Part shown: positions 1 through 64,000 of the stretch, in pieces
Layout of the letters: each line of letters begins with the position of its first letter
Numbering within the stretch: position 1 is the stretch's first letter
Source: an uncultured Rhodospirillales bacterium
Lineage (GTDB): Bacteria > Pseudomonadota > Alphaproteobacteria > ATCC43930 > CGMCC-115725
Reading direction: 5' to 3'
Length of the DNA stretch: 64,000 nucleotides
Assembly: GCA_903822185.1 (NCBI GenBank)
Contig: CAIJOA010000011.1
Coordinates: 620,001 to 684,000, forward strand
The notes under the pieces: generated by a model
The model's database searches: none
The model's input: the letters and a program-made list of their open reading frames with translations, nothing else
Told to the model about the DNA's origin: nothing
Position numbers and translations under genes: made by a program

Positions 1-629
1 TCATCAAGCAGACGCCAGACCGGTTCGGCGAACGGCAGCACCTTCGGCGCGATTTCGAGCAACGCCGCAACCAACGGCCCCGCCTCGACTTCGGCAGCGC
101 CGAGCGAACGCAGCAGTGCGTTGTGATGCTGCAGCGTCTGCGCGACCTTCGCCGGCAGCGTGTCGGGGAATGCGAGATCGCAAACGCGGATAGCGCGGCG
201 GCCGACTTTGTCCTCATAGGCAGGGCCGATGCCGCGGCCGGTGGTGCCGATCTTGTCGGCGCCGCGTGACTCTTCGCGCGCACGATCGATCAGGCCATGC
301 GACGGCAGGATCAGCGTCGCATTCTCGGCCAGCTTCAGATTGGCGGGCGTAATGGTGACGCCCTTGCTCTTGATACCTTCGATTTCCTTGAGCAGTGCCC
401 AGGGATCGACGACGACACCATTGCCGATGATCGAAATTTTTTCCGGCCGCACGACGCCCGACGGCAGCAGGCTCAAGCGGAACTCGGTGCCGTTGATGAC
501 GAGCGTATGGCCGGCGTTATGACCGCCCTGGAAACGCACCACGACATCGGCGCGTTCCGACAACCAATCGACGATCTTGCCTTTGCCCTCGTCGCCCCAC
601 TGGGCGCCGATCACCGCGACATTCGCCAT
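1..629 (-). CDS. purA: Adenylosuccinate synthetase, C-terminus off the window edge
   Basis: Reverse translation from ATG at 627-629 gives [44 protein letters not shown], the PurA N-terminus; frame open to window edge. Confidence 0.95.
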
Positions 630-703
630 TACCCAAACTCCCTAGGGCCAGCGCAGCAAGTCAGGCACCGACCGGTACCCGTCAGCCTGCGCAGAAAAAC
701 AAA

Positions 704-1861
704 TCAGTCGATTGCGACGATCTTGTCGCCGGACAACAGGTGGCTGCAACCGAGCCGCCGCGCTTCCGCCGTCGCGTCGGCCGCCGGCGCAAGGCCCGCC
801 ACCGTCACGTAATTCTGAGTCCGCCACCGCGCTGCCGCGGCGACATCGCCGCCTTGGGGCACATAGATGCGCGATGCCGATTGATGCGGCGGCATCGCTT
901 CCATCACCGCATCGGTATAAAGCGTGAAGCCGGTCGCTTCCTCGCCGTCACCCTTGCCGGTGCGGTAGCGTCCGCCGCGTCCGAGTTCGCTTTTGATGCC
1001 GCGGGCGAAGAACGAAAAGCTGACGCCGGTATGATATTCGAAGCCGCGATTTTCGACCGGATCGATGGTGATCGAAAGACCCGGCGAAGATTGCTTCAAC
1101 TGCGCGACCACTTCGGCGAGGCGCGCACGTTCCGCCGCGGCTTCTTTCGGCAAGTCGATCGCCATCAGCGTCTTCAGCGCCGCATCGGCAGGACCAGCGG
1201 ACGACAATAATTTCTGGAGTACCGGCGCAGCTTTGCCGCCGGCTGCAAGCACGGCGGCGGCGTCCTTGTGATCGAGCGCATTACGCACCGCATCGATCTC
1301 TTGATCGTTCAACGCGGCGGAACGGCAGACCATCGGCACCAGCGTCGGCAAGGTCAAATCGACCGAAAGATTTTCGACACCGAGCCGCGCGAGCGCCTCG
1401 GCAGCAATCGTGACGACTTCGATATCGGCGGCAGTTTCGGTGCTGCCGATCAGTTCGGCCCCAACCTGTCCGATTTGGCGCTCGGGCCGCATGTCGCTGC
1501 CTTTGACGCGCAGCACCTGGCCGGCATAGCAGAGCCGCAACGGGCGCGGCGCGTTGCCCAGCCGGGTGCCCGCGATGCGGGCGACCTGGGTCGTCATGTC
1601 GGCGCGAAGGCCGATCATCCGCTGCGAGATCGGGTCCATCAGGCGGAAGGTTTCGGGAGCCATCGCCGCGCCAGCGCCCGACAGCAGATTTTCCTCGAAT
1701 TCGACCAGCGGCGGCTTCACCCGCTCGTAGCCATGGCTGGACAGGACCGCCATCAGACGGCCGACAGCGCCCGCCTCGGCCTCGGCGGCCGGGGGCAGCA
1801 CATCGCGCAGCCCTTGGGGCAGCAGCGCCTTCTGCAGGTTGTCGTTTGTCGGGCTCGGCAT
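704..1861 (-). CDS. hisZ: ATP phosphoribosyltransferase regulatory subunit (HisRS-like)
   Basis: 385 aa; LPQGLRDVLPPAAEAEA, HisRS-like motifs (DPISQRMIGLRADMTTQVARI); adjacent to purA. Confidence 0.9.
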   Translation of the reverse strand: MPSPTNDNLQKALLPQGLRDVLPPAAEAEAGAVGRLMAVLSSHGYERVKPPLVEFEENLLSGAGAAMAPETFRLMDPISQRMIGLRADMTTQVARIAGTRLGNAPRPLRLCYAGQVLRVKGSDMRPERQIGQVGAELIGSTETAADIEVVTIAAEALARLGVENLSVDLTLPTLVPMVCRSAALNDQEIDAVRNALDHKDAAAVLAAGGKAAPVLQKLLSSAGPADAALKTLMAIDLPKEAAAERARLAEVVAQLKQSSPGLSITIDPVENRGFEYHTGVSFSFFARGIKSELGRGGRYRTGKGDGEEATGFTLYTDAVMEAMPPHQSASRIYVPQGGDVAAAARWRTQNYVTVAGLAPAADATAEARRLGCSHLLSGDKIVAID

Positions 1862-1904
1862 CAGGGCGGGATAGCGGTTTTAAACCGTCCGGGCAAACGG
1901 AAAA

Positions 1905-1924
1905 GGCGCGGTCCGCACCGCGCC
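1905..1924 (-). terminator. Probable intrinsic terminator downstream of serA
   Basis: Minus strand GGCGCGGTGCGGACCGCGCC hairpin followed by TTTTCC. Confidence 0.6.
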
Positions 1925-1988
1925 GAAAGGGCCGTTTTAGAGGGGCGCAGACGGCCTCGAAGACCGCCCGCGCGACTCGTTGGTTTGC

Positions 1989-3566
1989 CTAAAAATGAAG
2001 CTGGCGGACCAGCCGGACGTTCGGCAGGGCCTGCACCAAGCCGAGGACTTTGGCGTCCAATTCCTGATCGACTTCGACGAGGCAGACCGCGTCTTCACCC
2101 GCCGCCTTACGGCCGAGATGGAAGGTCGCGATGTTGATGCCGGCTTCGCCCAGGGTACGGCCGAGATTGCCGATGAAGCCCGGCTTATCCTGGTTACGCA
2201 CGAACAGCATGTGCGGACCCAATTCGGCCTCCATGCGGATATCCTCGATCAGGACGAGGCGCGGCTTGTTATCGCCGGCCAGCGTACCCGCCACACCGCG
2301 GCGCTTACCGTCGAAGGTGACGGTGAGGCGAATGAGTGTCGAGTAGTTGGACTCATCGGTGCTGCGCGTCTCGTTGATGGTGATGTTGCGGTCTTTGCAG
2401 ATGACCGGGACATTGACCATGTTGACCGTTGCAAGCTGCGGCTGCAGCAAGGCCGTCAACGCCACTGCCGTCAGCGGCTTCACGTTGAGCCCGGCGACAT
2501 GGCCCGCATATTCGATCTCGATGCTGGTGATGCCCGAATCGGTGAGCTGACCGGCGAAGCTGCCCAGCTCTTCGGCCAGCTTCAGATAGGGCTTCAGCCG
2601 CTTCGCGTCCTCGGCCGACAGCGACGGCATGTTGAGCGCGTTCACCACCGCGCCGGTCATCAGGTAATCGGCCATCTGTTCGGCAATCTGCAGCGAGACG
2701 TTTTCCTGCGCCTCGTTGGTCGAGGCGCCGAGATGCGGCGTCGCGATCAATTGCGGATGACCGAAAAGAATATTCTCTTTCGCCGGTTCGACCGGGAAGA
2801 CGTCGATCGCCGCGCCGCCGACCTGGCCGCTATCGAGCGCCGCCTTCAAGTCGGCTTCTACGATGAGGCCGCCGCGCGCGCAATTGATGATCCGCACGCC
2901 CTTCTTCATCTTGGCGATCGCTTTCGCGTCGATGATGTTCTTGGTCGCATCGGTCATCGGCGTGTGCAGGGTGATGAAATCGGCGCGCGTGAACAATTCG
3001 TCCAGCTCGGCCTTTTCGACGCCCAGCGCGACGGCGCGTTCCGGCGTCAGGAAGGGATCGTAGGCGACGACCTTCATCTTCAGCCCCAACGCGCGCTCGG
3101 CGACGATCGAACCGATATTGCCGCAACCGACGACGCCCAGCGTCTTGCCGGTGATTTCGATGCCCATAAAGCGGGACTTTTCCCACTTGCCGGCCTGGGT
3201 CGAGCGATCCGCCGCCGGAAGTTCGCGGGCCAGCGCCATCATCAGCGCGATGGCATGTTCGGCAGTCGTGATCGAATTGCCGTAGGGCGTGTTCATCACG
3301 ACGATACCGCGCGCCGTCGCCGCCGGGATGTCGATGTTATCGACGCCGATACCGGCACGGCCGATGACTTTGAGGTTCGTCGCCGCTTCGATCACGGCCT
3401 TGGTCGCCTTGGTCGCCGACCGCACGGCGAGGCCGTCATAGTGGACGATTTCTTTCTTCAATTCGTCAGGCGTGAGCTTGGTGTTGACCACCACCTCGAC
3501 GCCGCGTTCCTTGAAAATTTCGACCGCGCGATCGCTCAAATCGTCAGAAATCAAGACTCTCGGCAT
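1989..3566 (-). CDS. serA: D-3-phosphoglycerate dehydrogenase (long, ACT-containing form)
   Basis: 525 aa; GCGNIGSIVAERALGLKMKVVAYDPF Rossmann motif and C-terminal ACT region. Confidence 0.96.
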   Translation of the reverse strand: MPRVLISDDLSDRAVEIFKERGVEVVVNTKLTPDELKKEIVHYDGLAVRSATKATKAVIEAATNLKVIGRAGIGVDNIDIPAATARGIVVMNTPYGNSITTAEHAIALMMALARELPAADRSTQAGKWEKSRFMGIEITGKTLGVVGCGNIGSIVAERALGLKMKVVAYDPFLTPERAVALGVEKAELDELFTRADFITLHTPMTDATKNIIDAKAIAKMKKGVRIINCARGGLIVEADLKAALDSGQVGGAAIDVFPVEPAKENILFGHPQLIATPHLGASTNEAQENVSLQIAEQMADYLMTGAVVNALNMPSLSAEDAKRLKPYLKLAEELGSFAGQLTDSGITSIEIEYAGHVAGLNVKPLTAVALTALLQPQLATVNMVNVPVICKDRNITINETRSTDESNYSTLIRLTVTFDGKRRGVAGTLAGDNKPRLVLIEDIRMEAELGPHMLFVRNQDKPGFIGNLGRTLGEAGINIATFHLGRKAAGEDAVCLVEVDQELDAKVLGLVQALPNVRLVRQLHF

Positions 3567-3621
3567 GGCGAGACTCCATTCATAAAAGCATTAAAGAAAA
3601 AACGAGTGACGACGAAGAAGA

Positions 3622-4794
3622 TCAGGCCGCGACGGCGGCCTTGCTTGCTTCCGCGAAAGCCCAGTCGAGCCACGGCAACAGCGCCTCGACATCGCTGCGC
3701 TCGATCGTCGAGCCGCACCAGATGCGCAGACCCGGCACGGCATCGCGATGACCCGCGATGTCGTAAGCGACGCCTTCGGCATCGAGCAGCGATTCGATCT
3801 TCTTGACCGCAGCCCATTGCTGATCGACCGGCAGCTTGTCGAACCCGTCGGCGACGATCTTGAGGCAGATCGAGGTGCTGGAACGAATCTTCTTATCTTC
3901 GACGAGGAAATCGACCCACGGCGTCTTTTCGACCCAGGTGGAAATCGCCGCGAGATTGCCTTCGGTGCGCGCCTTCAATGCCGGCAGACCGCCGATCGAC
4001 TGCGCCCATTTGAAGCTATCGATCGCGTCTTCGACGGCGAGCATCGAGGGCGTGTTGATGGTCTCTTCGTTGAAGATGCCTTCGCTGAACTTGCCTTTGG
4101 CGGTCAGGCGGAAAATCTTCGGCAGCGGCCAGGGCGGCGTATAGCTTTCCAGCCGCTCGATCGCGCGCGGCGAGAGCGCCAGCATGCCGTGCGCCGCTTC
4201 GCCGCCCAGCACTTTCTGCCAGGACCAGGTGACGACGTCGAGCTTGTCCCAGGGCAGATCCATCGCGAAGGCGGCCGAGGTCGCGTCGCAAATCGTCAGG
4301 CCCTTGCGGTCGGCTTTGATCCAATCGCCGCTCGGAATGCGCGCACCCGAGGTCGTGCCGTTCCAGGGGAAGACGACGTCATGATCGAAATCGACCGCAG
4401 CAAGATCGGGGATCTGCCCATAGGGCGCGCGCATCACGCGCAGATCTTTGATCTTCAATTGTTTTTCGATGTCGGTGACCCAGCCTTCGCCGAAGCTTTC
4501 CCAGGTCAGCGCATCGACGGGACGCGCGCCCAGCATCGACCACAGCACCATCTCGACGGCGCCGGTATCGGACGCCGGCACGATGCCGAGGCGATAATCC
4601 TTCGGCATGCCGAGGAGTTCGCGCGAACGGGTGATGACTTCTTTGAGCTTGGCCTTGCCGAGCTTTGAACGGTGGGAGCGGCCGAACAGGCCATTCTTCA
4701 GCGCATCCACGGAATAACCGGGACGCTTGGCACAGGGACCAGAAGAAAAATTGGGGCAGGCTGGCCGGCTTTGCGGCTTCGTCGTCATGATCAC
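3622..4794 (-). CDS. serC: Phosphoserine aminotransferase (alphaproteobacterial type)
   Basis: 390 aa; [17 protein letters not shown] and [23 protein letters not shown]; upstream of serA. ATG at 4788 may be the true start. Confidence 0.94.
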
Positions 4795-4850
4795 TATTCC
4801 TTCCAGAATAGATGCACCCCGGTGGGGGGGTGTGGCCCGCCGGGGAAACT
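4795..4850 (-). promoter_or_regulatory. Candidate structured 5' leader of serC
   Basis: CCCCGGcGGGccacaCCCccccaCCGGGG hairpin just upstream of the serC SD (GGAAGGA); position matches the alphaproteobacterial serC leader motif. Confidence 0.4.
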
Positions 4851-4994
4851 ATCAGAAGAAATCGGGGCGTCAACAGGAGAAGTTGCGGCGGGACGACGCG
4901 GCGCGCGTTAACCGGTTTTGCAAGAATGCTGCGAGTCTCTCGATGTCGATCAGGATGACGAACGATCGCGTGTTCCACAAAAAACCCACCATCC

Positions 4995-5028
4995 ATCGTC
5001 ACCCTCGGGCTTGACCCGAGGGTCCATC
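4995..5028. repeat. Palindromic dispersed repeat, copy 1
   Basis: ATCGTCACCCTCGGGCTTGACCCGAGGGTCCATC, exact reverse complement of 5098-5131. Confidence 0.9.
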
Positions 5029-5097
5029 TCAAAACGTCCCGGTGGTTGACGGGCGTTACGCGGCGCTTTTCGCATCATCATGATCGAGCGGTTCTGC

Positions 5098-5131
5098 GAT
5101 GGACCCTCGGGTCAAGCCCGAGGGTGACGAT
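5098..5131. repeat. Palindromic dispersed repeat, copy 2 (inverted)
   Basis: GATGGACCCTCGGGTCAAGCCCGAGGGTGACGAT, exact reverse complement of 4995-5028. Confidence 0.9.
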
Positions 5132-5192
5132 GTGTTTGTGTCGGCTCAGTTCCCGAGAGAGAAGTCCGCTTCCGCTTAGTGACGAATGGGAA

Positions 5193-6221
5193 TTACAGCG
5201 CCTTCACCGCCGGCAATACTTCGCGCACGAACAGGTCGAACGAACGCATCGTTTCGGCATGGGTCAGCGTGCCCAACGCGAACTGCAACAGCGGATAATT
5301 GACTCCCGATTCAGTGATCGTGCGTATCAGTTCATTCTTCACCGTCTCGGGTGTGCCGGCGATGACGCTGCCAACGCGGCGGCGCGCGATCTCGAACGAA
5401 CCGGTCAGGAACGCAGCGGTGAAGCCATAGCTGTTCGCTTGATGCTCGAGGTTTTTGTACCAACGTTCATAGGCCGGCTGCGCAATCTTCTCGGCTTCGG
5501 CATCGCTGTCCGCGACGACGATCATGCGGACGAGGCCCAAGTTCGGTTCGGCGGCACGGCCTTGGCGTAGCGGCGCGTCCTTGTTGCGCTCCCACGCATC
5601 GCGATATTCCGTCACGGCCTGTTTGATGCGCGGCGCGGGCGCCCAGCCGGCATTCATCGCCGCGCCCAACGACGCGATATAGTCGCGCGTCACGCCCGAG
5701 GACGAGCCATACCAAAGCGGCGGAAATGGCTTCTGGATCGGCTTTATCTCAACCGGCACATCGTAATATTGCCAGCGCGCGCCGCGATGGGTGACGCGGT
5801 CGCTGGTGAAATATTGGATCATCAGATCCATCGATTCACGGAAGAGATCGCGCGTCTCGTTGATGGTCTTGCCGAACATCGACAATTCCCACGGCGAGAT
5901 GCCTCGCCCGACACCGAGTTCCATCCGGCCATTAGACATCTGATCCAGCATCGAAATTTCTTCGGCGAGGATCAGCGGATTGTGAAAGGCGAGCGCGTAG
6001 GCCAACGGCCCCAGCCTGATCTTCTTCGTCCGCGCCGCCAGCGCGCCGAGAAAAACGCCAGGCAGCGGCGCCATGCCGACGGGGTTCCAATGATGTTCGG
6101 CCATGTGATAGCTGTCGATGCCGGCGGCATCGGCGGCTTCGACGAACTGTATCCGCTCCTCGTAGAATTGCGGCAGCGGCGTCTCGTTGCGGTCGAGATG
6201 ATCGAAAAGGCCGATTTTCAT
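5193..6221 (-). CDS. LLM-class (luciferase-like) flavin-dependent oxidoreductase
   Basis: 342 aa; MAEHHWNPVGMAPLPGVFLGALAARTKKIRLGPL and NGRMELGVGRG typical of bacterial luciferase-like monooxygenases. Confidence 0.9.
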   Translation of the reverse strand: MKIGLFDHLDRNETPLPQFYEERIQFVEAADAAGIDSYHMAEHHWNPVGMAPLPGVFLGALAARTKKIRLGPLAYALAFHNPLILAEEISMLDQMSNGRMELGVGRGISPWELSMFGKTINETRDLFRESMDLMIQYFTSDRVTHRGARWQYYDVPVEIKPIQKPFPPLWYGSSSGVTRDYIASLGAAMNAGWAPAPRIKQAVTEYRDAWERNKDAPLRQGRAAEPNLGLVRMIVVADSDAEAEKIAQPAYERWYKNLEHQANSYGFTAAFLTGSFEIARRRVGSVIAGTPETVKNELIRTITESGVNYPLLQFALGTLTHAETMRSFDLFVREVLPAVKAL

Positions 6222-6235
6222 AAAAACGTTCCGCG

Positions 6236-7255
6236 TTATTTGATGAAGCTGTTGTCGATCAGCGGTTTGTAGTCGGGAAGCTTGTCCTCGGGTTTCAGGA
6301 ATCCCGCCGCCGCGTTCATGTTGTCGCCGTTTTCGAGTTCTTCCGGTGTCGTGATCGGCTTTTCCGGCGTCAGCGTCCGCACCGTCTCATAAGCCGCCTC
6401 GAGAACCTTGTCGCTGTAAGCGCCGAAATGCGCCTTCATCACCGCGATCGAGGTCGCTTTGTCGCTGCGGATGACCTTGGTCGCTTCGAAGATGCCATGG
6501 ACCATCTTTTCGCACACCGTCTTATGCGTGGCACAAAAATCGCCGCGGGTTAGCAGCAGCGCCGCCGAGACGGGAGAATAAGCCTTCGGTTCGCCCTTAC
6601 GCGTGTCCGAAATCATCACCCCCGTGCCGTCGAGCACGACCTGTTCGGTGAAAGGCGGGCTGTTGGAGAAACCGTCGATCGCCTTGCGCGAAAAAGCGGC
6701 CATGAATTCCGGCGGTTGCATCGGCGTCGTAATGACGTCGCTGGGGCCGAGACCCGCGCTTTTGGCGATGACTTTCAGAACCACATCGGGAATGGCGCCG
6801 ATGCCGGGCATAGCGATGGTCTTGCCCTTGAGAATTTTCGCGCGTTCCTCGATGGGCGCGTTCGGATCGTAATGCGCGGCGTCGGTAATGTCTTTGCGTA
6901 GCACGATCGATTGACCGGATTCGCTGATCGCCGTCAGCAGCGCGACGACTTTCTGTCCGCGCGCATAGGCCCGCGTGATGGTCGCGCCCGACGACATCGA
7001 AAAATCCGCAGACCCGCCGATGACCGCATTCATCGAGCCGATGCCGGTGATGTTCAGCACCTTGGTGTCGAGGCCCTGCTTCTCCCAAAGCTTTTGATCG
7101 ACGGCGATATATTGCGAGAGGAAGAGAAGATTTTGGCCGGGGATCGCGAGCGCCGTCTCTTCAGCTTGGGCCACACGTGGGACGAAGCCCGCCGTCACCA
7201 TCGAGAGGCCGAGCATGGCCAGGAACGCCGTCTGCGTGGAACACCGCCTCGTCAT
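6236..7255 (-). CDS. ABC transporter substrate-binding protein (NMT1/SsuA-like)
   Basis: 339 aa; signal peptide, NLLFLSQYIAVDQKLWEKQGLDTKVLNITGIGSMNAVIGGSADFSMSSGA; paralog of next gene. Confidence 0.85.
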   Translation of the reverse strand: MTRRCSTQTAFLAMLGLSMVTAGFVPRVAQAEETALAIPGQNLLFLSQYIAVDQKLWEKQGLDTKVLNITGIGSMNAVIGGSADFSMSSGATITRAYARGQKVVALLTAISESGQSIVLRKDITDAAHYDPNAPIEERAKILKGKTIAMPGIGAIPDVVLKVIAKSAGLGPSDVITTPMQPPEFMAAFSRKAIDGFSNSPPFTEQVVLDGTGVMISDTRKGEPKAYSPVSAALLLTRGDFCATHKTVCEKMVHGIFEATKVIRSDKATSIAVMKAHFGAYSDKVLEAAYETVRTLTPEKPITTPEELENGDNMNAAAGFLKPEDKLPDYKPLIDNSFIK

Positions 7256-7392
7256 CGCCGTTTCTCCCCATTCAACGTTTTATGATCTCCGCGCGCTGTT
7301 GCGCGTCGGATCGCCGTTTCAGGCGTGGGCAGTTTCCGCGATGATGCCGCCGGGGTCAACCGGCGTGGGCACAACCGTTACTTGAAAGCCCC

Positions 7393-8406
7393 TTACTGGA
7401 ACGAGTTGTCGATCAGGTCGTCGTAATGCGGCAGCTTTTCCTCGGCTTTGAGAAAGCCGGCGGCGACGTTGAGGCTATCGCTGTTCTCGAGCATCTTCGG
7501 CGTCGTGACCGGCGGCACCGCCGTCAGCGCGCGCACCGTCTCGTAAGCGGCGCGCAACACCTTGTCGTCGTAGGCGCCGAAATGCGCCTTCATCACCGCG
7601 ACCGTCGCGTCGGGCTGCTCGCGGATAAAGACCAGCGCATCGACCAGCCCCTTCACCATCTTGTCGCAGATGGATTTGTCCTTGGCGCAGTAATCCGCCT
7701 TGGTCATCAGCACCGCCGAGGAGACGGGCGAGAATTCCGTCGGCTCGCCCTTGCGGGTATCCGACAACAGGACGCCGGTACCTTCGATCAAAGTCTGTTC
7801 GACGAAGGGCGGCGAATTGGAGAAGCCGTCGATTTTCTTGGCGGCAAAGGCGGCCATGAATTCCGGCGGCTGCATCGGCGTCGCCAGCATCTGATCGGGC
7901 GCGACGCCGCCGGCTTTACCGACGGCCTTCAGCACCACATCAGGCACGCCAGCGGTTGCGCCATGGGCGATGGTGCGGCCCTTGAGAAATTGCGCGCGCA
8001 CCGACAGTGGCGCGTTGGGATCGAAATGCCCGGCCTCGGCGACATCCTTGCGGATGATGATCGATTGCCCGGTTTGATTGATCGCCGTCGCCAGTGCCAC
8101 CAACTTTTGCCCGCGCGCCACCGCACGCGTGATCGCCGCACCGGACGACATCGAGAAATTCACCGAACCGGAAATCAGCGCATTCATCGCCCCGATGCCG
8201 ACGATGTTCAGCACCTTCACATCGAGCCCGCGCTTTTCCCAAAGATGCTGGTCGGCGGCGACGTATTGGGAGAGGAACAGCAGATTGACGCCGGCCACCG
8301 CGACCGAAGCCTGCTCGTTTGCGGCGCGGGCCGGTGCAGCGAGCGTAGCAATCGCCACCACGCTAAGAGCTAAACGCGCAAAATTCTTCATGCCGACATT
8401 CCCCAC
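7393..8406 (-). CDS. ABC transporter substrate-binding protein (NMT1/SsuA-like)
   Basis: 337 aa; close paralog of 6236-7255 along full length. Confidence 0.85.
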   Translation of the reverse strand: MGNVGMKNFARLALSVVAIATLAAPARAANEQASVAVAGVNLLFLSQYVAADQHLWEKRGLDVKVLNIVGIGAMNALISGSVNFSMSSGAAITRAVARGQKLVALATAINQTGQSIIIRKDVAEAGHFDPNAPLSVRAQFLKGRTIAHGATAGVPDVVLKAVGKAGGVAPDQMLATPMQPPEFMAAFAAKKIDGFSNSPPFVEQTLIEGTGVLLSDTRKGEPTEFSPVSSAVLMTKADYCAKDKSICDKMVKGLVDALVFIREQPDATVAVMKAHFGAYDDKVLRAAYETVRALTAVPPVTTPKMLENSDSLNVAAGFLKAEEKLPHYDDLIDNSFQ

Positions 8407-8494
8407 TGGTGAACGCCCTCCCCCGATAACGATTTATGCTGTGACGAGAGTGTCGCCCGATCTGCTGGAATGGTCAACGACGTCGTCTTTCATA

Positions 8495-8522
8495 TCGTCA
8501 TTCCCGCGAAAGCGGGAATCCA
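8495..8522. repeat. Dispersed repeat TCGTCATTCCCGCGAAAGCGGGAATCCA, copy 1
   Basis: Internally palindromic; inverted copy at 8544-8571. Confidence 0.9.
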
Positions 8523-8543
8523 CCAACAAACGCTTACTTGAAG

Positions 8544-8571
8544 TGGACTCCCGCTTTCGCGGGAATGACGA
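8544..8571. repeat. Dispersed repeat TGGACTCCCGCTTTCGCGGGAATGACGA, copy 2 (inverted)
   Basis: Reverse complement of 8495-8522 with one mismatch. Confidence 0.9.
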
Positions 8572-8580
8572 ATAGAGAGA

Positions 8581-9375
8581 TCAGTGTTTGATTTCGACCG
8601 CGTGATTAAGCGGCCCATGACCCGCGCCATATCCCGGTGCAGTCCGTATCGCTTCTTGCACGAAACGATGCGCACGTTCGACGGAGGGGCGCAACGCCAT
8701 GCCTTGCGCCAAACCAGCAGCGATCGCCGAGGCGAGCGTGCAGCCGGTGCCATGGGTGTGGCGTGTTTCGATCCGCGATGCTTCGAGAACGAAGCTCTCT
8801 GCGGAAGTTGCGATCAGATCGGTGAGGATCGGTCCCGCAAGGTGACCGCCTTTGATGACAACCGCTTTCACGCCGAGCCGCAACAGCGTATCGGCGGCGC
8901 GGCGCATGTCGTCGATCGTCGCGATACTTTGTCCCGTCAGCGCTTCGGCTTCGGGCGCGTTCGGCGTCACCACCGCGGCGCGGGCGATCAGCCGTTGCAT
9001 CAGGGCTTCGACGGCGCGGGCATCGAGCAGCCGCGCGCCGGTGGTCGCGACCATCACCGGATCGACGACGAGCGGCATGGCCGGCAGGTGAGCATCAAGC
9101 GCGTTCGCGACCGCTTCGATGACACCATGATCCAGCAGCATACCGGTCTTGATGCAATCGGCGCCAATGTCGGAAAGAACGCTGTCGATCTGTTGTTTAA
9201 CGAAATCGGGGGGCACCGGCAGGATAGCTTGAACGCCGACGGTGTTTTGCGCGGTGAGCGCGGTGACGGCCGTGGCGGCATAGGCGCCGAGCATGGTCAC
9301 GGTCTTGATGTCTGCTTGAATGCCGGCGCCGCCGCCCGAGTCCGAGCCGGCGATGATCAGCACGCGGCCGTTCAT
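8581..9375 (-). CDS. thiD: Hydroxymethylpyrimidine/phosphomethylpyrimidine kinase
   Basis: 264 aa; [18 protein letters not shown] and [16 protein letters not shown] ribokinase-type motifs. Confidence 0.95.
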
Positions 9376-10748
9376 TCGGCCGCGCTTTCTCCCAAGGCAC
9401 CGGCGGACGTGGCCGCGGTCGCAATCTCTTCGATCACCGCGGTCAACAGCGCCGCGTCTTCGCCTTCGGCCATGATGCGCAGCAGCGGCTCGGTACCGGA
9501 TTTGCGGACCAGCAGGCGCCCGGCCGTGCCAAGGCGTTTTTCGGCCGCGCCGATCGCGGCTTTGACCGCATCGGATTGCAGCGCCATGCCGCCGTCGCAG
9601 CGCACGTTATGCAGCAGTTGCGGCACCGGCGAGAACACGTTGCCGACGCGGCTGGCCGGCATATCCTTTTCAACGATCGCGGCGAGGACCTGCAGCGCGG
9701 CGATAAGCCCGTCGCCCGTGGTCGAATAATCGCCCATGATGATATGGCCCGATTGCTCGCCGCCGAGATTGCTGCCGATGCGGCGCATGGTTTCGACGAC
9801 ATAGCGGTCGCCGACCGGCGCACGCTGCATCGGAATACCTTCGGCCAAAAGGAAGCGTTCGAAACCGAGATTGGACATCACCGTCGCAACGACACCCGAC
9901 GACGAGAGTTGTCCGGTGCGCTGCCATTTCTGCGCGATCAAGGCCATGACCTGATCGCCATCGAGAATCTGCCCATGTTCGTCGGCGATGATAAGGCGGT
10001 CGGCATCGCCGTCGAGGGCGATGCCCAGATCAGCTTCTTGCGCAACCACTTCACGCTGCATCGAGGCCGTCGCGGTCGCACCGCAGTCGCGATTGATGTT
10101 GAGGCCGTCGGGCTTGACCCCGATCGGAATGACCTCGGCACCGAGTTCCCACAGCACGGTCGGCGCGACCTTGTAGGCAGCACCGTTGGCGCAATCGACC
10201 ACGACCTTGAGCCCATCGAGACGCAGGCCACGCGGGAAGCTGCTTTTGACGAATTCGATATAGCGCCCGCCGGCATCGTCGAGACGCTTGGCACGGCCGA
10301 GTTCCTGCGCCGGGGCGCGATCGTTTTCGGTGTGACCGACAGCTGCCTCGATGGCCGTCTCGATATCGTCCGACAGCTTGTAGCCATCGGGACCGAAGAA
10401 TTTGATGCCGTTGTCGTCGAAGGGATTATGCGAAGCCGAAATCATCACGCCCAGATCGGCGCGCAGGCTGCGCGTCAGCATGGCGATGGCCGGCGTCGGC
10501 AGCGGCCCGACCAACACGACATCCATGCCCATGCCGGTGAAGCCCGCGGTCAGCGCCGGCTCGACCATATAGCCCGAGAGGCGCGTATCCTTGCCGATGA
10601 TGACCAGATGACGATGATCGCCACGGCGCAGGACAAGCCCCGCCGCCATCGCGATTTTGAGACAGGTTTCGGGCGTGATCGGCTCGCGATTGGCGAGCCC
10701 GCGCACACCATCGGTTCCGAACAACTTGCGTGTCGTTCCAGGCTTCAC
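9372..10748 (-). CDS. glmM: Phosphoglucosamine mutase
   Basis: 458 aa; [42 protein letters not shown]; 4-bp overlap with thiD. Confidence 0.96.
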
Positions 10749-10852
10749 GCCGTCGCTCTCCCCATTGGGTGACTATTCATAAACCCTGAGTCTAAGCCGT
10801 CATGGTCAATAGACGCTTAAGACGACGCCGATAGCCCCAGGGGGGCCGAGCC

Positions 10853-12784
<1,932 letters not shown>

Positions 12785-12882
12785 GTTCGAGGCCTTTCCG
12801 CGGCGGCTTGCGACCCTTTCGGGGGGAACGACCTTTATCGATCGTCGCGCCGCACCTAGGTTAGATAAGAAGCCTGTAGAGA

Positions 12883-14235
12883 TTAAACAATTCTAAACCC
12901 TGCACTTGTCAGGGGTCGGATTGGCCGAAATACCAGCTTGGAAGCGCCCGAAGACGGTTCTTTTGGCCAACACTTAAGGTACTCCAGCGTCGGCACCGCG
13001 ACCACACCTTTCGCATCGCGCAGGACCGCAAGGCTGGGCCATACCGCGCCAGGTAGAATGTCCCGCGCTTTCTTACCGATTTCCTGCCGAATTGCCGTGG
13101 CATCGCGTCCCAGGGCGCCCAGCCATAGCCCCGCCGGCGCTACAGGATCGAGATCGAGCTGGAACCGCCCGTCCCAAAAAACCCGCCCTCCCGGTGCGAC
13201 CGGCATCGGCGCCGCCACGGCTCGCGGCTCGCGGCAGATCAAAATTCGGTCGCTGCGCGGAATCACCTGGCATCCGCCAAGGGTTCGGGCTGTAGGGCCG
13301 CTTCCCTGTAATTCGGCGAAAAGCCGCTCCACCCGTTCGAGACGCGGCGGGTAGTCGCCGCCCGACACGGTCGTCAGAGTCGCCGCGAGCAGCTTCGCGC
13401 CGATTTCCGCCGGTGCCGCTTTCAGCGCCGCATGATCCACCCAAGCAAAACCAGCGGGATGAAGAGCGACCGACCGCGCCGCGAGACGGGCGAATTCCGG
13501 CTCCAGCGCGGCACGCGCCCGGCCAAACCGGGCTGCCATGCCGAAGAGCCGCTCGGCAGTCGGATGTTCTCCGGCGATCTCGTTGCGCAGGCGAACGCGG
13601 GTAAAGGCGGGATTTTCGTTACTGGGATCGTCGATCCAATTCTGACCTCCGGCGGTAAGTCCGGCACGCAATCGCGCCCGCGATACCGTCAGCAAAGGCC
13701 GCAACAGGCGCAGCCCCCCGCGCTCGACAATGCCGGACATGCCGGCGAGGCCATCGATGCCGCTGCCGCGCCGCCAGCGCATCAGCACTGTTTCCGCCTG
13801 ATCGTCGCGTTGATGGGCCAATAAGAGATGAAGCACGCCCTCGGCACGGCACCATGCTTCGAGCAGTCCATAACGTGCCGTGCGCGCCGCCGCCTGGATG
13901 CCGCTTTTGAAAGCCGGTCCGTCGCGCCGCAGAATGGCATGCGCGATGCCGTGTTTCGCGCACCAAAGGCCGACTTGAACAGCTTCGTCGGCGCTGGCGG
14001 CACGCAAGCCGTGATCGACCGTCAAAGCCGTAATCCGGCCGCCCCGCGCCGCAGCCCATTCTTGTGCGAGAAGCGTCAGGGCCATGCTGTCGCTGCCGCC
14101 TGACACCGCGACCGCCAGATGCGGTTGCGGCTCGAACGGCGCGAAAGCGTTCAGCAGTGAATTGAATTCAGACGGCGTTACCGGATCGGCCTCTATAACC
14201 GGATAGGCCTGAGCGAGCGATGGATCGAGTTCCAT
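12883..14235 (-). CDS. tilS: tRNA(Ile)-lysidine synthase
   Basis: 450 aa; [19 protein letters not shown]-loop; [16 protein letters not shown]. Confidence 0.93.
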
Positions 14236-14241
14236 CGCCGC

Positions 14242-15090
14242 TCAACAACGGGCGCGTTTCTTCTCTTCGCCCACCCGTTCCTTGATCGTTTGCGGCGGCG
14301 ACGGGAAATCGCGTTCCAGCCGGGCATAAGCGCGGCAGGCATCGGCCTTCTGATCGAGATTGGCCAGAGACATACCAAGCTTCAGCAAATCGTCGGCAGC
14401 CTTCTGTCCTTTCGGATATTTCTCGTAGCCTTGAGCAAAGGCGGTCGCGGCGTTCGCCCAGTCTTTGCGGACATAGAAGGTTTCACCGAGCCAATATTGC
14501 GCGTTGCCGGCCAGCGGGTCTTTGGGATAGCGATCGACGAAGCTGCGCATCGCTTGTTCGGCCGCCGGATAGTTCGCCTGGGTCAGCAATCCCATCCCAT
14601 AATTATATTGGTCGGTCGCACTGCCCGAAGACGGCGGCGGAGCAGCAGCCGGCGCGGCCGCTTGCTGCGGCGGACGCAACACCGGCGCGCCGTCCGCACC
14701 GATTGTCCCGAGCGTGCCGGAACGTGATGCCGGCTGCGATAGATCGAAGCCTGCGCCAACCGGCGGCTTCGGCGGCGGCGGCGCATTGCCGGGCAGCGTC
14801 AGTTGCGGCAGTGGGTTTGAGGCAGCGGAAGAACCACCACCGCCCTGCTGCAGCTGATTGAAGCGCACATCGTTGTCGCTCTGTGCCCGGTCGAGTTGCT
14901 GCTTCAACTGGCTGATGGTGTTGTTGAGTTCTTCGATCCGGCCATTGAGTTCGCGCATGCGATCTTCCATCGCGACGATGCGCATTTCGGAATTTAAGGC
15001 CGTCTGACTTTGCGCGTGGGCGGGACCGGTCGGGGTCATCGTCACGAGCGCGAACGCACTCATCGCGGCGAAAAAAATCGGTCTTAGCAT
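14242..15090 (-). CDS. cpoB: Tol-Pal system protein CpoB/YbgF
   Basis: 282 aa; signal peptide, coiled coil, C-terminal TPR (YPKDPLAGNAQYWLGETFYVRKDW); next to pal. Confidence 0.92.
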   Translation of the reverse strand: MLRPIFFAAMSAFALVTMTPTGPAHAQSQTALNSEMRIVAMEDRMRELNGRIEELNNTISQLKQQLDRAQSDNDVRFNQLQQGGGGSSAASNPLPQLTLPGNAPPPPKPPVGAGFDLSQPASRSGTLGTIGADGAPVLRPPQQAAAPAAAPPPSSGSATDQYNYGMGLLTQANYPAAEQAMRSFVDRYPKDPLAGNAQYWLGETFYVRKDWANAATAFAQGYEKYPKGQKAADDLLKLGMSLANLDQKADACRAYARLERDFPSPPQTIKERVGEEKKRARC

Positions 15091-15214
15091 TGCCGATACT
15101 TTCTGATCTTCATCTGGCCACCAGGGCGGGGATTGCCCGGATACGACAAGGAATTCTTCCCTGCCTCTATTACGGTATTTCGGCGAAAAAAGGGCCGACT
15201 TTAAGACGGTAGAT

Positions 15215-15272
15215 AAGAAAAAGGCGCCCGCCCCGGTTTCGACGATGAACGTCGAAACCGGAAGCGGGCGCC
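15215..15272 (-). terminator. Intrinsic terminator after pal
   Basis: Long GGCGCCCGC...GCGGGCGCC hairpin with nested CGGTTTCGACG/CGTCGAAACCG, followed on minus strand by TTTTTCTT. Confidence 0.8.
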
Positions 15273-15298
15273 CCCGTATCTTTAACCGGCGAAGCCGA

Positions 15299-15784
15299 TT
15301 AGTTGATGACGGTCACACCGCGGCGGTTCTGCGCCCAGGCGGCCTCGTTCGAACCGAGGACGGCCGGACGTTCCTTGCCGTAGCTGATCGTCTTCAAGCG
15401 AGCGGCGGGAATGCCGAGCGCGACGAGAGCATTGCGGACCGAGTTCGCACGACGCTCGCCGAGGGCGAGGTTGAACTCACGCGTGCCGCGTTCGTCGGCA
15501 TGACCTTCGAGGGTCACGGTGACGTTCGGGTACTTCTTCAGCCAATCGGCTTGGCGCTGCAGAGTCTGCTGGCCTTCCGATTTCACCGACGACTTGTCGT
15601 AGTCAAAGAAGACACGATCGCCGACGTTCTGGATGAAGTCTTGCGCCGAACCAGGGGTGACGCTGGACGAGGTGGACGGAGCCGAAGAGGCGCCGCCGCC
15701 GGTGTTGGCATTGGTTGACGGATTGGAAGAGCAAGCCGCCAAAAGCAGCAAACCCGCGATCAGGCTCAGAGGCCGAAGATTCAT
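15299..15784 (-). CDS. pal: Peptidoglycan-associated lipoprotein Pal
   Basis: MNLRPLSLIAGLLLLAACSSNPS lipobox; VTLEGHADERGTREFNLALGERRA OmpA-like domain. ORF-track start (15958) is upstream of the real start. Confidence 0.95.
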   Translation of the reverse strand: MNLRPLSLIAGLLLLAACSSNPSTNANTGGGASSAPSTSSSVTPGSAQDFIQNVGDRVFFDYDKSSVKSEGQQTLQRQADWLKKYPNVTVTLEGHADERGTREFNLALGERRANSVRNALVALGIPAARLKTISYGKERPAVLGSNEAAWAQNRRGVTVIN

Positions 15785-15936
15785 TCTTATACTCCCTTGC
15801 ATTGCAAATCGGACATGGCGGGGCTGGTAGTGGTTGGGACGGAGTGCCCCCCGAGGGCTCCACCAGAGACAACCTAGGGGCACATGAAAGAATCCCACGA
15901 ACCCACGGAAATCGGGCGGACTATACGAATTGTTAC

Positions 15937-17271
15937 CTACGGAATCAAGGGGGACCAAGCCGGATCGGACGCATCCTGCGGTGTAACGAGCTCTCGCTCG
16001 TTCGAACCGGTCAGATCGACCGAATAAAGCCGGGTCCGACCGCCACCGCCCCGCGAGTCGCTGCGATCCTGCTTATAATAAGCAATCACGCGACCGTTCG
16101 GCGCCCAGGTCGGACCTTCGATCAGGAAGCTGTTCGCGAGCAACCGTTCGCCGCTGCCGTCGGGCCGCATCACGCCGATATAGAATCCATTTGCGTCAAA
16201 TTTTGTGAATGCGATGAGATCGCCACGCGGCGACCAGACCGGCGTCGCATAGCGGCCGGTGCCGAAACTGATGCGGTGAATGTTCCCGCCATCGGCACCC
16301 ATCACATACAGCTGCTGTGTACCGCCGCGATCCGAGTTGAAGCAGATTTGAGTCGCATCGGGCGAGTAGCACGGCGAGGTATCAATCGCGTCCGTGCTGG
16401 TGATCTGGCTGGCGCGGCGCGTACGCAGATCGAGCGCATAAATCTGCGTCGCACCATTGAGCGCGAGACTCATGATCACCCGGTTGCCGTCCGGCGCGAA
16501 ACGCGGCGCGAAGGTCATGCCGGGGAAATCGCCCAGCACTTCCTGCTGACCCGTGTCGATATTGAAGAGGAACACGCGCGGCGCGCCACGGGCATAAGAC
16601 AGGTACGTGATCTCTTGCGAGGTCGGCGAGAAGCGCGGCGTCAGCACCAGCGCACGGCCATCGGTCAGATAGCGTTGATTGGCGCCGTCTTGATCCATGA
16701 TCGAAAGGCGCTTCTGACGTCGATCTTGCGCTCCGCTTTCGGAGATATAGACGATGCGGGTGTCGAAATAGCCTTCTTCGCCGGTGATGCGCTTATAGAT
16801 CGCATCGGCGATGATATGCGCGATACGACGCCAGTTCTGGGGTGTCGTCGTGTAACGCAAACCGGTCAGCTGCGCCTCGGCATAGACGTCCCACAGGCGG
16901 AACTCGACCGATAGCCGGCCATCGGGCTGCGGCGTTACCGAGCCGGTCACCAGCGCCTGCGCGTTGATCACGCGCCAGTCGTTATAACGCGGCGGCGTAT
17001 GCGAATTGGCGTCCTGATCGACGAAGGCTTTCGGATCGATCGGCTTGAACAGGCCCGACCGTTCGAGATCGGCCGCGACCACACCGCTGATATCCTGGGG
17101 CGCAGTGCCACCGCTGCCGCCGAAGACGGGAATGGCGATCGGCATCGGCTGCGGATTGCTGTGCGTGATGTCGATATGCACTTCGGCCCGCGCCGGCATG
17201 GCGGCTGACATCACAAGCGGCGTTACCGTAATTCCCAGAGCAGCCTGACGACGGTTGATGATCATGGTCAT
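15937..17271 (-). CDS. tolB: Tol-Pal system beta-propeller protein TolB
   Basis: 444 aa; repeated SPDG/APDG propeller motifs; tol gene order. Confidence 0.95.
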
Positions 17272-18188
17272 AGGAGATCCTTTGGATCAAAGGTGATGGT
17301 CATAGTCTGCCACTGATCGTATTTTTCCTGCGGCAGTTTAAGCGGTTGGCAGCGCGGATTCATCAGCGCGCGACGGGCGCTGTCGGCAGCCGCCACGAAG
17401 AAGGGATCGCTTGTCCTGTCCGTATTGAGCAGGGTGGCCGATTTCATCGTTCCATCGCGATTCATATAAATGCGGAACTCAGGTCGGAGGTTCGCCGCGT
17501 CTTTGGCGCCGGCAGGCGCGTTCCAACAGGCTTCGATCTGCTGTTTCACGACGTCCAGTTCGCTGGTCGATAACTGCGCCCCCAAAGGAGCCACCGGTTG
17601 TGAGCTTTTTTGTGGCGGACCGGGCGGCTGTTGCTTATCCGGCGACGATTTATTCGTCGCGAGATTCTTCAGCATCTGGTCGAACGAGCTGTCGTCCGGC
17701 TTTTTCAGTTGCGGCGGCTTCGGCGCAGGCGGCGGCGGAGCCGGAGTCGGCTTCGCCTCGGGCTTTGGCGGCTCCGGTTTCGGCGGCGTCGGGGTGGGCG
17801 TCGGCGCGGGAGGCGGCGGCGGTTCCGGCTTCGGCGGATCGGGTTTGGGCGGCTCGGGCTTCGGCGGCGCCGGGACGTCGGGCTTCGGCGGCTCCGGCTT
17901 CGGGGGTTCCGGTTTCGGCGGCTCGGGCTTGGGTGGCGTCGGGGTCGGCGGCGGCGCGGGCTTCGGCGGCGCCGTCTGCGGCACGTCGGGCTTCGCGTCT
18001 GGCACCGGCGGGGTCTGCGTTACCTGGGTCGCGCGCGTGACGGGGCCGACATTGATCAGCTGCACCGCAATCGGCTGGTCTTCGACGATCTTTTTATCGA
18101 ACACATGCAGCAGGCTGAAGACGAAGAACGTCAACGGCACCAGAACGTGCAGCAGCCCAGAAGCAATAAGACTCCGCCGATCGAGCAT
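17268..18188 (-). CDS. tolA: TolA (cell envelope integrity protein)
   Basis: 306 aa; N-terminal TM, Pro/Lys-rich repeats, C-terminal TolA-like domain; between tolR and tolB. Confidence 0.9.
17740..17960 (-). repeat. Degenerate tandem repeat encoding (PPKPE)n in TolA
   Basis: [43 protein letters not shown]. Confidence 0.85.
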
Positions 18189-18191
18189 CGA

Positions 18192-18635
18192 TTAGCGCTG
18201 TCTCGGGGCGGCTGAGGTGGACTGTTCGGCGATCAGCGACACCTTGGTGAAACCGGCGGCGTTGATCAGCCCCATGATTTCGAGCACACGGCCGTAATTG
18301 ATATTGCGGTCGCCGCGCACATAGACGCTGGCCGAGGGGTTGTTGTTGGTGATCGCCTGAAGCCGCGGCACGATCTGATCGACAGCGATCTCGTTGTTCT
18401 GGAGGTAGGTCTTACCTTCGGCATTGATCGAGATGACCAGCGGCTCTTTCTGCTCGGTGATCTGTTGCGCCGAGGTCTTCGGGAGATCGACCGGCACGCC
18501 GACGGTCAAAAGCGGCGCCGTCACCATGAAGACGACGAGCAGCACCAGCATCACGTCCACCATCGGCGTGACGTTGATGTCGGCCATCGGCTTGTAGCGT
18601 TGGGAACCGTTGCGTTGGAGAAGAGGACCCGCCAT
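18192..18635 (-). CDS. tolR: TolR
   Basis: 147 aa; ADINVTPMVDVMLVLLVVFMVTAPLL ExbD/TolR motif. Confidence 0.95.
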   Translation of the reverse strand: MAGPLLQRNGSQRYKPMADINVTPMVDVMLVLLVVFMVTAPLLTVGVPVDLPKTSAQQITEQKEPLVISINAEGKTYLQNNEIAVDQIVPRLQAITNNNPSASVYVRGDRNINYGRVLEIMGLINAAGFTKVSLIAEQSTSAAPRQR

Positions 18636-18638
18636 CGG

Positions 18639-19367
18639 TTACGCCTTCTCGTCGAGCTGACGCGAAAGGATCGCGCTGAACTCGGAACCAAACGCTTCAA
18701 GCCGTCCCGAGTAACGCCCGAAGTCGGTCGAGAACTTGTTATAGAAAATAACCGCCGGGATGGCGGCGACGAGGCCCAGCGCCGTCGCGAACAGTGATTC
18801 GGCGATGCCCGGCGCGACCACCGCGAGGCTGGTGTTCTTCGAGGCGGCGATGGCGTTGAAGCTGTTCATGATGCCCCAGACCGTGCCGAAGAGACCGACG
18901 AACGGCGAGATCGAGCCGACCGTTGCGAGGAACGGCATGTAGCGTTCGAGCCGCGCCATTTCGCGGCTGGCCGTCACCTGCATCACGCGTTCGATTCGTT
19001 CTTGAAGGGTAACGCGCGTCGCGCTGCTGGCGACGATGCCCTTGGCCATCGAGCGGCGCCATTCGCGCATCGCCGCGGCGAAGACCGACGACATCGGATC
19101 TTCGGGGCGGTTGCCGATCCGGTCATAAAGATCGTCGAGCGCCCCGCCCGACCAGAAGGCTTCTTCGAAGCTGTCGGCATCGCGCTTTAAGCGGCGCAAT
19201 TTGACGAACTTGTCGAAGATCACCGCCCAGGACCAGAACGAGGCGGCAAGCAACATAAGCATGACCAGCTTGACGAGCATGTCCGCTTGCAGAAACAGCG
19301 TGATCACGGAGAGATCGTGAGGAACTGCGGACCCTGCGAGGGCTGCTTGATCGACGGCGTTATCCAT
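18639..19367 (-). CDS. tolQ: TolQ
   Basis: MDNAVDQAALAGSAVPHDLSVITLFLQADMLVKLVMLML; LATVGSISPFVGLFGTVWGIMNSF ExbB/TolQ motif; ORF-track start is too far upstream. Confidence 0.94.
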   Translation of the reverse strand: MDNAVDQAALAGSAVPHDLSVITLFLQADMLVKLVMLMLLAASFWSWAVIFDKFVKLRRLKRDADSFEEAFWSGGALDDLYDRIGNRPEDPMSSVFAAAMREWRRSMAKGIVASSATRVTLQERIERVMQVTASREMARLERYMPFLATVGSISPFVGLFGTVWGIMNSFNAIAASKNTSLAVVAPGIAESLFATALGLVAAIPAVIFYNKFSTDFGRYSGRLEAFGSEFSAILSRQLDEKA

Positions 19368-19794
19368 GGGCGTTGACCATCCGGGATTGTTCGTTGGTGG
19401 AAGAAAGACTCGCCCGGAAGGCCGCGGGCAGACGGGCTGGCCGTCCGAGCGCGCCGACACAGGCGATGAGAACCGTAGAGCGGACCAGCGTGGCATCGCC
19501 CCGCTTGATGTCCTGGGCCAGGAGGATGGTGGCACCACCAACCTCTTTGACCCTTGTTTCGACGACCAGCTCGTCATCGAGCCGGGCGGGCACCTCATAT
19601 TCGAATGACACGCGCCGCACGATGAAGGCGAGAGCGTGGTCGCGGCGCATCTCTTCATGCGCCATGCCGAAGAGACGGATCATCTCGGTGCGCGCGCGCT
19701 CGGTGAATTTAAGATAATTCGCGTAATAGACAATGCCTGCTGCGTCCGTGTCCTCGTAATAAACACGCACGGGGAAGCAATGGATGCCCCCCAT
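19360..19794 (-). CDS. ybgC: Tol-Pal system acyl-CoA thioesterase
   Basis: MGGIHCFPVRVYYEDTDAAGIVYYANYLKFTERARTEM hot-dog motif; start corrected from the ORF track. Confidence 0.93.
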   Translation of the reverse strand: MGGIHCFPVRVYYEDTDAAGIVYYANYLKFTERARTEMIRLFGMAHEEMRRDHALAFIVRRVSFEYEVPARLDDELVVETRVKEVGGATILLAQDIKRGDATLVRSTVLIACVGALGRPARLPAAFRASLSSTNEQSRMVNAHG

Positions 19795-19826
19795 CAAAGA
19801 ACCTTCGCGTGGCAAAGCGGCGGCGG

Positions 19827-20876
19827 TCACGTACCGCTCTCCTCGGCATCGTCCAACAGATCGAGCTGCGGCACCGGCGGCCGCAGCGGCTTCAACCCCA
19901 GATGGGTGTAGGCCGCCTCGGTCAGGATTCGCCCGCGCGACGTCCGCTGCACGAAACCCTGCTGCATCAGATAAGGCTCGATCACTTCTTCGATCACATC
20001 GCGTTGATCGCCCAACGCTGCGGCTACCGTTTCGACGCCGACCGGCCCGCCGCCGTAATGCTGCACGATACAAAGGAGATAGCGCCGGTCGAGCGCATCG
20101 AGCCCCGAGGCATCGACTTCCAACCGCAACAAAGCCGCGTCGGCGGCTTTCGCATCGATGCGTTTAACGCCGGCGACGGCGGCGAAGTCCCGCACCCGCC
20201 GCAGCAGCCGCGCCGCGACACGCGGCGTGCCGCGCGAACGCCGGGCGATTTCAGCGGCACCATCGGGGGCGAGCGGCATGCCGAGCACACGCGCGCCACG
20301 TTCGACGATCTGGCACAACTCGTCCGCGTCGTAAAACACCAGCCGCAGGGGAATGCCGAAACGTTCGCGCAATGGCCGGGTGATAAGGCCGGAGCGCGTG
20401 GTTGCGCCGACCAGCGTGAATTGCGGCAGATCGATCCGCACCGAACGCGCGGCCGGTCCCTCGCCGATCATCAAATCGAGCTGAAAATCCTCCATCGCCG
20501 GATAGAGGATTTCCTCGACCGCCGGGGCGAGGCGATGAATTTCGTCGATGAAGAGAACATCGTTCTTTTCGAGATTGGTCAGCAGCGCCGCGAGATCGCC
20601 GGCGCGCTGGATAACCGGTCCCGAGGTCGCGCGGAACGTCACGCCCAGTTCGCGCGCGATGATCTGCGCCAGCGTCGTCTTGCCGAGGCCCGGCGGCCCC
20701 GCAAGCAGCACATGATCCAGCGCCTCGGATCGCTGCTGCGCCGCGGTGATAAAGACCTTCAGATTGTCGCGCAGTTGTTTCTGCCCGACGAACTCGGCGA
20801 AGCTGAGCGGGCGGAACGATGCCTCGACGGCATCTTCCTCGCTGCGTTCGCTGGCGACGACGCGAGGATCGTTCAT
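19827..20876 (-). CDS. ruvB: Holliday junction branch migration helicase RuvB
   Basis: 349 aa; [33 protein letters not shown]. Confidence 0.97.
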
Positions 20877-21460
20877 CGCGCCAACTCTTTGAGGCCGGTG
20901 CGGATCAGCGTATCGAGCGAAACCTCGGCACCAAGCCGGCGTGTCGCCTCGGCGATCACGTTATGAACGTCGGCACGCGGATAGCCGAGATTGACCAAGG
21001 CCGATACCGCTTCGGAAGCCGCACCGGCCGGTTTTTGCGCGGCAACGCCGAGGCTCAAGCCCCCGACCTTGTCTTTCAATTCATTGACGACGCGCATCGC
21101 CAGCTTCGGCCCGACGCCGTCGGCCTGGGTGATCGCTGTCCGATCCTGCGCGGCGATCGCCGTCGCCAGCGCTTCGGTCGTCAGCGCGCTGAGAATGGCG
21201 AGCGCGATACGCGCGCCGACGCCCTGCACCGTCGTGAGCAGCTTGAACCATTCGCGCTCTGCCTCATCGGCAAAGCCATAGAGATGAATGTGATCTTCGC
21301 GGACATGGGTTTCGATCAGCAGCCGCATCGGCTGACCGCGTTCGGGGGCCTTGTCCAACGTACGATTGGACGCGAAGACGAGATAACCGACGCCGTTCAC
21401 GTCCAGCACGATGCCATCCGCATTGGCCTGCTCGATCACGCCGGATAACATCGCGATCAT
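20873..21460 (-). CDS. ruvA: Holliday junction branch migration protein RuvA
   Basis: 195 aa; [35 protein letters not shown]. Confidence 0.95.
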
Positions 21461-21951
21461 GACGCCACTCTGGCCATCGCGCGCGCACTGGCTGCATGAT
21501 GCGCATGACAGATCGCGACGGCGAGCGCGTCGGAGGCGTCGGTGCCGCCGGAGGCGCCCGGCAGCAAGCGCCGCACCATCATCTGAACTTGCGTCTTGTC
21601 GGCATGGCCGACGCCGACGACCGATTTCTTCACGAGGTTGGTGGCGTATTCGAAGACCGGCAGGCCGCGTTCCGCCGGCGCGAGCAACACCACGCCGCGC
21701 GCCATGCCGAGTTTCAAAGTCGAAACGGGATTCTTATTCACGAAGACTTCTTCGACCGCCGCCACGTCAGGTGCGAATTCATCCAGCACCCGATTGAGCC
21801 CGCGATAAAGTTCGCTGAGGCGGCTAGCGAGTTCCGTACCGGAGGCGGTCGTCACCACGCCTTGGGCGACATGCTTCAAGCGATTGCCATCGACGTCGAT
21901 CACGCCCCAGCCGGTGCAGCGCAATCCGGGATCGAGCCCCAGCAGCCGCAT
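21457..21951 (-). CDS. ruvC: Crossover junction endodeoxyribonuclease RuvC
   Basis: [44 protein letters not shown]; start corrected. Confidence 0.96.
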
Positions 21952-21982
21952 CAGTGAGTTCCTAGGGCGCAGACCGACAAGA

Positions 21983-22732
21983 TCACGCGCCGAGCCGCGC
22001 CATGACGTCGTCGGAAACTTCGAATGCGGCGAAGACGTTCTGCACGTCGTCGCTATCTTCGAGCGCCTCAAGCAGCTTGAACAATGATTCGGCGGTGTCG
22101 CCATCGACCGAAATCAGGTTCTTCGGTTTCCACACCATCTTCGCCGATGTCGCCGCGCCGAACTTCGCTTCCAGCGCATCGCGCACGTCGTTCAATGTCT
22201 CCATCGTGCAGAGAACGAGATGTTCTTCGTCGTTGCTTTCGACATCGTCGGCGCCGGCCTCGACCGCCGCCTCAAAGATCGCATCCGTCGTCGCCGTGGC
22301 GACGGGATAAGCAACCTGGCCGACGTGATCGAAAAGAAAACTCACGCTGTTCGTTTCACCCAGATTGCCACCGTTCTTCGTAAAGGCGGTGCGCACCTCG
22401 CTGGCGGTGCGGTTGCGATTGTCGGTCAGCGCTTCGATGACGACGGCAACGCCGCCGGGACCGTAACCCTCGTACCGCACCTCGTCGTAATTCTCGCCCT
22501 CGGCGCCGCCGGCGCCGCGTTTGACCGCACGGTCCAGCGTGTCCTTCGACATGTTGGCGGCGCGGGCCGCCAGCATCGCCGCCCGCAGACGCGGGTTGGC
22601 GGCAGGGTCAGGCAAACCGAGGCGTGCCGCCGACGTAAGCTCGCGAATGAGCTTCGTAAAAATCTTGGCGCGCTTCTTATCCTGCGCGCCCTTGCGGTGC
22701 ATGATGTTCTTGAATTGGGAATGGCCGGCCAT
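21983..22732 (-). CDS. yebC: YebC/PmpR family protein
   Basis: [39 protein letters not shown]; start corrected. Confidence 0.95.
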
Positions 22733-22882
22733 GACGATCGCTAAATAATGAATTCGGAAGCGTGAATCATACCAGATGCTGTGATCCGCGCCATCCACCG
22801 CGACCCGTATTCTGCCCCAATCCTTCAGAAAACGCGGTCTCGCCGCTTGATTAACCAGCCTTTATGGCGGATTTGCGGCGGC

Positions 22883-23527
22883 CTAAAGCCATGATAATTC
22901 ACGTATTTGTTGAGCCGCGAAGCCGAGCATCAGCAAACCGGTCAGGCCTTGCGTCACGACCTGCCATATTGGTCCGCCGAATCGGGTCCGCAGCCGGGTG
23001 ACCGCCGTGCAGAACAGCAGGCACCACGTCCCCGCCCCAAGAACAACTGCAATGGCGAGCATGATCGCCCCCACCGGACCTTGCGCGAAACTTTGCGGCC
23101 GGCCGATGACCGCGAGCCAGAACGCCAAATTCCAAGGGCTGGTCAGCGCCATGGTCAGACCGAGAAGATAGCCGCCCCGCGCGGTCCCCGGTTTTGCCGG
23201 CACATCAGGATTGTTACCGTCATGGCGATGGACCCAGCCACGCCACGCGCCTTTGAGAAACAGCGCCGCCAGGAGAATAAGAAGAAGCGTGCTGGTGAAA
23301 CCCATGACCAGCCGCGCCATGTCGCCGATCACGAGGCCGACACCAAGAACGACGAGAACGGCCCAGAGCGCGTCCCCAGAACAGGCGCCGCAACCGACGG
23401 CCACGGCAGGGCGAAAGCCCTGTCCCAACCCACGACGCATCATTTCCGCATTGATCGGCCCTGGTGGCCAAGCCACCGACCAGCCGAGGAGGAATCCGTA
23501 ACCGATCAGCGCCGCCGAACCGCTCAC
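22883..23527 (-). CDS. LysE-family translocator
   Basis: 214 aa multi-TM; GWSVAWPPGPINAEMMRRGLGQG. Confidence 0.8.
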   Translation of the reverse strand: MSGSAALIGYGFLLGWSVAWPPGPINAEMMRRGLGQGFRPAVAVGCGACSGDALWAVLVVLGVGLVIGDMARLVMGFTSTLLLILLAALFLKGAWRGWVHRHDGNNPDVPAKPGTARGGYLLGLTMALTSPWNLAFWLAVIGRPQSFAQGPVGAIMLAIAVVLGAGTWCLLFCTAVTRLRTRFGGPIWQVVTQGLTGLLMLGFAAQQIRELSWL

Positions 23528-24342
23528 GGCCCAGCGGGCGGCATCACGGGCGCGAGTTTGCCGCCAAGACGTAGCGGCCAGATCCCGCGCGCGAGGCCGG
23601 TCGCGTCGTCGGTTTCGATCAGCGCGCCACAGATCGTCGGCTCGCCCGGCGAGACTTCCAACCGGTCGCCCGGCACCTTGCGCACGAAGCGCGCGATGGC
23701 CGGTCCTTTGGTCATGCCGATGACAGAATCATAATCGCCGCACATGCCGACATCGGTCTGATAAGCCGTGCCGCCAATAAGAACGCGATGATCGGCCGTC
23801 GGCACATGACAGTGCGTTCCCAGCACCGCCGAGGCGCGGCCGTCGCAGAAATGACCCATCGAGGTCTTTTCCGAACTCGCCTCGCCATGAAAATCGAGGA
23901 GGATCGCCGCAACGCTGCCGAGCGGATGTTGGCCAAGCAGCTTATCAACGGCCGCAAAGGGATCGTCGATCGCATCCATGAACAGGCGCGCCATGGCGTT
24001 CACCACCATGATCTTGCGACCGTCGGCCAGCGAATAGATGCCGAAGCCGTTGCCGGGCGTGCCTTGCGGGAAATTGATCGGGCGCAGTAAGCGCGGATCG
24101 CCGCCGATATAGGGCATGATCTCGCGCCGGTCCCAGATGTGATTGCCTGTGGTGACGACATCGACGCCGCTCGCATAGAGCTCGGCGCAGATGGTTTCGG
24201 TGATGCCGAAGCCGTGCGCGGCGTTCTCGCCGTTGGCGACGACGAAATCGAGATGGAGGTCGCGGCGAAGGCCCGGTATCGCGGCGCTTAAAGCCTCACG
24301 CGCCACACGGCCGACGATGTCACCGCAATGCAGAATCCGCAT
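23524..24342 (-). CDS. YmdB-type (TIGR00282) metallophosphoesterase
   Basis: 272 aa; MRILHCGDIVGRVAREAL, DFHGEASSEKTSMGHFCDGRASAVLGTHCHVPTAD. Confidence 0.9.
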   Translation of the reverse strand: MRILHCGDIVGRVAREALSAAIPGLRRDLHLDFVVANGENAAHGFGITETICAELYASGVDVVTTGNHIWDRREIMPYIGGDPRLLRPINFPQGTPGNGFGIYSLADGRKIMVVNAMARLFMDAIDDPFAAVDKLLGQHPLGSVAAILLDFHGEASSEKTSMGHFCDGRASAVLGTHCHVPTADHRVLIGGTAYQTDVGMCGDYDSVIGMTKGPAIARFVRKVPGDRLEVSPGEPTICGALIETDDATGLARGIWPLRLGGKLAPVMPPAGP

Positions 24343-24374
24343 CGCCCGTCACCGCACCGCTGAAGAAAGAAAAT

Positions 24375-24540
24375 GAGAGAATGAAGCCACCTCGGCCGTC
24401 GGTATTGGTAACCCTCGTTGCCCGCTTACGCAGGTGGAAACCATGTAACGAAACCAGGGCTCCGTCAGGGACAGTCTCCTAGAGGTATTTATCGGCCCCG
24501 GGGTGACGCGACCTAACGCACCGTGCAGCCCCATTCTCTC
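24375..24540 (-). ncRNA. ssrS: 6S RNA candidate
   Basis: Terminal stem GAGAGAATG/CATTCTCTC closing about 166 nt; CCCCGGGGCCGATAAATACCT resembles the E. coli 6S CCCCTGAGCCGATATTTCATA block; located just downstream of zapA. Confidence 0.8.
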
Positions 24541-24544
24541 GGAC

Positions 24545-24874
24545 TTATATGTGGGACGTTTCGAGCCGCGCCGCAACTGCCTCGATGCGGGCGGCCAAGC
24601 GATCGACGCCCGTGGCGAGAGCGCGGCCGTCGCTGGGAGGCGTCTGCGCCGCGACCGAACGGAGCGCTTCGTTGGCTTCGGCCAGCTCGTCGGCGAGGAC
24701 AAGCGCCGCCAAAACCAGCAGCCGGGCCTCGCCGGCTTGGCCGACTTGGCGGGCGAAAGCAGCCACTTTGCCGTCGATTGTCTGGGCGAGATCGCGAATC
24801 CGCTGTTCTTCGCCTTCGTCGCAGGAAACCGGATAGGCGCGGCCGTTAATGGTGACGGAAACTTGCGGCATCAC
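24545..24874 (-). CDS. zapA: Cell division protein ZapA
   Basis: 109 aa; MMPQVSVTINGRAYPVSCDEGEEQRIRDLAQTIDGKVAAFARQVGQ. Confidence 0.92.
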   Translation of the reverse strand: MMPQVSVTINGRAYPVSCDEGEEQRIRDLAQTIDGKVAAFARQVGQAGEARLLVLAALVLADELAEANEALRSVAAQTPPSDGRALATGVDRLAARIEAVAARLETSHI

Positions 24875-25065
24875 TCGATTTCCAAAAGCCGGTCGATACG
24901 CGAAATCGCCTGTTCCAGCCGTGCGGCGACCAAAGCGGTGGCATCGACCAGCGCCGAATTATCGGACGGCGGGGCGGTTTTTTCCGTCGCGGCCCGTTTC
25001 GAGGCCGCCTCCAGCCGCGCCACGGCCTGCTCTAATCGTTGCGCTGCTTGATCCATTTCACCCAT
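24871..25065 (-). CDS. DUF4164-like short coiled-coil protein
   Basis: 64 aa heptad-like (LEQAVARLEAASKRA...LEQAISRIDRLLEIE); 4-bp overlap with zapA. Confidence 0.7.
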   Translation of the reverse strand: MGEMDQAAQRLEQAVARLEAASKRAATEKTAPPSDNSALVDATALVAARLEQAISRIDRLLEIE

Positions 25066-25170
25066 GACACGCCACCCTTGCGCCGAATTTGCGAGATTAT
25101 TCCGAGAGTTCGCGAAAGGTCAACGACGCGCTCAGCCTCAGCGGCAGGCAAAACCGATTTCCCCGCAGCG

Positions 25171-25185
25171 TCAACCATTCATTAA
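25171..25185 (+). promoter_or_regulatory. CtrA-like box
   Basis: TCAA-CCATTCA-TTAA, one mismatch to TTAA-N7-TTAA, upstream of the ParB-like gene. Confidence 0.35.
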
Positions 25186-25323
25186 GGCGTGGACGATTAT
25201 GGTCAACGGGAGATGAACGACCGACCGAGCCGAGGGGGTCCGGAAGGATCGTAGGAAACAGACGATGTCGATAGATCGAAGCTCGTATATCCTCATGGTC
25301 GTTGGCGTAAGGAGTAACTTGCG

Positions 25324-26475
25324 ATGACCAGCCCGGCACCTAGCTGGCAGCTAGATCGCCTCTCGACCAGCGCGCGCGAAGCGGCTGAAATCGCGTCTCT
25401 TGGCGCGGGTTTGTCGCTTTCGTCCTGGTTGAGCCGGCTTATTAGCGAAACCTGCGCTGCCGAGGGCGTTGCGCCCCCGAGCGAGCCGCCGAAAATCCTC
25501 GAATTCACCCGCGAACCACGCGAACGGCCCGTTATGGCCCCGCCGCGGGTCTTTGCACCCGCCCCCGCCCCGGTCGTTCAGGCACCGGTTGCCCCGGCGC
25601 CCGTTGCCGAGCCTCCGCGCGTCGTCATGCCGAATTTCGCCGCCGAGCCGCCGCATATCATGCCGGCCCCGATGCCGCAGCCCGCGCCGATGCCGGTGGC
25701 ACCGCCCGCAGCACCGGTCATGCGCCCCGCCGCCGAACAGCAGCCGGTCTTTAATCCGGCTCCGTCTCCCCTCTTTGCACCGGCGGCCCCGCCGGTGATG
25801 ATGCCGCTTCGTCCGGCCGCCGCAAACGCGCCGATGCCGACCCCAGCGCCCGTCGCTGCCGCGCCGGCACCGCAGGCACCGGTCGTTCCCGGCGCGACGA
25901 TGCTGGCCACGAGCTCGATGGCGCCCGCCAATCTCGGCACACGTCGCGGCGAAGATCTTCCCGAAGCACTGCTGAGCGACATCGCAACGCGCGGCGTGCG
26001 TCAGCCGATCGTCGTTCGCCGTGTCGCCAATAATCCCGAGCGTTACGAGATCATCTGCGGTCATCGCCGCTGGCGCGCCGCACAGCGTGTCGGTTTGTCG
26101 TCGCTGCCCGCGACGGTCGTCACGCAAGACGATGCGACCGCGATCCTTACCTCGCTCGCCGAAAATCTTCAGTCCGGCAGTTTGGCCGCGATGGATGAAG
26201 CCCAGGCCTATCTGCGTCTGCTGACGCAATGCGCCGTCGATGCTTCGGCCGTCACCGCCGCGACCGGCAGCGATCGCAAGCACATCGTGCAGACCATGCG
26301 TCTTCTGGGCCTGCCCCCGTTGGTGCGCCATCTCGTCGGCGCCGGCACCTTGTCGCGCGAGCATGCTTACTTGCTCCTCGATGCGCCCAATCCTGAAACC
26401 TTGGCCGATGCCATTCTCGCCGAAGGCTTGAGTGTTGAAGCGGTTAAGCAGCGTCTCACTGGAGGGACGAAGTGA
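25324..26475 (+). CDS. ParB-domain (ParB/Spo0J nuclease-fold + HTH) protein with PodJ-like N-terminal motif and Pro/Ala-rich linker
   Basis: 383 aa; VRQPIVVRRVANNPERYEIICGHRRWRAAQRVGL, SLAENLQSGSLAAMDEAQAYLRLL, HTH RKHIVQTMRLLGLPPLVRHLVGAGTLSREHAYLLL; no parA nearby. Confidence 0.85.
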   Translation: MTSPAPSWQLDRLSTSAREAAEIASLGAGLSLSSWLSRLISETCAAEGVAPPSEPPKILEFTREPRERPVMAPPRVFAPAPAPVVQAPVAPAPVAEPPRVVMPNFAAEPPHIMPAPMPQPAPMPVAPPAAPVMRPAAEQQPVFNPAPSPLFAPAAPPVMMPLRPAAANAPMPTPAPVAAAPAPQAPVVPGATMLATSSMAPANLGTRRGEDLPEALLSDIATRGVRQPIVVRRVANNPERYEIICGHRRWRAAQRVGLSSLPATVVTQDDATAILTSLAENLQSGSLAAMDEAQAYLRLLTQCAVDASAVTAATGSDRKHIVQTMRLLGLPPLVRHLVGAGTLSREHAYLLLDAPNPETLADAILAEGLSVEAVKQRLTGGTK

Positions 26476-28715
26476 TGATCCGCGACATGCCGCCCCTCGC
26501 CCTTGAAGGCATCGATCCTTGGGAAAAAGTCCAAGTCGATTCCTCCGCCCGGCGTCTTGCTGAATATGCCGCTGCCGCTGCCGGTCTTGCCGTCGAGGAA
26601 TGGCTGGAACGCGCCATTCGCCGCGCATGCCCCAGCGCCTTCCGCAACGCTCCGGCTCCCGTGCCGCAGCCGGTCATCGTACCGCCGCCGCTAGCGCCGC
26701 GTCCGAACCTCTTCAACGCCGCGCCGCAAGCCGCGCCGGCGCCGACATCTGCACCGCCCGAGATCGAAGCGTCACTCGCCTCGCTTCTCGCGATGGCGCA
26801 GCGTCAACTGCAACCGCAGACCCCGCCGCCGGCCGCACCGATCGAACGTGCCCCGGTCGAGCAGTCCTATATCGAACAAGCCTATATCGCTCAGCAGCCG
26901 GCCCCCGCGCCCGTTGCGCCTCCGTTGCCGTCTTTTCTGACGGCCGCGCCGATCGCTTACGAACCCGCGCCGACGATGCGTGCGGCTCCGGCCCCGATGG
27001 CGCCGCAGCAGCCGCAGATGCCGGAACCGCCGGTCGCACGTCATGCGCCGACGATCGCCGAGCGTCTTGCTCAGCATCATTTCGACGAACCCGAATACGA
27101 AACCGAACCGGCACCGCTTCACGACGACCGCTTCCAGCCTGATTGGGCGGAGCGCGATGTCGCGCCGCGCATGATGGCCTATGCGGACGAAGAGGAGATG
27201 GCACCGCGGAAATCGAAGAGCCGCTTCAAGCTGTGGGCGCCGCGCGAACCTTCCGTTCAAGGCGACGAACCCGTCGATGCGCCGTTGCGCGGCGAACGCG
27301 ATCATGACTTCGACCGCGATCAAGACCGTAACCAGGACCGTCCGTCTGCGAATCCCCTTGCCCGCAAGAGCAAGCGCAGCCTCGCCCTGATCGCAGTCGG
27401 CATCGCCCTCGCCGTCACCGCAGGCGCGGTTACCGCGCAGTTCCTCATCCCGAACCGTCAGAGCTTGTCGCGTTTCGCGTCGGCCCCGAACACGCCGGTC
27501 AATAACAGCCCCGCGCCGATCTTCGCGCCGGCGCCGAGCAATCCGCCGCCGCTGCCGTCGTTCAACGACCGCACCAACGGCCCGTCGAGCTACACCAATA
27601 ACGCGTCGGCTATCCCGAGCCTGCCGCAGGACAACAGCGCGCCGGCCATGCAGGCCGCGCCTGTCATGCCCCCGCCGCCGCTGCCCTTGCCGACACCGAT
27701 GCCGGCGCAGCAGAGCAACAACGCTATGACCGCACCGACCAATCTTCCGCCGGTGCCGGGTCTGCCGACCTTGTCGAATGCGCCGACGCAAAGCGCCGCT
27801 TTGCCGCCGACACTGCCGCCGGCACCGATGCAGACTCCGACGGTGAGCCCGCTTGCAACCCGCGCACCCGTACAGCCCACGCCTGCCGTCCCGATGATGG
27901 ATAGCGATTCGTCGGCGATGCAGCCACCCGTGGCGATGGCGAAACAACCGCCGGCCGCGAAAACCAAAGCTGGTGCAGCGCCAACCGTTGCCACCGCGAC
28001 ACCCGCTCCCGCCGCGACCTCAGGTGCAAAGACCGCCAAGATCGAAAGCGATACGGCTCCGACCGATCCCAAGGCGCTCGCGCCCTGGCTCGAAGCCCGC
28101 GCCAAGACCGGTGACTCGATCGCGCAATATCGTCTCGGCGTTCTTTATTCACTGGGCCAAGGCGTGACGCAGGATTATCAGCGCGCCGCGTCGCTGTTCA
28201 AATCAGCCGCCGATGGCGGTGTCGCCGAAGCGCAATACAATGTCGCCGTGATGTATGGCGAAGGTCTCGGCATCGGCCGCGATCCGGCCCAAGCGGTGAA
28301 CTGGTATCGCAAGGCCGCCGGCCAGGGCAATGCCAACGCCGCCTTCAATCTCGGCGTCGCCTATTCGAACGGCATCGGCATCCAACAGAACATGGATCAG
28401 GCCGCGCAGTGGTTCCGCCGCGCCGCCGGTTCGGGCATCGTCAACGCCCAATTCAATCTCGGCCTGCTCTACGAGCGCGGCGACGGTGTGCCGGTCTCGC
28501 AGGTCGAAGCTTATGCTTGGTATTCAGCCGCCGCCAATCATGGCGACACGGGCGCCGGTCAACGCCGCGATCGTCTCGCCAGCACGCTCTCGCCCTCGAC
28601 GCTTAAGGAAGCGCAGGCGCGGGCGCAGCAAGTCCTCACGACGATCCAGAACGGCGCGAACAACGCTCCCGCCGGTGGCATCACCTCCGCCACCCCGGCC
28701 GCAGCTCGCCGCTAA
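26475..28715 (+). CDS. PodJ-like single-pass Sel1-repeat protein
   Basis: About 746 aa; N-terminal motif like the preceding protein, TM SLALIAVGIALAVTAGAVTAQFLI, Pro-rich region, 3-4 Sel1 repeats (AQYRLGVLYSLGQGVTQDYQRAASLFKSAADGG...); TGATG coupling to the upstream gene (GTG at 26472 also possible). Confidence 0.85.
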   Translation: MIRDMPPLALEGIDPWEKVQVDSSARRLAEYAAAAAGLAVEEWLERAIRRACPSAFRNAPAPVPQPVIVPPPLAPRPNLFNAAPQAAPAPTSAPPEIEASLASLLAMAQRQLQPQTPPPAAPIERAPVEQSYIEQAYIAQQPAPAPVAPPLPSFLTAAPIAYEPAPTMRAAPAPMAPQQPQMPEPPVARHAPTIAERLAQHHFDEPEYETEPAPLHDDRFQPDWAERDVAPRMMAYADEEEMAPRKSKSRFKLWAPREPSVQGDEPVDAPLRGERDHDFDRDQDRNQDRPSANPLARKSKRSLALIAVGIALAVTAGAVTAQFLIPNRQSLSRFASAPNTPVNNSPAPIFAPAPSNPPPLPSFNDRTNGPSSYTNNASAIPSLPQDNSAPAMQAAPVMPPPPLPLPTPMPAQQSNNAMTAPTNLPPVPGLPTLSNAPTQSAALPPTLPPAPMQTPTVSPLATRAPVQPTPAVPMMDSDSSAMQPPVAMAKQPPAAKTKAGAAPTVATATPAPAATSGAKTAKIESDTAPTDPKALAPWLEARAKTGDSIAQYRLGVLYSLGQGVTQDYQRAASLFKSAADGGVAEAQYNVAVMYGEGLGIGRDPAQAVNWYRKAAGQGNANAAFNLGVAYSNGIGIQQNMDQAAQWFRRAAGSGIVNAQFNLGLLYERGDGVPVSQVEAYAWYSAAANHGDTGAGQRRDRLASTLSPSTLKEAQARAQQVLTTIQNGANNAPAGGITSATPAAARR

Positions 28716-29569
28716 ATCAAACGCCCCGCCGCGATCCACCATCGCGGCGGGGCTTTCGCTTTCATCGTTGCAGCGGCGGCCTCGGCCGCCGTTTGCGATT
28801 CAAACAGACCAAAGCACGTCGCACCGCTGCCGCTCATTCGGGCGAGCAGGGCATTTTGCGCTTCGAGTTCTTTCAGCACATCGCCGATCGCGGGCACGAT
28901 ACCCAGCGCGGCTTCGGTCAGATCGTTGTGACGCGCCGCCAGCAAAGCAGCCAGCTGCCGCGCATCCTTCGGCGCTTCTTCAAAACGTGATGCCGGCGTG
29001 AAACCGCCACGACGCGCCTTGAAGACGGAGACAGTCGGCAAGGCGATACCCGGATTGACCAACACCAATCCCGCACGCGGCAACGACGGTGCGGCCTCGA
29101 CCAATTCGCCGGTGCCGCCGAAATAAGACGCGCGTTCCGCAAGGCACACCGGCACATCGGCGCCAAGCTTCAAGGCCAGTGCAGCGAGTGCGGCTTCATC
29201 GGGCTGTGCCTGCCAAAGACCGCACAACGCTTTTAAGGTCGCCGCCGCATCGCTCGACCCGCCGCCGATCCCGGAAGCGATCGGAAGGTTTTTCTCCAAC
29301 GTCAAAGCGGCATTGGGCTTGCGGCCCAGCAACGCGGCCAGCATCTCGGCAGCACGCCAGGCGAGATTGGTCGGATCGTTATCCTTCAAGTCGCCGGCGA
29401 ACGGCCCGGTGATCTTGAGGCTGAGGCCCGATGCCGACGCGGCGGAAAGACGATCGCCGATATCGGAAAAAGCGGCGAGGCTGTCGAGCAGGTGATAGCC
29501 GTCATCGCGTCGGCCGACGACATGCAGATAAAGATTGAGCTTTGCGGGCGCGGGCCACCAACGCGGCAT
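28712..29569 (-). CDS. ispE: 4-diphosphocytidyl-2-C-methyl-D-erythritol kinase
   Basis: 285 aa; AKLNLYLHVVGRRDDGYHLLDSL, LPIASGIGGGSSDAAATL. Confidence 0.95.
   Translation of the reverse strand: MPRWWPAPAKLNLYLHVVGRRDDGYHLLDSLAAFSDIGDRLSAASASGLSLKITGPFAGDLKDNDPTNLAWRAAEMLAALLGRKPNAALTLEKNLPIASGIGGGSSDAAATLKALCGLWQAQPDEAALAALALKLGADVPVCLAERASYFGGTGELVEAAPSLPRAGLVLVNPGIALPTVSVFKARRGGFTPASRFEEAPKDARQLAALLAARHNDLTEAALGIVPAIGDVLKELEAQNALLARMSGSGATCFGLFESQTAAEAAAATMKAKAPPRWWIAAGRLI
28723..28753 (+). terminator. Hairpin terminator for the PodJ-like gene, lying within the ispE 3' coding region
   Basis: GCCCCGCCGCGAT-CCACC-ATCGCGGCGGGGC followed by TTTCGCTTTC. Confidence 0.6.
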
Positions 29570-29578
29570 GGCGAAGAC

Positions 29579-31312
29579 TCAGCCGCCTCGGGCCGTCGTC
29601 GAAGCCGGCACGGCGCCGAGGCCTTGATCCAGTTTCACCTGGATACCCTTCACCTCGTCGGGCTCAGGCAGGAACTGCAACGCGCGCCGCCACTGATAGC
29701 GTGCTTCGGCGGTGCGGCCGATCCGCCAATAGGCATCGCCGAGATGATCGTTGATCGTCGGATCTTCGGGCAGCAATTCGATCGCACGTTCAAGGAATTC
29801 GGCGGCGTGCGAGAAATCGCCGGTGCGGTAATAGGCCCAGCCGAGACTATCGACGATATAACCGTCGTTCGGGCGCAGCTCGACCGCGCGCTTGATCATG
29901 CCCAACGCCTCGGTGAGATTCTCGCCCTTATCGATCCAGGAATAGCCGAGATAATTCAGTACCAGCGGCTGATCGGCCTGCAGCGCCAGCGCATGCTTCA
30001 GATCGGCCTCGGCGCGCGGCCATTGGTTCGACCGTTCCAGCGCGACGCCGCGGCTATAGAACAAACGCCAATCGCTGGCTTGCGGGTTGGGCGTGCGCGC
30101 GATCGCCGTGTCGTAGGCGGTAACGGCCTCGGCAAAACGCTTATGCCCGCGCAACACATCGCCGAGTTCGACCAGCGGCTCGGCCCGCGACGGACGCTCG
30201 GCCGCCATCGTCTTCAACTGCGCGGCGGCGTCGTTGGTCTTGTCGAGTGCGTCGAGTTCGAGCGCGGCGCGCAACTGCGCCATCCAATAATAAGGCGACT
30301 TCGAATCAATCGCGCGATAGAGCGCGAGCGCATCGGCCGGCCGTTCCTGGCTGTCGCGAATTTCGGCGATCAGCATCTGCGCCAGGGCAAAGTTCGGCGA
30401 GAGATCCAGCGCGAGCCGCGCATAGACCAGTGAGGCATCGACCGTCTCACGCTGATTGAGCAGCCCGGCAAGATCGAACAGCCCTTCCGCGGCGCCATCG
30501 GCGGGATTGGCGATGAGGCGCGCCGGAATGACGCCCTTGTCGATGCGGGCAATGCCCGCCGTCGCAACATCGGTCAGCGCATTCTCGGCAGCGCTGCGCG
30601 TATAAGCGCGGCGCGCGTCTTCGGCGCGGCCGTGGCGTTCGAAGAAATTTCCGGCCAGTTCGGCGACGCGCCAGGTCGGCGGCTGCGCGCCACCAATAAG
30701 CTTGGTGTAAGCCGCCGCGGCTTCGTCGATGTGATCGGTGAAATCCTGAATCAGCGCGGCATGAAGATCGCGCAGCGGCGCGAGGCCGGCATTGCCGCCG
30801 CCCATCGTGTCGAGCGCCTGCAGCGCCGGGCCCAACTGACCCCGCCCCGCCTGCGACCAAGCGAGCAGCAACGGCACCGAGAAACGTTGCGCGCCTTCGC
30901 GCGGCATCGCCTGCGCGTCCTTCGCCGCATCGTCGAACTTGCCGGCCTTCAGTTCCTGTTCCAGCAAGACCAGACCGGCGAGGCCGGAACGGCCGTCGAT
31001 CTCGGTAATGCGTTGCGCCAGCGGCACGGCTTCGGCGATGCGGCCGTCCGAGACGCGCAGCAGGAAAGTACGGCGGATCAGGTCGTAATTGCTGCTGTCG
31101 GCGCTGAGTGCGCGATCGAGAAAGCTGGCCGCATCGGCATAGTCATGCGCGACCTGGGCATGCTGTGCGGCGAGGTAACTGCCGAGCGCGCTGCGCGGCG
31201 GCGTGGCCGGACCGCCGCGGGTATCGGCGGTCGCACAGCCGCTGAGCAACATGAGCGCCGAACACACGGCCAGAAAGCGGCGATCGAGGCGCAGCATCGA
31301 GTTTGTTTCCAT
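29579..31312 (-). CDS. Tetratricopeptide-repeat lipoprotein
   Basis: 577 aa; lipobox LLSGCATADT, many TPRs including LNYLGYSWIDKGENLTEALGMIKRAVELRPNDGYIVDSLGWAYYR. Confidence 0.88.
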   Translation of the reverse strand: METNSMLRLDRRFLAVCSALMLLSGCATADTRGGPATPPRSALGSYLAAQHAQVAHDYADAASFLDRALSADSSNYDLIRRTFLLRVSDGRIAEAVPLAQRITEIDGRSGLAGLVLLEQELKAGKFDDAAKDAQAMPREGAQRFSVPLLLAWSQAGRGQLGPALQALDTMGGGNAGLAPLRDLHAALIQDFTDHIDEAAAAYTKLIGGAQPPTWRVAELAGNFFERHGRAEDARRAYTRSAAENALTDVATAGIARIDKGVIPARLIANPADGAAEGLFDLAGLLNQRETVDASLVYARLALDLSPNFALAQMLIAEIRDSQERPADALALYRAIDSKSPYYWMAQLRAALELDALDKTNDAAAQLKTMAAERPSRAEPLVELGDVLRGHKRFAEAVTAYDTAIARTPNPQASDWRLFYSRGVALERSNQWPRAEADLKHALALQADQPLVLNYLGYSWIDKGENLTEALGMIKRAVELRPNDGYIVDSLGWAYYRTGDFSHAAEFLERAIELLPEDPTINDHLGDAYWRIGRTAEARYQWRRALQFLPEPDEVKGIQVKLDQGLGAVPASTTARGG

Positions 31313-31359
31313 CCACTCAGTCTAGGCAGAAATAGCGGGGATTACACTAGGTCTGGGGC

Positions 31360-32982
31360 TCACATATTCGGGTAATTGGGCCCGCCGCCGCCTTCAGGAA
31401 CCACCCAATTGATATTCTGGGTAGGGTCTTTGATGTCGCAGGTTTTGCAGTGGACGCAATTCTGCGCGTTGATCTGCAGCCGGGGATTGTCGCCCGCCGC
31501 GTCTTTGACGATTTCATAGACGCCCGCCGGGCAGTAACGCTGCTCGGGCGAATCATAAATCGCCCAATTGATGTCGATGGCCTTCGACGGGTCGCGCAAT
31601 TGGAGATGCGCCGGCTGGTTCTCTTCGTGATTGGTGTTCGAGATGAAGACCGAGGAGAGCCGGTCGAAGCTGACCACGCCATCGGGCTTGGGGTAGGCGA
31701 TCGGCGTCGCCTCGGCGGCCTTCTTCAAGTGTAGATGGTCGGCGCTATGGCGAAGCGTCCAGGGTTCCTTGCCGCGCAGTATATATGTGTCGAGCGCGGC
31801 ATGAGCGAGACCCGGCCACATCCCCATGCGGAAGGCCGGACGGATGTTGCGGACGGCGTTGAGTTCGGACCAGACCCAGCTCGACGACAAGGCCGCGTGA
31901 TAGTCCGCCGCGACGTCGCCGCCCAGCCGGCGGAAGATCGTCTCGGCTGCGACCATGCCCGACTTCATCGCGGTGTGGCTGCCCTTGATCTTCGGGACGT
32001 TGAGGAAGCCGGCGGCGCAGCCGATCAGCAACCCGCCCGGAAACGACAGACGCGGGATCGCCTGCAACCCACCCTCGTTGATCGCCCGCGCGCCGTACGC
32101 GACGCGGCGGCCGCCGACGAAGGTCGGGCGGATCGAGGGATGGGTCTTGAAGCGCTGGAACTCTTCGAACGGGCTGAGGAACGGATTGGCGTAATCGAGG
32201 CCGATGACGAAACCGACCGCGACCTGATTGTTCTCGAGGTGATAGAGGAACGAGCCGCCATAGGTCTGGCCGTCCAGCGGCCAGCCGATCGTATGGACGA
32301 CATGACCGGGCTTATGTTGGGCTGGATCGATCTCCCACAATTCCTTGATGCCGATGCCGTAGGTCTGGGGTCCGCTTTCCGCGCGGAGGCTGAACTGCTG
32401 CTCCAGTTGCTTGGTCAGCGACCCGCGGCAGCCTTCGCCGAACAGCGTCTCCTTGGCGATCAGCTCGACGCCTTCCTGGAAATGCGCGGTCGGCTGCCCG
32501 TCCTTGCCGACGCCCTGCGGTCCGGTCGCGACGCCGCGCACGCGACCGTTCTCGTCATACAGCACCTCGGCCCCAGCGAAGCCCGGATAGATCTCGACGC
32601 CCAACGCCTCGGCCTCGGTCGCCATCCAGCGGCAGAGATTGGCGAGGCTGATGATGTAGTTGCCCTCGTTGTGCATCTGCGGCGGGGTCGGCAGTTGAAA
32701 CGAGCGGTTGCGGGTCAGCAATAAGAAGGTGTCGTGGATCGCCGGCGTGTTGAGCGGTGCGCCGCGTTCCTTCCAGTCGGGGATCAGTTCATCGAGCGCC
32801 CGCGTCTCGAACACCGCCCCCGAAAGTATATGCGCCCCGACCTCGGAGCCTTTTTCGATGATGCAGACCGACAGCTCGGTGTCGTTTTCGGCGGCGAGTT
32901 GCTTCAGGCGAATGGCCGCGGCGAGACCCGACGGGCCCGCACCGACAATGACCACGTCATATTCCATCCGCTCGCGTTCCAT
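31360..32982 (-). CDS. Electron transfer flavoprotein-ubiquinone oxidoreductase
   Basis: [31 protein letters not shown]-terminal 4Fe-4[37 protein letters not shown]-track start runs through the upstream repeat. Confidence 0.95.
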
Positions 32983-33049
32983 ACCCTCGCCTTTCATGCC
33001 CCCACGTCCTCGGGGGCCGCCACTATAGAAAAAGCACCGGCCCGATCTA

Positions 33050-33162
33050 CTCCCTCGCCCCTTGGAGGAGAGGGTTGGGGTGAGGGGGAACCACCCGCAC
33101 GATCGTGCCGCTAGCCCCCTCACCCGTCGCTTCGCCCCGACCTCTCCCCAACGGGAGAGGTA
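33050..33162. repeat. Dispersed GAGAGGGTTGGGGTGAGGGGG repeat pair
   Basis: Two imperfect inverted units between ETF-QO and the UDG gene. Confidence 0.8.
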
Positions 33163-33207
33163 GGTAAGAGCCTTAGCGCCGGCCTCATGGGGTGCTAGGC
33201 TTGGGCC

Positions 33208-34029
33208 ATGGTGCCGAACCAGGAAATCGCCGAACTGCTGCGCTGGTACGTCGCGATGGGCATCGATGAGGCCATCGGCGACACGCCGCAGGATCGGTTT
33301 GCCGCCCCGCCGCCGCGTCCGGCGGCAGAAGCCGCCGCGGCCGTTGCCGTTGCCGCTCCCGACGCGCCCCCCAGACCCACGATGGCAGCGCCGATCCCGG
33401 CCGCCGTCCTGCCGATCAGTAATAATGTCGCCAGCGCCCGCCGCCTGGCCGAGGAAGCCACCACCCTCGAAGAGCTGGAAGCGATCGTCGCCGCATTTGA
33501 CGGCTGCGCCCTGCGCCGGACAGCAACCAACTCCGTCTTTGCCGACGGGACGCCGCATGCACCGGTGCTGATAATCGGCGAAGCACCCGGCGCGGACGAG
33601 GACCGGGTCGGTAAACCCTTCGTCGGACGCAGCGGTCAGTTGCTGGACCGGATGCTGGCAGCCATCGGGCTCGACCGCCAACGCGACACCTACATCACCA
33701 ACATCCTGTTCTGGCGTCCGCCCGGCAATCGCAAGCCGACCGACGATGAAGTCGCTGCATGCTTGCCGTTCGTGATGCGCATCATCGCGTTGAGCAAGCC
33801 GCGCTTCGTCGTTTTATGCGGCGGCACAGCAACGTCGGCTGTGCTTGGACGTCATGAAGGAATTACGAAACTGCGTGGACGATGGTTCGATCTCGCCGTC
33901 CCGGGCCTCGACCAGCCGATTCCGGTTTTGACTACATATCATCCCTCCTTTTTGTTGCGGACCCCCGGCCGTAAAAGTGAATCTTGGCGTGATTTCCTAG
34001 AAATACAGTCAAAACTGCTTTCTAAATAG
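33208..34029 (+). CDS. Uracil-DNA glycosylase (family 4/5-like)
   Basis: 273 aa; [53 protein letters not shown]. Confidence 0.92.
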
Positions 34030-34064
34030 AAAAAATGAAGTAATAAAATCTCATCTCTATTAGA

Positions 34065-34084
34065 ACGTTAAACGTGTTTAACGT
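34065..34084. promoter_or_regulatory. 20-bp palindrome upstream of the lytic transglycosylase gene
   Basis: ACGTTAAAC-GT-GTTTAACGT, perfect 9-bp arms, in an AT-rich intergenic region. Confidence 0.5.
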
Positions 34085-34163
34085 CCGAACATTTTTATCT
34101 TGCCAAGCCGGCCGGAGTTAGTTATCCCCGTTACCCATGAACACGGGGGGACATCCTTCTGCC

Positions 34164-36026
34164 ATGCGCAAGACTTTAAAAAGTCTGTGCTTTATTCTGA
34201 GCTGCAGCGCGGTGATGCACGTATCATCGCAAGCGGCCGCGCAAGATGTCCGTACTGCTGCCCTCACGCCGGGCAATGAAGTTCTCCGCGAAGCGCCGCT
34301 TCCCGCCGTCCTCGCTCAAGACGATCTCAACCGCTATCGCCGCATCTTTGCGTTGCAGCAAGCCGATCGCTGGGCCGATGCCGATCGCGAGATCGCCGGC
34401 CTTCACGACAAGCTGCTGGTCGGCGCCGTGCTGGCCCAGCGCTATCAGGACAGCGGTTATCACCCGAGCTATGCCGAGCTGGTCCAGTGGATGCAGCGTT
34501 ACGGCGACCAGCCGGATGCCCAGACGATCTTCGCCGCGGCCCTCAAGCTGCGTCCCGATGGCGCGGCCCAGCCGCCGGCCCCGATCGGCATCGCCACCAC
34601 CGCCGCCAAAAGCGACAGCGATTTCGAGCCGCGCCCGACCGCCGGTAATTTCGGCGGCCGCGAGATGCGCGTCCTCGTCCCGGCCGAAGAGCGCCAGGCC
34701 AACGCCCTGCGCCAACAAATCCGCGACCTGGCCGGCACCGATCCGCGCAAGGCCGAGCTGCTGCTCGCCGGCAAAGACGCCAAGGCACTGATCGACGACC
34801 AGACCCGCGACCAACTGCGCTCGACCATCGCCGAAGGCTACCTCGCCCGCGGCAAGGCGCAGGAAGCGCTGACCATGAGCGCCTCGACCGAAACGGCGGC
34901 CTATGCTCCGGTCGCGAATTGGAATGCCGGCCTCGCGGCTTGGCGTCTCGACCGGATGGACGAAGCGCGCGGTCATTTCCAGGCGCTGGCCCGTAGCCCC
35001 GATCAGTCACCCTGGGTCAAAGCCGCCGCCGCTTTCTGGGCCGCCCGCGTCGAGCTGCGCGCCCGCCGCCCCGAGAATTATTCCTTCTGGCTGCGGACCG
35101 CTGCCGAGAACCCGCGCACTTTCTATGGCCTGCTCGCCCGCCGCCTGTTGGGCGTCGATCAAAGCGTCAATGCCGATCCGGACCCGTTCACCCAGTTCGA
35201 TGCGCAGCTTCTGGTCGGCGTCGATGCCGGCAAGCGGGCGCTGGCTTTGATCGCAATCAATCAGCCGAACCTCGCCGCCGAACAGATTCAGCAACTGGCG
35301 CTGAGCAGCTCGCCGGCGCTGTTGCAGTCGCTGAGCTCGCTCGCCGACAAAGCCAACCTGCCGGACGTCAGCGTCCAGATCGCCGGCCTGCTCGGCAACG
35401 GCAACGGCAAGAGCAGCCAGGAAGCCTCGATCTATCCGGTGCCGCGTTGGGAACCGCGCGGCGGCTTCACCGTCGATCGCGCCCTTCTTTATGCGCTGAT
35501 GCGGCAGGAGTCGGGTTTCGCGCCGAACGCGCGCAATCATTCCGGCGCCGCCGGGCTGATGCAGTTGATGCCCGCGACTGCCCGGTCGATGGCGGCACGC
35601 ACCGGCGAACCGCTGGCCAAAGGCCGCAAGAACACCGGCAATGCGCTGAGCGATCCCGGCTACAATCTGATGCTGGCGCAGGAATATGTTCGGATGCTGC
35701 TGCAGGACGGCAACATCAAGAACAACCTGATCCTCTTCGCCGCCGCCTATAACCGTGGTCCCGCCGGTGTCGCCAAATGGCAGAACGACCGGCCCGAATA
35801 TGCGAAAGATCCGCTGCTGTTCCTCGAAAGCATTCCGTCGCAGCAATCGCGCGTCTTCGTTCTGCGCGTGATGACGAACTATTGGGGCTATCGCCAGCGC
35901 CTGTCGCAGCCGACCCCCGATCTCGACGCGCTTGCCGCCGGCAAATGGCCGACCTATACCGCCTTCGACGGCACCGCTGTCGCCAAAGCCGGCGCCGAAA
36001 AGGCGAACCGGCATGCCCAGAATTGA
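34164..36026 (+). CDS. Soluble lytic murein transglycosylase (Slt70-like)
   Basis: MRKTLKSLCFILSCSAVMHVSSQAAAQ signal peptide; ALMRQESGFAPNARNHSGAAGLMQLMPATAR catalytic motif. Confidence 0.94.
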   Translation: MRKTLKSLCFILSCSAVMHVSSQAAAQDVRTAALTPGNEVLREAPLPAVLAQDDLNRYRRIFALQQADRWADADREIAGLHDKLLVGAVLAQRYQDSGYHPSYAELVQWMQRYGDQPDAQTIFAAALKLRPDGAAQPPAPIGIATTAAKSDSDFEPRPTAGNFGGREMRVLVPAEERQANALRQQIRDLAGTDPRKAELLLAGKDAKALIDDQTRDQLRSTIAEGYLARGKAQEALTMSASTETAAYAPVANWNAGLAAWRLDRMDEARGHFQALARSPDQSPWVKAAAAFWAARVELRARRPENYSFWLRTAAENPRTFYGLLARRLLGVDQSVNADPDPFTQFDAQLLVGVDAGKRALALIAINQPNLAAEQIQQLALSSSPALLQSLSSLADKANLPDVSVQIAGLLGNGNGKSSQEASIYPVPRWEPRGGFTVDRALLYALMRQESGFAPNARNHSGAAGLMQLMPATARSMAARTGEPLAKGRKNTGNALSDPGYNLMLAQEYVRMLLQDGNIKNNLILFAAAYNRGPAGVAKWQNDRPEYAKDPLLFLESIPSQQSRVFVLRVMTNYWGYRQRLSQPTPDLDALAAGKWPTYTAFDGTAVAKAGAEKANRHAQN

Positions 36027-36552
36027 CGAAACCCGACCCTTCCTCGCCGTCAACATCGCAGTCCTGACCGTTTCGGACACGCGGACCGAGGCCGACGACA
36101 AGTCGGGCCAATCTCTCATCGATATGATCACCCGCGACGGCCACAAGGTCGCGACGCGCAAGATCGTCCAGGACGACAAGGACGCGATCGTCGCGCAACT
36201 GAAAGCCTGGATCGCCGATCCTTCCGTCGATGTCGTGATCTCGACCGGCGGCACCGGCGTCACCGGCCGGGACGTCACGCCCGAAGCTTTCCACGAAGTC
36301 TATGAGAAAGAGATCAGCGGCTTCGGCGAGCTGTTTCGCTTTCTGTCTTATCAGAAGGTCGGCACCTCGACGATCCAGAGCCGTGCCACCTCCGGCGTCG
36401 CCGGCGGCACTTATCTCTTCGCCCTGCCCGGCTCCCCCAGCGCCTGCCGCGACGGCTGGGACGACATCATCAAACACCAGCTCGACAACCGGCATCGCCC
36501 CTGCAACCTGGTGGAGCTGATGCCGCGACTGCAGGAACATCTGAAGGGCTGA
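36013..36552 (+). CDS. moaB: Molybdenum cofactor biosynthesis protein B
   Basis: MPRIDETRPFLAVNIAVLTVSDTRTEADDKSGQSLIDMI; STGGTGVTGRDVTPEA; start corrected. Confidence 0.94.
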   Translation: MPRIDETRPFLAVNIAVLTVSDTRTEADDKSGQSLIDMITRDGHKVATRKIVQDDKDAIVAQLKAWIADPSVDVVISTGGTGVTGRDVTPEAFHEVYEKEISGFGELFRFLSYQKVGTSTIQSRATSGVAGGTYLFALPGSPSACRDGWDDIIKHQLDNRHRPCNLVELMPRLQEHLKG

Positions 36553-36559
36553 CGCGTCC

Positions 36560-36910
36560 TTACGACTCATCCAATGTGGCGTCGATGGCCGTAACGGCTT
36601 CCTTCAACGGCGGCAAATGGACTTCGACGACATTCCAGATCACGGCATCCGAAAGCCGATGATATTCGTGCCGCAACATATTTCCGATGCCCATGATCTG
36701 AAGCCACGGGATTTGCGGCTGTGTTTTTTGAATGTCAGCAGGAATACGCCGTGCTGCCTCGGAGATGATTTCGATACCACGCTGGATGCCGTGACGTAAA
36801 AGCCAGTCGCCGGCATAATCGCTAAGGGTTTTTCCGCGGGTCGCGTTTTCGATTCCGTCGATGGCTTCGAGAATCGCCCTTAACGCGGGACGCACGAGCC
36901 TTTCGGTCAA
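36560..36910 (-). CDS. HepT-like (DUF86) toxin
   Basis: 116 aa; RGIEIISEAARRIPADI...PWLQIMGIGNMLRHEYHRLSDAVIW; overlaps MntA-like gene. Confidence 0.85.
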   Translation of the reverse strand: MTERLVRPALRAILEAIDGIENATRGKTLSDYAGDWLLRHGIQRGIEIISEAARRIPADIQKTQPQIPWLQIMGIGNMLRHEYHRLSDAVIWNVVEVHLPPLKEAVTAIDATLDES

Positions 36911-37203
36911 AAGATCTGTTCCGCTGACGCTTCGATCCGGTCGCGCAGGAACGGGTCAAGGCTGTCCCGCGTCGTCACATCGACGATTACGCCGAGCCGC
37001 CCTTCGAGGAGCAGCTTTATTCCGCTGAGCTCTATCAGCGAAAAGCGGCTCTTTTGATCGTATTCGACAAAGAGATCGAGATCGCTCGCCTCGGTCGCAT
37101 CCTCGCGAACCGTCGAGCCGAACAAAAAAAGAGCTGTCGCGCCGAACGCTTTCACCGCTTCGGTTTCACGCCGTAGCGCCGTGATGGCATCATCGCGCTT
37201 CAT
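36907..37203 (-). CDS. MntA-like nucleotidyltransferase antitoxin
   Basis: 98 aa; LFLFGSTVREDATEASDLDLFVEYD (GSX10DXD minimal nucleotidyltransferase). Confidence 0.88.
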   Translation of the reverse strand: MKRDDAITALRRETEAVKAFGATALFLFGSTVREDATEASDLDLFVEYDQKSRFSLIELSGIKLLLEGRLGVIVDVTTRDSLDPFLRDRIEASAEQIF

Positions 37204-37245
37204 GCCCTCAATTGTACCGACATCCTAAAATTTGACTAGCGGCCA

Positions 37246-37713
37246 TTACGCGTGGCGCTTTCCAATCCTCGGCACATCTTCCATCGCCAGCAATTCGATC
37301 TTCAGCAGCGCCAGCGGCAAGCGCGCCAGCGTGTCGTCGAGCATGTCTTCGCGCGACCAGCGTACGCGCTGGAACATACCCGAGGGGAAACGGCGGCGGC
37401 GGCCCAGCCCGACCAGCCAGTAGCCGCCATCCTCGTTCGGCCCCAAAACGACGTCCTGCGTCGCGACGGCGCGCAACGCCTCGCGCAACGTATCCAGAGC
37501 AACATCCGTCATCGCGGCAGTAACGATCACCGCTGGCCCGGGCGGCAGATTTCGGAAAATGCGGGCAAGTGCCGTGGCGGGATGGCCGGCGCCGGCCCCG
37601 CGCCTTGGCGTGGTGATCCGGCCAAGCCGGCCCACGACAAGCTTTAGCGCCCTACCATTAGTAGGCGTCGAAGAACTCGGCAGTACGATTAGGTGGGGAG
37701 CCATTCGGGACAT
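37246..37713 (-). CDS. DUF2064/TIGR04282-like glycosyltransferase-fold protein, probably shortened
   Basis: VVLGPNEDGGYWLVGLGRRRRFPSGMFQRVRWS hallmark; only about 155 aa with a degenerate middle. Confidence 0.65.
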   Translation of the reverse strand: MSRMAPHLIVLPSSSTPTNGRALKLVVGRLGRITTPRRGAGAGHPATALARIFRNLPPGPAVIVTAAMTDVALDTLREALRAVATQDVVLGPNEDGGYWLVGLGRRRRFPSGMFQRVRWSREDMLDDTLARLPLALLKIELLAMEDVPRIGKRHA

Positions 37714-37801
37714 CGCGATGTTAACTATAAACCAGGGGACAAAAGGCCCCAAACGCTGCGTTGTTCTTGATTTGTTCCAAAGACGAGCGGATATTGGCGT
37801 C

Positions 37802-38896
37802 ATGGACGATGTACTTCATGCCCTGCCCCTCAAAGGCCGCGGTGCCGTCAGTAACGCCGTCGGCCGGTTCGAGCCCGAAACGCGCTTCGCCACAGACGAC
37901 GGCTGGAGCATCGGCGACGAAGAAGCGCCACCGCTCGATACGCGCTATCAGCGCGACACCGCCAAGACCGTCATCGCCCGCAACGATTCACCCGACATTC
38001 CTTTCGACCGCTCGATCAATCCCTATCGGGGCTGCGAGCATGGCTGCATCTATTGCTTCGCCCGGCCGACCCACGCCTATCTCGGCCTCTCTGCCGGGCT
38101 CGATTTCGAGAGCCGCATCTTCGTCAAAGAGGACGCGCCCGAAGTCCTGCGCGCGGAATTGTCGAAGCCGACCTATCGCGCCAAGCCGATCAAGCCGATC
38201 GCCCTCGGCGTCAATACGGACGCCTATCAGCCGATCGACCGAAAGACCGAACTGACGCGCCGCATTCTCTTGGTGCTGCAGGAATTCCGGCATCCGGTGA
38301 CGGTCATCACCAAGTCGGCGCTGGTGCAGCGCGACATCGACATCCTCGCCGCGATGGCGCGCGATCATCTCGCCAGCGCCGCCGTGTCGATCACGACGCT
38401 CGACCGTTCGCTGGCGCGCACGATGGAGCCGCGCGCGGCGACGCCGGAACGCCGTCTCGAAACCATCGGCGCGCTCGCCGCCGCCGGCATCCCGACCTCG
38501 GTCATGGCCGCGCCCATGATCCCGGCGCTCAACGATCCCGAACTCGATCATATTCTCGAAGCGGCGCATGCGCGCGGCGCGGATGCAGCGGGCTATACGA
38601 TGATCCGTCTGCCGCTCGAACTGGCGAGCCTGTTCGAGGAATGGCTGCAGAATCATTTCCCCGACCGCGCCCGGCATGTGATGTCGCTGATCCATCAGAG
38701 CCGCGGCGGCAAAGCCTATCAATCCGAATTCGGCACCCGCATGCACGGCACCGGTCCTTATGCCGAGATCCTGCGCGTGCGCTTCGAAGCCGCCTGCCAC
38801 CGCCTCGGCCTCAACCGCCGCCGTGAGCATTACCGCATGGACTGCTCGCAATTCCGCGTCCCGGCGAAAGCGAGCGCGCAGCTGAGTTTGTTCTAA
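37802..38896 (+). CDS. PA0069-family radical SAM protein
   Basis: INPYRGCEHGCIYCFARPTHAYLGLSAGLDFESRIFVK; start corrected to 37802. Confidence 0.93.
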   Translation: MDDVLHALPLKGRGAVSNAVGRFEPETRFATDDGWSIGDEEAPPLDTRYQRDTAKTVIARNDSPDIPFDRSINPYRGCEHGCIYCFARPTHAYLGLSAGLDFESRIFVKEDAPEVLRAELSKPTYRAKPIKPIALGVNTDAYQPIDRKTELTRRILLVLQEFRHPVTVITKSALVQRDIDILAAMARDHLASAAVSITTLDRSLARTMEPRAATPERRLETIGALAAAGIPTSVMAAPMIPALNDPELDHILEAAHARGADAAGYTMIRLPLELASLFEEWLQNHFPDRARHVMSLIHQSRGGKAYQSEFGTRMHGTGPYAEILRVRFEAACHRLGLNRRREHYRMDCSQFRVPAKASAQLSLF

Positions 38897-38903
38897 AATA
38901 ACA

Positions 38904-39060
38904 ACCCCTCTCCGCCCATCTCTGGGGGAGAGGGTGGCGAGCAAAGCGAGCGGGTGAGGTGGGTGGCGCCGCAGATTAGATCGTGGTGAGGAGAGACACC
39001 TCACCCTCCCCATCGCTCCGCGACGGGTCCCCTCCCTCTCCCCGCGAGCGCGGGAGAGGG
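38904..39060. repeat. Dispersed repeat (CCCCTCTCCGCCC...GGGGGAGAGGGTGGCGAGCAAAGCGAGCGGGTGAGG and inverted unit)
   Basis: Same family as 33050, 39913, 42587, 48421. Confidence 0.8.
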
Positions 39061-39074
39061 CTTTCAAATTCTGT

Positions 39075-39842
39075 TCAACCCCGATATGGCCGCCACGCAT
39101 CTTCCTTCTGCGCAAGACGATCCGCAATGATGCGCCACGCCGCCGGATTGCGGACCATCGTGCCATGGGCGCCGCGCACCGCGATGTTTTCGCGTCGCGG
39201 TCCTTCGAATTCTTGGCAACTTTCCCAAGCGACCACGCCGTCGGTACGCGTATAGATCGCCGTCACCGGTACGGTCGGCGGCGTGTTGAGTTCATCTATC
39301 GACGACGACGCATCGATGCTGTGCCAGCGCGACAGCAATTTATAAATCGGCTCGAGCGGGCTCGCGGTCGGCAGATGGATCGGACTAGCGAGAAGGATAA
39401 GCTGGCGCACCGCATCGGGTTTCTTTTTCGCCAACTCGCGCGCGATCACGCCGCCGAGGCTGTGGCCGATCAGCGAGACCTTGCCGCCATGCGCGGCATG
39501 AATCGTATCGAACAACTGTTCGATCCCGTTGAGCGCCGCCGCCGTCGGACCGAGATTGGTGCCGAGGCCCCACCCGGCCGCCTCATAGCCGCAACCGGCG
39601 AGGAATTGCCGCAGCGGCCCGGTATGCCGATCGCCGCGCAAGAAGGACGGCACAACAATCACCGGATGACCGTCGCCGCGCGGCGCCGTGCGCAACGCCG
39701 TCGTCACCAGCCCCGGCCGCATCGGCACGAGATGCGCGGTACTGTCGATGATCATGTGACGCAGCAGCGGCATCTTCGGCTTTGCCGGTGATGGCTCGAT
39801 CGTCATGAATCTACCGCTTTCAAAGGCATTTCGATGCGCCAT
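39075..39842 (-). CDS. Alpha/beta hydrolase (lipase-like)
   Basis: 255 aa; VSLIGHSLGGVIARELAKKKPDAVRQLILLASP. Confidence 0.85.
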   Translation of the reverse strand: MAHRNAFESGRFMTIEPSPAKPKMPLLRHMIIDSTAHLVPMRPGLVTTALRTAPRGDGHPVIVVPSFLRGDRHTGPLRQFLAGCGYEAAGWGLGTNLGPTAAALNGIEQLFDTIHAAHGGKVSLIGHSLGGVIARELAKKKPDAVRQLILLASPIHLPTASPLEPIYKLLSRWHSIDASSSIDELNTPPTVPVTAIYTRTDGVVAWESCQEFEGPRRENIAVRGAHGTMVRNPAAWRIIADRLAQKEDAWRPYRG

Positions 39843-39912
39843 CGAGTGCCCGAGCTGTTGACGAGGGTCAAGTGAATAAGAGGCAATGCGCCGGCGACAA
39901 ACCGGGGTAAAA

Positions 39913-39982
39913 TCCCCCTCACCCTCCCGCTAACGCGGGTCCCTCCCTCTCCCCGCCGGGGAGAGGGTTGGGGTGAGGGGGT
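39913..39982. repeat. Dispersed repeat CCCCCTCACCCTCCCGCTAACGCGGG...GAGAGGGTTGGGGTGAGGGGG
   Basis: Inverted version of the unit at 42587-42657. Confidence 0.85.
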
Positions 39983-40048
39983 TCGATCTACGCTGTATCC
40001 CTCCGCGAATTCTTGCCGCGACTCGTCCGGTCGTCTCATACTCACCAC

Positions 40049-40777
40049 ATGATCGTGCTCTTCACCGATTTCGGCTTGAGCGGGCCTTACACCGGCCAGA
40101 TGAAGGCGGTGCTGCGCCGCGATGCGCCGCTGGTCGAGGTGATCGATCTTTTCGCCGATGCGCCCGTGGGCGATCCCTATCGCGCGGCGTATCTTCTCGC
40201 CGCCTATGCGATGTGGTTTCCGGTCGGCACGATCTTCCTCGGCGTCGTCGATCCCGGCGTCGGCAGCGAACGCGCGCCGGTGGTGGTCGAGGCCGATGGC
40301 CGCTGGTTCGTCGGACCGGAGAACGGGTTGTTCGAGCTGGTGATGCGCCGTGCGGCGGTCGCCTCAACCTATGAAATCCTGTGGCGTCCCGAGGCGCTGT
40401 CGATGAGTTTTCACGGCCGCGACGTGTTCGCCCCGGTCGCGGCGATGCTGGCGCAAGGCCAGACGCCGGACCATCGCGAGCGTGCCGGTTTGCGCCGTCC
40501 CGATTGGCCGGATGATTTGGACGAGATCGTTTATATCGATCATTACGGCAACGCGATCACCGGCATGCGCGCCGGAACGATACCGCCCGATGCCACGCTG
40601 AAAATTCCCGGCCATACCGTCACTGCCGCCGCGACGTTTTCGGCGGTGCCGCCGGGCAAGCCCTTCTGGTATGAGAATTCCAATGGGTTGATCGAGATCG
40701 CGATCAATCGCGGGCGCGCGGATGCGGCCCTCAATCTCGGCATCGGATCGCCGATAACGATCATGGTCAAAGGATAA
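40049..40777 (+). CDS. SAM hydrolase/SAM-dependent halogenase family protein (DUF62)
   Basis: MIVLFTDFGLSGPYTGQMKAVLRRDAP; GVVDPGVGSERAPVVVEADGRWFVGPENGLF. Confidence 0.92.
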   Translation: MIVLFTDFGLSGPYTGQMKAVLRRDAPLVEVIDLFADAPVGDPYRAAYLLAAYAMWFPVGTIFLGVVDPGVGSERAPVVVEADGRWFVGPENGLFELVMRRAAVASTYEILWRPEALSMSFHGRDVFAPVAAMLAQGQTPDHRERAGLRRPDWPDDLDEIVYIDHYGNAITGMRAGTIPPDATLKIPGHTVTAAATFSAVPPGKPFWYENSNGLIEIAINRGRADAALNLGIGSPITIMVKG

Positions 40778-40785
40778 GCGGCGCG

Positions 40786-41388
40786 ATGCCGGATTTCACC
40801 CTTGAGAGCCGTTGCGACGGCATCGTTTGCGGCATCGACGAAGTCGGGCGCGGGCCGTTGGCTGGGCCGGTCGTCGCCGCCGCCGTCATCTTCGACCGCC
40901 GCCGCCTGCCGCGCCAGTTGCGGCACGAACTGGATGATTCGAAAAAGCTGAGCGCCGAGGCGCGCGAGGAATATGCGGTGATGATTCGGCGCTGTGCCCG
41001 CATCGGCATCGGCGCCGCGAGCGTCATCGAGATCGACCGTCATAACATTCTGCAGGCGACCTTCATCGCCATGCGCCGCGCGCTGCATCGCCTCGGGCCG
41101 ATTCCCGACATCGCTTTGATCGACGGCAATCAGCCGCCGCCGCTGCCCTGCGCGGTGCGCACCGTTATCGGCGGCGACGGGCTGTCGCTGTCGATCGCCG
41201 CCGCCTCGGTCGTCGCCAAGGTGACGCGCGACCGGCTGATGCGCGCCCTCGCCCAGCGCTATGACGGCTATGGCTGGCATACCAATGTCGGCTATGGCAC
41301 CCGCGAGCATCGCGACGGAATTGCCCTGCGCGGCCCGACCCGGCATCACCGGATGAGCTTTGCCCCGTTACAGCTAAACCTCGGATTT

Positions 41389-41409
<21 letters not shown>
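40786..41409 (+). CDS. rnhB: Ribonuclease HII
   Basis: 207 aa; VCGIDEVGRGPLAGPVVAAAVIFD; HHRMSFAPLQ. Confidence 0.95.
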
Positions 41410-42570
<1,161 letters not shown>

Positions 42571-42586
42571 CCGATCGAGCGTTTAA

Positions 42587-42657
42587 GCCCCCTCACCCCA
42601 ACCCGCTCCCCAGCGGGGAGAGGGAGGGACCCGCGTCAGCGGGAGGGTGAGGGGGTT
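42587..42657. repeat. Dispersed repeat between convergent ccrM and MFS genes
   Basis: CCCCCTCACCCCAACCCGCTCCCCAGCGGGGAGAGGGAGGGACCCGCGTCAGCGGGAGGGTGAGGGGG. Confidence 0.85.
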
Positions 42658-42675
42658 TTCACAACAAACCACCTG

Positions 42676-44091
42676 TCAGGTCCCGCGCCCTTTACCACCC
42701 GCGTGACCGCTGACGTCGGCGCCGACGTCGCGGGACAGCGGAATGTAAGACAGCATCGACAGCAGGATCATCACCGTCGCCGCCGCGAAGGCGAGCCGCA
42801 GGTCGATGGCCGACAGCGTCTCGCCGCCGCGTACCGTTTGCGTGATGTGCATCAGGCCGGCGACGAAGGCGATGCCGAAGCCACGGCTGAGTTGCTGTGT
42901 CATGCTGGCGATGCTGGTCGAGGACCCCATCTTCTCATCGGGAATATCGGAATAGCCCAGCGCCTGCAGCGCGGTGAATTGCAGCGCTGGGAAGAACCCG
43001 CCCAGCAGCAGCACGATGAAGATGACCGCGAACGGCGTGTCCGCGGTGAAAAGGATGCACGCGCCGATCGCCGCAGCGCAGAGGAACGTGTTGGCGATCA
43101 GCACCGTGCGAAAACCAAAGCGCCGCAGCACCGGCGTGGTGGTGAGGCGCATGATGGTCGAACCGCCGGCGCTGGCGATGGTCAAGAGGCCCGAGGCGAA
43201 AGCGCTCATACCGAAGACGGCCTGAAACAGCAGCGGCAAGAGGAACGACAAGGTTCCCGACCCGGCGCGGAAGACCGACCCGCCGCCGAAATTGACCCGG
43301 AAAGTCTCGATCGACATCACCGATATGTCGAGAATCGGATGCGGATGGCGCTTCAGATGCCGCCAGGCCACGACGCCGATGGCAAGGCCGGTGATCACGA
43401 GGACCGAACCGATGATCGCCTCGTAAAGGCTGTGCGAGATGATCTCGATCCCGACCATGATGCCCGACAGCGACACCGCACAGAGCACGAAGCCGACGCC
43501 GTCGAGCGGCCGGATCACCCGCTCGCCATCGTCTTCGATGAAGCGATAGGACAGGGCCATGCCGATGACACCGATCGGGATATTGATCAGGAACGCCCAG
43601 CGCCACGAGGCATAGGTGGTGATGAAACCGCCGACCGGTGGCCCCAGCAACGGCCCCAACTGTGCCGGCAATTGCAGAAAGGCCATGATCGGCACGAGCT
43701 GCGATTTCTCGATGCTGCGTAACAGCACCAGCCGCCCGACCGGCACCATCATCGCCCCGCCGCAGCCCTGAAGAATACGTGCCGCCGTCAGGGTGACGAG
43801 GCTATCGGCGAGGCCGCAAAGGATCGAGCCGACGGTGAAGACGGCGATCGCGGCGCAGAAGACATTCCGCCCGCCATAACGGTCCGCGGTCCAGCCGCTG
43901 ATCGGAATGAACACCGCGAGGCCCAACAGATAGGACGTCACTGCGATGCTGAGATGGATCGGATCGGTGCCGAACGACAGCGCCATCTGCGGCAGCGCCG
44001 TCGTCACCACCGTCCCATCGAGCTGCTGCATGATGAAAGCGCACGCGACGATGCCCGCGACGAATTTCGGATGCGTGTGCAAGGCGGGCAT
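42676..44091 (-). CDS. MFS transporter, DHA2 (EmrB/QacA-like) family
   Basis: 471 aa, about 14 TM; MQQLDGTVVTTALPQMALSFG; WRWAFLINIPIGVIGM. Confidence 0.92.
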   Translation of the reverse strand: MPALHTHPKFVAGIVACAFIMQQLDGTVVTTALPQMALSFGTDPIHLSIAVTSYLLGLAVFIPISGWTADRYGGRNVFCAAIAVFTVGSILCGLADSLVTLTAARILQGCGGAMMVPVGRLVLLRSIEKSQLVPIMAFLQLPAQLGPLLGPPVGGFITTYASWRWAFLINIPIGVIGMALSYRFIEDDGERVIRPLDGVGFVLCAVSLSGIMVGIEIISHSLYEAIIGSVLVITGLAIGVVAWRHLKRHPHPILDISVMSIETFRVNFGGGSVFRAGSGTLSFLLPLLFQAVFGMSAFASGLLTIASAGGSTIMRLTTTPVLRRFGFRTVLIANTFLCAAAIGACILFTADTPFAVIFIVLLLGGFFPALQFTALQALGYSDIPDEKMGSSTSIASMTQQLSRGFGIAFVAGLMHITQTVRGGETLSAIDLRLAFAAATVMILLSMLSYIPLSRDVGADVSGHAGGKGRGT

Positions 44092-44196
44092 GAGGATGCG
44101 GCAAACACTGACAGGGGGACGGGAGGCCAGTCTAGCCGGTACGGCCGCCCACTCCCATGCGGCGGGCGGGCGCAGCCAAGACCCTCTATCGGGGCA

Positions 44197-45171
44197 TTAT
44201 GATTTCGGCTTCCAGCCTTCGGCCTTCACATCGGCGGCGGCTTTCTCGACGATGCTGAAATCGAACACGGTCTTGGCCGTCGGGATCTTGTCCTTGGCGA
44301 CACTAAGCATGTCGGCGCGCAGCGCGATCTCGTTGTCCTGCAGGTCGCGCGGGATCACACCCGTCGCCAGCATGCGCGGCACGAACTCGCCGGCCGAGAA
44401 TTCGGCGGCGCTTTTGTCGAGGCCGTGTTTGATCATGCTGTCGCTGGCGGCGGCGGGCGTCGCTTTCACCTGCGAGATGCCTTTATAGATCGCGCGCATC
44501 GTGCGGCGGACGAGATCGGGGTTCGAGGCGATCAGCGCATCCGAAGTGGCGAAGCCGCTAAGCGCCATGCGCACTTCGGCGTGCATGTCGATCAGCATCT
44601 TGAGCTTGCCGGATTTGTTGAGCGCGGCGATGTCGGCGCTTTCGCCGCCGTCGATCACAGCCGCCGGGAACGTGCCCGAGGTCAGCGCCGCGATGCGCGC
44701 CGCCGTCGCGCCCAGCGGCGTGAAGGAGACGTAATCGTCCGGCAGATGGCGCTGCGCCAGGACATAGCGCAGGCTGATCTCGGTGGTGTCACCCCGGCTA
44801 ATGACGCCGACCTGCTGGCCCTTCAACTGTTCCAGCGACATGATGTCGGGCCGCACCCATAGCTCATAAGCCGAACGATCCTCGCCGACATAGAGCACCT
44901 TGAGCTTCGCGCCCTTGAGGATCGCGCTGATCGCCGCCGAAGAGGAGCCGCTGAAATCGAGACTGCCCGCGATCAGCGCCGGTGTCGCGACACCGCCCTG
45001 CGCCTGCACCAGCTCGACCTCGATGCCTTCCTCGGCGAAGAAGCCGCGATCGATCGCGACGAGCAGCGGCGTGTAATCGATCGTCGGCACGACATAGGAG
45101 AAGTGAATTTTGTCGGCAGCCTGCGAGGGGACGGCAAAGAAGCAGGCTGCCAGCAACGCGATCCAACGCAT
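44197..45171 (-). CDS. ABC transporter substrate-binding protein (array member A)
   Basis: 324 aa; GGVATPALIAGSLDFSGSSSAAISAILKGAKLKVLYV; VISRGDTTEISLRY. Confidence 0.88.
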   Translation of the reverse strand: MRWIALLAACFFAVPSQAADKIHFSYVVPTIDYTPLLVAIDRGFFAEEGIEVELVQAQGGVATPALIAGSLDFSGSSSAAISAILKGAKLKVLYVGEDRSAYELWVRPDIMSLEQLKGQQVGVISRGDTTEISLRYVLAQRHLPDDYVSFTPLGATAARIAALTSGTFPAAVIDGGESADIAALNKSGKLKMLIDMHAEVRMALSGFATSDALIASNPDLVRRTMRAIYKGISQVKATPAAASDSMIKHGLDKSAAEFSAGEFVPRMLATGVIPRDLQDNEIALRADMLSVAKDKIPTAKTVFDFSIVEKAAADVKAEGWKPKS

Positions 45172-45242
45172 GAAGAACCTCCCTATTTTTATCGCGCTTA
45201 GGGTTTACCCACTCGCTTTATCTCGCTCCTCTTAAGAAGAAG

Positions 45243-45698
45243 CTATCGGGCATTCAACAATCTACGATTGAGAGTTTCCACCCATTCGCGAGATTGCTTA
45301 CCGTCGAAGAGACCTGCGTTGATCGTGACAGGGGCACCCTTTTTCCTGGAACCCATGTGGAAAACAATACGCTGCATGGGACCAAAACCCTGACGACTAA
45401 GCTCAAATTTGGCACGCGCAATTTCCACGAGTCTAATCTCTTTATGGACAAATAAGGCTCGGTAGTTAACGGCGGAATCTTCAATCACAAGCCGCGCAGT
45501 TTTCAACCATGACAAATGAACCAAAGAAAATAGCCCTAATGCGACTGCAGGGATTAGTAATCCGCGCGCACGCTCCAGCGCCAATCCTTCAATAGCGACC
45601 AGCACCGCAATTGTTGGAAACGGCGCACCAAATAGCAGCCACATAATTCGAGACGTGCGAAGCACCATAACATCGACTTCGTCGTGATTTTTTGTCAT
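45243..45698 (-). CDS. Small membrane protein, PH-domain-like, unknown function
   Basis: 151 aa; two hydrophobic segments near N-terminus then soluble domain; less GC-rich than its neighbours. Confidence 0.55.
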   Translation of the reverse strand: MTKNHDEVDVMVLRTSRIMWLLFGAPFPTIAVLVAIEGLALERARGLLIPAVALGLFSLVHLSWLKTARLVIEDSAVNYRALFVHKEIRLVEIARAKFELSRQGFGPMQRIVFHMGSRKKGAPVTINAGLFDGKQSREWVETLNRRLLNAR

Positions 45699-45802
45699 CG
45701 TTTATAAAGCTAAATTGAATTTGTGCGCCCGCTGTATTTAGAACAGCACAAACTTACGCCGGACCATAGAAGAAGGATACAGAAACACAAACCCAACCGC
45801 CC

Positions 45803-46390
45803 TCACACCGGCGCCAGCACGTCCCGCATTTCATCGACCATCTGCGCCAGTTTCAGTTTCGTGCGGTCGTCGGTGATGATGCCCTTCTCGCGATCGACGG
45901 CGCGGTTGATCGGGCCGATGGGGGCGGTTGCCGGCACGACATAGCCGCGCAGCGCATGGGCGATCTGTTCCATCGCGCCGATGGCGTGGATCGCCGCGAT
46001 CGGTCCCGACGAGGCCGCGATCAGCCCGACCAGCTTGCCGCCGAGGAACGGCGGATCGTCGTTCTCCATCAGCTCGACGAAATCGAGCAGGTTCTTGAAC
46101 GCGCCGCTGATGCTGTAGTGATAGGACGGCGTGCACCAGACATAGGCGCGGGCGCGGCGGAAGGCTGCGATCAGCGGCTCGGCTTCCTTGCAGCTATCGG
46201 CGTGCATGTCGGGGTGATAGAGCGGCAGATTCATCGCCTCTGGTGGCAGCAGCTCGTAGGACATGCCGCGTTCCTCGAACAGCGCCGCCGTATATTTCAT
46301 CAGGATCGTGCAGGCCGATTGCTTGTTGAAGCTGCCGCCGACGATCAAAACGGGCGCAGACGGATCGCTGCGCCCCATACCGTTTCTCAT
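45803..46390 (-). CDS. NADPH-dependent FMN reductase family protein
   Basis: 195 aa; VLIVGGSFNKQSACTILMKYTAALFEERGM; YVWCTPSYHYSISGAFKNLLDFVEL. Confidence 0.88.
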   Translation of the reverse strand: MRNGMGRSDPSAPVLIVGGSFNKQSACTILMKYTAALFEERGMSYELLPPEAMNLPLYHPDMHADSCKEAEPLIAAFRRARAYVWCTPSYHYSISGAFKNLLDFVELMENDDPPFLGGKLVGLIAASSGPIAAIHAIGAMEQIAHALRGYVVPATAPIGPINRAVDREKGIITDDRTKLKLAQMVDEMRDVLAPV

Positions 46391-46408
46391 CCCACCAAAG
46401 CCTTGTTG

Positions 46409-47407
46409 TTACTTCTTCGAAATTTTCGGCTGCCAGTTCTCGGCTTTCAATTCCGCATTCGCCTTGTCGGCATAGGTAAAATCGAAAACATCGGACGCCT
46501 TGAACTTGTCTTTGGGCAGATCGAGCATCACCGCGCGTGTGGTGACGTCGAAATCCTGATCCGACTGAGCCATCGTGCCGGTCGTCGTGATCGAATCGAT
46601 GATGTTGTCGTATTCGAGGGCGACCGCGGTGGGATTCGAAAGACCATGCTTCAGCAGGATATCGACGGTATCGCCTTTCGATGCCTTGACGTGCCGCACG
46701 CCCTTGAGGACCGCGCGGGCCATGCGCCGCATCAGGTCCGGGTTTTTCGCCAATAAGGCATCGCTGGTCGCGAGCGCGTTATAGGCCATGCTGATTTCCT
46801 GCCGCAGATCGACGACCTTATGCAGCCCCTTGAGCTTGCCGGCATTCTTCAAGTCCTCGGCTTCGTTGGCGTTCAGCATCGCGCCGGGATAGCTACCCGA
46901 CGACACCGCCGCACTGCGCGCCAATCCCGGGCCGAGCGGGGCATAGGAAACCGTGTCGTTCGGAAGATTATGCTTGGCGAGGTAGTAGCGGATCGCGATT
47001 TCGGTCGTGTCGCCGCGGCTTATGACGGCGATGGTCTTGCCTTTGAGATCGTCGAAGCTCTTCACGCTTTCGGGCGACCATATCTGCATCGCCGGATGGG
47101 CATCGACGACGAACAGTACCTTGAGCTTGGCGCCTTTGAGGATCGCGCTGATCGCGACCGAGCCCGACCCGGTGAAATCGAGCCCGCCGCTAATAAGGGC
47201 CGGGACAGCGACGCCGCCGCCCGCCTGCTCGAGTTCGATTTCGATCCCCTCTTCCGCGAAATAGCCTTTGTCGATCGCCATGAAGAAGTCGGCATATTCG
47301 ACGGAGCTGATCACATAAGAGAGTTTTACCTTGTCCAAGGCATTGGCGCTGGGTGACAGCGCCAACACGGCGACAAGGGCGGCGGCAAACCGGATCGCCC
47401 GATTCAT
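46409..47407 (-). CDS. ABC transporter substrate-binding protein (array member B)
   Basis: 332 aa; shared GSVAISAILKGAKLKVLFV and VISRGDTTEIAIRYYL motifs. Confidence 0.88.
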   Translation of the reverse strand: MNRAIRFAAALVAVLALSPSANALDKVKLSYVISSVEYADFFMAIDKGYFAEEGIEIELEQAGGGVAVPALISGGLDFTGSGSVAISAILKGAKLKVLFVVDAHPAMQIWSPESVKSFDDLKGKTIAVISRGDTTEIAIRYYLAKHNLPNDTVSYAPLGPGLARSAAVSSGSYPGAMLNANEAEDLKNAGKLKGLHKVVDLRQEISMAYNALATSDALLAKNPDLMRRMARAVLKGVRHVKASKGDTVDILLKHGLSNPTAVALEYDNIIDSITTTGTMAQSDQDFDVTTRAVMLDLPKDKFKASDVFDFTYADKANAELKAENWQPKISKK

Positions 47408-47415
47408 AAACTACC

Positions 47416-48564
47416 TCACAGTTTGGGTTTCCAACCTTCGGCCTTCAATTCGGCTGCTGCTTTTTCGGTAAAGCTTTCGGCGAAGACATCCGACGCCTTG
47501 GGCAGTTTGCCTGCATCGACGCCGAGCATTTCACCGCGCACCCTGATTTCAAAAGCCTGAGCGTCGGGCGGCACCACACCCGTCGGCGAAATACTCGCCG
47601 CGAATACGTCCCACCCGTCTTCGGCGCCGGGCTTGGTCGAGCCGTGATTGACCAAGGCCTTCACCGTTTCCTCTTTCGAGGCCTTCACCACTGCGAGGCC
47701 CTTCAGCAGGCCGCGCAAGAAATGCCGCACCGATTCCGGATTCTTCGCGATCACCGCATCCGAGGTCGCATAACCACCGAAGGTCATGCGCACGTCTTCC
47801 TTGCGCAGATCGTACATCAGATGAAGCTTCGAGAGCTTACCGGCATTCTCCATATCGCGTACTTCGGCGACATCGATCAGCGCTGCCGGATAAGCGCCCG
47901 AGGCAAGCGCAGCCATACGCGCGGTGCCGGTGCCAAGCGGCGCATAGGACAGGTAATCCGCCGGCAGGTTCCGCTTGTCGAGCATGTAGCGAATGATGAT
48001 TTCGGTCGTGTCGCCGCGGCTGATGATGCCGATGGCCTTGCCCTTCAAGTCTTCGAACTTTTCGACACCGGGCTGCGCCCAAATCTGGAAGGCCGAATGA
48101 TCTTCGCCGACGAACAGCACCTTCAAATGTGCGCCTTTGATCGAGGCGCTGATCGAAGCCGAGGGCGAGCCCGAAAATTGGATATCGCCCGAGATCAGCG
48201 CCGGGGTCGCGACACCGCCGCCTGCCTGTACCAATTCCGGATCGAGATTTTCCTCGGCGAAATAGCCCTTATCGACCGCCACCAGCATTGCCGCATATTG
48301 CATCGTCGGCACGACATAGCTGATCTTCACATGATCGGCGGCATTGGCGACACCGGCAACGCTCATCGCAGCGGCGAAAGCGATAACGGACATCAACCCA
48401 CCGAAGCCCGACGCTTTCTCAGCCTCTCCCCTCGGGGAGAGGTCGGCGCGAAGCGACGGGTGAGGGGGGAGACCGCACAATGTTTCCCCCTCACCCCACC
48501 CCTCTCCCCGGCGGGGAGAGGGAGAAAGAGCAGGCAATATCGTCTTCAAATTCTTAGCAATCAT
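47416..48564 (-). CDS. ABC transporter substrate-binding protein (array member C) with a repeat in the leader-coding region
   Basis: Shared ISRGDTTEI motif; TGATG-coupled start at 48564 reads [27 protein letters not shown]...GLMSVIAFAAAMSVAGVANAADHVK; alternative start at 48393. Confidence 0.85.
   Translation of the reverse strand: MIAKNLKTILPALSPSPRRGEGWGEGETLCGLPPHPSLRADLSPRGEAEKASGFGGLMSVIAFAAAMSVAGVANAADHVKISYVVPTMQYAAMLVAVDKGYFAEENLDPELVQAGGGVATPALISGDIQFSGSPSASISASIKGAHLKVLFVGEDHSAFQIWAQPGVEKFEDLKGKAIGIISRGDTTEIIIRYMLDKRNLPADYLSYAPLGTGTARMAALASGAYPAALIDVAEVRDMENAGKLSKLHLMYDLRKEDVRMTFGGYATSDAVIAKNPESVRHFLRGLLKGLAVVKASKEETVKALVNHGSTKPGAEDGWDVFAASISPTGVVPPDAQAFEIRVRGEMLGVDAGKLPKASDVFAESFTEKAAAELKAEGWKPKL
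48421..48529. repeat. Dispersed GGGGAGAGGG repeat inside SBP C coding region
   Basis: Same family as 33050, 38904, 39913, 42587. Confidence 0.85.
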
Positions 48565-49553
48565 CACGGCTTCCAATTCTCTGCTTTTAGCTCCGCACCG
48601 GCCTTTTCGGTGGCGCGGAAATCGAACACTTGCGACGGCGCACCGATCTTGTCCTTGGCAAGGCCCAGCATCTCGCCGCGCACCTGCAATTCCAGCTTCT
48701 GATCGTCCAGTGCCATCGTGCCGACCGTGCTCAGTTCATCGACCGAGCCGTCATAGTCGCTTTCGACGACTTTACGGTCGGCGACACCGCCGAATTTCAT
48801 GATCGCTTTGATCGATTCTTCGCGATGCGTCTTGGTGTAGATCATCGCCTTGATAATCGCCCGCATCGCACGCCGGGCGAGATCGGGCTTTTCATTGAGC
48901 AACGCATCGGTGATCGCGAAGCCGCTGAACGTCATATGCACGTCCTGATGCAGATCGACCAGCATATGAAGATTGTCGAGCTTATTCGAGGCGCGCAGCA
49001 TCGCGAGATCGGTCTTGTCGAGCACCGAGGCGGCATAGCTGCCCGAGCTGATGCCGGCCATGCGCGCCGTCCCCGTGCCGAGCGGCGCAAAGGCGGTGTA
49101 ATCTTCGGGCAGGTTCTTGCGCACGAAATAATAACGCATCGCGATCTCGGTCGTATCGCCGCGCGAGATTACGCCGACCGTCTGCCCCTTCAGATCGGCC
49201 AGGGTCTTGATGTCGGGACGCGACCAGAGCTGGAACACGGCGCGATCCGAGGTGACGAAAATCACCTTGAGCTTGGCGCCCTTGAGAATTGCCGTGATCG
49301 CCGCCGCAGGCGAACCCGAAAACTGGATATCACCGGCCAGCAGCGCCGGCGTCGCCGCGCCGCCACCGGCCTGCATCAATTCGGCATCGATGCCTTCCTG
49401 CGCGAAATAGCCCTGATCGACGCCCATGATCAGATCGGCATAAAAGGTCGAAGGCACGACATAGGAGAACTTCACCTTGTCGGCCGCGACGGCCGGCGCT
49501 GCGACGGCAAAGGTCAGCAGCGCGGCGGCTGCAAAATGCTTCACGAATTTCAT
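48564..49553 (-). CDS. ABC transporter substrate-binding protein (array member D)
   Basis: MKFVKHFAAAALLTFAVAAPAVAADKVKFSYVVPSTFYADLIMGVDQGYFAQEG; ISRGDTTEIAMRYY; ATGA overlap with member E. Confidence 0.88.
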   Translation of the reverse strand: MKFVKHFAAAALLTFAVAAPAVAADKVKFSYVVPSTFYADLIMGVDQGYFAQEGIDAELMQAGGGAATPALLAGDIQFSGSPAAAITAILKGAKLKVIFVTSDRAVFQLWSRPDIKTLADLKGQTVGVISRGDTTEIAMRYYFVRKNLPEDYTAFAPLGTGTARMAGISSGSYAASVLDKTDLAMLRASNKLDNLHMLVDLHQDVHMTFSGFAITDALLNEKPDLARRAMRAIIKAMIYTKTHREESIKAIMKFGGVADRKVVESDYDGSVDELSTVGTMALDDQKLELQVRGEMLGLAKDKIGAPSQVFDFRATEKAGAELKAENWKP

Positions 49554-50533
49554 GGTTTTGGCTTCCAACCTTCGGCCTTGAGTTGCTGTGCGGCTTTGCG
49601 AACGAAACTGAAATCGAAGACTTTGTCGATGCCGGGGATCTTGTCCGGTGGAACGCCCAGCACATCGCCGCGCAATTTCAATTCAAACGCCAGGTCCGGA
49701 TCGGCCATGTCGCCGGTATCGGTCAATTCGTGCGCAGTGATGTCGTAATCGACCTCGGCCGAGGCACGATCCGGATTGCCGTGCTTCATGATCGCATCGA
49801 TGGTGCGTTCGCGCGCGACCTTGGCAAGGGCGATGCCTTTCATCGCCGCGCGCATCACTTTCAAAACGCGATCGGGATGATTGGCGATCTCCGCGTCGCT
49901 CGTCGCGATGCCGCTGAAGGTCATGCGGACCGATTCGGTGAAATCGGCAAGCAGATGAAGCTGGCCGATGCGGCCCGATGATTTGAGCTGCGCCGTTTCG
50001 ATCTGACCCAGCACCACCGCCGGATAGGAACCCGAAGCGAGCGCCGCGAGACGCGCCGTGCCTGTGCCGAGCGGCGTGAACGCGACGGAGTCCGACGCGA
50101 GGCCCTGCTTGATCAAGTAATAACGCATCGCGATTTCGGTCGTATCGCCGCGCGAAATGACGCCGACCTGCTTGTCCTTAAGGTCCGCCGCGACCTTGAT
50201 GTTAGGCTGCGCCCACAGCAGATAGCCGGGACGATCGTTGGTGATGAAGATCACCTTGAGCTTAGCGCCTTTAAGGATCGCGCTGATCGCCGCGCCGGGT
50301 GAGCCAGTGAAATCCTGATCGCCCGAAATCAGCGCCGGGGTGGCGACACCGCCGCCTGCCTGAGTCAGTTCAACGTCGAGGCCTTCATCCTTATAGAAGC
50401 CCGCGTCATAGCCGAGCAGGATGCCGGCATATTCCGTGACCGGCACGACATAACTCATCTTCAGCTTGTCGGCTGCGGCCGCCGGGGTGGCGATCGCAAG
50501 CGCGCAAAACAGCGTCAGAAAAACACGACTCAT
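49550..50533 (-). CDS. ABC transporter substrate-binding protein (array member E)
   Basis: 327 aa; GSPGAAISAILKGAKLKVIFI; VISRGDTTEIAMRYYL. Confidence 0.88.
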   Translation of the reverse strand: MSRVFLTLFCALAIATPAAAADKLKMSYVVPVTEYAGILLGYDAGFYKDEGLDVELTQAGGGVATPALISGDQDFTGSPGAAISAILKGAKLKVIFITNDRPGYLLWAQPNIKVAADLKDKQVGVISRGDTTEIAMRYYLIKQGLASDSVAFTPLGTGTARLAALASGSYPAVVLGQIETAQLKSSGRIGQLHLLADFTESVRMTFSGIATSDAEIANHPDRVLKVMRAAMKGIALAKVARERTIDAIMKHGNPDRASAEVDYDITAHELTDTGDMADPDLAFELKLRGDVLGVPPDKIPGIDKVFDFSFVRKAAQQLKAEGWKPKP

Positions 50534-50535
50534 TC

Positions 50536-51555
50536 TTAGGGCTTCCCAATCTTAGGTTTCCAATTTTCCGCCTTGAGTTCGGCGGAAACCTTATCGACGA
50601 AGTGAAAGTCGAAAACTTGTTCCGGCTTCTTGATCTGATCTTTTGGTACACTGAGCAAATCACCACGCAGTTGCAGCTCGAACGCTTCCGCGCCGAGCGC
50701 CGTCTTGCCGGTCGAGCTCAACAGCCCGGCGCTTGAATCATATTGCGCGGCCGCTTTGCTTGCATCGCCGTTGCCGTGCGCGACCATCGCCGCGACGGAA
50801 TCTTCTTTCGATGCCTGGGTGTGATGCATGCCTTTGACGAAGGCGCGCAGCATCCGGCGAACGAGATCGGGATTCTTGGCAATCAACGCATCGCTAGCGG
50901 CGAGACCGCTGAACACCATGCGCACGTCTTTGGTCATGTCGGCGAGTTGATGCTGGGTCTGGAATTTGCCCGAGGCTTTCAGCTCTTCCATCTCGTTGAC
51001 GCCCAGCAGCGCTGCAGCATAAGCGCCCGAGGCGATGCCGGCGAGACGGCCCGTGCCGGTGCCGAGCGGCGTATAAGCGACGAAGTCGCCCGGATGATTG
51101 TGTTTCACCAGGTAATAACGCATGGCGATTTCACTGGTGTCGCCGCGGCTGATGATGCCGACCGGTTTGTCTTTCAAATCCTCGATCGATTTGATCTCGG
51201 GCTGCGCCCACAACTCGAATGCGGGACGATCGCTGGTGACGAACAACACCTTGAGCTTCGCGCCTTTGAGGATCGCGCTGATCGCGACCGAGCCCGAGGT
51301 GCTGAAATCGAGATCGCCGGCCAGCAGCGCCGGGGTGGCTACGCCGCCGCCCGCCTGCACCAATTCGGCCGCGATGCCTTCATCTTTAAAGTAGCCTTTA
51401 TCGATGGCGAGGAAGAGCGGCGCATAATAAGGCGCGGGCTCGACGTAATTCACTTTGATGCTGTCGAGCGCGTAACTGGGCGCGGCCAAAGCCGTCACCA
51501 CACCGCACATCGCCGTCAATCGACATAGGAATCCCGATAGCGCTTTGCGCGGCAA
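50536..51555 (-). CDS. ABC transporter substrate-binding protein (array member F)
   Basis: Start chosen at TTG 51555 behind GGAGGAAA; MPRKALSGFLCRLTAMCGVVTALAAPSYALDSIKVNYVEP; GIISRGDTSEIAMRYYL. Confidence 0.86.
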   Translation of the reverse strand: MPRKALSGFLCRLTAMCGVVTALAAPSYALDSIKVNYVEPAPYYAPLFLAIDKGYFKDEGIAAELVQAGGGVATPALLAGDLDFSTSGSVAISAILKGAKLKVLFVTSDRPAFELWAQPEIKSIEDLKDKPVGIISRGDTSEIAMRYYLVKHNHPGDFVAYTPLGTGTGRLAGIASGAYAAALLGVNEMEELKASGKFQTQHQLADMTKDVRMVFSGLAASDALIAKNPDLVRRMLRAFVKGMHHTQASKEDSVAAMVAHGNGDASKAAAQYDSSAGLLSSTGKTALGAEAFELQLRGDLLSVPKDQIKKPEQVFDFHFVDKVSAELKAENWKPKIGKP

Positions 51556-51623
51556 AATTTCCTCCCTGTTTGTTAGCCGCGATGGTGCATCAAGACGCGC
51601 GGCGCGGCAACCCGCATACCGCG

Positions 51624-52724
51624 TTATCGCTTTGGAAAACCACCAATAGCGAAGGCGATGATCTTCTTCATCACCGTGGGCAGCGCCTGCGTCCCCAAAG
51701 CGTCGATCGCCACCCACACGCCATCAGTGTTTATATTTTTCTTACCGGGCGTCGTCCCAACGAAGACCTGCAGTTCCAAATCAAAATGCGTGAAGCTGTG
51801 CCGGACGATGCCGGGAAGAATTTTCCACCGCACTGCAACAGGCGCAGCCGCTTCGGCGTCGCTTTGTTGCCACGCAGCATCGCGCCATTCGGTTGAGGGT
51901 ACTTCCATCATCCCGCCCAACAACCCCTTCTCCGCGCGGCGGCGCAACAACACCGCGCCGTCAGGCCGGGTGATCCAGAAGGCGACACCCCGCCGCGTCG
52001 GTTTCGCCGCCTTGGGCTTGCGCGCCGGCAATTGCTCGGCGATGCCTTCTTTCAGGGCGAGGCATTCGTCGCGCCACGGACAGAGCACGCATTTCGGTTT
52101 TTGCGGCGTACAGATCGTCGCGCCCAAATCCATCGCCGCTTGGGCGAAATCCCCGGCGCGCGTTTCCGGCACGATCGACGACGTTAAACGCTGCAACTCC
52201 GGTTTCGCTTCGGGGATCGGCGTTCTGACGGCAAAGACGCGCGCCACGACACGCTCGATATTCCCATCCATCGGCGCAGCCTTGCGGTCGAAAGCGATCG
52301 CCGCCACCGCAGCTGCGGTGTAGGCGCCGATACCCGGCAAGGCGCGCAACCCTTCTTCGGTGTCAGGGAAATTTCCACCATGCTCGCGTGCAACGACCTG
52401 GGCGCAGGCATGGAGATTGCGCGCCCGCGCGTAATAGCCAAGCCCCTGCCAGGCATGCAGCACATCGTCGAGCGGCGCCGCCGCCAGCGCTGTCACATCC
52501 GGCCAGCGTTCGAGAAACCGCGCAAAATAAGGCCCGACGGTCGCAACCGTCGTCTGTTGCAGCATGATTTCGCTGAGCCAGACGCGATAAGGCGGCGTCC
52601 TTTCCCCCGGCAAGGCACGCCACGGCAATTGCCGCCGATGGCGGTCGTACCAAGCCAGCAGCAGCGCGGCGAGAGCGGGCGCCAGCTTCTTTTTGGGGGC
52701 GGAGGATTTAACGGAACGGGGCAT
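51624..52724 (-). CDS. mutY: A/G-specific adenine glycosylase
   Basis: 366 aa; EIMLQQTTVATVGPYFARFLERWP; FeS CTPQKPKCVLCPWRDEC. Confidence 0.95.
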   Translation of the reverse strand: MPRSVKSSAPKKKLAPALAALLLAWYDRHRRQLPWRALPGERTPPYRVWLSEIMLQQTTVATVGPYFARFLERWPDVTALAAAPLDDVLHAWQGLGYYARARNLHACAQVVAREHGGNFPDTEEGLRALPGIGAYTAAAVAAIAFDRKAAPMDGNIERVVARVFAVRTPIPEAKPELQRLTSSIVPETRAGDFAQAAMDLGATICTPQKPKCVLCPWRDECLALKEGIAEQLPARKPKAAKPTRRGVAFWITRPDGAVLLRRRAEKGLLGGMMEVPSTEWRDAAWQQSDAEAAAPVAVRWKILPGIVRHSFTHFDLELQVFVGTTPGKKNINTDGVWVAIDALGTQALPTVMKKIIAFAIGGFPKR

Positions 52725-52791
52725 TCGACGGAGCAGTGACCGGGCGCTAGCATGACATGATCGTTGTTATGAGACAAACCAGGAGAGCCCC

Positions 52792-53268
52792 GTGGAAAAG
52801 CGGCGCGGCGGCGTGCGTGCGATCGGCGCGGAGATTCCCCGAGTCGCCGGACTCGCCCTGGGCAAACGCGGTTTCGGCGAAGCGCAACTCGTCACGCAAT
52901 GGGATGCGGTGATGGGCAGCGAACTCGCGGCGAAGTTATCGCCCGACCGCATTACCTTCGCGCGCGGTGAACGGCGTGACGGCACGTTGCGCGTGCGAGT
53001 CGCGTCCGCCTTCGCGCCGGAAGCACAACATTTAGAACCGGTGTTGATCGAACGCATCAATGCGTTCTTCGGTTATCGCGCGGTTGCGCGACTCGTCTTC
53101 GTGCAAGGCCCGCCGCTCAACGCAAAGACGGTCGTTCCACCGCTGCGAAAGCTTAACAAACAAGAACAAACCACGCTCGATGGAAGCTTATCCACCATTG
53201 AAAATGAAGAATTGCGGACAGCGCTTGCGCGACTCGGAGCGGCTGTGATTGCTTCGCGCAATCGGTAG
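52792..53268 (+). CDS. DUF721 (DciA-like) protein
   Basis: 158 aa; LVTQWDAVMGSELAAKLSPDRITFARGERRDGTLRVRVASAFAPEAQHLEPVLIERINAFFGYRAVARL. Confidence 0.85.
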   Translation: MEKRRGGVRAIGAEIPRVAGLALGKRGFGEAQLVTQWDAVMGSELAAKLSPDRITFARGERRDGTLRVRVASAFAPEAQHLEPVLIERINAFFGYRAVARLVFVQGPPLNAKTVVPPLRKLNKQEQTTLDGSLSTIENEELRTALARLGAAVIASRNR

Positions 53269-53333
53269 GGCGTTTGCTTGCAAGGGCGCGGAAGCGGCCT
53301 TAGCATCGAACGAAGTTGGTAAGGAGAAACGAC

Positions 53334-53984
53334 ATGCGGAAAATCTGGTTGGCGCTTGCAGCGCTGGCGTTTGCGGGCTTCGCGCTCGCGGGCACGCCGG
53401 TTCGCGCGGCGGAGTTGCCGACGGTCACCGCCGACGATCATGTGCTGGGCAAAGCCGATGCGCCGATCACGATCTTCGAATTCTTTTCGCTGACCTGCCC
53501 GCATTGCGGCGAGTTCGCCGAGAAGACATTCCCCAAAGTGAAGAGCGAGTGGATCGACACCGGCAAAGCCAAGCTGGTCTATCGCGACTATCCGCTGGAT
53601 CAGAACGCACTGAAGGCCGCACTCGTCGCGCGTTGCGCGCCGCACGATAATTATCCGAAATTCGTCGAAGTGCTGTTCCAGCAGCAGATGGTCTGGGGCG
53701 TGCAGCGTGATCCGACCGAATCGCTGAAAAAGATCGCGGCCCTTGGCGGGATTCCGGGCGACAAGTTCGACGCCTGCCTCAAAGACGATGCGATGTCGAA
53801 GAGCATCGTCGCCGGCGAATATGACGCGCAGCAGAAATACGGTGTCGATTCGACCCCGACGTTCTTCATCAACGGCAAGAAAGTCGTCGGCGCGCTGCCT
53901 TACGAAGATTTCGTCAAGGAACTGCAAGGCGCGGCAAAGGCCGAAATTCCGACGGCGGTGAAGACCGCCGCGAACAACCGTTAG
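53334..53984 (+). CDS. DsbA-family thiol:disulfide interchange protein
   Basis: Signal peptide; FEFFSLTCPHCGEFAEKTFPKVK CXXC motif; STPTFFINGKKVVGALPYEDF. Confidence 0.93.
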   Translation: MRKIWLALAALAFAGFALAGTPVRAAELPTVTADDHVLGKADAPITIFEFFSLTCPHCGEFAEKTFPKVKSEWIDTGKAKLVYRDYPLDQNALKAALVARCAPHDNYPKFVEVLFQQQMVWGVQRDPTESLKKIAALGGIPGDKFDACLKDDAMSKSIVAGEYDAQQKYGVDSTPTFFINGKKVVGALPYEDFVKELQGAAKAEIPTAVKTAANNR

Positions 53985-53996
53985 TCAGGCAACGAC

Positions 53997-56900
53997 GTGC
54001 AATTCGCCAAACTTCGTCTCAGTGGTTTCAAGTCTTTCGTCGATCCGACCGAACTGATCATCGAAGCCGGCATGACCGGCATCGTCGGTCCGAACGGTTG
54101 CGGCAAATCCAATCTCGTCGAAGCATTGCGTTGGTGCATGGGTGAAAACTCCGCCAAGAAGATGCGCGGCGGCGAGATGGACGACGTCATCTTTGGCGGC
54201 ACCAACGGCCGTTCCGCGCGCAACGTCGCCGAAGTGACGCTGACGCTCGAGAACCCGGAGCGCACCGCGCCCAAGCCCTATGACGAACTGCCCGAGCTTG
54301 AAATCGTTCGCCGCATCGAGCGCGGCGCGGGTTCGGACTATCAGATCAACGGCCACGAAGTCCGCGCGCGCGACGTGCAGTTGTTTTTCGCCGACGCCGC
54401 GACCGGCGCGCATTCCGCCGCCATCGTCAGCCAAGGCCGGATCGGCGCGATCATCAACGCCAAACCCAGCGAGCGGCGCATGCTGCTCGAAGAAGCCTCG
54501 GGCATCACCGGACTTCATTCGCGCCGCCACGAGGCCGAGCTACGTCTCAAGGCTGCCGAGACCAATCTCGTTCGTCTCGAAGACGTGCTGCGCGCGCTCG
54601 AAACGCAACTCGAAAGCCTGCGCAAGCAAGCGCGTCAGGCCGGCCGCTATCGTCGCTTGTCAGATCATATCCGCCGCGCCGAAGGTGTGCTGCTGCATCT
54701 GCGCTGGCAACGTTCGCTCGCCGAGTTCGAGGCCGCGTCCGCGCGTTTGAACGCTGCCGAACTCGATGTCGCCGACCGCACCGCTGTCGCCCTCGCCGGA
54801 TCGCGTTTGCGTGAAGAAGCCGCCGAGCAGTTGCCCGATCTGCGTCAGGAAGAAGTTTCGTCCGGCGCCGAATTGCAGCGCCTCGTCATCGCGCGTCAGG
54901 CGCTAGAAGAAGAAGAACGCCGCATCAACATCGCGCGCGAATCCGCCGAAGCCCGGCTTGAGCAGATGGCGTCGGACATCGTCCGCGAGGAAAGCCTGGT
55001 CGCCGACGCGGCCGCCGCCGTGGAACAGCTTGGCGGCGAACGCGAAAACCTGACCGCCGCGCAGGCCGAAGAAGCCGCCGCACAGGAAGCCGCCGCCGAC
55101 GCATTGCGCGAAGTCACCGACGCCGTCGCCGACCGCGACGCCGCCTTGACGCAACTGACGCAGCAGATCGCCGCCGACGATGCACAGCGCGCCGCCCTCG
55201 CCCGCCGCCGCGATGCCGCCGCCGAACGCAAGGCGCGGCTGACCGAACGCCGCGCACAGATCACCGCCGAGATCGACATCGCCGACGCGCAGAAGATCGC
55301 CGCCGAGGTGACGTCCGAAGCGAGCGAAGCCGTGCGCGAAGCCGAAGACGGCGTCGCCCGCACCCGCGCCGAAGCGGACTCCGGCGAAGCCGCGTTGCGC
55401 GAAGCGCAGGCACAGGAAGCCGCCGCCCGCGTGCCGAAGGAAGCCGCCGACGCGCATCGCGCCAAGCTCAATGCCGAACGCGCCGCCCTCACCGAGCTTC
55501 TGGCCGCGATGGGCGACAAGCGTTTCCCGCCGATCCTCGACGCCCTGACTGTCGATAGCGGTTACGAAGCCGCGCTGGGCGCTGCTTTGGGTGAAGACCT
55601 TACCGCGCCGATCGACGTCGCCGCGCCGGCGCATTGGTTCGCACTGCCCGATTATCCCGAAGATCAAACTTTGCCCGACGGCATCGAGCCCTTGTCGGCG
55701 CATGTCTCGGCCCCGACCGCGTTGGCACGGCGTCTGGCGCAGATCGGCGTCATCGAAGATCGCGAGGCCGGCGAACGGCTGCAGGATTTGCTGAAGCCCG
55801 GCCAGCGTCTCGTCAGCCGCGAAGGCGCGTTGTGGCGTTGGGACGGTTTCCGCCGCACCGCCGGCACACCGACCGCCGCCGCGCAGCGCCTGCGCCAACG
55901 CAACCGCGTCACCGAGATCGACGGCTTGCTGATCGACGCCGATCGCGAATTGAGCCGTTGCCTCGCCGCTTTGGAAGAAGCGCAGGCCAGCGTCCGCCAC
56001 TTCGCCGATGAGGAACGCGCCGCGCGTGAATCGTCCCGCGAGGCCGTCGGCACGCTCGCCTCGGCGCGCGACCGCGAAGCCAATCTGGCCCGCGTCGCCG
56101 CCGGCGTCATGTCCAAGCTCGCCGCCCTCGCCGAAACCGCCGAGCGTGTGGACAGCGACCTCGCCGAAGCCGACAGCGAGATCGACACCGCCGCCGAAGC
56201 CCTGACGCAGATGCCCGACCCGGCCCTCGCGCGCGACGAAGCCGCCGACATCCGCAACGATCTGGGTGAACGCCGCAGCCTGCAGCTACAGCATCAGGCC
56301 GAGCATAACCGGCTGATGCGTGAAGCCGCCGCGCGCCGCGAACGTCTGGCCGGCATCGCCAACGAGTTGGCCTCGTGGCTGACGCGCCAGGAAGCCGCTG
56401 CACGCCAGCACGCCGCGTTCGTTCAACGCCGCGACGACCTGCAAACCCAGCTCGAAGACTTGCAGCGCCGTCCCGCCGAAATCGCCGAGCAGCGCGAGAC
56501 GCTGGCCGCGACGATCGAGGAATCGACCGCACGCCGCAACCGTGCCGCCGATGCCCTGGCCGAAGGCGAAACCCGCCTCAACGAAGCCGAGAAAATGTCG
56601 AAGGCCGCCGACGCGGCCCTTGGTATCTCGCGCGAAGAACGCGTCCGCTGCGAAGGCGTGCGCGATCAAGCGAACGAGAATCAATCGACGCTGATGCGTC
56701 ACATCGAAGAGCGCATGACCTGCGCCCCCGATGCGATCCTCGCGACAGCCGGCGTCGAGCCCGAAGAAGAAATGCCGACCATCGAGGACGCGCAGTCGCG
56801 CTTCGACCGCCTGACCCGCGAACGCGACAATATGGGCCCGGTTAATCTCGTCGCCGAAAGCGAAGCGGCCGAGATCGAGGAACGCCTCTCCGGCCTCGTC

Positions 56901-57500
56901 CATGAACGCGACGATCTCACCGGCGCCATCGCCAAGCTGCGCCAGGGCATCTCGGCCCTCAACCGCGAAGGCCGCGAACGTCTTCTCGCCGCCTTCACCC
57001 AGGTGAACGAGCATTTCACCGAGCTGTTCACCCGCCTTTTCGGCGGTGGTCGTGCCTATCTGAAGCTCGATCGCGGTCCGCAAACCGAAGGCGCGATCGA
57101 AGGCGAAGAAGGCAGCGGCAACGATCCGCTCGATGCCGGCCTCGAAATCTACGCCAGCCCGCCGGGCAAGAAGCTGCAGAACCTGACGCTGCTGTCGGGC
57201 GGCGAGCAGGCGCTGACCTCGCTGGCGCTGATCTTCGCGGTGTTCCTCACCAACCCCGCACCGATCTGCGTGCTGGACGAAGTTGACGCGCCGTTGGACG
57301 ACGCCAACGTCGATCGCTTCTGCCGCCTCGTCGAGGAAATCGGCGAGACCGCGCGCACCCGCTTCCTGATGATCACCCATCATCGTTTGACGATGTCGCG
57401 CGTCCATCGCCTCTACGGTGTCACCATGGCCGAACAGGGCGTGTCGCAGCTCGTCTCGGTCGATCTCGACAATGTCGAAGAGTTCCGCAAGCGCGCCTAA
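53997..57500 (+). CDS. smc: Chromosome segregation protein SMC
   Basis: 1167 aa; GPNGCGKSNLVEALRWCMGE Walker A; LLSGGEQALTSLALIFAVFLTNPAPICVLDEVDAPLDDANVDRF; GTG start. Confidence 0.97.
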   Translation: MQFAKLRLSGFKSFVDPTELIIEAGMTGIVGPNGCGKSNLVEALRWCMGENSAKKMRGGEMDDVIFGGTNGRSARNVAEVTLTLENPERTAPKPYDELPELEIVRRIERGAGSDYQINGHEVRARDVQLFFADAATGAHSAAIVSQGRIGAIINAKPSERRMLLEEASGITGLHSRRHEAELRLKAAETNLVRLEDVLRALETQLESLRKQARQAGRYRRLSDHIRRAEGVLLHLRWQRSLAEFEAASARLNAAELDVADRTAVALAGSRLREEAAEQLPDLRQEEVSSGAELQRLVIARQALEEEERRINIARESAEARLEQMASDIVREESLVADAAAAVEQLGGERENLTAAQAEEAAAQEAAADALREVTDAVADRDAALTQLTQQIAADDAQRAALARRRDAAAERKARLTERRAQITAEIDIADAQKIAAEVTSEASEAVREAEDGVARTRAEADSGEAALREAQAQEAAARVPKEAADAHRAKLNAERAALTELLAAMGDKRFPPILDALTVDSGYEAALGAALGEDLTAPIDVAAPAHWFALPDYPEDQTLPDGIEPLSAHVSAPTALARRLAQIGVIEDREAGERLQDLLKPGQRLVSREGALWRWDGFRRTAGTPTAAAQRLRQRNRVTEIDGLLIDADRELSRCLAALEEAQASVRHFADEERAARESSREAVGTLASARDREANLARVAAGVMSKLAALAETAERVDSDLAEADSEIDTAAEALTQMPDPALARDEAADIRNDLGERRSLQLQHQAEHNRLMREAAARRERLAGIANELASWLTRQEAAARQHAAFVQRRDDLQTQLEDLQRRPAEIAEQRETLAATIEESTARRNRAADALAEGETRLNEAEKMSKAADAALGISREERVRCEGVRDQANENQSTLMRHIEERMTCAPDAILATAGVEPEEEMPTIEDAQSRFDRLTRERDNMGPVNLVAESEAAEIEERLSGLVHERDDLTGAIAKLRQGISALNREGRERLLAAFTQVNEHFTELFTRLFGGGRAYLKLDRGPQTEGAIEGEEGSGNDPLDAGLEIYASPPGKKLQNLTLLSGGEQALTSLALIFAVFLTNPAPICVLDEVDAPLDDANVDRFCRLVEEIGETARTRFLMITHHRLTMSRVHRLYGVTMAEQGVSQLVSVDLDNVEEFRKRA

Positions 57501-57533
57501 GCGCCTTCCGTAGCCTCGTCTATTCGCATGACG

Positions 57534-57557
57534 CCTCGCCCACTGATGTGGGCGAGG
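57534..57557 (+). terminator. Strong hairpin after smc
   Basis: CCTCGCCCAC-TGAT-GTGGGCGAGG; no long U-tract follows. Confidence 0.4.
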
Positions 57558-57633
57558 TAGTCGTTGCATCGCGGCCTTCACCTGAAGGAATATCCGCCCC
57601 TGCCCGTCCCTCTTTTGCAAAAGCGATTACGCC

Positions 57634-58761
57634 ATGACCGACCACGCCCCGTTCCGCGCCGACCAAGTCGGCAGCCTGCTGCGCCCGCCCGAACTGAAAG
57701 CCGCGCGCGAGCAATTCACCAAAAAGGAAATCGATCGCGCGGCACTGACCGCCGTCGAGGACAAGCTGATCCGCGTCGCGGTGAAGCGGCAGGAAGAGGC
57801 TGGGCTGCAAGGCATCACCGACGGCGATTTCCGCCGCCAGTCATGGTCGGGCGATTTCCTTGAATCGATCCCCGGCGTCGAAATGGAAAAGCATCTGGCC
57901 GCCGGCACGCGCAACGAAGCGCCCGTCGGGGCGATGGTCAGCAACTGGCAGCCGGCGACGCCGCATGTCAGCGAGAAGCTGAAATGGCCCGGCAGCATTC
58001 AACGCAAATCGTTCGAGTTCCTGAAGAGCGCCACGACACGCACGCCCAAGGTCACGATCCCCTCGCCCTCGATGCTGCATTTCCGCGGCGGGCGCGGCGC
58101 GATCGACCCGGTCGCCTATCCCGAGATGGAAGCCTTCTTCACCGACCTAAGCGCGCTCTATCGCGCCGAAATCATGGACCTCGCCGCTGCCGGCTGCCGC
58201 TATGTCCAGCTCGACGACACCAATCTTGCTTATCTGTGCGATCCGCGTTTGCGCGAGCGGGTGAAAAGCATCGGCGAAGATCCCGACAAGCTGCCGCATC
58301 TCTATGCACGGCTCATCAACGCGGCGATCGCCGACCGCCCCGCCGACATAAAGATCACGATCCATCTGTGCCGCGGTAATTCCCTGAGCAGAGGCCATGC
58401 CGAAGGCGGTTACGAGCCCGTCGCCGAAGCGATCTTCAACGAATTCAAGATCGACGGCTTCTTCCTCGAATATGACGACGCCCGCTCGGGCGATTTCGCG
58501 CCGCTGCGTTTCGTGCCGAAGGGCAAGCTGCGCATTGTCCTCGGCGTGCTCAGCTCAAAGTTCGGCAAGCTTGAAGCCAAAGACGAGGTGAAGCGTCGCA
58601 TCGACGAGGCGTCGAAATACATGCCGCTGGATCAAATCTGCCTCAGCCCGCAATGCGGCTTCGCCAGCCATACCGGCGGCAACATCCTCACCGAGGACGA
58701 CCAATGGGCGAAGCTGCGCCTCGCCGCCGAACTCGCGGCGGAGATCTGGCCGAACGGCTAA
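57634..58761 (+). CDS. Cobalamin-independent methionine synthase II (MetE C-terminal)-like protein
   Basis: 375 aa; RADQVGSLLRPPELKAAR; CRYVQLDDTNLAYLCDP; QICLSPQCGFASHTGGN. Confidence 0.88.
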   Translation: MTDHAPFRADQVGSLLRPPELKAAREQFTKKEIDRAALTAVEDKLIRVAVKRQEEAGLQGITDGDFRRQSWSGDFLESIPGVEMEKHLAAGTRNEAPVGAMVSNWQPATPHVSEKLKWPGSIQRKSFEFLKSATTRTPKVTIPSPSMLHFRGGRGAIDPVAYPEMEAFFTDLSALYRAEIMDLAAAGCRYVQLDDTNLAYLCDPRLRERVKSIGEDPDKLPHLYARLINAAIADRPADIKITIHLCRGNSLSRGHAEGGYEPVAEAIFNEFKIDGFFLEYDDARSGDFAPLRFVPKGKLRIVLGVLSSKFGKLEAKDEVKRRIDEASKYMPLDQICLSPQCGFASHTGGNILTEDDQWAKLRLAAELAAEIWPNG

Positions 58762-58766
58762 GGCGA

Positions 58767-59771
58767 TCAGTGCGGCAGGTTGACGACGAAGCGTTCGTCG
58801 AACAGCTGCTTCGGATCGACCCGGTCTTTGATCATGCCTTCTTTGAGGAACCATTCGATCTCGTGCATCGTGCCGGCTTCGTCGAGCCGCGCCTCGGGAT
58901 CGAAATAGACCGCGCCTTCCTTGACCTGCGCCGGGGTGAGGCCGGTGTTTTTCGCGATGATCGCTGCGACCTCGTCGGAGCCGGGCCCCTCGGCGCGGCG
59001 GCCGTCGGGACCAGTTACGGCGTCGTGATATTCCTTCACCCCGCGCTTATAAACGCGCAGGAACTTCGCCAGCCGGTCGGGATGCTCCGTCGCCGTCTTG
59101 GTTCCGGTGAAAACACCGCCCAACGGGAACGGCACTTCATCGCCGGTCCATCCCAGCAGCTTCACGTCGCCCTTGTCGATCAGCGGCAGCGCCGCCGAAC
59201 CGAGCAGCGACGACATATCGACCTGGTTGCCGGTCAAAGCCGACGCGACACCGGCCAGCGATTGCAGCGGCACGACACGGACGGATTTGAAATCGAATTT
59301 GTATTTCTCGGCGAGCAGCGCCAGCTCGTAATGCGGCGGCGCGCCGATCGCCGAAACGCCGAAGCTGTGATTGGCGAAATCCTTGGGGCTGCGCACGCCG
59401 GCATTCCAGGCGTTGTTCGACACCACCATCGCATCGGAGTGGAAGCTGATCGCGTTCTGCGCATAACCGGCGATGAGACGGACGCCGCCCTGGCCCGCGA
59501 GCGCGAACAACCCGCCGGTATAGGCGGTAAGCCCGACATCGATATCGCCACCCGTCGCCGCCACCGACATCGGCTGCGCCGAGGGGAAGGTGATGACATT
59601 CGGCTCCAGCCCGACGTCTTTGAAATAGCCTTTTTCGACCGCGATATAGATCGGGCCGCTTGAGGTGCTTTTGAGCAGGCCGATCTTGATCTCTTCGGCG
59701 GCGGCACCCTGCGCGAGCATCAGACCGGACGCGAGCGCCACGCCGCATAATAGAGACTTACTCATTCTCAT
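58767..59771 (-). CDS. ABC transporter substrate-binding protein (NMT1-like, third subfamily)
   Basis: MRMSKSLLCGVALASGLMLAQGAAAEEIKIGLLKSTSSGPIYIAVEKGYFKDVGLEPNVITFPSAQPMSVAATGGDIDVGLTAYTGGL; start corrected. Confidence 0.87.
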   Translation of the reverse strand: MRMSKSLLCGVALASGLMLAQGAAAEEIKIGLLKSTSSGPIYIAVEKGYFKDVGLEPNVITFPSAQPMSVAATGGDIDVGLTAYTGGLFALAGQGGVRLIAGYAQNAISFHSDAMVVSNNAWNAGVRSPKDFANHSFGVSAIGAPPHYELALLAEKYKFDFKSVRVVPLQSLAGVASALTGNQVDMSSLLGSAALPLIDKGDVKLLGWTGDEVPFPLGGVFTGTKTATEHPDRLAKFLRVYKRGVKEYHDAVTGPDGRRAEGPGSDEVAAIIAKNTGLTPAQVKEGAVYFDPEARLDEAGTMHEIEWFLKEGMIKDRVDPKQLFDERFVVNLPH

Positions 59772-59938
59772 CGCGACATTCCCCTCGCCAAAAATGCTGT
59801 CATAAATCTTCACACGATTGCGCCGTGCCGACAAGCCTGTCGCATCGGCCATGCGGACGGCGCGGCAAATTTACGCAAGCAATGCCGCGCCTTCTTGTAT
59901 GATCACCAGGGAAGCAACGTGATCGCGCAGTGGAAGCC

Positions 59939-60733
59939 ATGAAAACGGGATTTATCGGCCTCGGCGTTCAAGGGAAATACCTCGCGCTCAACCAGGCCGG
60001 CGCAGGCTATGACTTGATGGCGTTCGATCTGCGCCCCGAACCGTTGAAGGAACTGGCGGCGGCCGGCGCGAAGATCGGCAACTCGGCGAAGGAAGTCGCG
60101 CAATATGCCGACGTCATCCAGGTCTGCGTCCTCGACGATGCACAGCTCAACGCCGTGATGCGCGGGCCCGATGGCGTCCTCGCCGGCGTAAGCGCGGGCA
60201 AGATCGTCGCCATCCACAGCACCGTCCATCCGGCCACCATCGACGCCCTCGCCGACGAAGCGGCCACGCTGGGCGTCGAGGTGATGGACGTGCCGGTCAG
60301 CGGCAGCGAGACCGGCGCCAAGGCAAAGAACATGTCCTACATGGTCGGCGGCAGCGAAGCGGGCTTCGCGCGCTGCAAGCCGCTGTTCGAAACCTCGGGC
60401 AAAAAGATTCTGCACACCGGCAAGCGCGGCACCGGCATCCGCGCCAAGATCGGCCATCAACTCGTCATCTGCATTAACATCCTCGCCGCCTATGAGGCGA
60501 GCATCCTCGCCGAAGCATCGGGGCTCGATCTGGACATTCTGCGCGGCGTGGTGCGCGACGGCGCCGGACAAAGCGCCGTTGTCGAACGCTGGCAGAAGAT
60601 TCCGTTCGGCGCGACCTCGAAGCGGGTGTTTTATAAAGATCTGCGGCTGTGCCTCGATTACGCGCACGAACTGGGCATCGCCTTGCCCGGCGCGGCGCTG
60701 ACGCAGCAATTGATCGAAAAGATGCTGCCGTGA
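59939..60733 (+). CDS. NAD(P)-dependent oxidoreductase, 3-hydroxyisobutyrate dehydrogenase family
   Basis: MKTGFIGLGVQGKYLALNQAGAGYDLMAFD; MDVPVSGSETGAKAKNMSYMVGG. Confidence 0.9.
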   Translation: MKTGFIGLGVQGKYLALNQAGAGYDLMAFDLRPEPLKELAAAGAKIGNSAKEVAQYADVIQVCVLDDAQLNAVMRGPDGVLAGVSAGKIVAIHSTVHPATIDALADEAATLGVEVMDVPVSGSETGAKAKNMSYMVGGSEAGFARCKPLFETSGKKILHTGKRGTGIRAKIGHQLVICINILAAYEASILAEASGLDLDILRGVVRDGAGQSAVVERWQKIPFGATSKRVFYKDLRLCLDYAHELGIALPGAALTQQLIEKMLP

Positions 60734-60743
60734 AGGAAGTCGC

Positions 60744-62051
60744 ATGAGCACGCCCTTGGGTTCGGCGAAATCGCTGGTCGATACCGACAACGGTGAAATC
60801 AGCCGCGAGATCTTCGTCAATCACGACCTCTATAAACAGGAACTGGAACAGATCTTCGGCCGCGCCTGGCTGTTCGTCGGGCATGAAAGTCAGATCCCCA
60901 AATCCGGCGATTTCTTCTCGTCGAAAATGGGCGAGGAATCGGTGATCCTCACCCGCGACCGCGCCGGCAAGATTCACGTCTTCCTCAATAGCTGCCGCCA
61001 TCGCGGCATGAAGGTCTGCCGCTACGACGAGGGCAACACCACCAACTTCATCTGCCCCTATCACGCTTGGAGCTATACGACCGACGGCCGCCTCGTCGGG
61101 GTGCAGGATTACGACAATCTCTATCGCCCGCCCTTCGACAAAGGCGAATGGGGATTGGTCGAAGTCGCGCAACTGGCGAATTTCCACGGCACGATCTGGG
61201 CGACCTGGGACAAGAACGCGCCGTCGTTCGAGGATTATCTCGGCGAAGCGACGTTCGGCCTTGCTGGCGCCTTGCGCGCCTGGGACGGCAGCGACGGCGA
61301 GACCGAATTACTGGGCAGCGTCCAGAAATGGATCGTGCCGAACAACTGGAAATTCATCGCCGAGAATTTCGCCGGCGATAATCTCCATGTCGTCAGCCAC
61401 CGCTCGGTCGAGATGGTCGGCATCGGGCCCGGCAGCAACGGCCGGCGCGACGATTACGGCGAAGCCAAGCGCGCGGCCTATCCCGGCGGTCACGGTATCG
61501 TCTATAGCCTGGTGCCGCCGAAGAAGACCTTCGTGCAATATTCCGCTTCGCCGGTGACATCGGATTATTTTCAGGAACGCTGGGAAAAGCGTCTCGAGAA
61601 ACTCGGCGATCAGGCCGGCATCTTCCCGCTCATCGGCACGATCTTCCCCAACATGTCGTTCCATGGCCAACAGCCGCGCACGTTGCTGTTGGCGCATCCG
61701 CGCGGCCCGCAAGAAACCGAGATGTGGCGCTTCTATTTCGTCGATAAGGGCGCACCGGCCGAGGTGAAAGAATTCCTGCGGCGTTACTACATCCGCTATT
61801 CCGGACCCGCCGGCATGACCGAGCAGGACGATATGGAGAATTGGAACTACGCCTCGTCGGCCAGCGACGGCCTGATCGCGCGGCGTCATCCTTATCACTA
61901 CAAGGCCGGCCTCGGCCGCGGCGGCAAGGACCCGGTCATCCCCGGCCATGTGACGACCAAGGAAGCCCCCGGCACCGAACAGAACCCGCGCGCGCTCTAT
62001 AAACGCTGGGCCGAGTTCATGGACGCACCGAGTTGGGACGCGTTGCGGTAG
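60744..62051 (+). CDS. Aromatic ring-hydroxylating dioxygenase, alpha subunit (Rieske)
   Basis: 435 aa; CRHRGMKVCRYDEGNTTNFICPYHAWSYTTDGRL Rieske motif; ENFAGDNLHVVSHRS. Confidence 0.94.
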   Translation: MSTPLGSAKSLVDTDNGEISREIFVNHDLYKQELEQIFGRAWLFVGHESQIPKSGDFFSSKMGEESVILTRDRAGKIHVFLNSCRHRGMKVCRYDEGNTTNFICPYHAWSYTTDGRLVGVQDYDNLYRPPFDKGEWGLVEVAQLANFHGTIWATWDKNAPSFEDYLGEATFGLAGALRAWDGSDGETELLGSVQKWIVPNNWKFIAENFAGDNLHVVSHRSVEMVGIGPGSNGRRDDYGEAKRAAYPGGHGIVYSLVPPKKTFVQYSASPVTSDYFQERWEKRLEKLGDQAGIFPLIGTIFPNMSFHGQQPRTLLLAHPRGPQETEMWRFYFVDKGAPAEVKEFLRRYYIRYSGPAGMTEQDDMENWNYASSASDGLIARRHPYHYKAGLGRGGKDPVIPGHVTTKEAPGTEQNPRALYKRWAEFMDAPSWDALR

Positions 62052-62059
62052 GACGGATC

Positions 62060-62602
62060 ATGGAACTCAGCAACGAACGCCTCGCCTACCTGAGCCTCAT
62101 GCGCGAGATCGAGGATTTCTATTACGCCGAAGCGGATATGCTCGACGAGCGCGACTACGACAAATGGCTCGCACTGTTCGCCGATGATGTTCGTTACTGG
62201 ATGCCGATCCGCAAGAACGTCGCCTTCGACAACCTCGCCCGCGAAACCACCGCCGAAGACGACATCGCCTGGATCGACGACGACAAGGCGACGCTGGTCA
62301 AACGCGTAAAGCAGTTGATGACCGGATTCCATTGGGCCGAAGAACCGATCTCCCGCGTCTCGCACGTGGTCACCAACATCCGGCTGACCGAAGCCGTCAC
62401 CACAATCGCCGAAGGCGCGACGGCGACGGTCAAAAGCCGCTTCCTGATCTATCGCAACCGGCTCGAGACCGAGACGGATATCCTCGTCGGCCGGCGCGAG
62501 GATATGTTGCGGCGTAAGGGCGAGACGTTCGAGGTGACGCGGCGGAAGATATTGATCGAGCAGAGCGTGCTTCGGGCGAAGAACCTGACGGTGTTTTTCT
62601 AA
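62060..62602 (+). CDS. Aromatic ring-hydroxylating dioxygenase, beta subunit
   Basis: MELSNERLAYLSLMREIEDFYYAEADMLDERDYDKWLALFADDVRYWMPI; RFLIYRNRLETETDILVGRREDMLRR. Confidence 0.93.
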   Translation: MELSNERLAYLSLMREIEDFYYAEADMLDERDYDKWLALFADDVRYWMPIRKNVAFDNLARETTAEDDIAWIDDDKATLVKRVKQLMTGFHWAEEPISRVSHVVTNIRLTEAVTTIAEGATATVKSRFLIYRNRLETETDILVGRREDMLRRKGETFEVTRRKILIEQSVLRAKNLTVFF

Positions 62603-62625
62603 CAGCAGCGGCTACGATCGCCTTG

Positions 62626-62653
62626 CGATAGCTATCGAATTACGATAGTATCG
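62626..62653 (+). promoter_or_regulatory. Candidate HigA operator: two adjacent inverted repeats
   Basis: CGATAGCTATCG (62626-62637) and CGATAGTATCG (62643-62653) immediately upstream of higB. Confidence 0.5.
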
Positions 62654-62657
62654 AGGG

Positions 62658-62945
62658 GTGATTCGTTCTTTTGAGAATGATTTAGCCTTGGCGGCTTGGG
62701 AACGACGCACCTCGAAGGGAATTCCCGTCGATATCCTTCGCACCGCTTATCGCAAGCTCATGCAGCTTCATAGCGCGCAAAGCTTGAACGATCTGCGGTC
62801 GCCGCCGGGAAACAGGCTCGAGGCGTTAAAGGGCAAACGAAAAAACCAGCACAGCATCCGCGTGAACGATCAATGGCGCGTTTGTTTCCGCTGGCAAAGT
62901 GGAGATGCATGTGAAGTCGAAATCTGCGACTACCACGACGAATAA
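62658..62945 (+). CDS. higB: RelE/HigB-type toxin
   Basis: 95 aa; LNDLRSPPGNRLEALKGKRKNQHSIRVNDQWRVCFRWQSGDACEVEICDYHDE. Confidence 0.92.
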   Translation: MIRSFENDLALAAWERRTSKGIPVDILRTAYRKLMQLHSAQSLNDLRSPPGNRLEALKGKRKNQHSIRVNDQWRVCFRWQSGDACEVEICDYHDE

Positions 62946-63243
62946 AGCGCGTAAGGCATTTGCGCCGGTCCATCCCGGCGAAGTGATCCTTCACGATTAT
63001 CTCGAACCCTTGAGCATGAGCCAATATGCCTTGGCAAAGGCGCTCGGCATTACCCAGGCGCGGGTGGGAGAGATCGTGCGCGGCAAGCGCGCCATCAGCC
63101 CCGACACAGCCTTGCGACTGGCACGTTATTTCGGCACTTCGGCAGAATTCTGGATCGGGATGCAAGGGCAATACGATCTGGAGGTCGCACGCGATGCCAA
63201 CGCGACGATCATCGCCAAGGAAGTCGCGCCGCGCGCTGCCTGA
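62905..63243 (+). CDS. higA: HigA-type antitoxin (HTH)
   Basis: HPGEVILHDYLEPLSMSQYALAKALGITQARVGEIVRGKRAISPDTALRLARYFGTSAEFWIGMQ; overlaps higB end. Confidence 0.93.
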   Translation: MHVKSKSATTTTNKARKAFAPVHPGEVILHDYLEPLSMSQYALAKALGITQARVGEIVRGKRAISPDTALRLARYFGTSAEFWIGMQGQYDLEVARDANATIIAKEVAPRAA

Positions 63244-63302
63244 ATAATTTTTCTTAGGGCTGATCTTGTTCCGGTCGTGACAATTGCGGAAAAGCTGATT
63301 GC

Positions 63303-63397
63303 ACCACGGAGACACGGAGATCACGGAGATCACGGAGAACGAATAAAGGCGCTTTGCGCCAAAAAAATCTTCTCCCTGACCTCCGTGTCTCCGTGGT
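63303..63397. repeat. Inverted repeat with internal direct repeats (ACCACGGAGACACGGAG...CTCCGTGTCTCCGTGGT)
   Basis: 17-bp perfect arms; internal GGAGATCAC repeated. Confidence 0.85.
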
Positions 63398-63443
63398 GAA
63401 TCTTTTTGAGATACGACGGCACACGATCGCGTCGTTGGACGAC

Positions 63444-63504
63444 ACCTCATCCTCCCGTTGCTTACGCAACGGGCCTCTCCCCTCAAGCGGAGGGGGGGGG
63501 GGAA
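63444..63504. repeat. Degenerate CCTC-rich dispersed repeat containing an 11-G homopolymer
   Basis: CTCATCCTCCCGTTGCTTACGCAACGGGCCTCTCCCCTCAAGCGGAGGGGGGGGGGG. Confidence 0.6.
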
Positions 63505-63514
63505 ACCCACCGCC

Positions 63515-63599
63515 GTCATTGCGAGCCTCTTCTTAAAGTGGGAGCGAAGCAATCCAGTTTGCGGCACGATCTGGATTGCTTCGCTCCGCTTGCAATGAC
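63515..63599. repeat. Dispersed inverted repeat GTCATTGCGAG...GGAGCGAAGCAATCCAG/CTGGATTGCTTCGCTCC...GCAATGAC
   Basis: 17-bp inner arms GGAGCGAAGCAATCCAG/CTGGATTGCTTCGCTCC plus outer GTCATTGC/GCAATGAC. Confidence 0.9.
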
Positions 63600-63631
63600 A
63601 GGCTAAGAGAAATAAATCTCGGGAGGGCATC

Positions 63632-64000
63632 ATGGCGCAGCACATCGAAGGACCGCTCTATTACGAACGGTTGGGCCGCAGCGGGCCGGTGATGGCGTTC
63701 ATCCATCCCAATCCGATGGATCAATCCTGCTGGCTGTTCCAGATGGCGCATTTCTCGACCTGGTATCGCTGCATCGCCATCGACATTCCCGGCTATGGCC
63801 GCTCGCCCAAAGCGACTGATGGCCTCACCATGGGCGACATGGCGGCAGCGTGCTGGGAAGCGATCGACGATGCCTTTCCCGGCGAGCGCGCGATCCTCGT
63901 CGGCTGCTCGGTCGGGTCGATCATCATTCCGCATATGGTGCATCAGCATCCCGACCGGACGGCGGCGCTGATCCTGTCCGGCACCGGCTACAATCCAGGC
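63632..64000 (+). CDS. Alpha/beta hydrolase, truncated by window end
   Basis: MAQHIEGPLYYERLGRSGPVMAFIHPNPMDQSCWLFQM; ILVGCSVGSIIIPHMVHQHPDRTAALILSGTGYNPG; frame open to edge. Confidence 0.88.
   Translation, partial: MAQHIEGPLYYERLGRSGPVMAFIHPNPMDQSCWLFQMAHFSTWYRCIAIDIPGYGRSPKATDGLTMGDMAAACWEAIDDAFPGERAILVGCSVGSIIIPHMVHQHPDRTAALILSGTGYNPG

Follow-up and report, generated by a model that had tools for sequence, protein, structure and literature searches.

A predicted ribbon-helix-helix motif shared by a degenerate ParB paralogue and a transmembrane Sel1-repeat protein in an alphaproteobacterial operon

Introduction

In Alphaproteobacteria, ties of the chromosome to the cell poles and the envelope are known mainly from Caulobacter, in which they involve PopZ-ParB and PodJ-PopZ. 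The polar localisation factors PodJ and PodJL have an N-terminal motif, WSVKGV..EAREAAK.AAR..GMTLG.WL..I, which is followed by a cytoplasmic tail, one transmembrane (TM) helix and Sel1 repeats; Caulobacter PodJ itself probably carries this motif. Ribbon-helix-helix (RHH) domains are obligate dimers that often bind DNA, and the fold, which is found in antitoxins and regulators such as HicB, TacA, FitA, Arc and CopG, is classically a DNA-binding one. Chromosomal ParB of the ParABS system contains the domains ParB_N and HTH_ParB. Outside parAB, the ParB paralogue Noc, for which membrane association is proposed, regulates its own membrane binding through CTP (PMC12704722). The ParB-like adaptor PadC of Myxococcus xanthus is linked to a cytoskeletal partner (PMC12704722).

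Here, we analysed a two-gene locus in a window of 64,000 nucleotides, the whole stretch of DNA under analysis, from an uncultured Rhodospirillales bacterium. The first gene encodes ORB, a ParB paralogue, and the second encodes SELW, a Sel1-repeat protein with one predicted TM helix. The two proteins begin with a homologous motif that is most likely, from models and profile matches, an RHH, which is a dimer-forming fold. The pair is kept across related Alphaproteobacteria, and this conservation suggests that ORB and SELW may join, linking a protein of the DNA-segregation type to the envelope.

Results

Organization of the locus

The features of the locus are collected in Table 1. The stop codon TGA of ORB occupies 26473-26475, and SELW starts either at ATG 26475, giving the TGATG arrangement, or at GTG 26472, giving a 4-bp overlap. 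An earlier, sequence-only reading had described the two ORFs as coupled, and the coordinates and the overlap were confirmed; all intact orthologous pairs examined have overlapping starts. Its statement that no parA lies nearby was likewise borne out: the window contains no parA, the best match by tblastn having an E of 0.13. The inverted repeat at the convergent ends of SELW and ispE is one of three terminator-like repeats found, against 4.0 expected in shuffles. No link of the locus to a defence system was detected by PADLOC. Two structured RNAs were seen in the window, a 6S RNA (RF00013, 66.3 bits) at 24380-24534 (-), where it directly follows zapA on the minus strand, and a serC leader RNA (RF00517, 51.3 bits) at 4790-4842 (-).

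Table 1 Features of the orb-selw locus, in window coordinates.
Feature	Position	Strand	Description or basis
zapA, divergent upstream neighbour	24545..24874	-	neighbour status kept only in the window's family
TAAGGAG ribosome-binding site of ORB	25308..25314	+	identical at five related loci (zapA-orb intergenic alignment)
ORB	25324..26475	+	383 aa: predicted RHH domain, Pro/Ala-rich linker, degenerate ParB_N, ParB HTH; without C-terminal ParB dimer domain
ORB N-terminal motif, residues 8-46	25345..25461	+	predicted ribbon-helix-helix
ORB ParB_N (CTPase-fold) domain, residues 214-283	25963..26172	+	Pfam
ORB Box II GHRRWRA, kept	26059-26079	+	motif comparison
ORB Box III ENLQS, without arginine	26161-26175	+	motif comparison
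ORB ParB HTH domain, residues 287-377	26182..26454	+	Pfam
TGATG stop/start overlap, translational coupling	26473..26477	+	sequence; overlap in orthologues too
SELW	26475..28715	+	746 aa: predicted RHH domain, Pro-rich cytoplasmic linker, one TM helix, Pro-rich linker, four Sel1 repeats
SELW N-terminal predicted RHH motif, residues 16-52	26520..26630	+	profile comparison with ORB motif
SELW predicted TM helix, residues 303-321	27381..27437	+	hydropathy; only hydrophobic segment
SELW Sel1 repeat region, residues 540-700, predicted periplasmic	28092..28574	+	Pfam
ispE, convergent neighbour	28712..29569	-	constant neighbour of RHH/Sel1 clusters, 18 families
GC-rich inverted repeat like a bidirectional terminator, convergent SELW/ispE ends	28723..28753	.	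consensus match only

The N-termini of ORB and SELW are homologous

The N-termini of ORB and SELW, which had been read as homologous from the letters, aligned with a BLASTP E of 0.006 for the pair alone and with an hhalign profile-profile probability of 97.5 and an E of 5.4e-12; this profile comparison had been named beforehand as a check on motif similarity. Searches in both directions agreed. An HMM built from ORB N-termini only found SELW as the single other good match among the 510 ORFs of the window (E 3.5e-6), and the reverse HMM, from the SELW motif, found ORB, again as the single good match among the 510 (E 1.5e-6). None of the 4962 composition-preserving shuffles that were scored reached the real score of 26.8, the best shuffle scoring 12.5. 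These shuffles, together with the reciprocal HMM matches, rule out a chance likeness of Ala-rich segments. The 4.27 Mb genome contains no further copy of the motif, and the two copies are adjacent.

The pair is conserved and belongs to a wider cluster

Conservation of the pair in related genomes was upheld by a neighbourhood survey. The ORB-type motif is found in 12 of the 39 genomes of the window's family (f1), and the SELW-type motif adjoins it in all 12; no genome of the 39 has the ORB type without the SELW type. The remaining 27 genomes have neither motif, five of them showing only weak or unrelated motif matches. The order in the family is zapA - [orb-selw] - ispE. The adjacency to zapA, to which the sequence-only reading had drawn attention, holds in this family; elsewhere it does not, ispE being the constant neighbour, and zapA was rejected as a general feature of the locus.

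With a profile of 64 motifs, 98 of the 388 genomes sampled from the class were found to carry the motif; the class sample was drawn evenly, not exhaustively, and many of the genomes in the analysis are incomplete metagenome-assembled genomes. Two or more copies occur in 39 genomes, and in the 38 multi-copy genomes with listed positions the copies are no more than about 4 kb apart, as read from the table. Across the class, the cluster has up to three genes with the predicted RHH (one for a small or ParB-type protein, one for a coiled-coil protein and one for a TM-Sel1 protein) that converge on ispE, with TPR and ETF-QO genes also at the convergent side where this was mapped. In 18 families, ispE has a motif gene as its immediate neighbour. 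Five families (f1, f9, f18, f80 and f115) have a ParB-type RHH protein in the cluster, and in f65 a ParB-like gene on which no RHH was detected precedes the Sel1 gene. In several clusters elsewhere, the first position is held by small RHH-only proteins of about 56-97 aa. The genome G010 has a fusion (L048:6902-8152), a single ORF of 416 aa that is composed of the ORB motif, ParB_N and HTH, followed by a SELW-type motif. This fusion directly adjoins ispE, and its locus lacks the TM and Sel1 parts.

The shared motif is predicted to be a ribbon-helix-helix

When the 64 motif sequences were compared one by one with Pfam, the leading families were HicB (10 members), NikA-like (8), TacA1 (5), PSK_trans_fac (4) and FitA-like RHH (3), every one of them an RHH family, with RuvA_C (5) as the main other repeated match; the single E-values are weak. 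The two window motifs alone gave no Pfam match even at E 10, and a PDB sequence search with the motif returned only weak, partial, non-RHH matches (best E 0.014). An AF2 model of the motif, built from four sequences only, has a pLDDT of 72, with two confident helices (83-92). Compared with the PDB by Foldseek, RHH proteins made up nearly all of the best 44 matches, including Arc, CopG, AtaR, FitA, TacA, NikA, ParG, AmrZ, PutA and MatP, most with an rmsd of 0.6-1.3 over about 31-40 residues and every one with an E-value above 1. The N-terminal residues of the model form a short helix, not the strand expected of an RHH.

Two proteins carry tandem copies of the motif, a 261-aa protein (L083:6159-6944) and a Sel1 protein (L082:2544-4649), an arrangement that fits a domain working as a dimer. 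The proposal of the sequence-only reading that the motif serves as a meeting module gains support from these two proteins and from the G010 fusion. A copy of the motif was also seen outside any ispE cluster, at the C-terminus of a 442-aa protein (L100:5969-7297, G146) that is TniQ-like by eye. The RHH antitoxins and regulators have the fold that is predicted for the window motif. They differ in that the window motif is fused to scaffold or ParB domains, adjoins no toxin gene, and has a predicted strand (WQLDRLS in ORB, WEKVQVD in SELW) that is not strongly basic.

The motif might instead serve DNA binding. ORB, with its RHH and HTH, would in that case repress its own operon, and SELW would be a membrane-tethered partner or regulator; the classical role of the RHH and the presence of two DNA-binding-type domains in one short protein speak for such autoregulation. 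However, the upstream region has no notable operator palindrome, only one 7-bp inverted pair, and past the ribosome-binding site it is poorly conserved between genera. A TM-Sel1 protein would also be an unusual repressor, and the strands of both motifs are of the character described above; we consider this reading unlikely.

ORB is a degenerate paralogue of chromosomal ParB

ORB matched ParB_N in Pfam with an E of 7.5e-18, over profile positions 28-95 of 95 only, and HTH_ParB with an E of 2e-14. Compared with the CTP motifs GERR (Box II) and ENxQR (Box III), ORB has GHRR and ENLQS, so that GxxR is kept and the Box III arginine is lost. The QPR box is absent. The ParA-binding motif LG[RK]GL, present in the ParB encoded on contig C46 of the same genome, is absent from ORB, and the C-terminal dimer domain ParB_C, matched in the C46 copy and in the orphans of f115 and f9, gave no match in ORB. 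A full-length model of ORB from a two-sequence alignment (pLDDT 44) was discarded.

Contig C46 holds the canonical rsmG-parA-parB operon of the genome. The only two exact parS sites (GTTTCACGTGAAAC / GTTYCACGTGRAAC) of the genome lie at C46:9024 and 10454, just upstream of the canonical parB, and none was found in or near the window. The idea that ORB is the only chromosomal ParB is thereby ruled out, and its orphan status, as a ParB_N and HTH protein outside parAB, stands. In a tree of ParB_N and HTH, two label changes divide the orphans from the canonical copies, and the test of one common orphan clade does not reject it (p-AU 0.29). Three of the orphan rows sit on long branches, which leaves depth and order in this tree uncertain. 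By sequence, ORB is not the segregation ParB; it is a fast-evolving paralogue of the chromosomal protein, with which the orphan group shares ancestry. In one 93%-complete genome (G056:C45, L083), the only HTH_ParB gene found is RHH-tagged, the canonical copy being missing or unassembled.

The orphans form a series of decay. Those of f115 have ParB_N, HTH and ParB_C, with GERRWRA, ENMQRQDL or a close variant, and the recognition helix GKSRSH. The f18 orphans have the same motifs, without ParB_C. The window ORB belongs to genus g1 of f1 and has the altered boxes given in Table 1. Its g9 orthologue has GRRRW and ENLGE, with Box III broken, and in the sister genera g7 (173 aa) and g8, ParB_N is gone entirely and the RHH and HTH are kept. 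The recognition-helix arginine is kept in g1 and is replaced by M in g9, by P or Q in g7 and by E or K in g8. The sequence-only reading had called ORB a DNA-binding ParB-like partner. The ParB-like part of this description holds, with ParB_N and HTH present; as ORB has lost the Box III arginine, the QPR box, ParB_C and the ParA motif, and sister genera have deleted the CTP domain, DNA binding by ORB cannot be assumed.

The comparison with Noc bears on a further reading, in which ORB would be a Noc-like or origin-anchoring ParB. It would be a functional clamp that loads onto DNA at sites of its own and that SELW carries to the membrane, and the nucleoid would in this way be coordinated with division. 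Noc, as a ParB paralogue with membrane binding, is a precedent (PMC12704722). The window ORB keeps the HTH and the GxxR of Box II, the orphans of f115 and f18 have intact CTP and recognition motifs, and zapA is adjacent within the family. Like Noc, ORB lies outside parAB; unlike Noc, it has a degenerate CTP site and would depend on a separate TM protein to reach the membrane, and its score against the Noc NCBIfam model TIGR04285 is 103.8 bits, below the cut-off of 315. The motifs missing from ORB, the whole CTP domain missing from g7 and g8, the replaced recognition-helix arginine and the lack of exact parS in or near the window all weigh against a clamp, which we regard as improbable. PadC differs from ORB as well, as it keeps the ParA-binding motif and binds CTP; ORB is without that motif and carries the predicted RHH.

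Stepwise ParB loss could also mean that ORB is a decaying relic that persists only as a carrier of the RHH, with SELW doing the work of the module, and the RHH-only proteins that hold the first position in other clusters agree with this. Yet dN/dS lies near 0.18-0.39 in ORB and 0.22-0.36 in SELW, the HTH of ORB equals the RHH in conservation (78-89% identity within genera), and the orthologues have an intact reading frame; the chance that ORB is a relic seems small. The RHH, HTH and Sel1 regions are conserved and the linkers evolve fast. As judged from these substitution patterns, ORB and SELW are under purifying selection, and the ParB part has decayed under selection.

SELW resembles PodJ in layout

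SELW matched Sel1 in Pfam (4.9e-39, 4 repeats). A Lys/Arg-rich stretch before the predicted TM helix indicates that its N-terminus is probably inside. The sequence-only reading had likened SELW to PodJ and PodJL. The likeness holds for the layout of a single TM helix with the Sel1 repeats C-terminal of it. It fails in other respects: the long cytoplasmic coiled coil is replaced, as read from the sequence, by a Pro/Ala-rich linker, Pfam found no C-terminal peptidoglycan-binding domain in SELW (the relatives L081 and L045 have one), the gene lies in a ParB-type operon beside ispE, and the motif is not specific to PodJ. The name PodJ is thus an analogy for SELW, not a membership.

PodJ-like ORFs of other families (L045 and L077) share the motif, L045 being composed of the motif, Sel1 and PG_binding, and long PodJ-like ORFs of about 900-1200 aa in L045, L060, L077 and others begin with it. 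The N-terminus of PodJ-type scaffolds may therefore be an RHH; this link draws on relatives with PodJ-like architecture and on the general picture of PodJ given in the Introduction. A plasmid scan for PodJ-type relatives gave Sel1 cross-matches or nothing, and the open-access literature that was searched yielded no paper that links PodJ to Sel1, RHH and ParB in this way.

Discussion

The best reading, to which we give about an even chance, is an RHH-mediated envelope scaffold, SELW, with a ParB-derived cytoplasmic partner, ORB. The locus would be a two-protein module from a family of alphaproteobacterial envelope scaffolds that carry an RHH tag. SELW would be bitopic: a flexible tail would bear its cytoplasmic RHH, a single TM helix would follow, and the Sel1 repeats, in the periplasm, should bind a partner there or in the wall. 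ORB, the ParB paralogue, would have acquired the same RHH at the N-terminus. Once co-translated, the pair would most likely join by way of the RHH, as homo- or hetero-dimers, and such pairing would place the ParB-derived domain at the membrane. In f115 and f18, in which the ParB part is intact, the module could dock a parS-binding CTPase, and hence the origin region, on the envelope scaffold. In the window lineage the CTP switch has decayed or been lost, so ORB is probably a non-switching adaptor or a weak DNA binder there. Outside the family, a ParB-type gene is absent from most clusters, so the module does not require the ParB partner.

We propose more tentatively, as a possibility that we would not yet favour, that this is an undescribed module in which the RHH acts as a protein-protein connector. 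RHH-Sel1 scaffolds would recruit an RHH-tagged second ParB by hetero-dimerisation, docking parS/origin DNA at the envelope; the ParB partner of the window, having shed the CTP switch, would be a pure adaptor, and the N-terminus of PodJ would be an unrecognised RHH dimer domain.

Relative to the ties known from Caulobacter, the locus offers a different and simple wiring, in which a small, predicted dimer domain occurs both in a paralogue of ParB and in a Sel1 scaffold that spans the membrane. The operon is conserved in its family, and related clusters are found in many other families. It provides a natural series of a ParB that loses its CTP switch yet keeps its operon partner, which bears on the reuse of ParB folds, and it leads to a proposed fold for the N-terminus of PodJ-type scaffolds.

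Follow-up and report, generated by a model that had tools for sequence, protein, structure and literature searches.

A tandem array of six NMT1-type substrate-binding proteins without a local transporter, in a genome rich in such receptors

Introduction

The closest precedent for the locus described here is the expansion of TTT-type (TctC/Bug) substrate-binding proteins (SBPs) in Rhodoplanes sp. Z2-YC6860, Bordetella and Cupriavidus (PMC5994714). The Rhodoplanes expansion comprises 434 SBPs in 8.2 Mb, with a longest array of nine, and both shared transporters and sensing have been proposed for the orphan members (PMC5994714).

We analysed a 64-kb window (C11:620001-684000) of the 4.27-Mb genome of an uncultured Rhodospirillales bacterium, a 50-contig assembly of 95% completeness. 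The window contains six tandem SBP genes, here called A to F. These are PF09084 (NMT1) proteins and hence not members of the TctC/Bug group; PF03401 (TctC) has only two strong and two partial matches in this genome, none of them in the array.

Results

The original prediction placed six tandem SBPs at 44197-51555 of the window, and we find them there, all on the minus strand and all with PF09084 matches (60.7–85.3 bits) above the cut-off of 20.5. The features that matter for what follows, in window coordinates, are these:

5193-6221: luciferase-like monooxygenase, adjoining the SBP at 6236
6236-7255, minus strand: distant NMT1-type SBP of a 24-member subfamily, about 20% identical to A–F
7393-8406, minus strand: distant NMT1-type SBP, 61% identical to 6236-7255
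42676-44091, minus strand: major facilitator superfamily (MFS) gene (PF07690), directly downstream of A
44197-45171, minus strand: SBP A, 324 aa, PF09084 85.3 bits, signal peptide visible by eye
45172-45802, minus strand: 47%-GC stretch holding a 151-aa open reading frame (45243-45698) with no Pfam match
45803-46390, minus strand: NADPH-dependent FMN-reductase-like flavoprotein, PF03358, 84 bits
46409-47407, minus strand: SBP B, 332 aa, PF09084 80.4 bits
47416-48576, minus strand: SBP C, PF09084 77.5 bits, start uncertain (ATG 48564, in a TGATG overlap, or ATG 48393)
48564-49568, minus strand: SBP D, PF09084 60.7 bits, likely ATG start at 49553
49550-50533, minus strand: SBP E, 327 aa, PF09084 74.6 bits
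50536-51555, minus strand: SBP F, PF09084 79.1 bits, with a plausible signal peptide from a TTG start at 51555
58767-59852, minus strand: distant NMT1-type SBP of a 30-member subfamily

The six array proteins are 45–54% identical to one another and have in common the motifs GG(V/A)A(T/V)P, ISRGDT(T/S)EI and KAE(G/N)W. Signal-like N-termini can be recognized by eye in all six, although that of C is uncertain owing to a repeat in the region. The shared motifs and tight junctions that had been described for the array hold, with D starting at ATG 49553 and F at TTG 51555: B and C are separated by 8 nt, C and D overlap in TGATG, D and E overlap in ATGA provided D begins at ATG 49553, and E and F are 2 nt apart. 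F fits the 51555 coordinate only with the TTG start there. The FMN-reductase-like gene, 18 nt downstream of B, encodes a protein that scores below the NCBIfam cut-offs for SsuE and MsuE. This gene between A and B, the low-GC stretch adjoining it and the genome-wide expansion described below had all escaped the original prediction. A promoter and terminator scan returned fewer predicted sites than in shuffled sequence. Near 48400-48560, either inside the SBP C signal peptide or immediately preceding it, lies a palindromic repeat of the CCCTCTCCCCGCCGGGGAGAGGG type, read as PSPRRGEGWGEG; a similar repeat precedes an SBP at C11:272891.

No ABC permease or ATPase accompanies the array, as had been noted. 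The 64-kb window contains no PF00528 permease, the nearest lying at C11:607664 and C11:748971, and the lone P-loop protein in the window that bears an LSGG motif is SMC. With no adjoining permease and ATPase genes, A–F do not form part of a complete ABC importer locus. The three more distant SBPs that had been noted in the window, at 6236, 7393 and 58767, are indeed PF09084/PF13379 proteins about 20% identical to A–F.

The array is a real and well-conserved feature. A member of the same genus, the metagenome-assembled genome uncultured Rhodospirillales Umea3_bin-2224 (G001), has the order F-D-C-B-FMN reductase-A (locus L001), flanked by MutY on one side and by a hydantoinase B gene on the other. 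Five of its SBPs are one-to-one syntenic orthologs of array members, E alone being missing; the best match of E is about 54% among the congener loci examined. A is 83% identical to its ortholog (dN/dS 0.18 by the NG86 method), B 68.5% (L001:8362-9369), C 59.7% (L001:7379-8365) and D 65.8% (L001:6405-7382), while the ortholog of F (L001:5425-6402) pairs with F at 100% tree support. The FMN reductase is found in the same place (L001:9366-9938, 67% identity). Across A–D the NG86 dN/dS values are 0.18–0.35, and the frames are intact. A syntenic array in an independent genome rules out an assembly artefact, the concern that the original prediction had raised against itself.

With orthologs shared in the same order, the duplications are older than the split of the two species, and the array is not junk. 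The serial duplication that had been proposed for A–F is favoured both by the similarity of the array copies, which are most similar to each other, and by the five of six orthologs kept in order. Tree support for A–F as a single clade is low (55%), as is that for deeper branching within the array (44–60% at several nodes). In the congener, the stop codon of the FMN reductase gene lies only about 5 nt from the start of A, so the ancestral unit was probably a single operon that included A. The 47%-GC stretch is absent from the congener and is therefore probably an insertion that split A from the rest of the array.

A–F belong to a subfamily that we can follow through the genome. Searching with a profile built from them gives 15 full-length members here and 12 in the congener; the 37 other family genomes contain none at E≤1e-40 (2 of 39 positive, both from this genus). 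A one-to-one pairing of SBPs with permeases, which the original prediction had named as evidence against itself, was looked for and not found: the 15 subfamily SBPs compare with two subfamily-linked permeases. At the first of these loci, genes for a permease, an ATPase and an Amidohydro_2 protein come after an SBP gene (C4:47854); another Amidohydro_2 gene lies downstream, and hydantoinase A and B genes in divergent orientation are close by. Judged by both sequence and order, the congener has this arrangement too. At the second (C11:769-774 kb) three SBPs (C11:769417-772351) converge on an ATPase and a permease, and the congener keeps this locus with two SBPs. The C4 and C11:773 permeases share about 60% identity; neither exceeds 44% with any further permease in the stretches searched. 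When linked pairs are compared pairwise, these two permeases are mutual nearest neighbours, and likewise their SBPs. The best NCBIfam scores of the permeases related to the subfamily are to the TauC, SaoP and SsuC models. The distant shared transporter of the original prediction has thus become plausible and specific, with two permease/ATPase loci linked to the same subfamily, at which A–F would be predicted to dock.

A further subfamily member, at C28:336625, is an orphan in this genome with no permease nearby. Its ortholog in the congener (85% identity, C6:569 kb, L092) lies beside permease and ATPase genes and two more genes; a search of this genome for a counterpart of that permease gave nothing at E≤1e-20. 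Given 95% completeness, the simplest reading would be that the transporter was lost here and the SBP retained; gain in the congener is possible. The orphan here, being transporter-linked in the congener, suggests that SBPs can apparently outlive their local transporter. The C28:336 kb locus (L005) also shares neighbours, by sequence, with another congener locus (C7:1450 kb, L094), the SBPs of the two not being mutual closest relatives, and an SBP swap or relocation seems likely there.

The array is one among many runs, and the notion that it is limited to these six genes can be rejected. A first-look PF09084 search returned 252 candidates in this genome and 281 in the congener, compared with 4–45 in most other members of the family; another genus of the same family (G014) has 121, a second and smaller expansion. 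Of the 252, the best 150 were scored. We then counted SBPs with an iterated profile over the SBP-bearing stretches around hits (1.65 Mb); with at most 150 candidates scored per search, the genome-wide counts are lower bounds. There are at least 214 NMT1-type SBPs, of which 184 are of high confidence (full-length, ≥180 bits). No PF00528 permease lies within 5 kb of 151 of the 214, or within 10 kb of 141. The SBPs are far more numerous than their membrane partners and concentrated in one lineage, which makes this a lineage-specific expansion of orphan SBPs. Joining genes at gaps below 3 kb gives runs of 16 (C48:85-103 kb), 10 (C39:70-80 kb) and 9 (C48:110-121 kb), alongside the six of the window. 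When 214 genes are placed at random in a set of about 4,100 (an assumed gene count), the longest run comes to just 2–4 genes, so the six-gene array is not a matter of chance. All 16 NMT1-type genes of the longest run (C48:85208-103208; L009, L010) share a strand, and there is no permease within 5 kb of them. They face the nine-SBP run on the other strand (C48:110013-121471), which has two permeases inside it.

Nearly all of the high-confidence SBPs (173/184) fall into nine subfamilies, of 52, 30, 24, 18, 15, 11, 9, 8 and 6 members, with few transporter loci in each. An SBP and its best paralog have a median identity of 52%. Runs of three or more comprise 89 SBPs, and 65 of these match best to another member of their own run. 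Genome-wide, SBP distances and linked-permease distances show weak concordance (Mantel r=0.17, p=0.044, n=27); subfamily is therefore only a fair guide to partner, and the partner assignment for A–F rests on their own subfamily. Across the genome, operon neighbours of NMT1-type SBPs include luciferase-like monooxygenases (the commonest family, 5 of 92 neighbours scanned), 2OG-Fe(II) oxygenases, glyoxalase-fold proteins, Rieske proteins, UbiD and hydantoinase B, a set that points to the breakdown of organic compounds.

The AlphaFold model of E (pLDDT 89.2, pTM 0.85) has the type II periplasmic binding-protein fold. Its best Foldseek match is 3qsl (E=2.2e-21), followed by thiamin-bound 4nmy, Thi5, ThiY (3ix1), SsuA and TauA; DszB is also among the structural matches. 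The 3qsl entry, exported protein CAE31940 of Bordetella bronchiseptica, is the closest solved structure both by sequence (2e-20) and by fold, with about 23% identity to E over the structural alignment, and its PDB title names no ligand or function. The ThiY and thiamin-type NMT1 proteins (3ix1, 4nmy) have the type II fold in common with E at 15–19% identity over the structural alignment.

Across the 11 proteins compared, the GGxAxP, RGDT(T/S)E and PLG...R segments hardly vary, and no Cys or His is invariant. By contrast, in the first loop (E residues 28-36) and in other loops, paralogs differ more than orthologs do. Positions conserved in orthologs and variable in paralogs fall in pocket loops in 15 of 35 cases, against 9.4 expected (p=0.02). 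The loops were picked by fold topology, not by ligand contacts, so this enrichment is modest evidence, and it lends modest support to the diversified ligands of the original prediction.

Discussion

We propose that A–F are tandem-duplicated, diverged receptors that deliver their ligands to one or both subfamily-linked TauC/SsuC-like importers encoded elsewhere in the genome, a reading to which we give a probability of roughly 55%. The six would be secreted substrate-binding receptors, products of tandem duplications older than the split between the two species compared. Their binding pockets would have diverged, and a membrane transporter of their own would have been lost or never present. The small organic compounds that they bind, related but not the same, would most likely pass to one or both of the TauC/SsuC-like permease–ATPase pairs at C4:46.2-47.9 kb and C11:772.4-774.1 kb, many interchangeable receptors thus serving few shared ABC importers. 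The imported compounds would then be degraded by oxygenases, amidohydrolases and hydantoinase-like enzymes. The genes themselves, their homology, orthology and selection, the lack of a local transporter and the two transporters linked to the subfamily are observed; that A–F are transcribed as an operon, dock in trans, bind the proposed classes of ligand and have diversified pockets is what we infer. In an assembly of 50 contigs and 95% completeness, the partner of A–F might itself be missing.

If the paralogs were mostly redundant or decaying duplicates, kept by dosage or scavenging, little ligand diversification would be needed. The congener array does lack E, and a repeat lies in the signal-peptide region of C. 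The paralogs, however, are just about 50% identical, their orthologs have intact frames and dN/dS values of 0.18–0.35, and specificity-type sites are conserved within orthologs; we consider redundancy unlikely, if worth bearing in mind. A role in sensing, with ligand-loaded SBPs contacting histidine kinases or chemoreceptors in place of a transporter, strikes us as distinctly unlikely. No sensor gene is seen near A–F, their subfamily relatives are linked to transporters, and the commonest SBP operon neighbours genome-wide are metabolic enzymes, although sensory roles are known or proposed for orphan TTT SBPs (PMC5994714) and elsewhere in this genome an NMT1 SBP has a GAF-histidine kinase-receiver protein among its operon neighbours.

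The MFS gene downstream of A, on the same strand, raises the question of whether A–F feed a non-ABC carrier, either that protein or another secondary transporter. SBPs of the TTT family offer a parallel, being linked to TRAP as well as ABC systems (PMC5994714). Yet the array of the congener is not flanked by the MFS gene (there, the hydantoinase B gene comes after A), and the NMT1-type SBPs of the A–F subfamily are linked to ABC permeases, which leaves such a carrier quite improbable. We find it very improbable indeed that A–F are periplasmic enzymes with the NMT1/THI5 fold, a fold that the enzymes Thi5 and DszB have. Both of these proteins are among the structural matches, but the want of any invariant Cys or His argues against an enzymatic role, and relatives are encoded beside ABC transporters.

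Delivery to shared importers may extend well beyond A–F. We suggest, tentatively and at slightly less than even odds, that in this genus the receptors of ABC importers have become separated, genome-wide, from the membrane components. Some 200 or more NMT1-type receptors, in few subfamilies and in runs of up to 16, would share far fewer TauC/SsuC-like transporters and so form a modular receptor library for organic compounds. Fifteen related SBPs, two closely related candidate transporters and an SBP that has a transporter beside it in one species but stands alone in the sister species make the question of shared importers directly testable, and the answer could show how uncultured alphaproteobacteria take up unusual organic compounds.

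We found no report of an NMT1-type or ABC-type expansion of this size, in a literature search covering few subscription journals. SsuA and TauA (TIGR01728) have the same fold and Pfam family as A–F, but the four array members scanned score 60.8–65.9 bits against a cut-off of 163.5 and so fall outside that group, and A–F differ from SsuA/TauA in having no local transporter. The likeness to the TTT systems is closer: in both cases paralogous SBPs, here putatively secreted, number in the hundreds, are mostly orphans, are spread genome-wide as well as in tandem arrays whose members are about 50% identical or less, and are lineage-specific. Unlike the TTT proteins, those described here are ABC-type NMT1 SBPs, and their longest array has 16 genes as opposed to nine in Rhodoplanes. 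The genus thus offers an ABC-type counterpart to the TTT expansions, with 15 related SBPs and two closely related candidate transporters.
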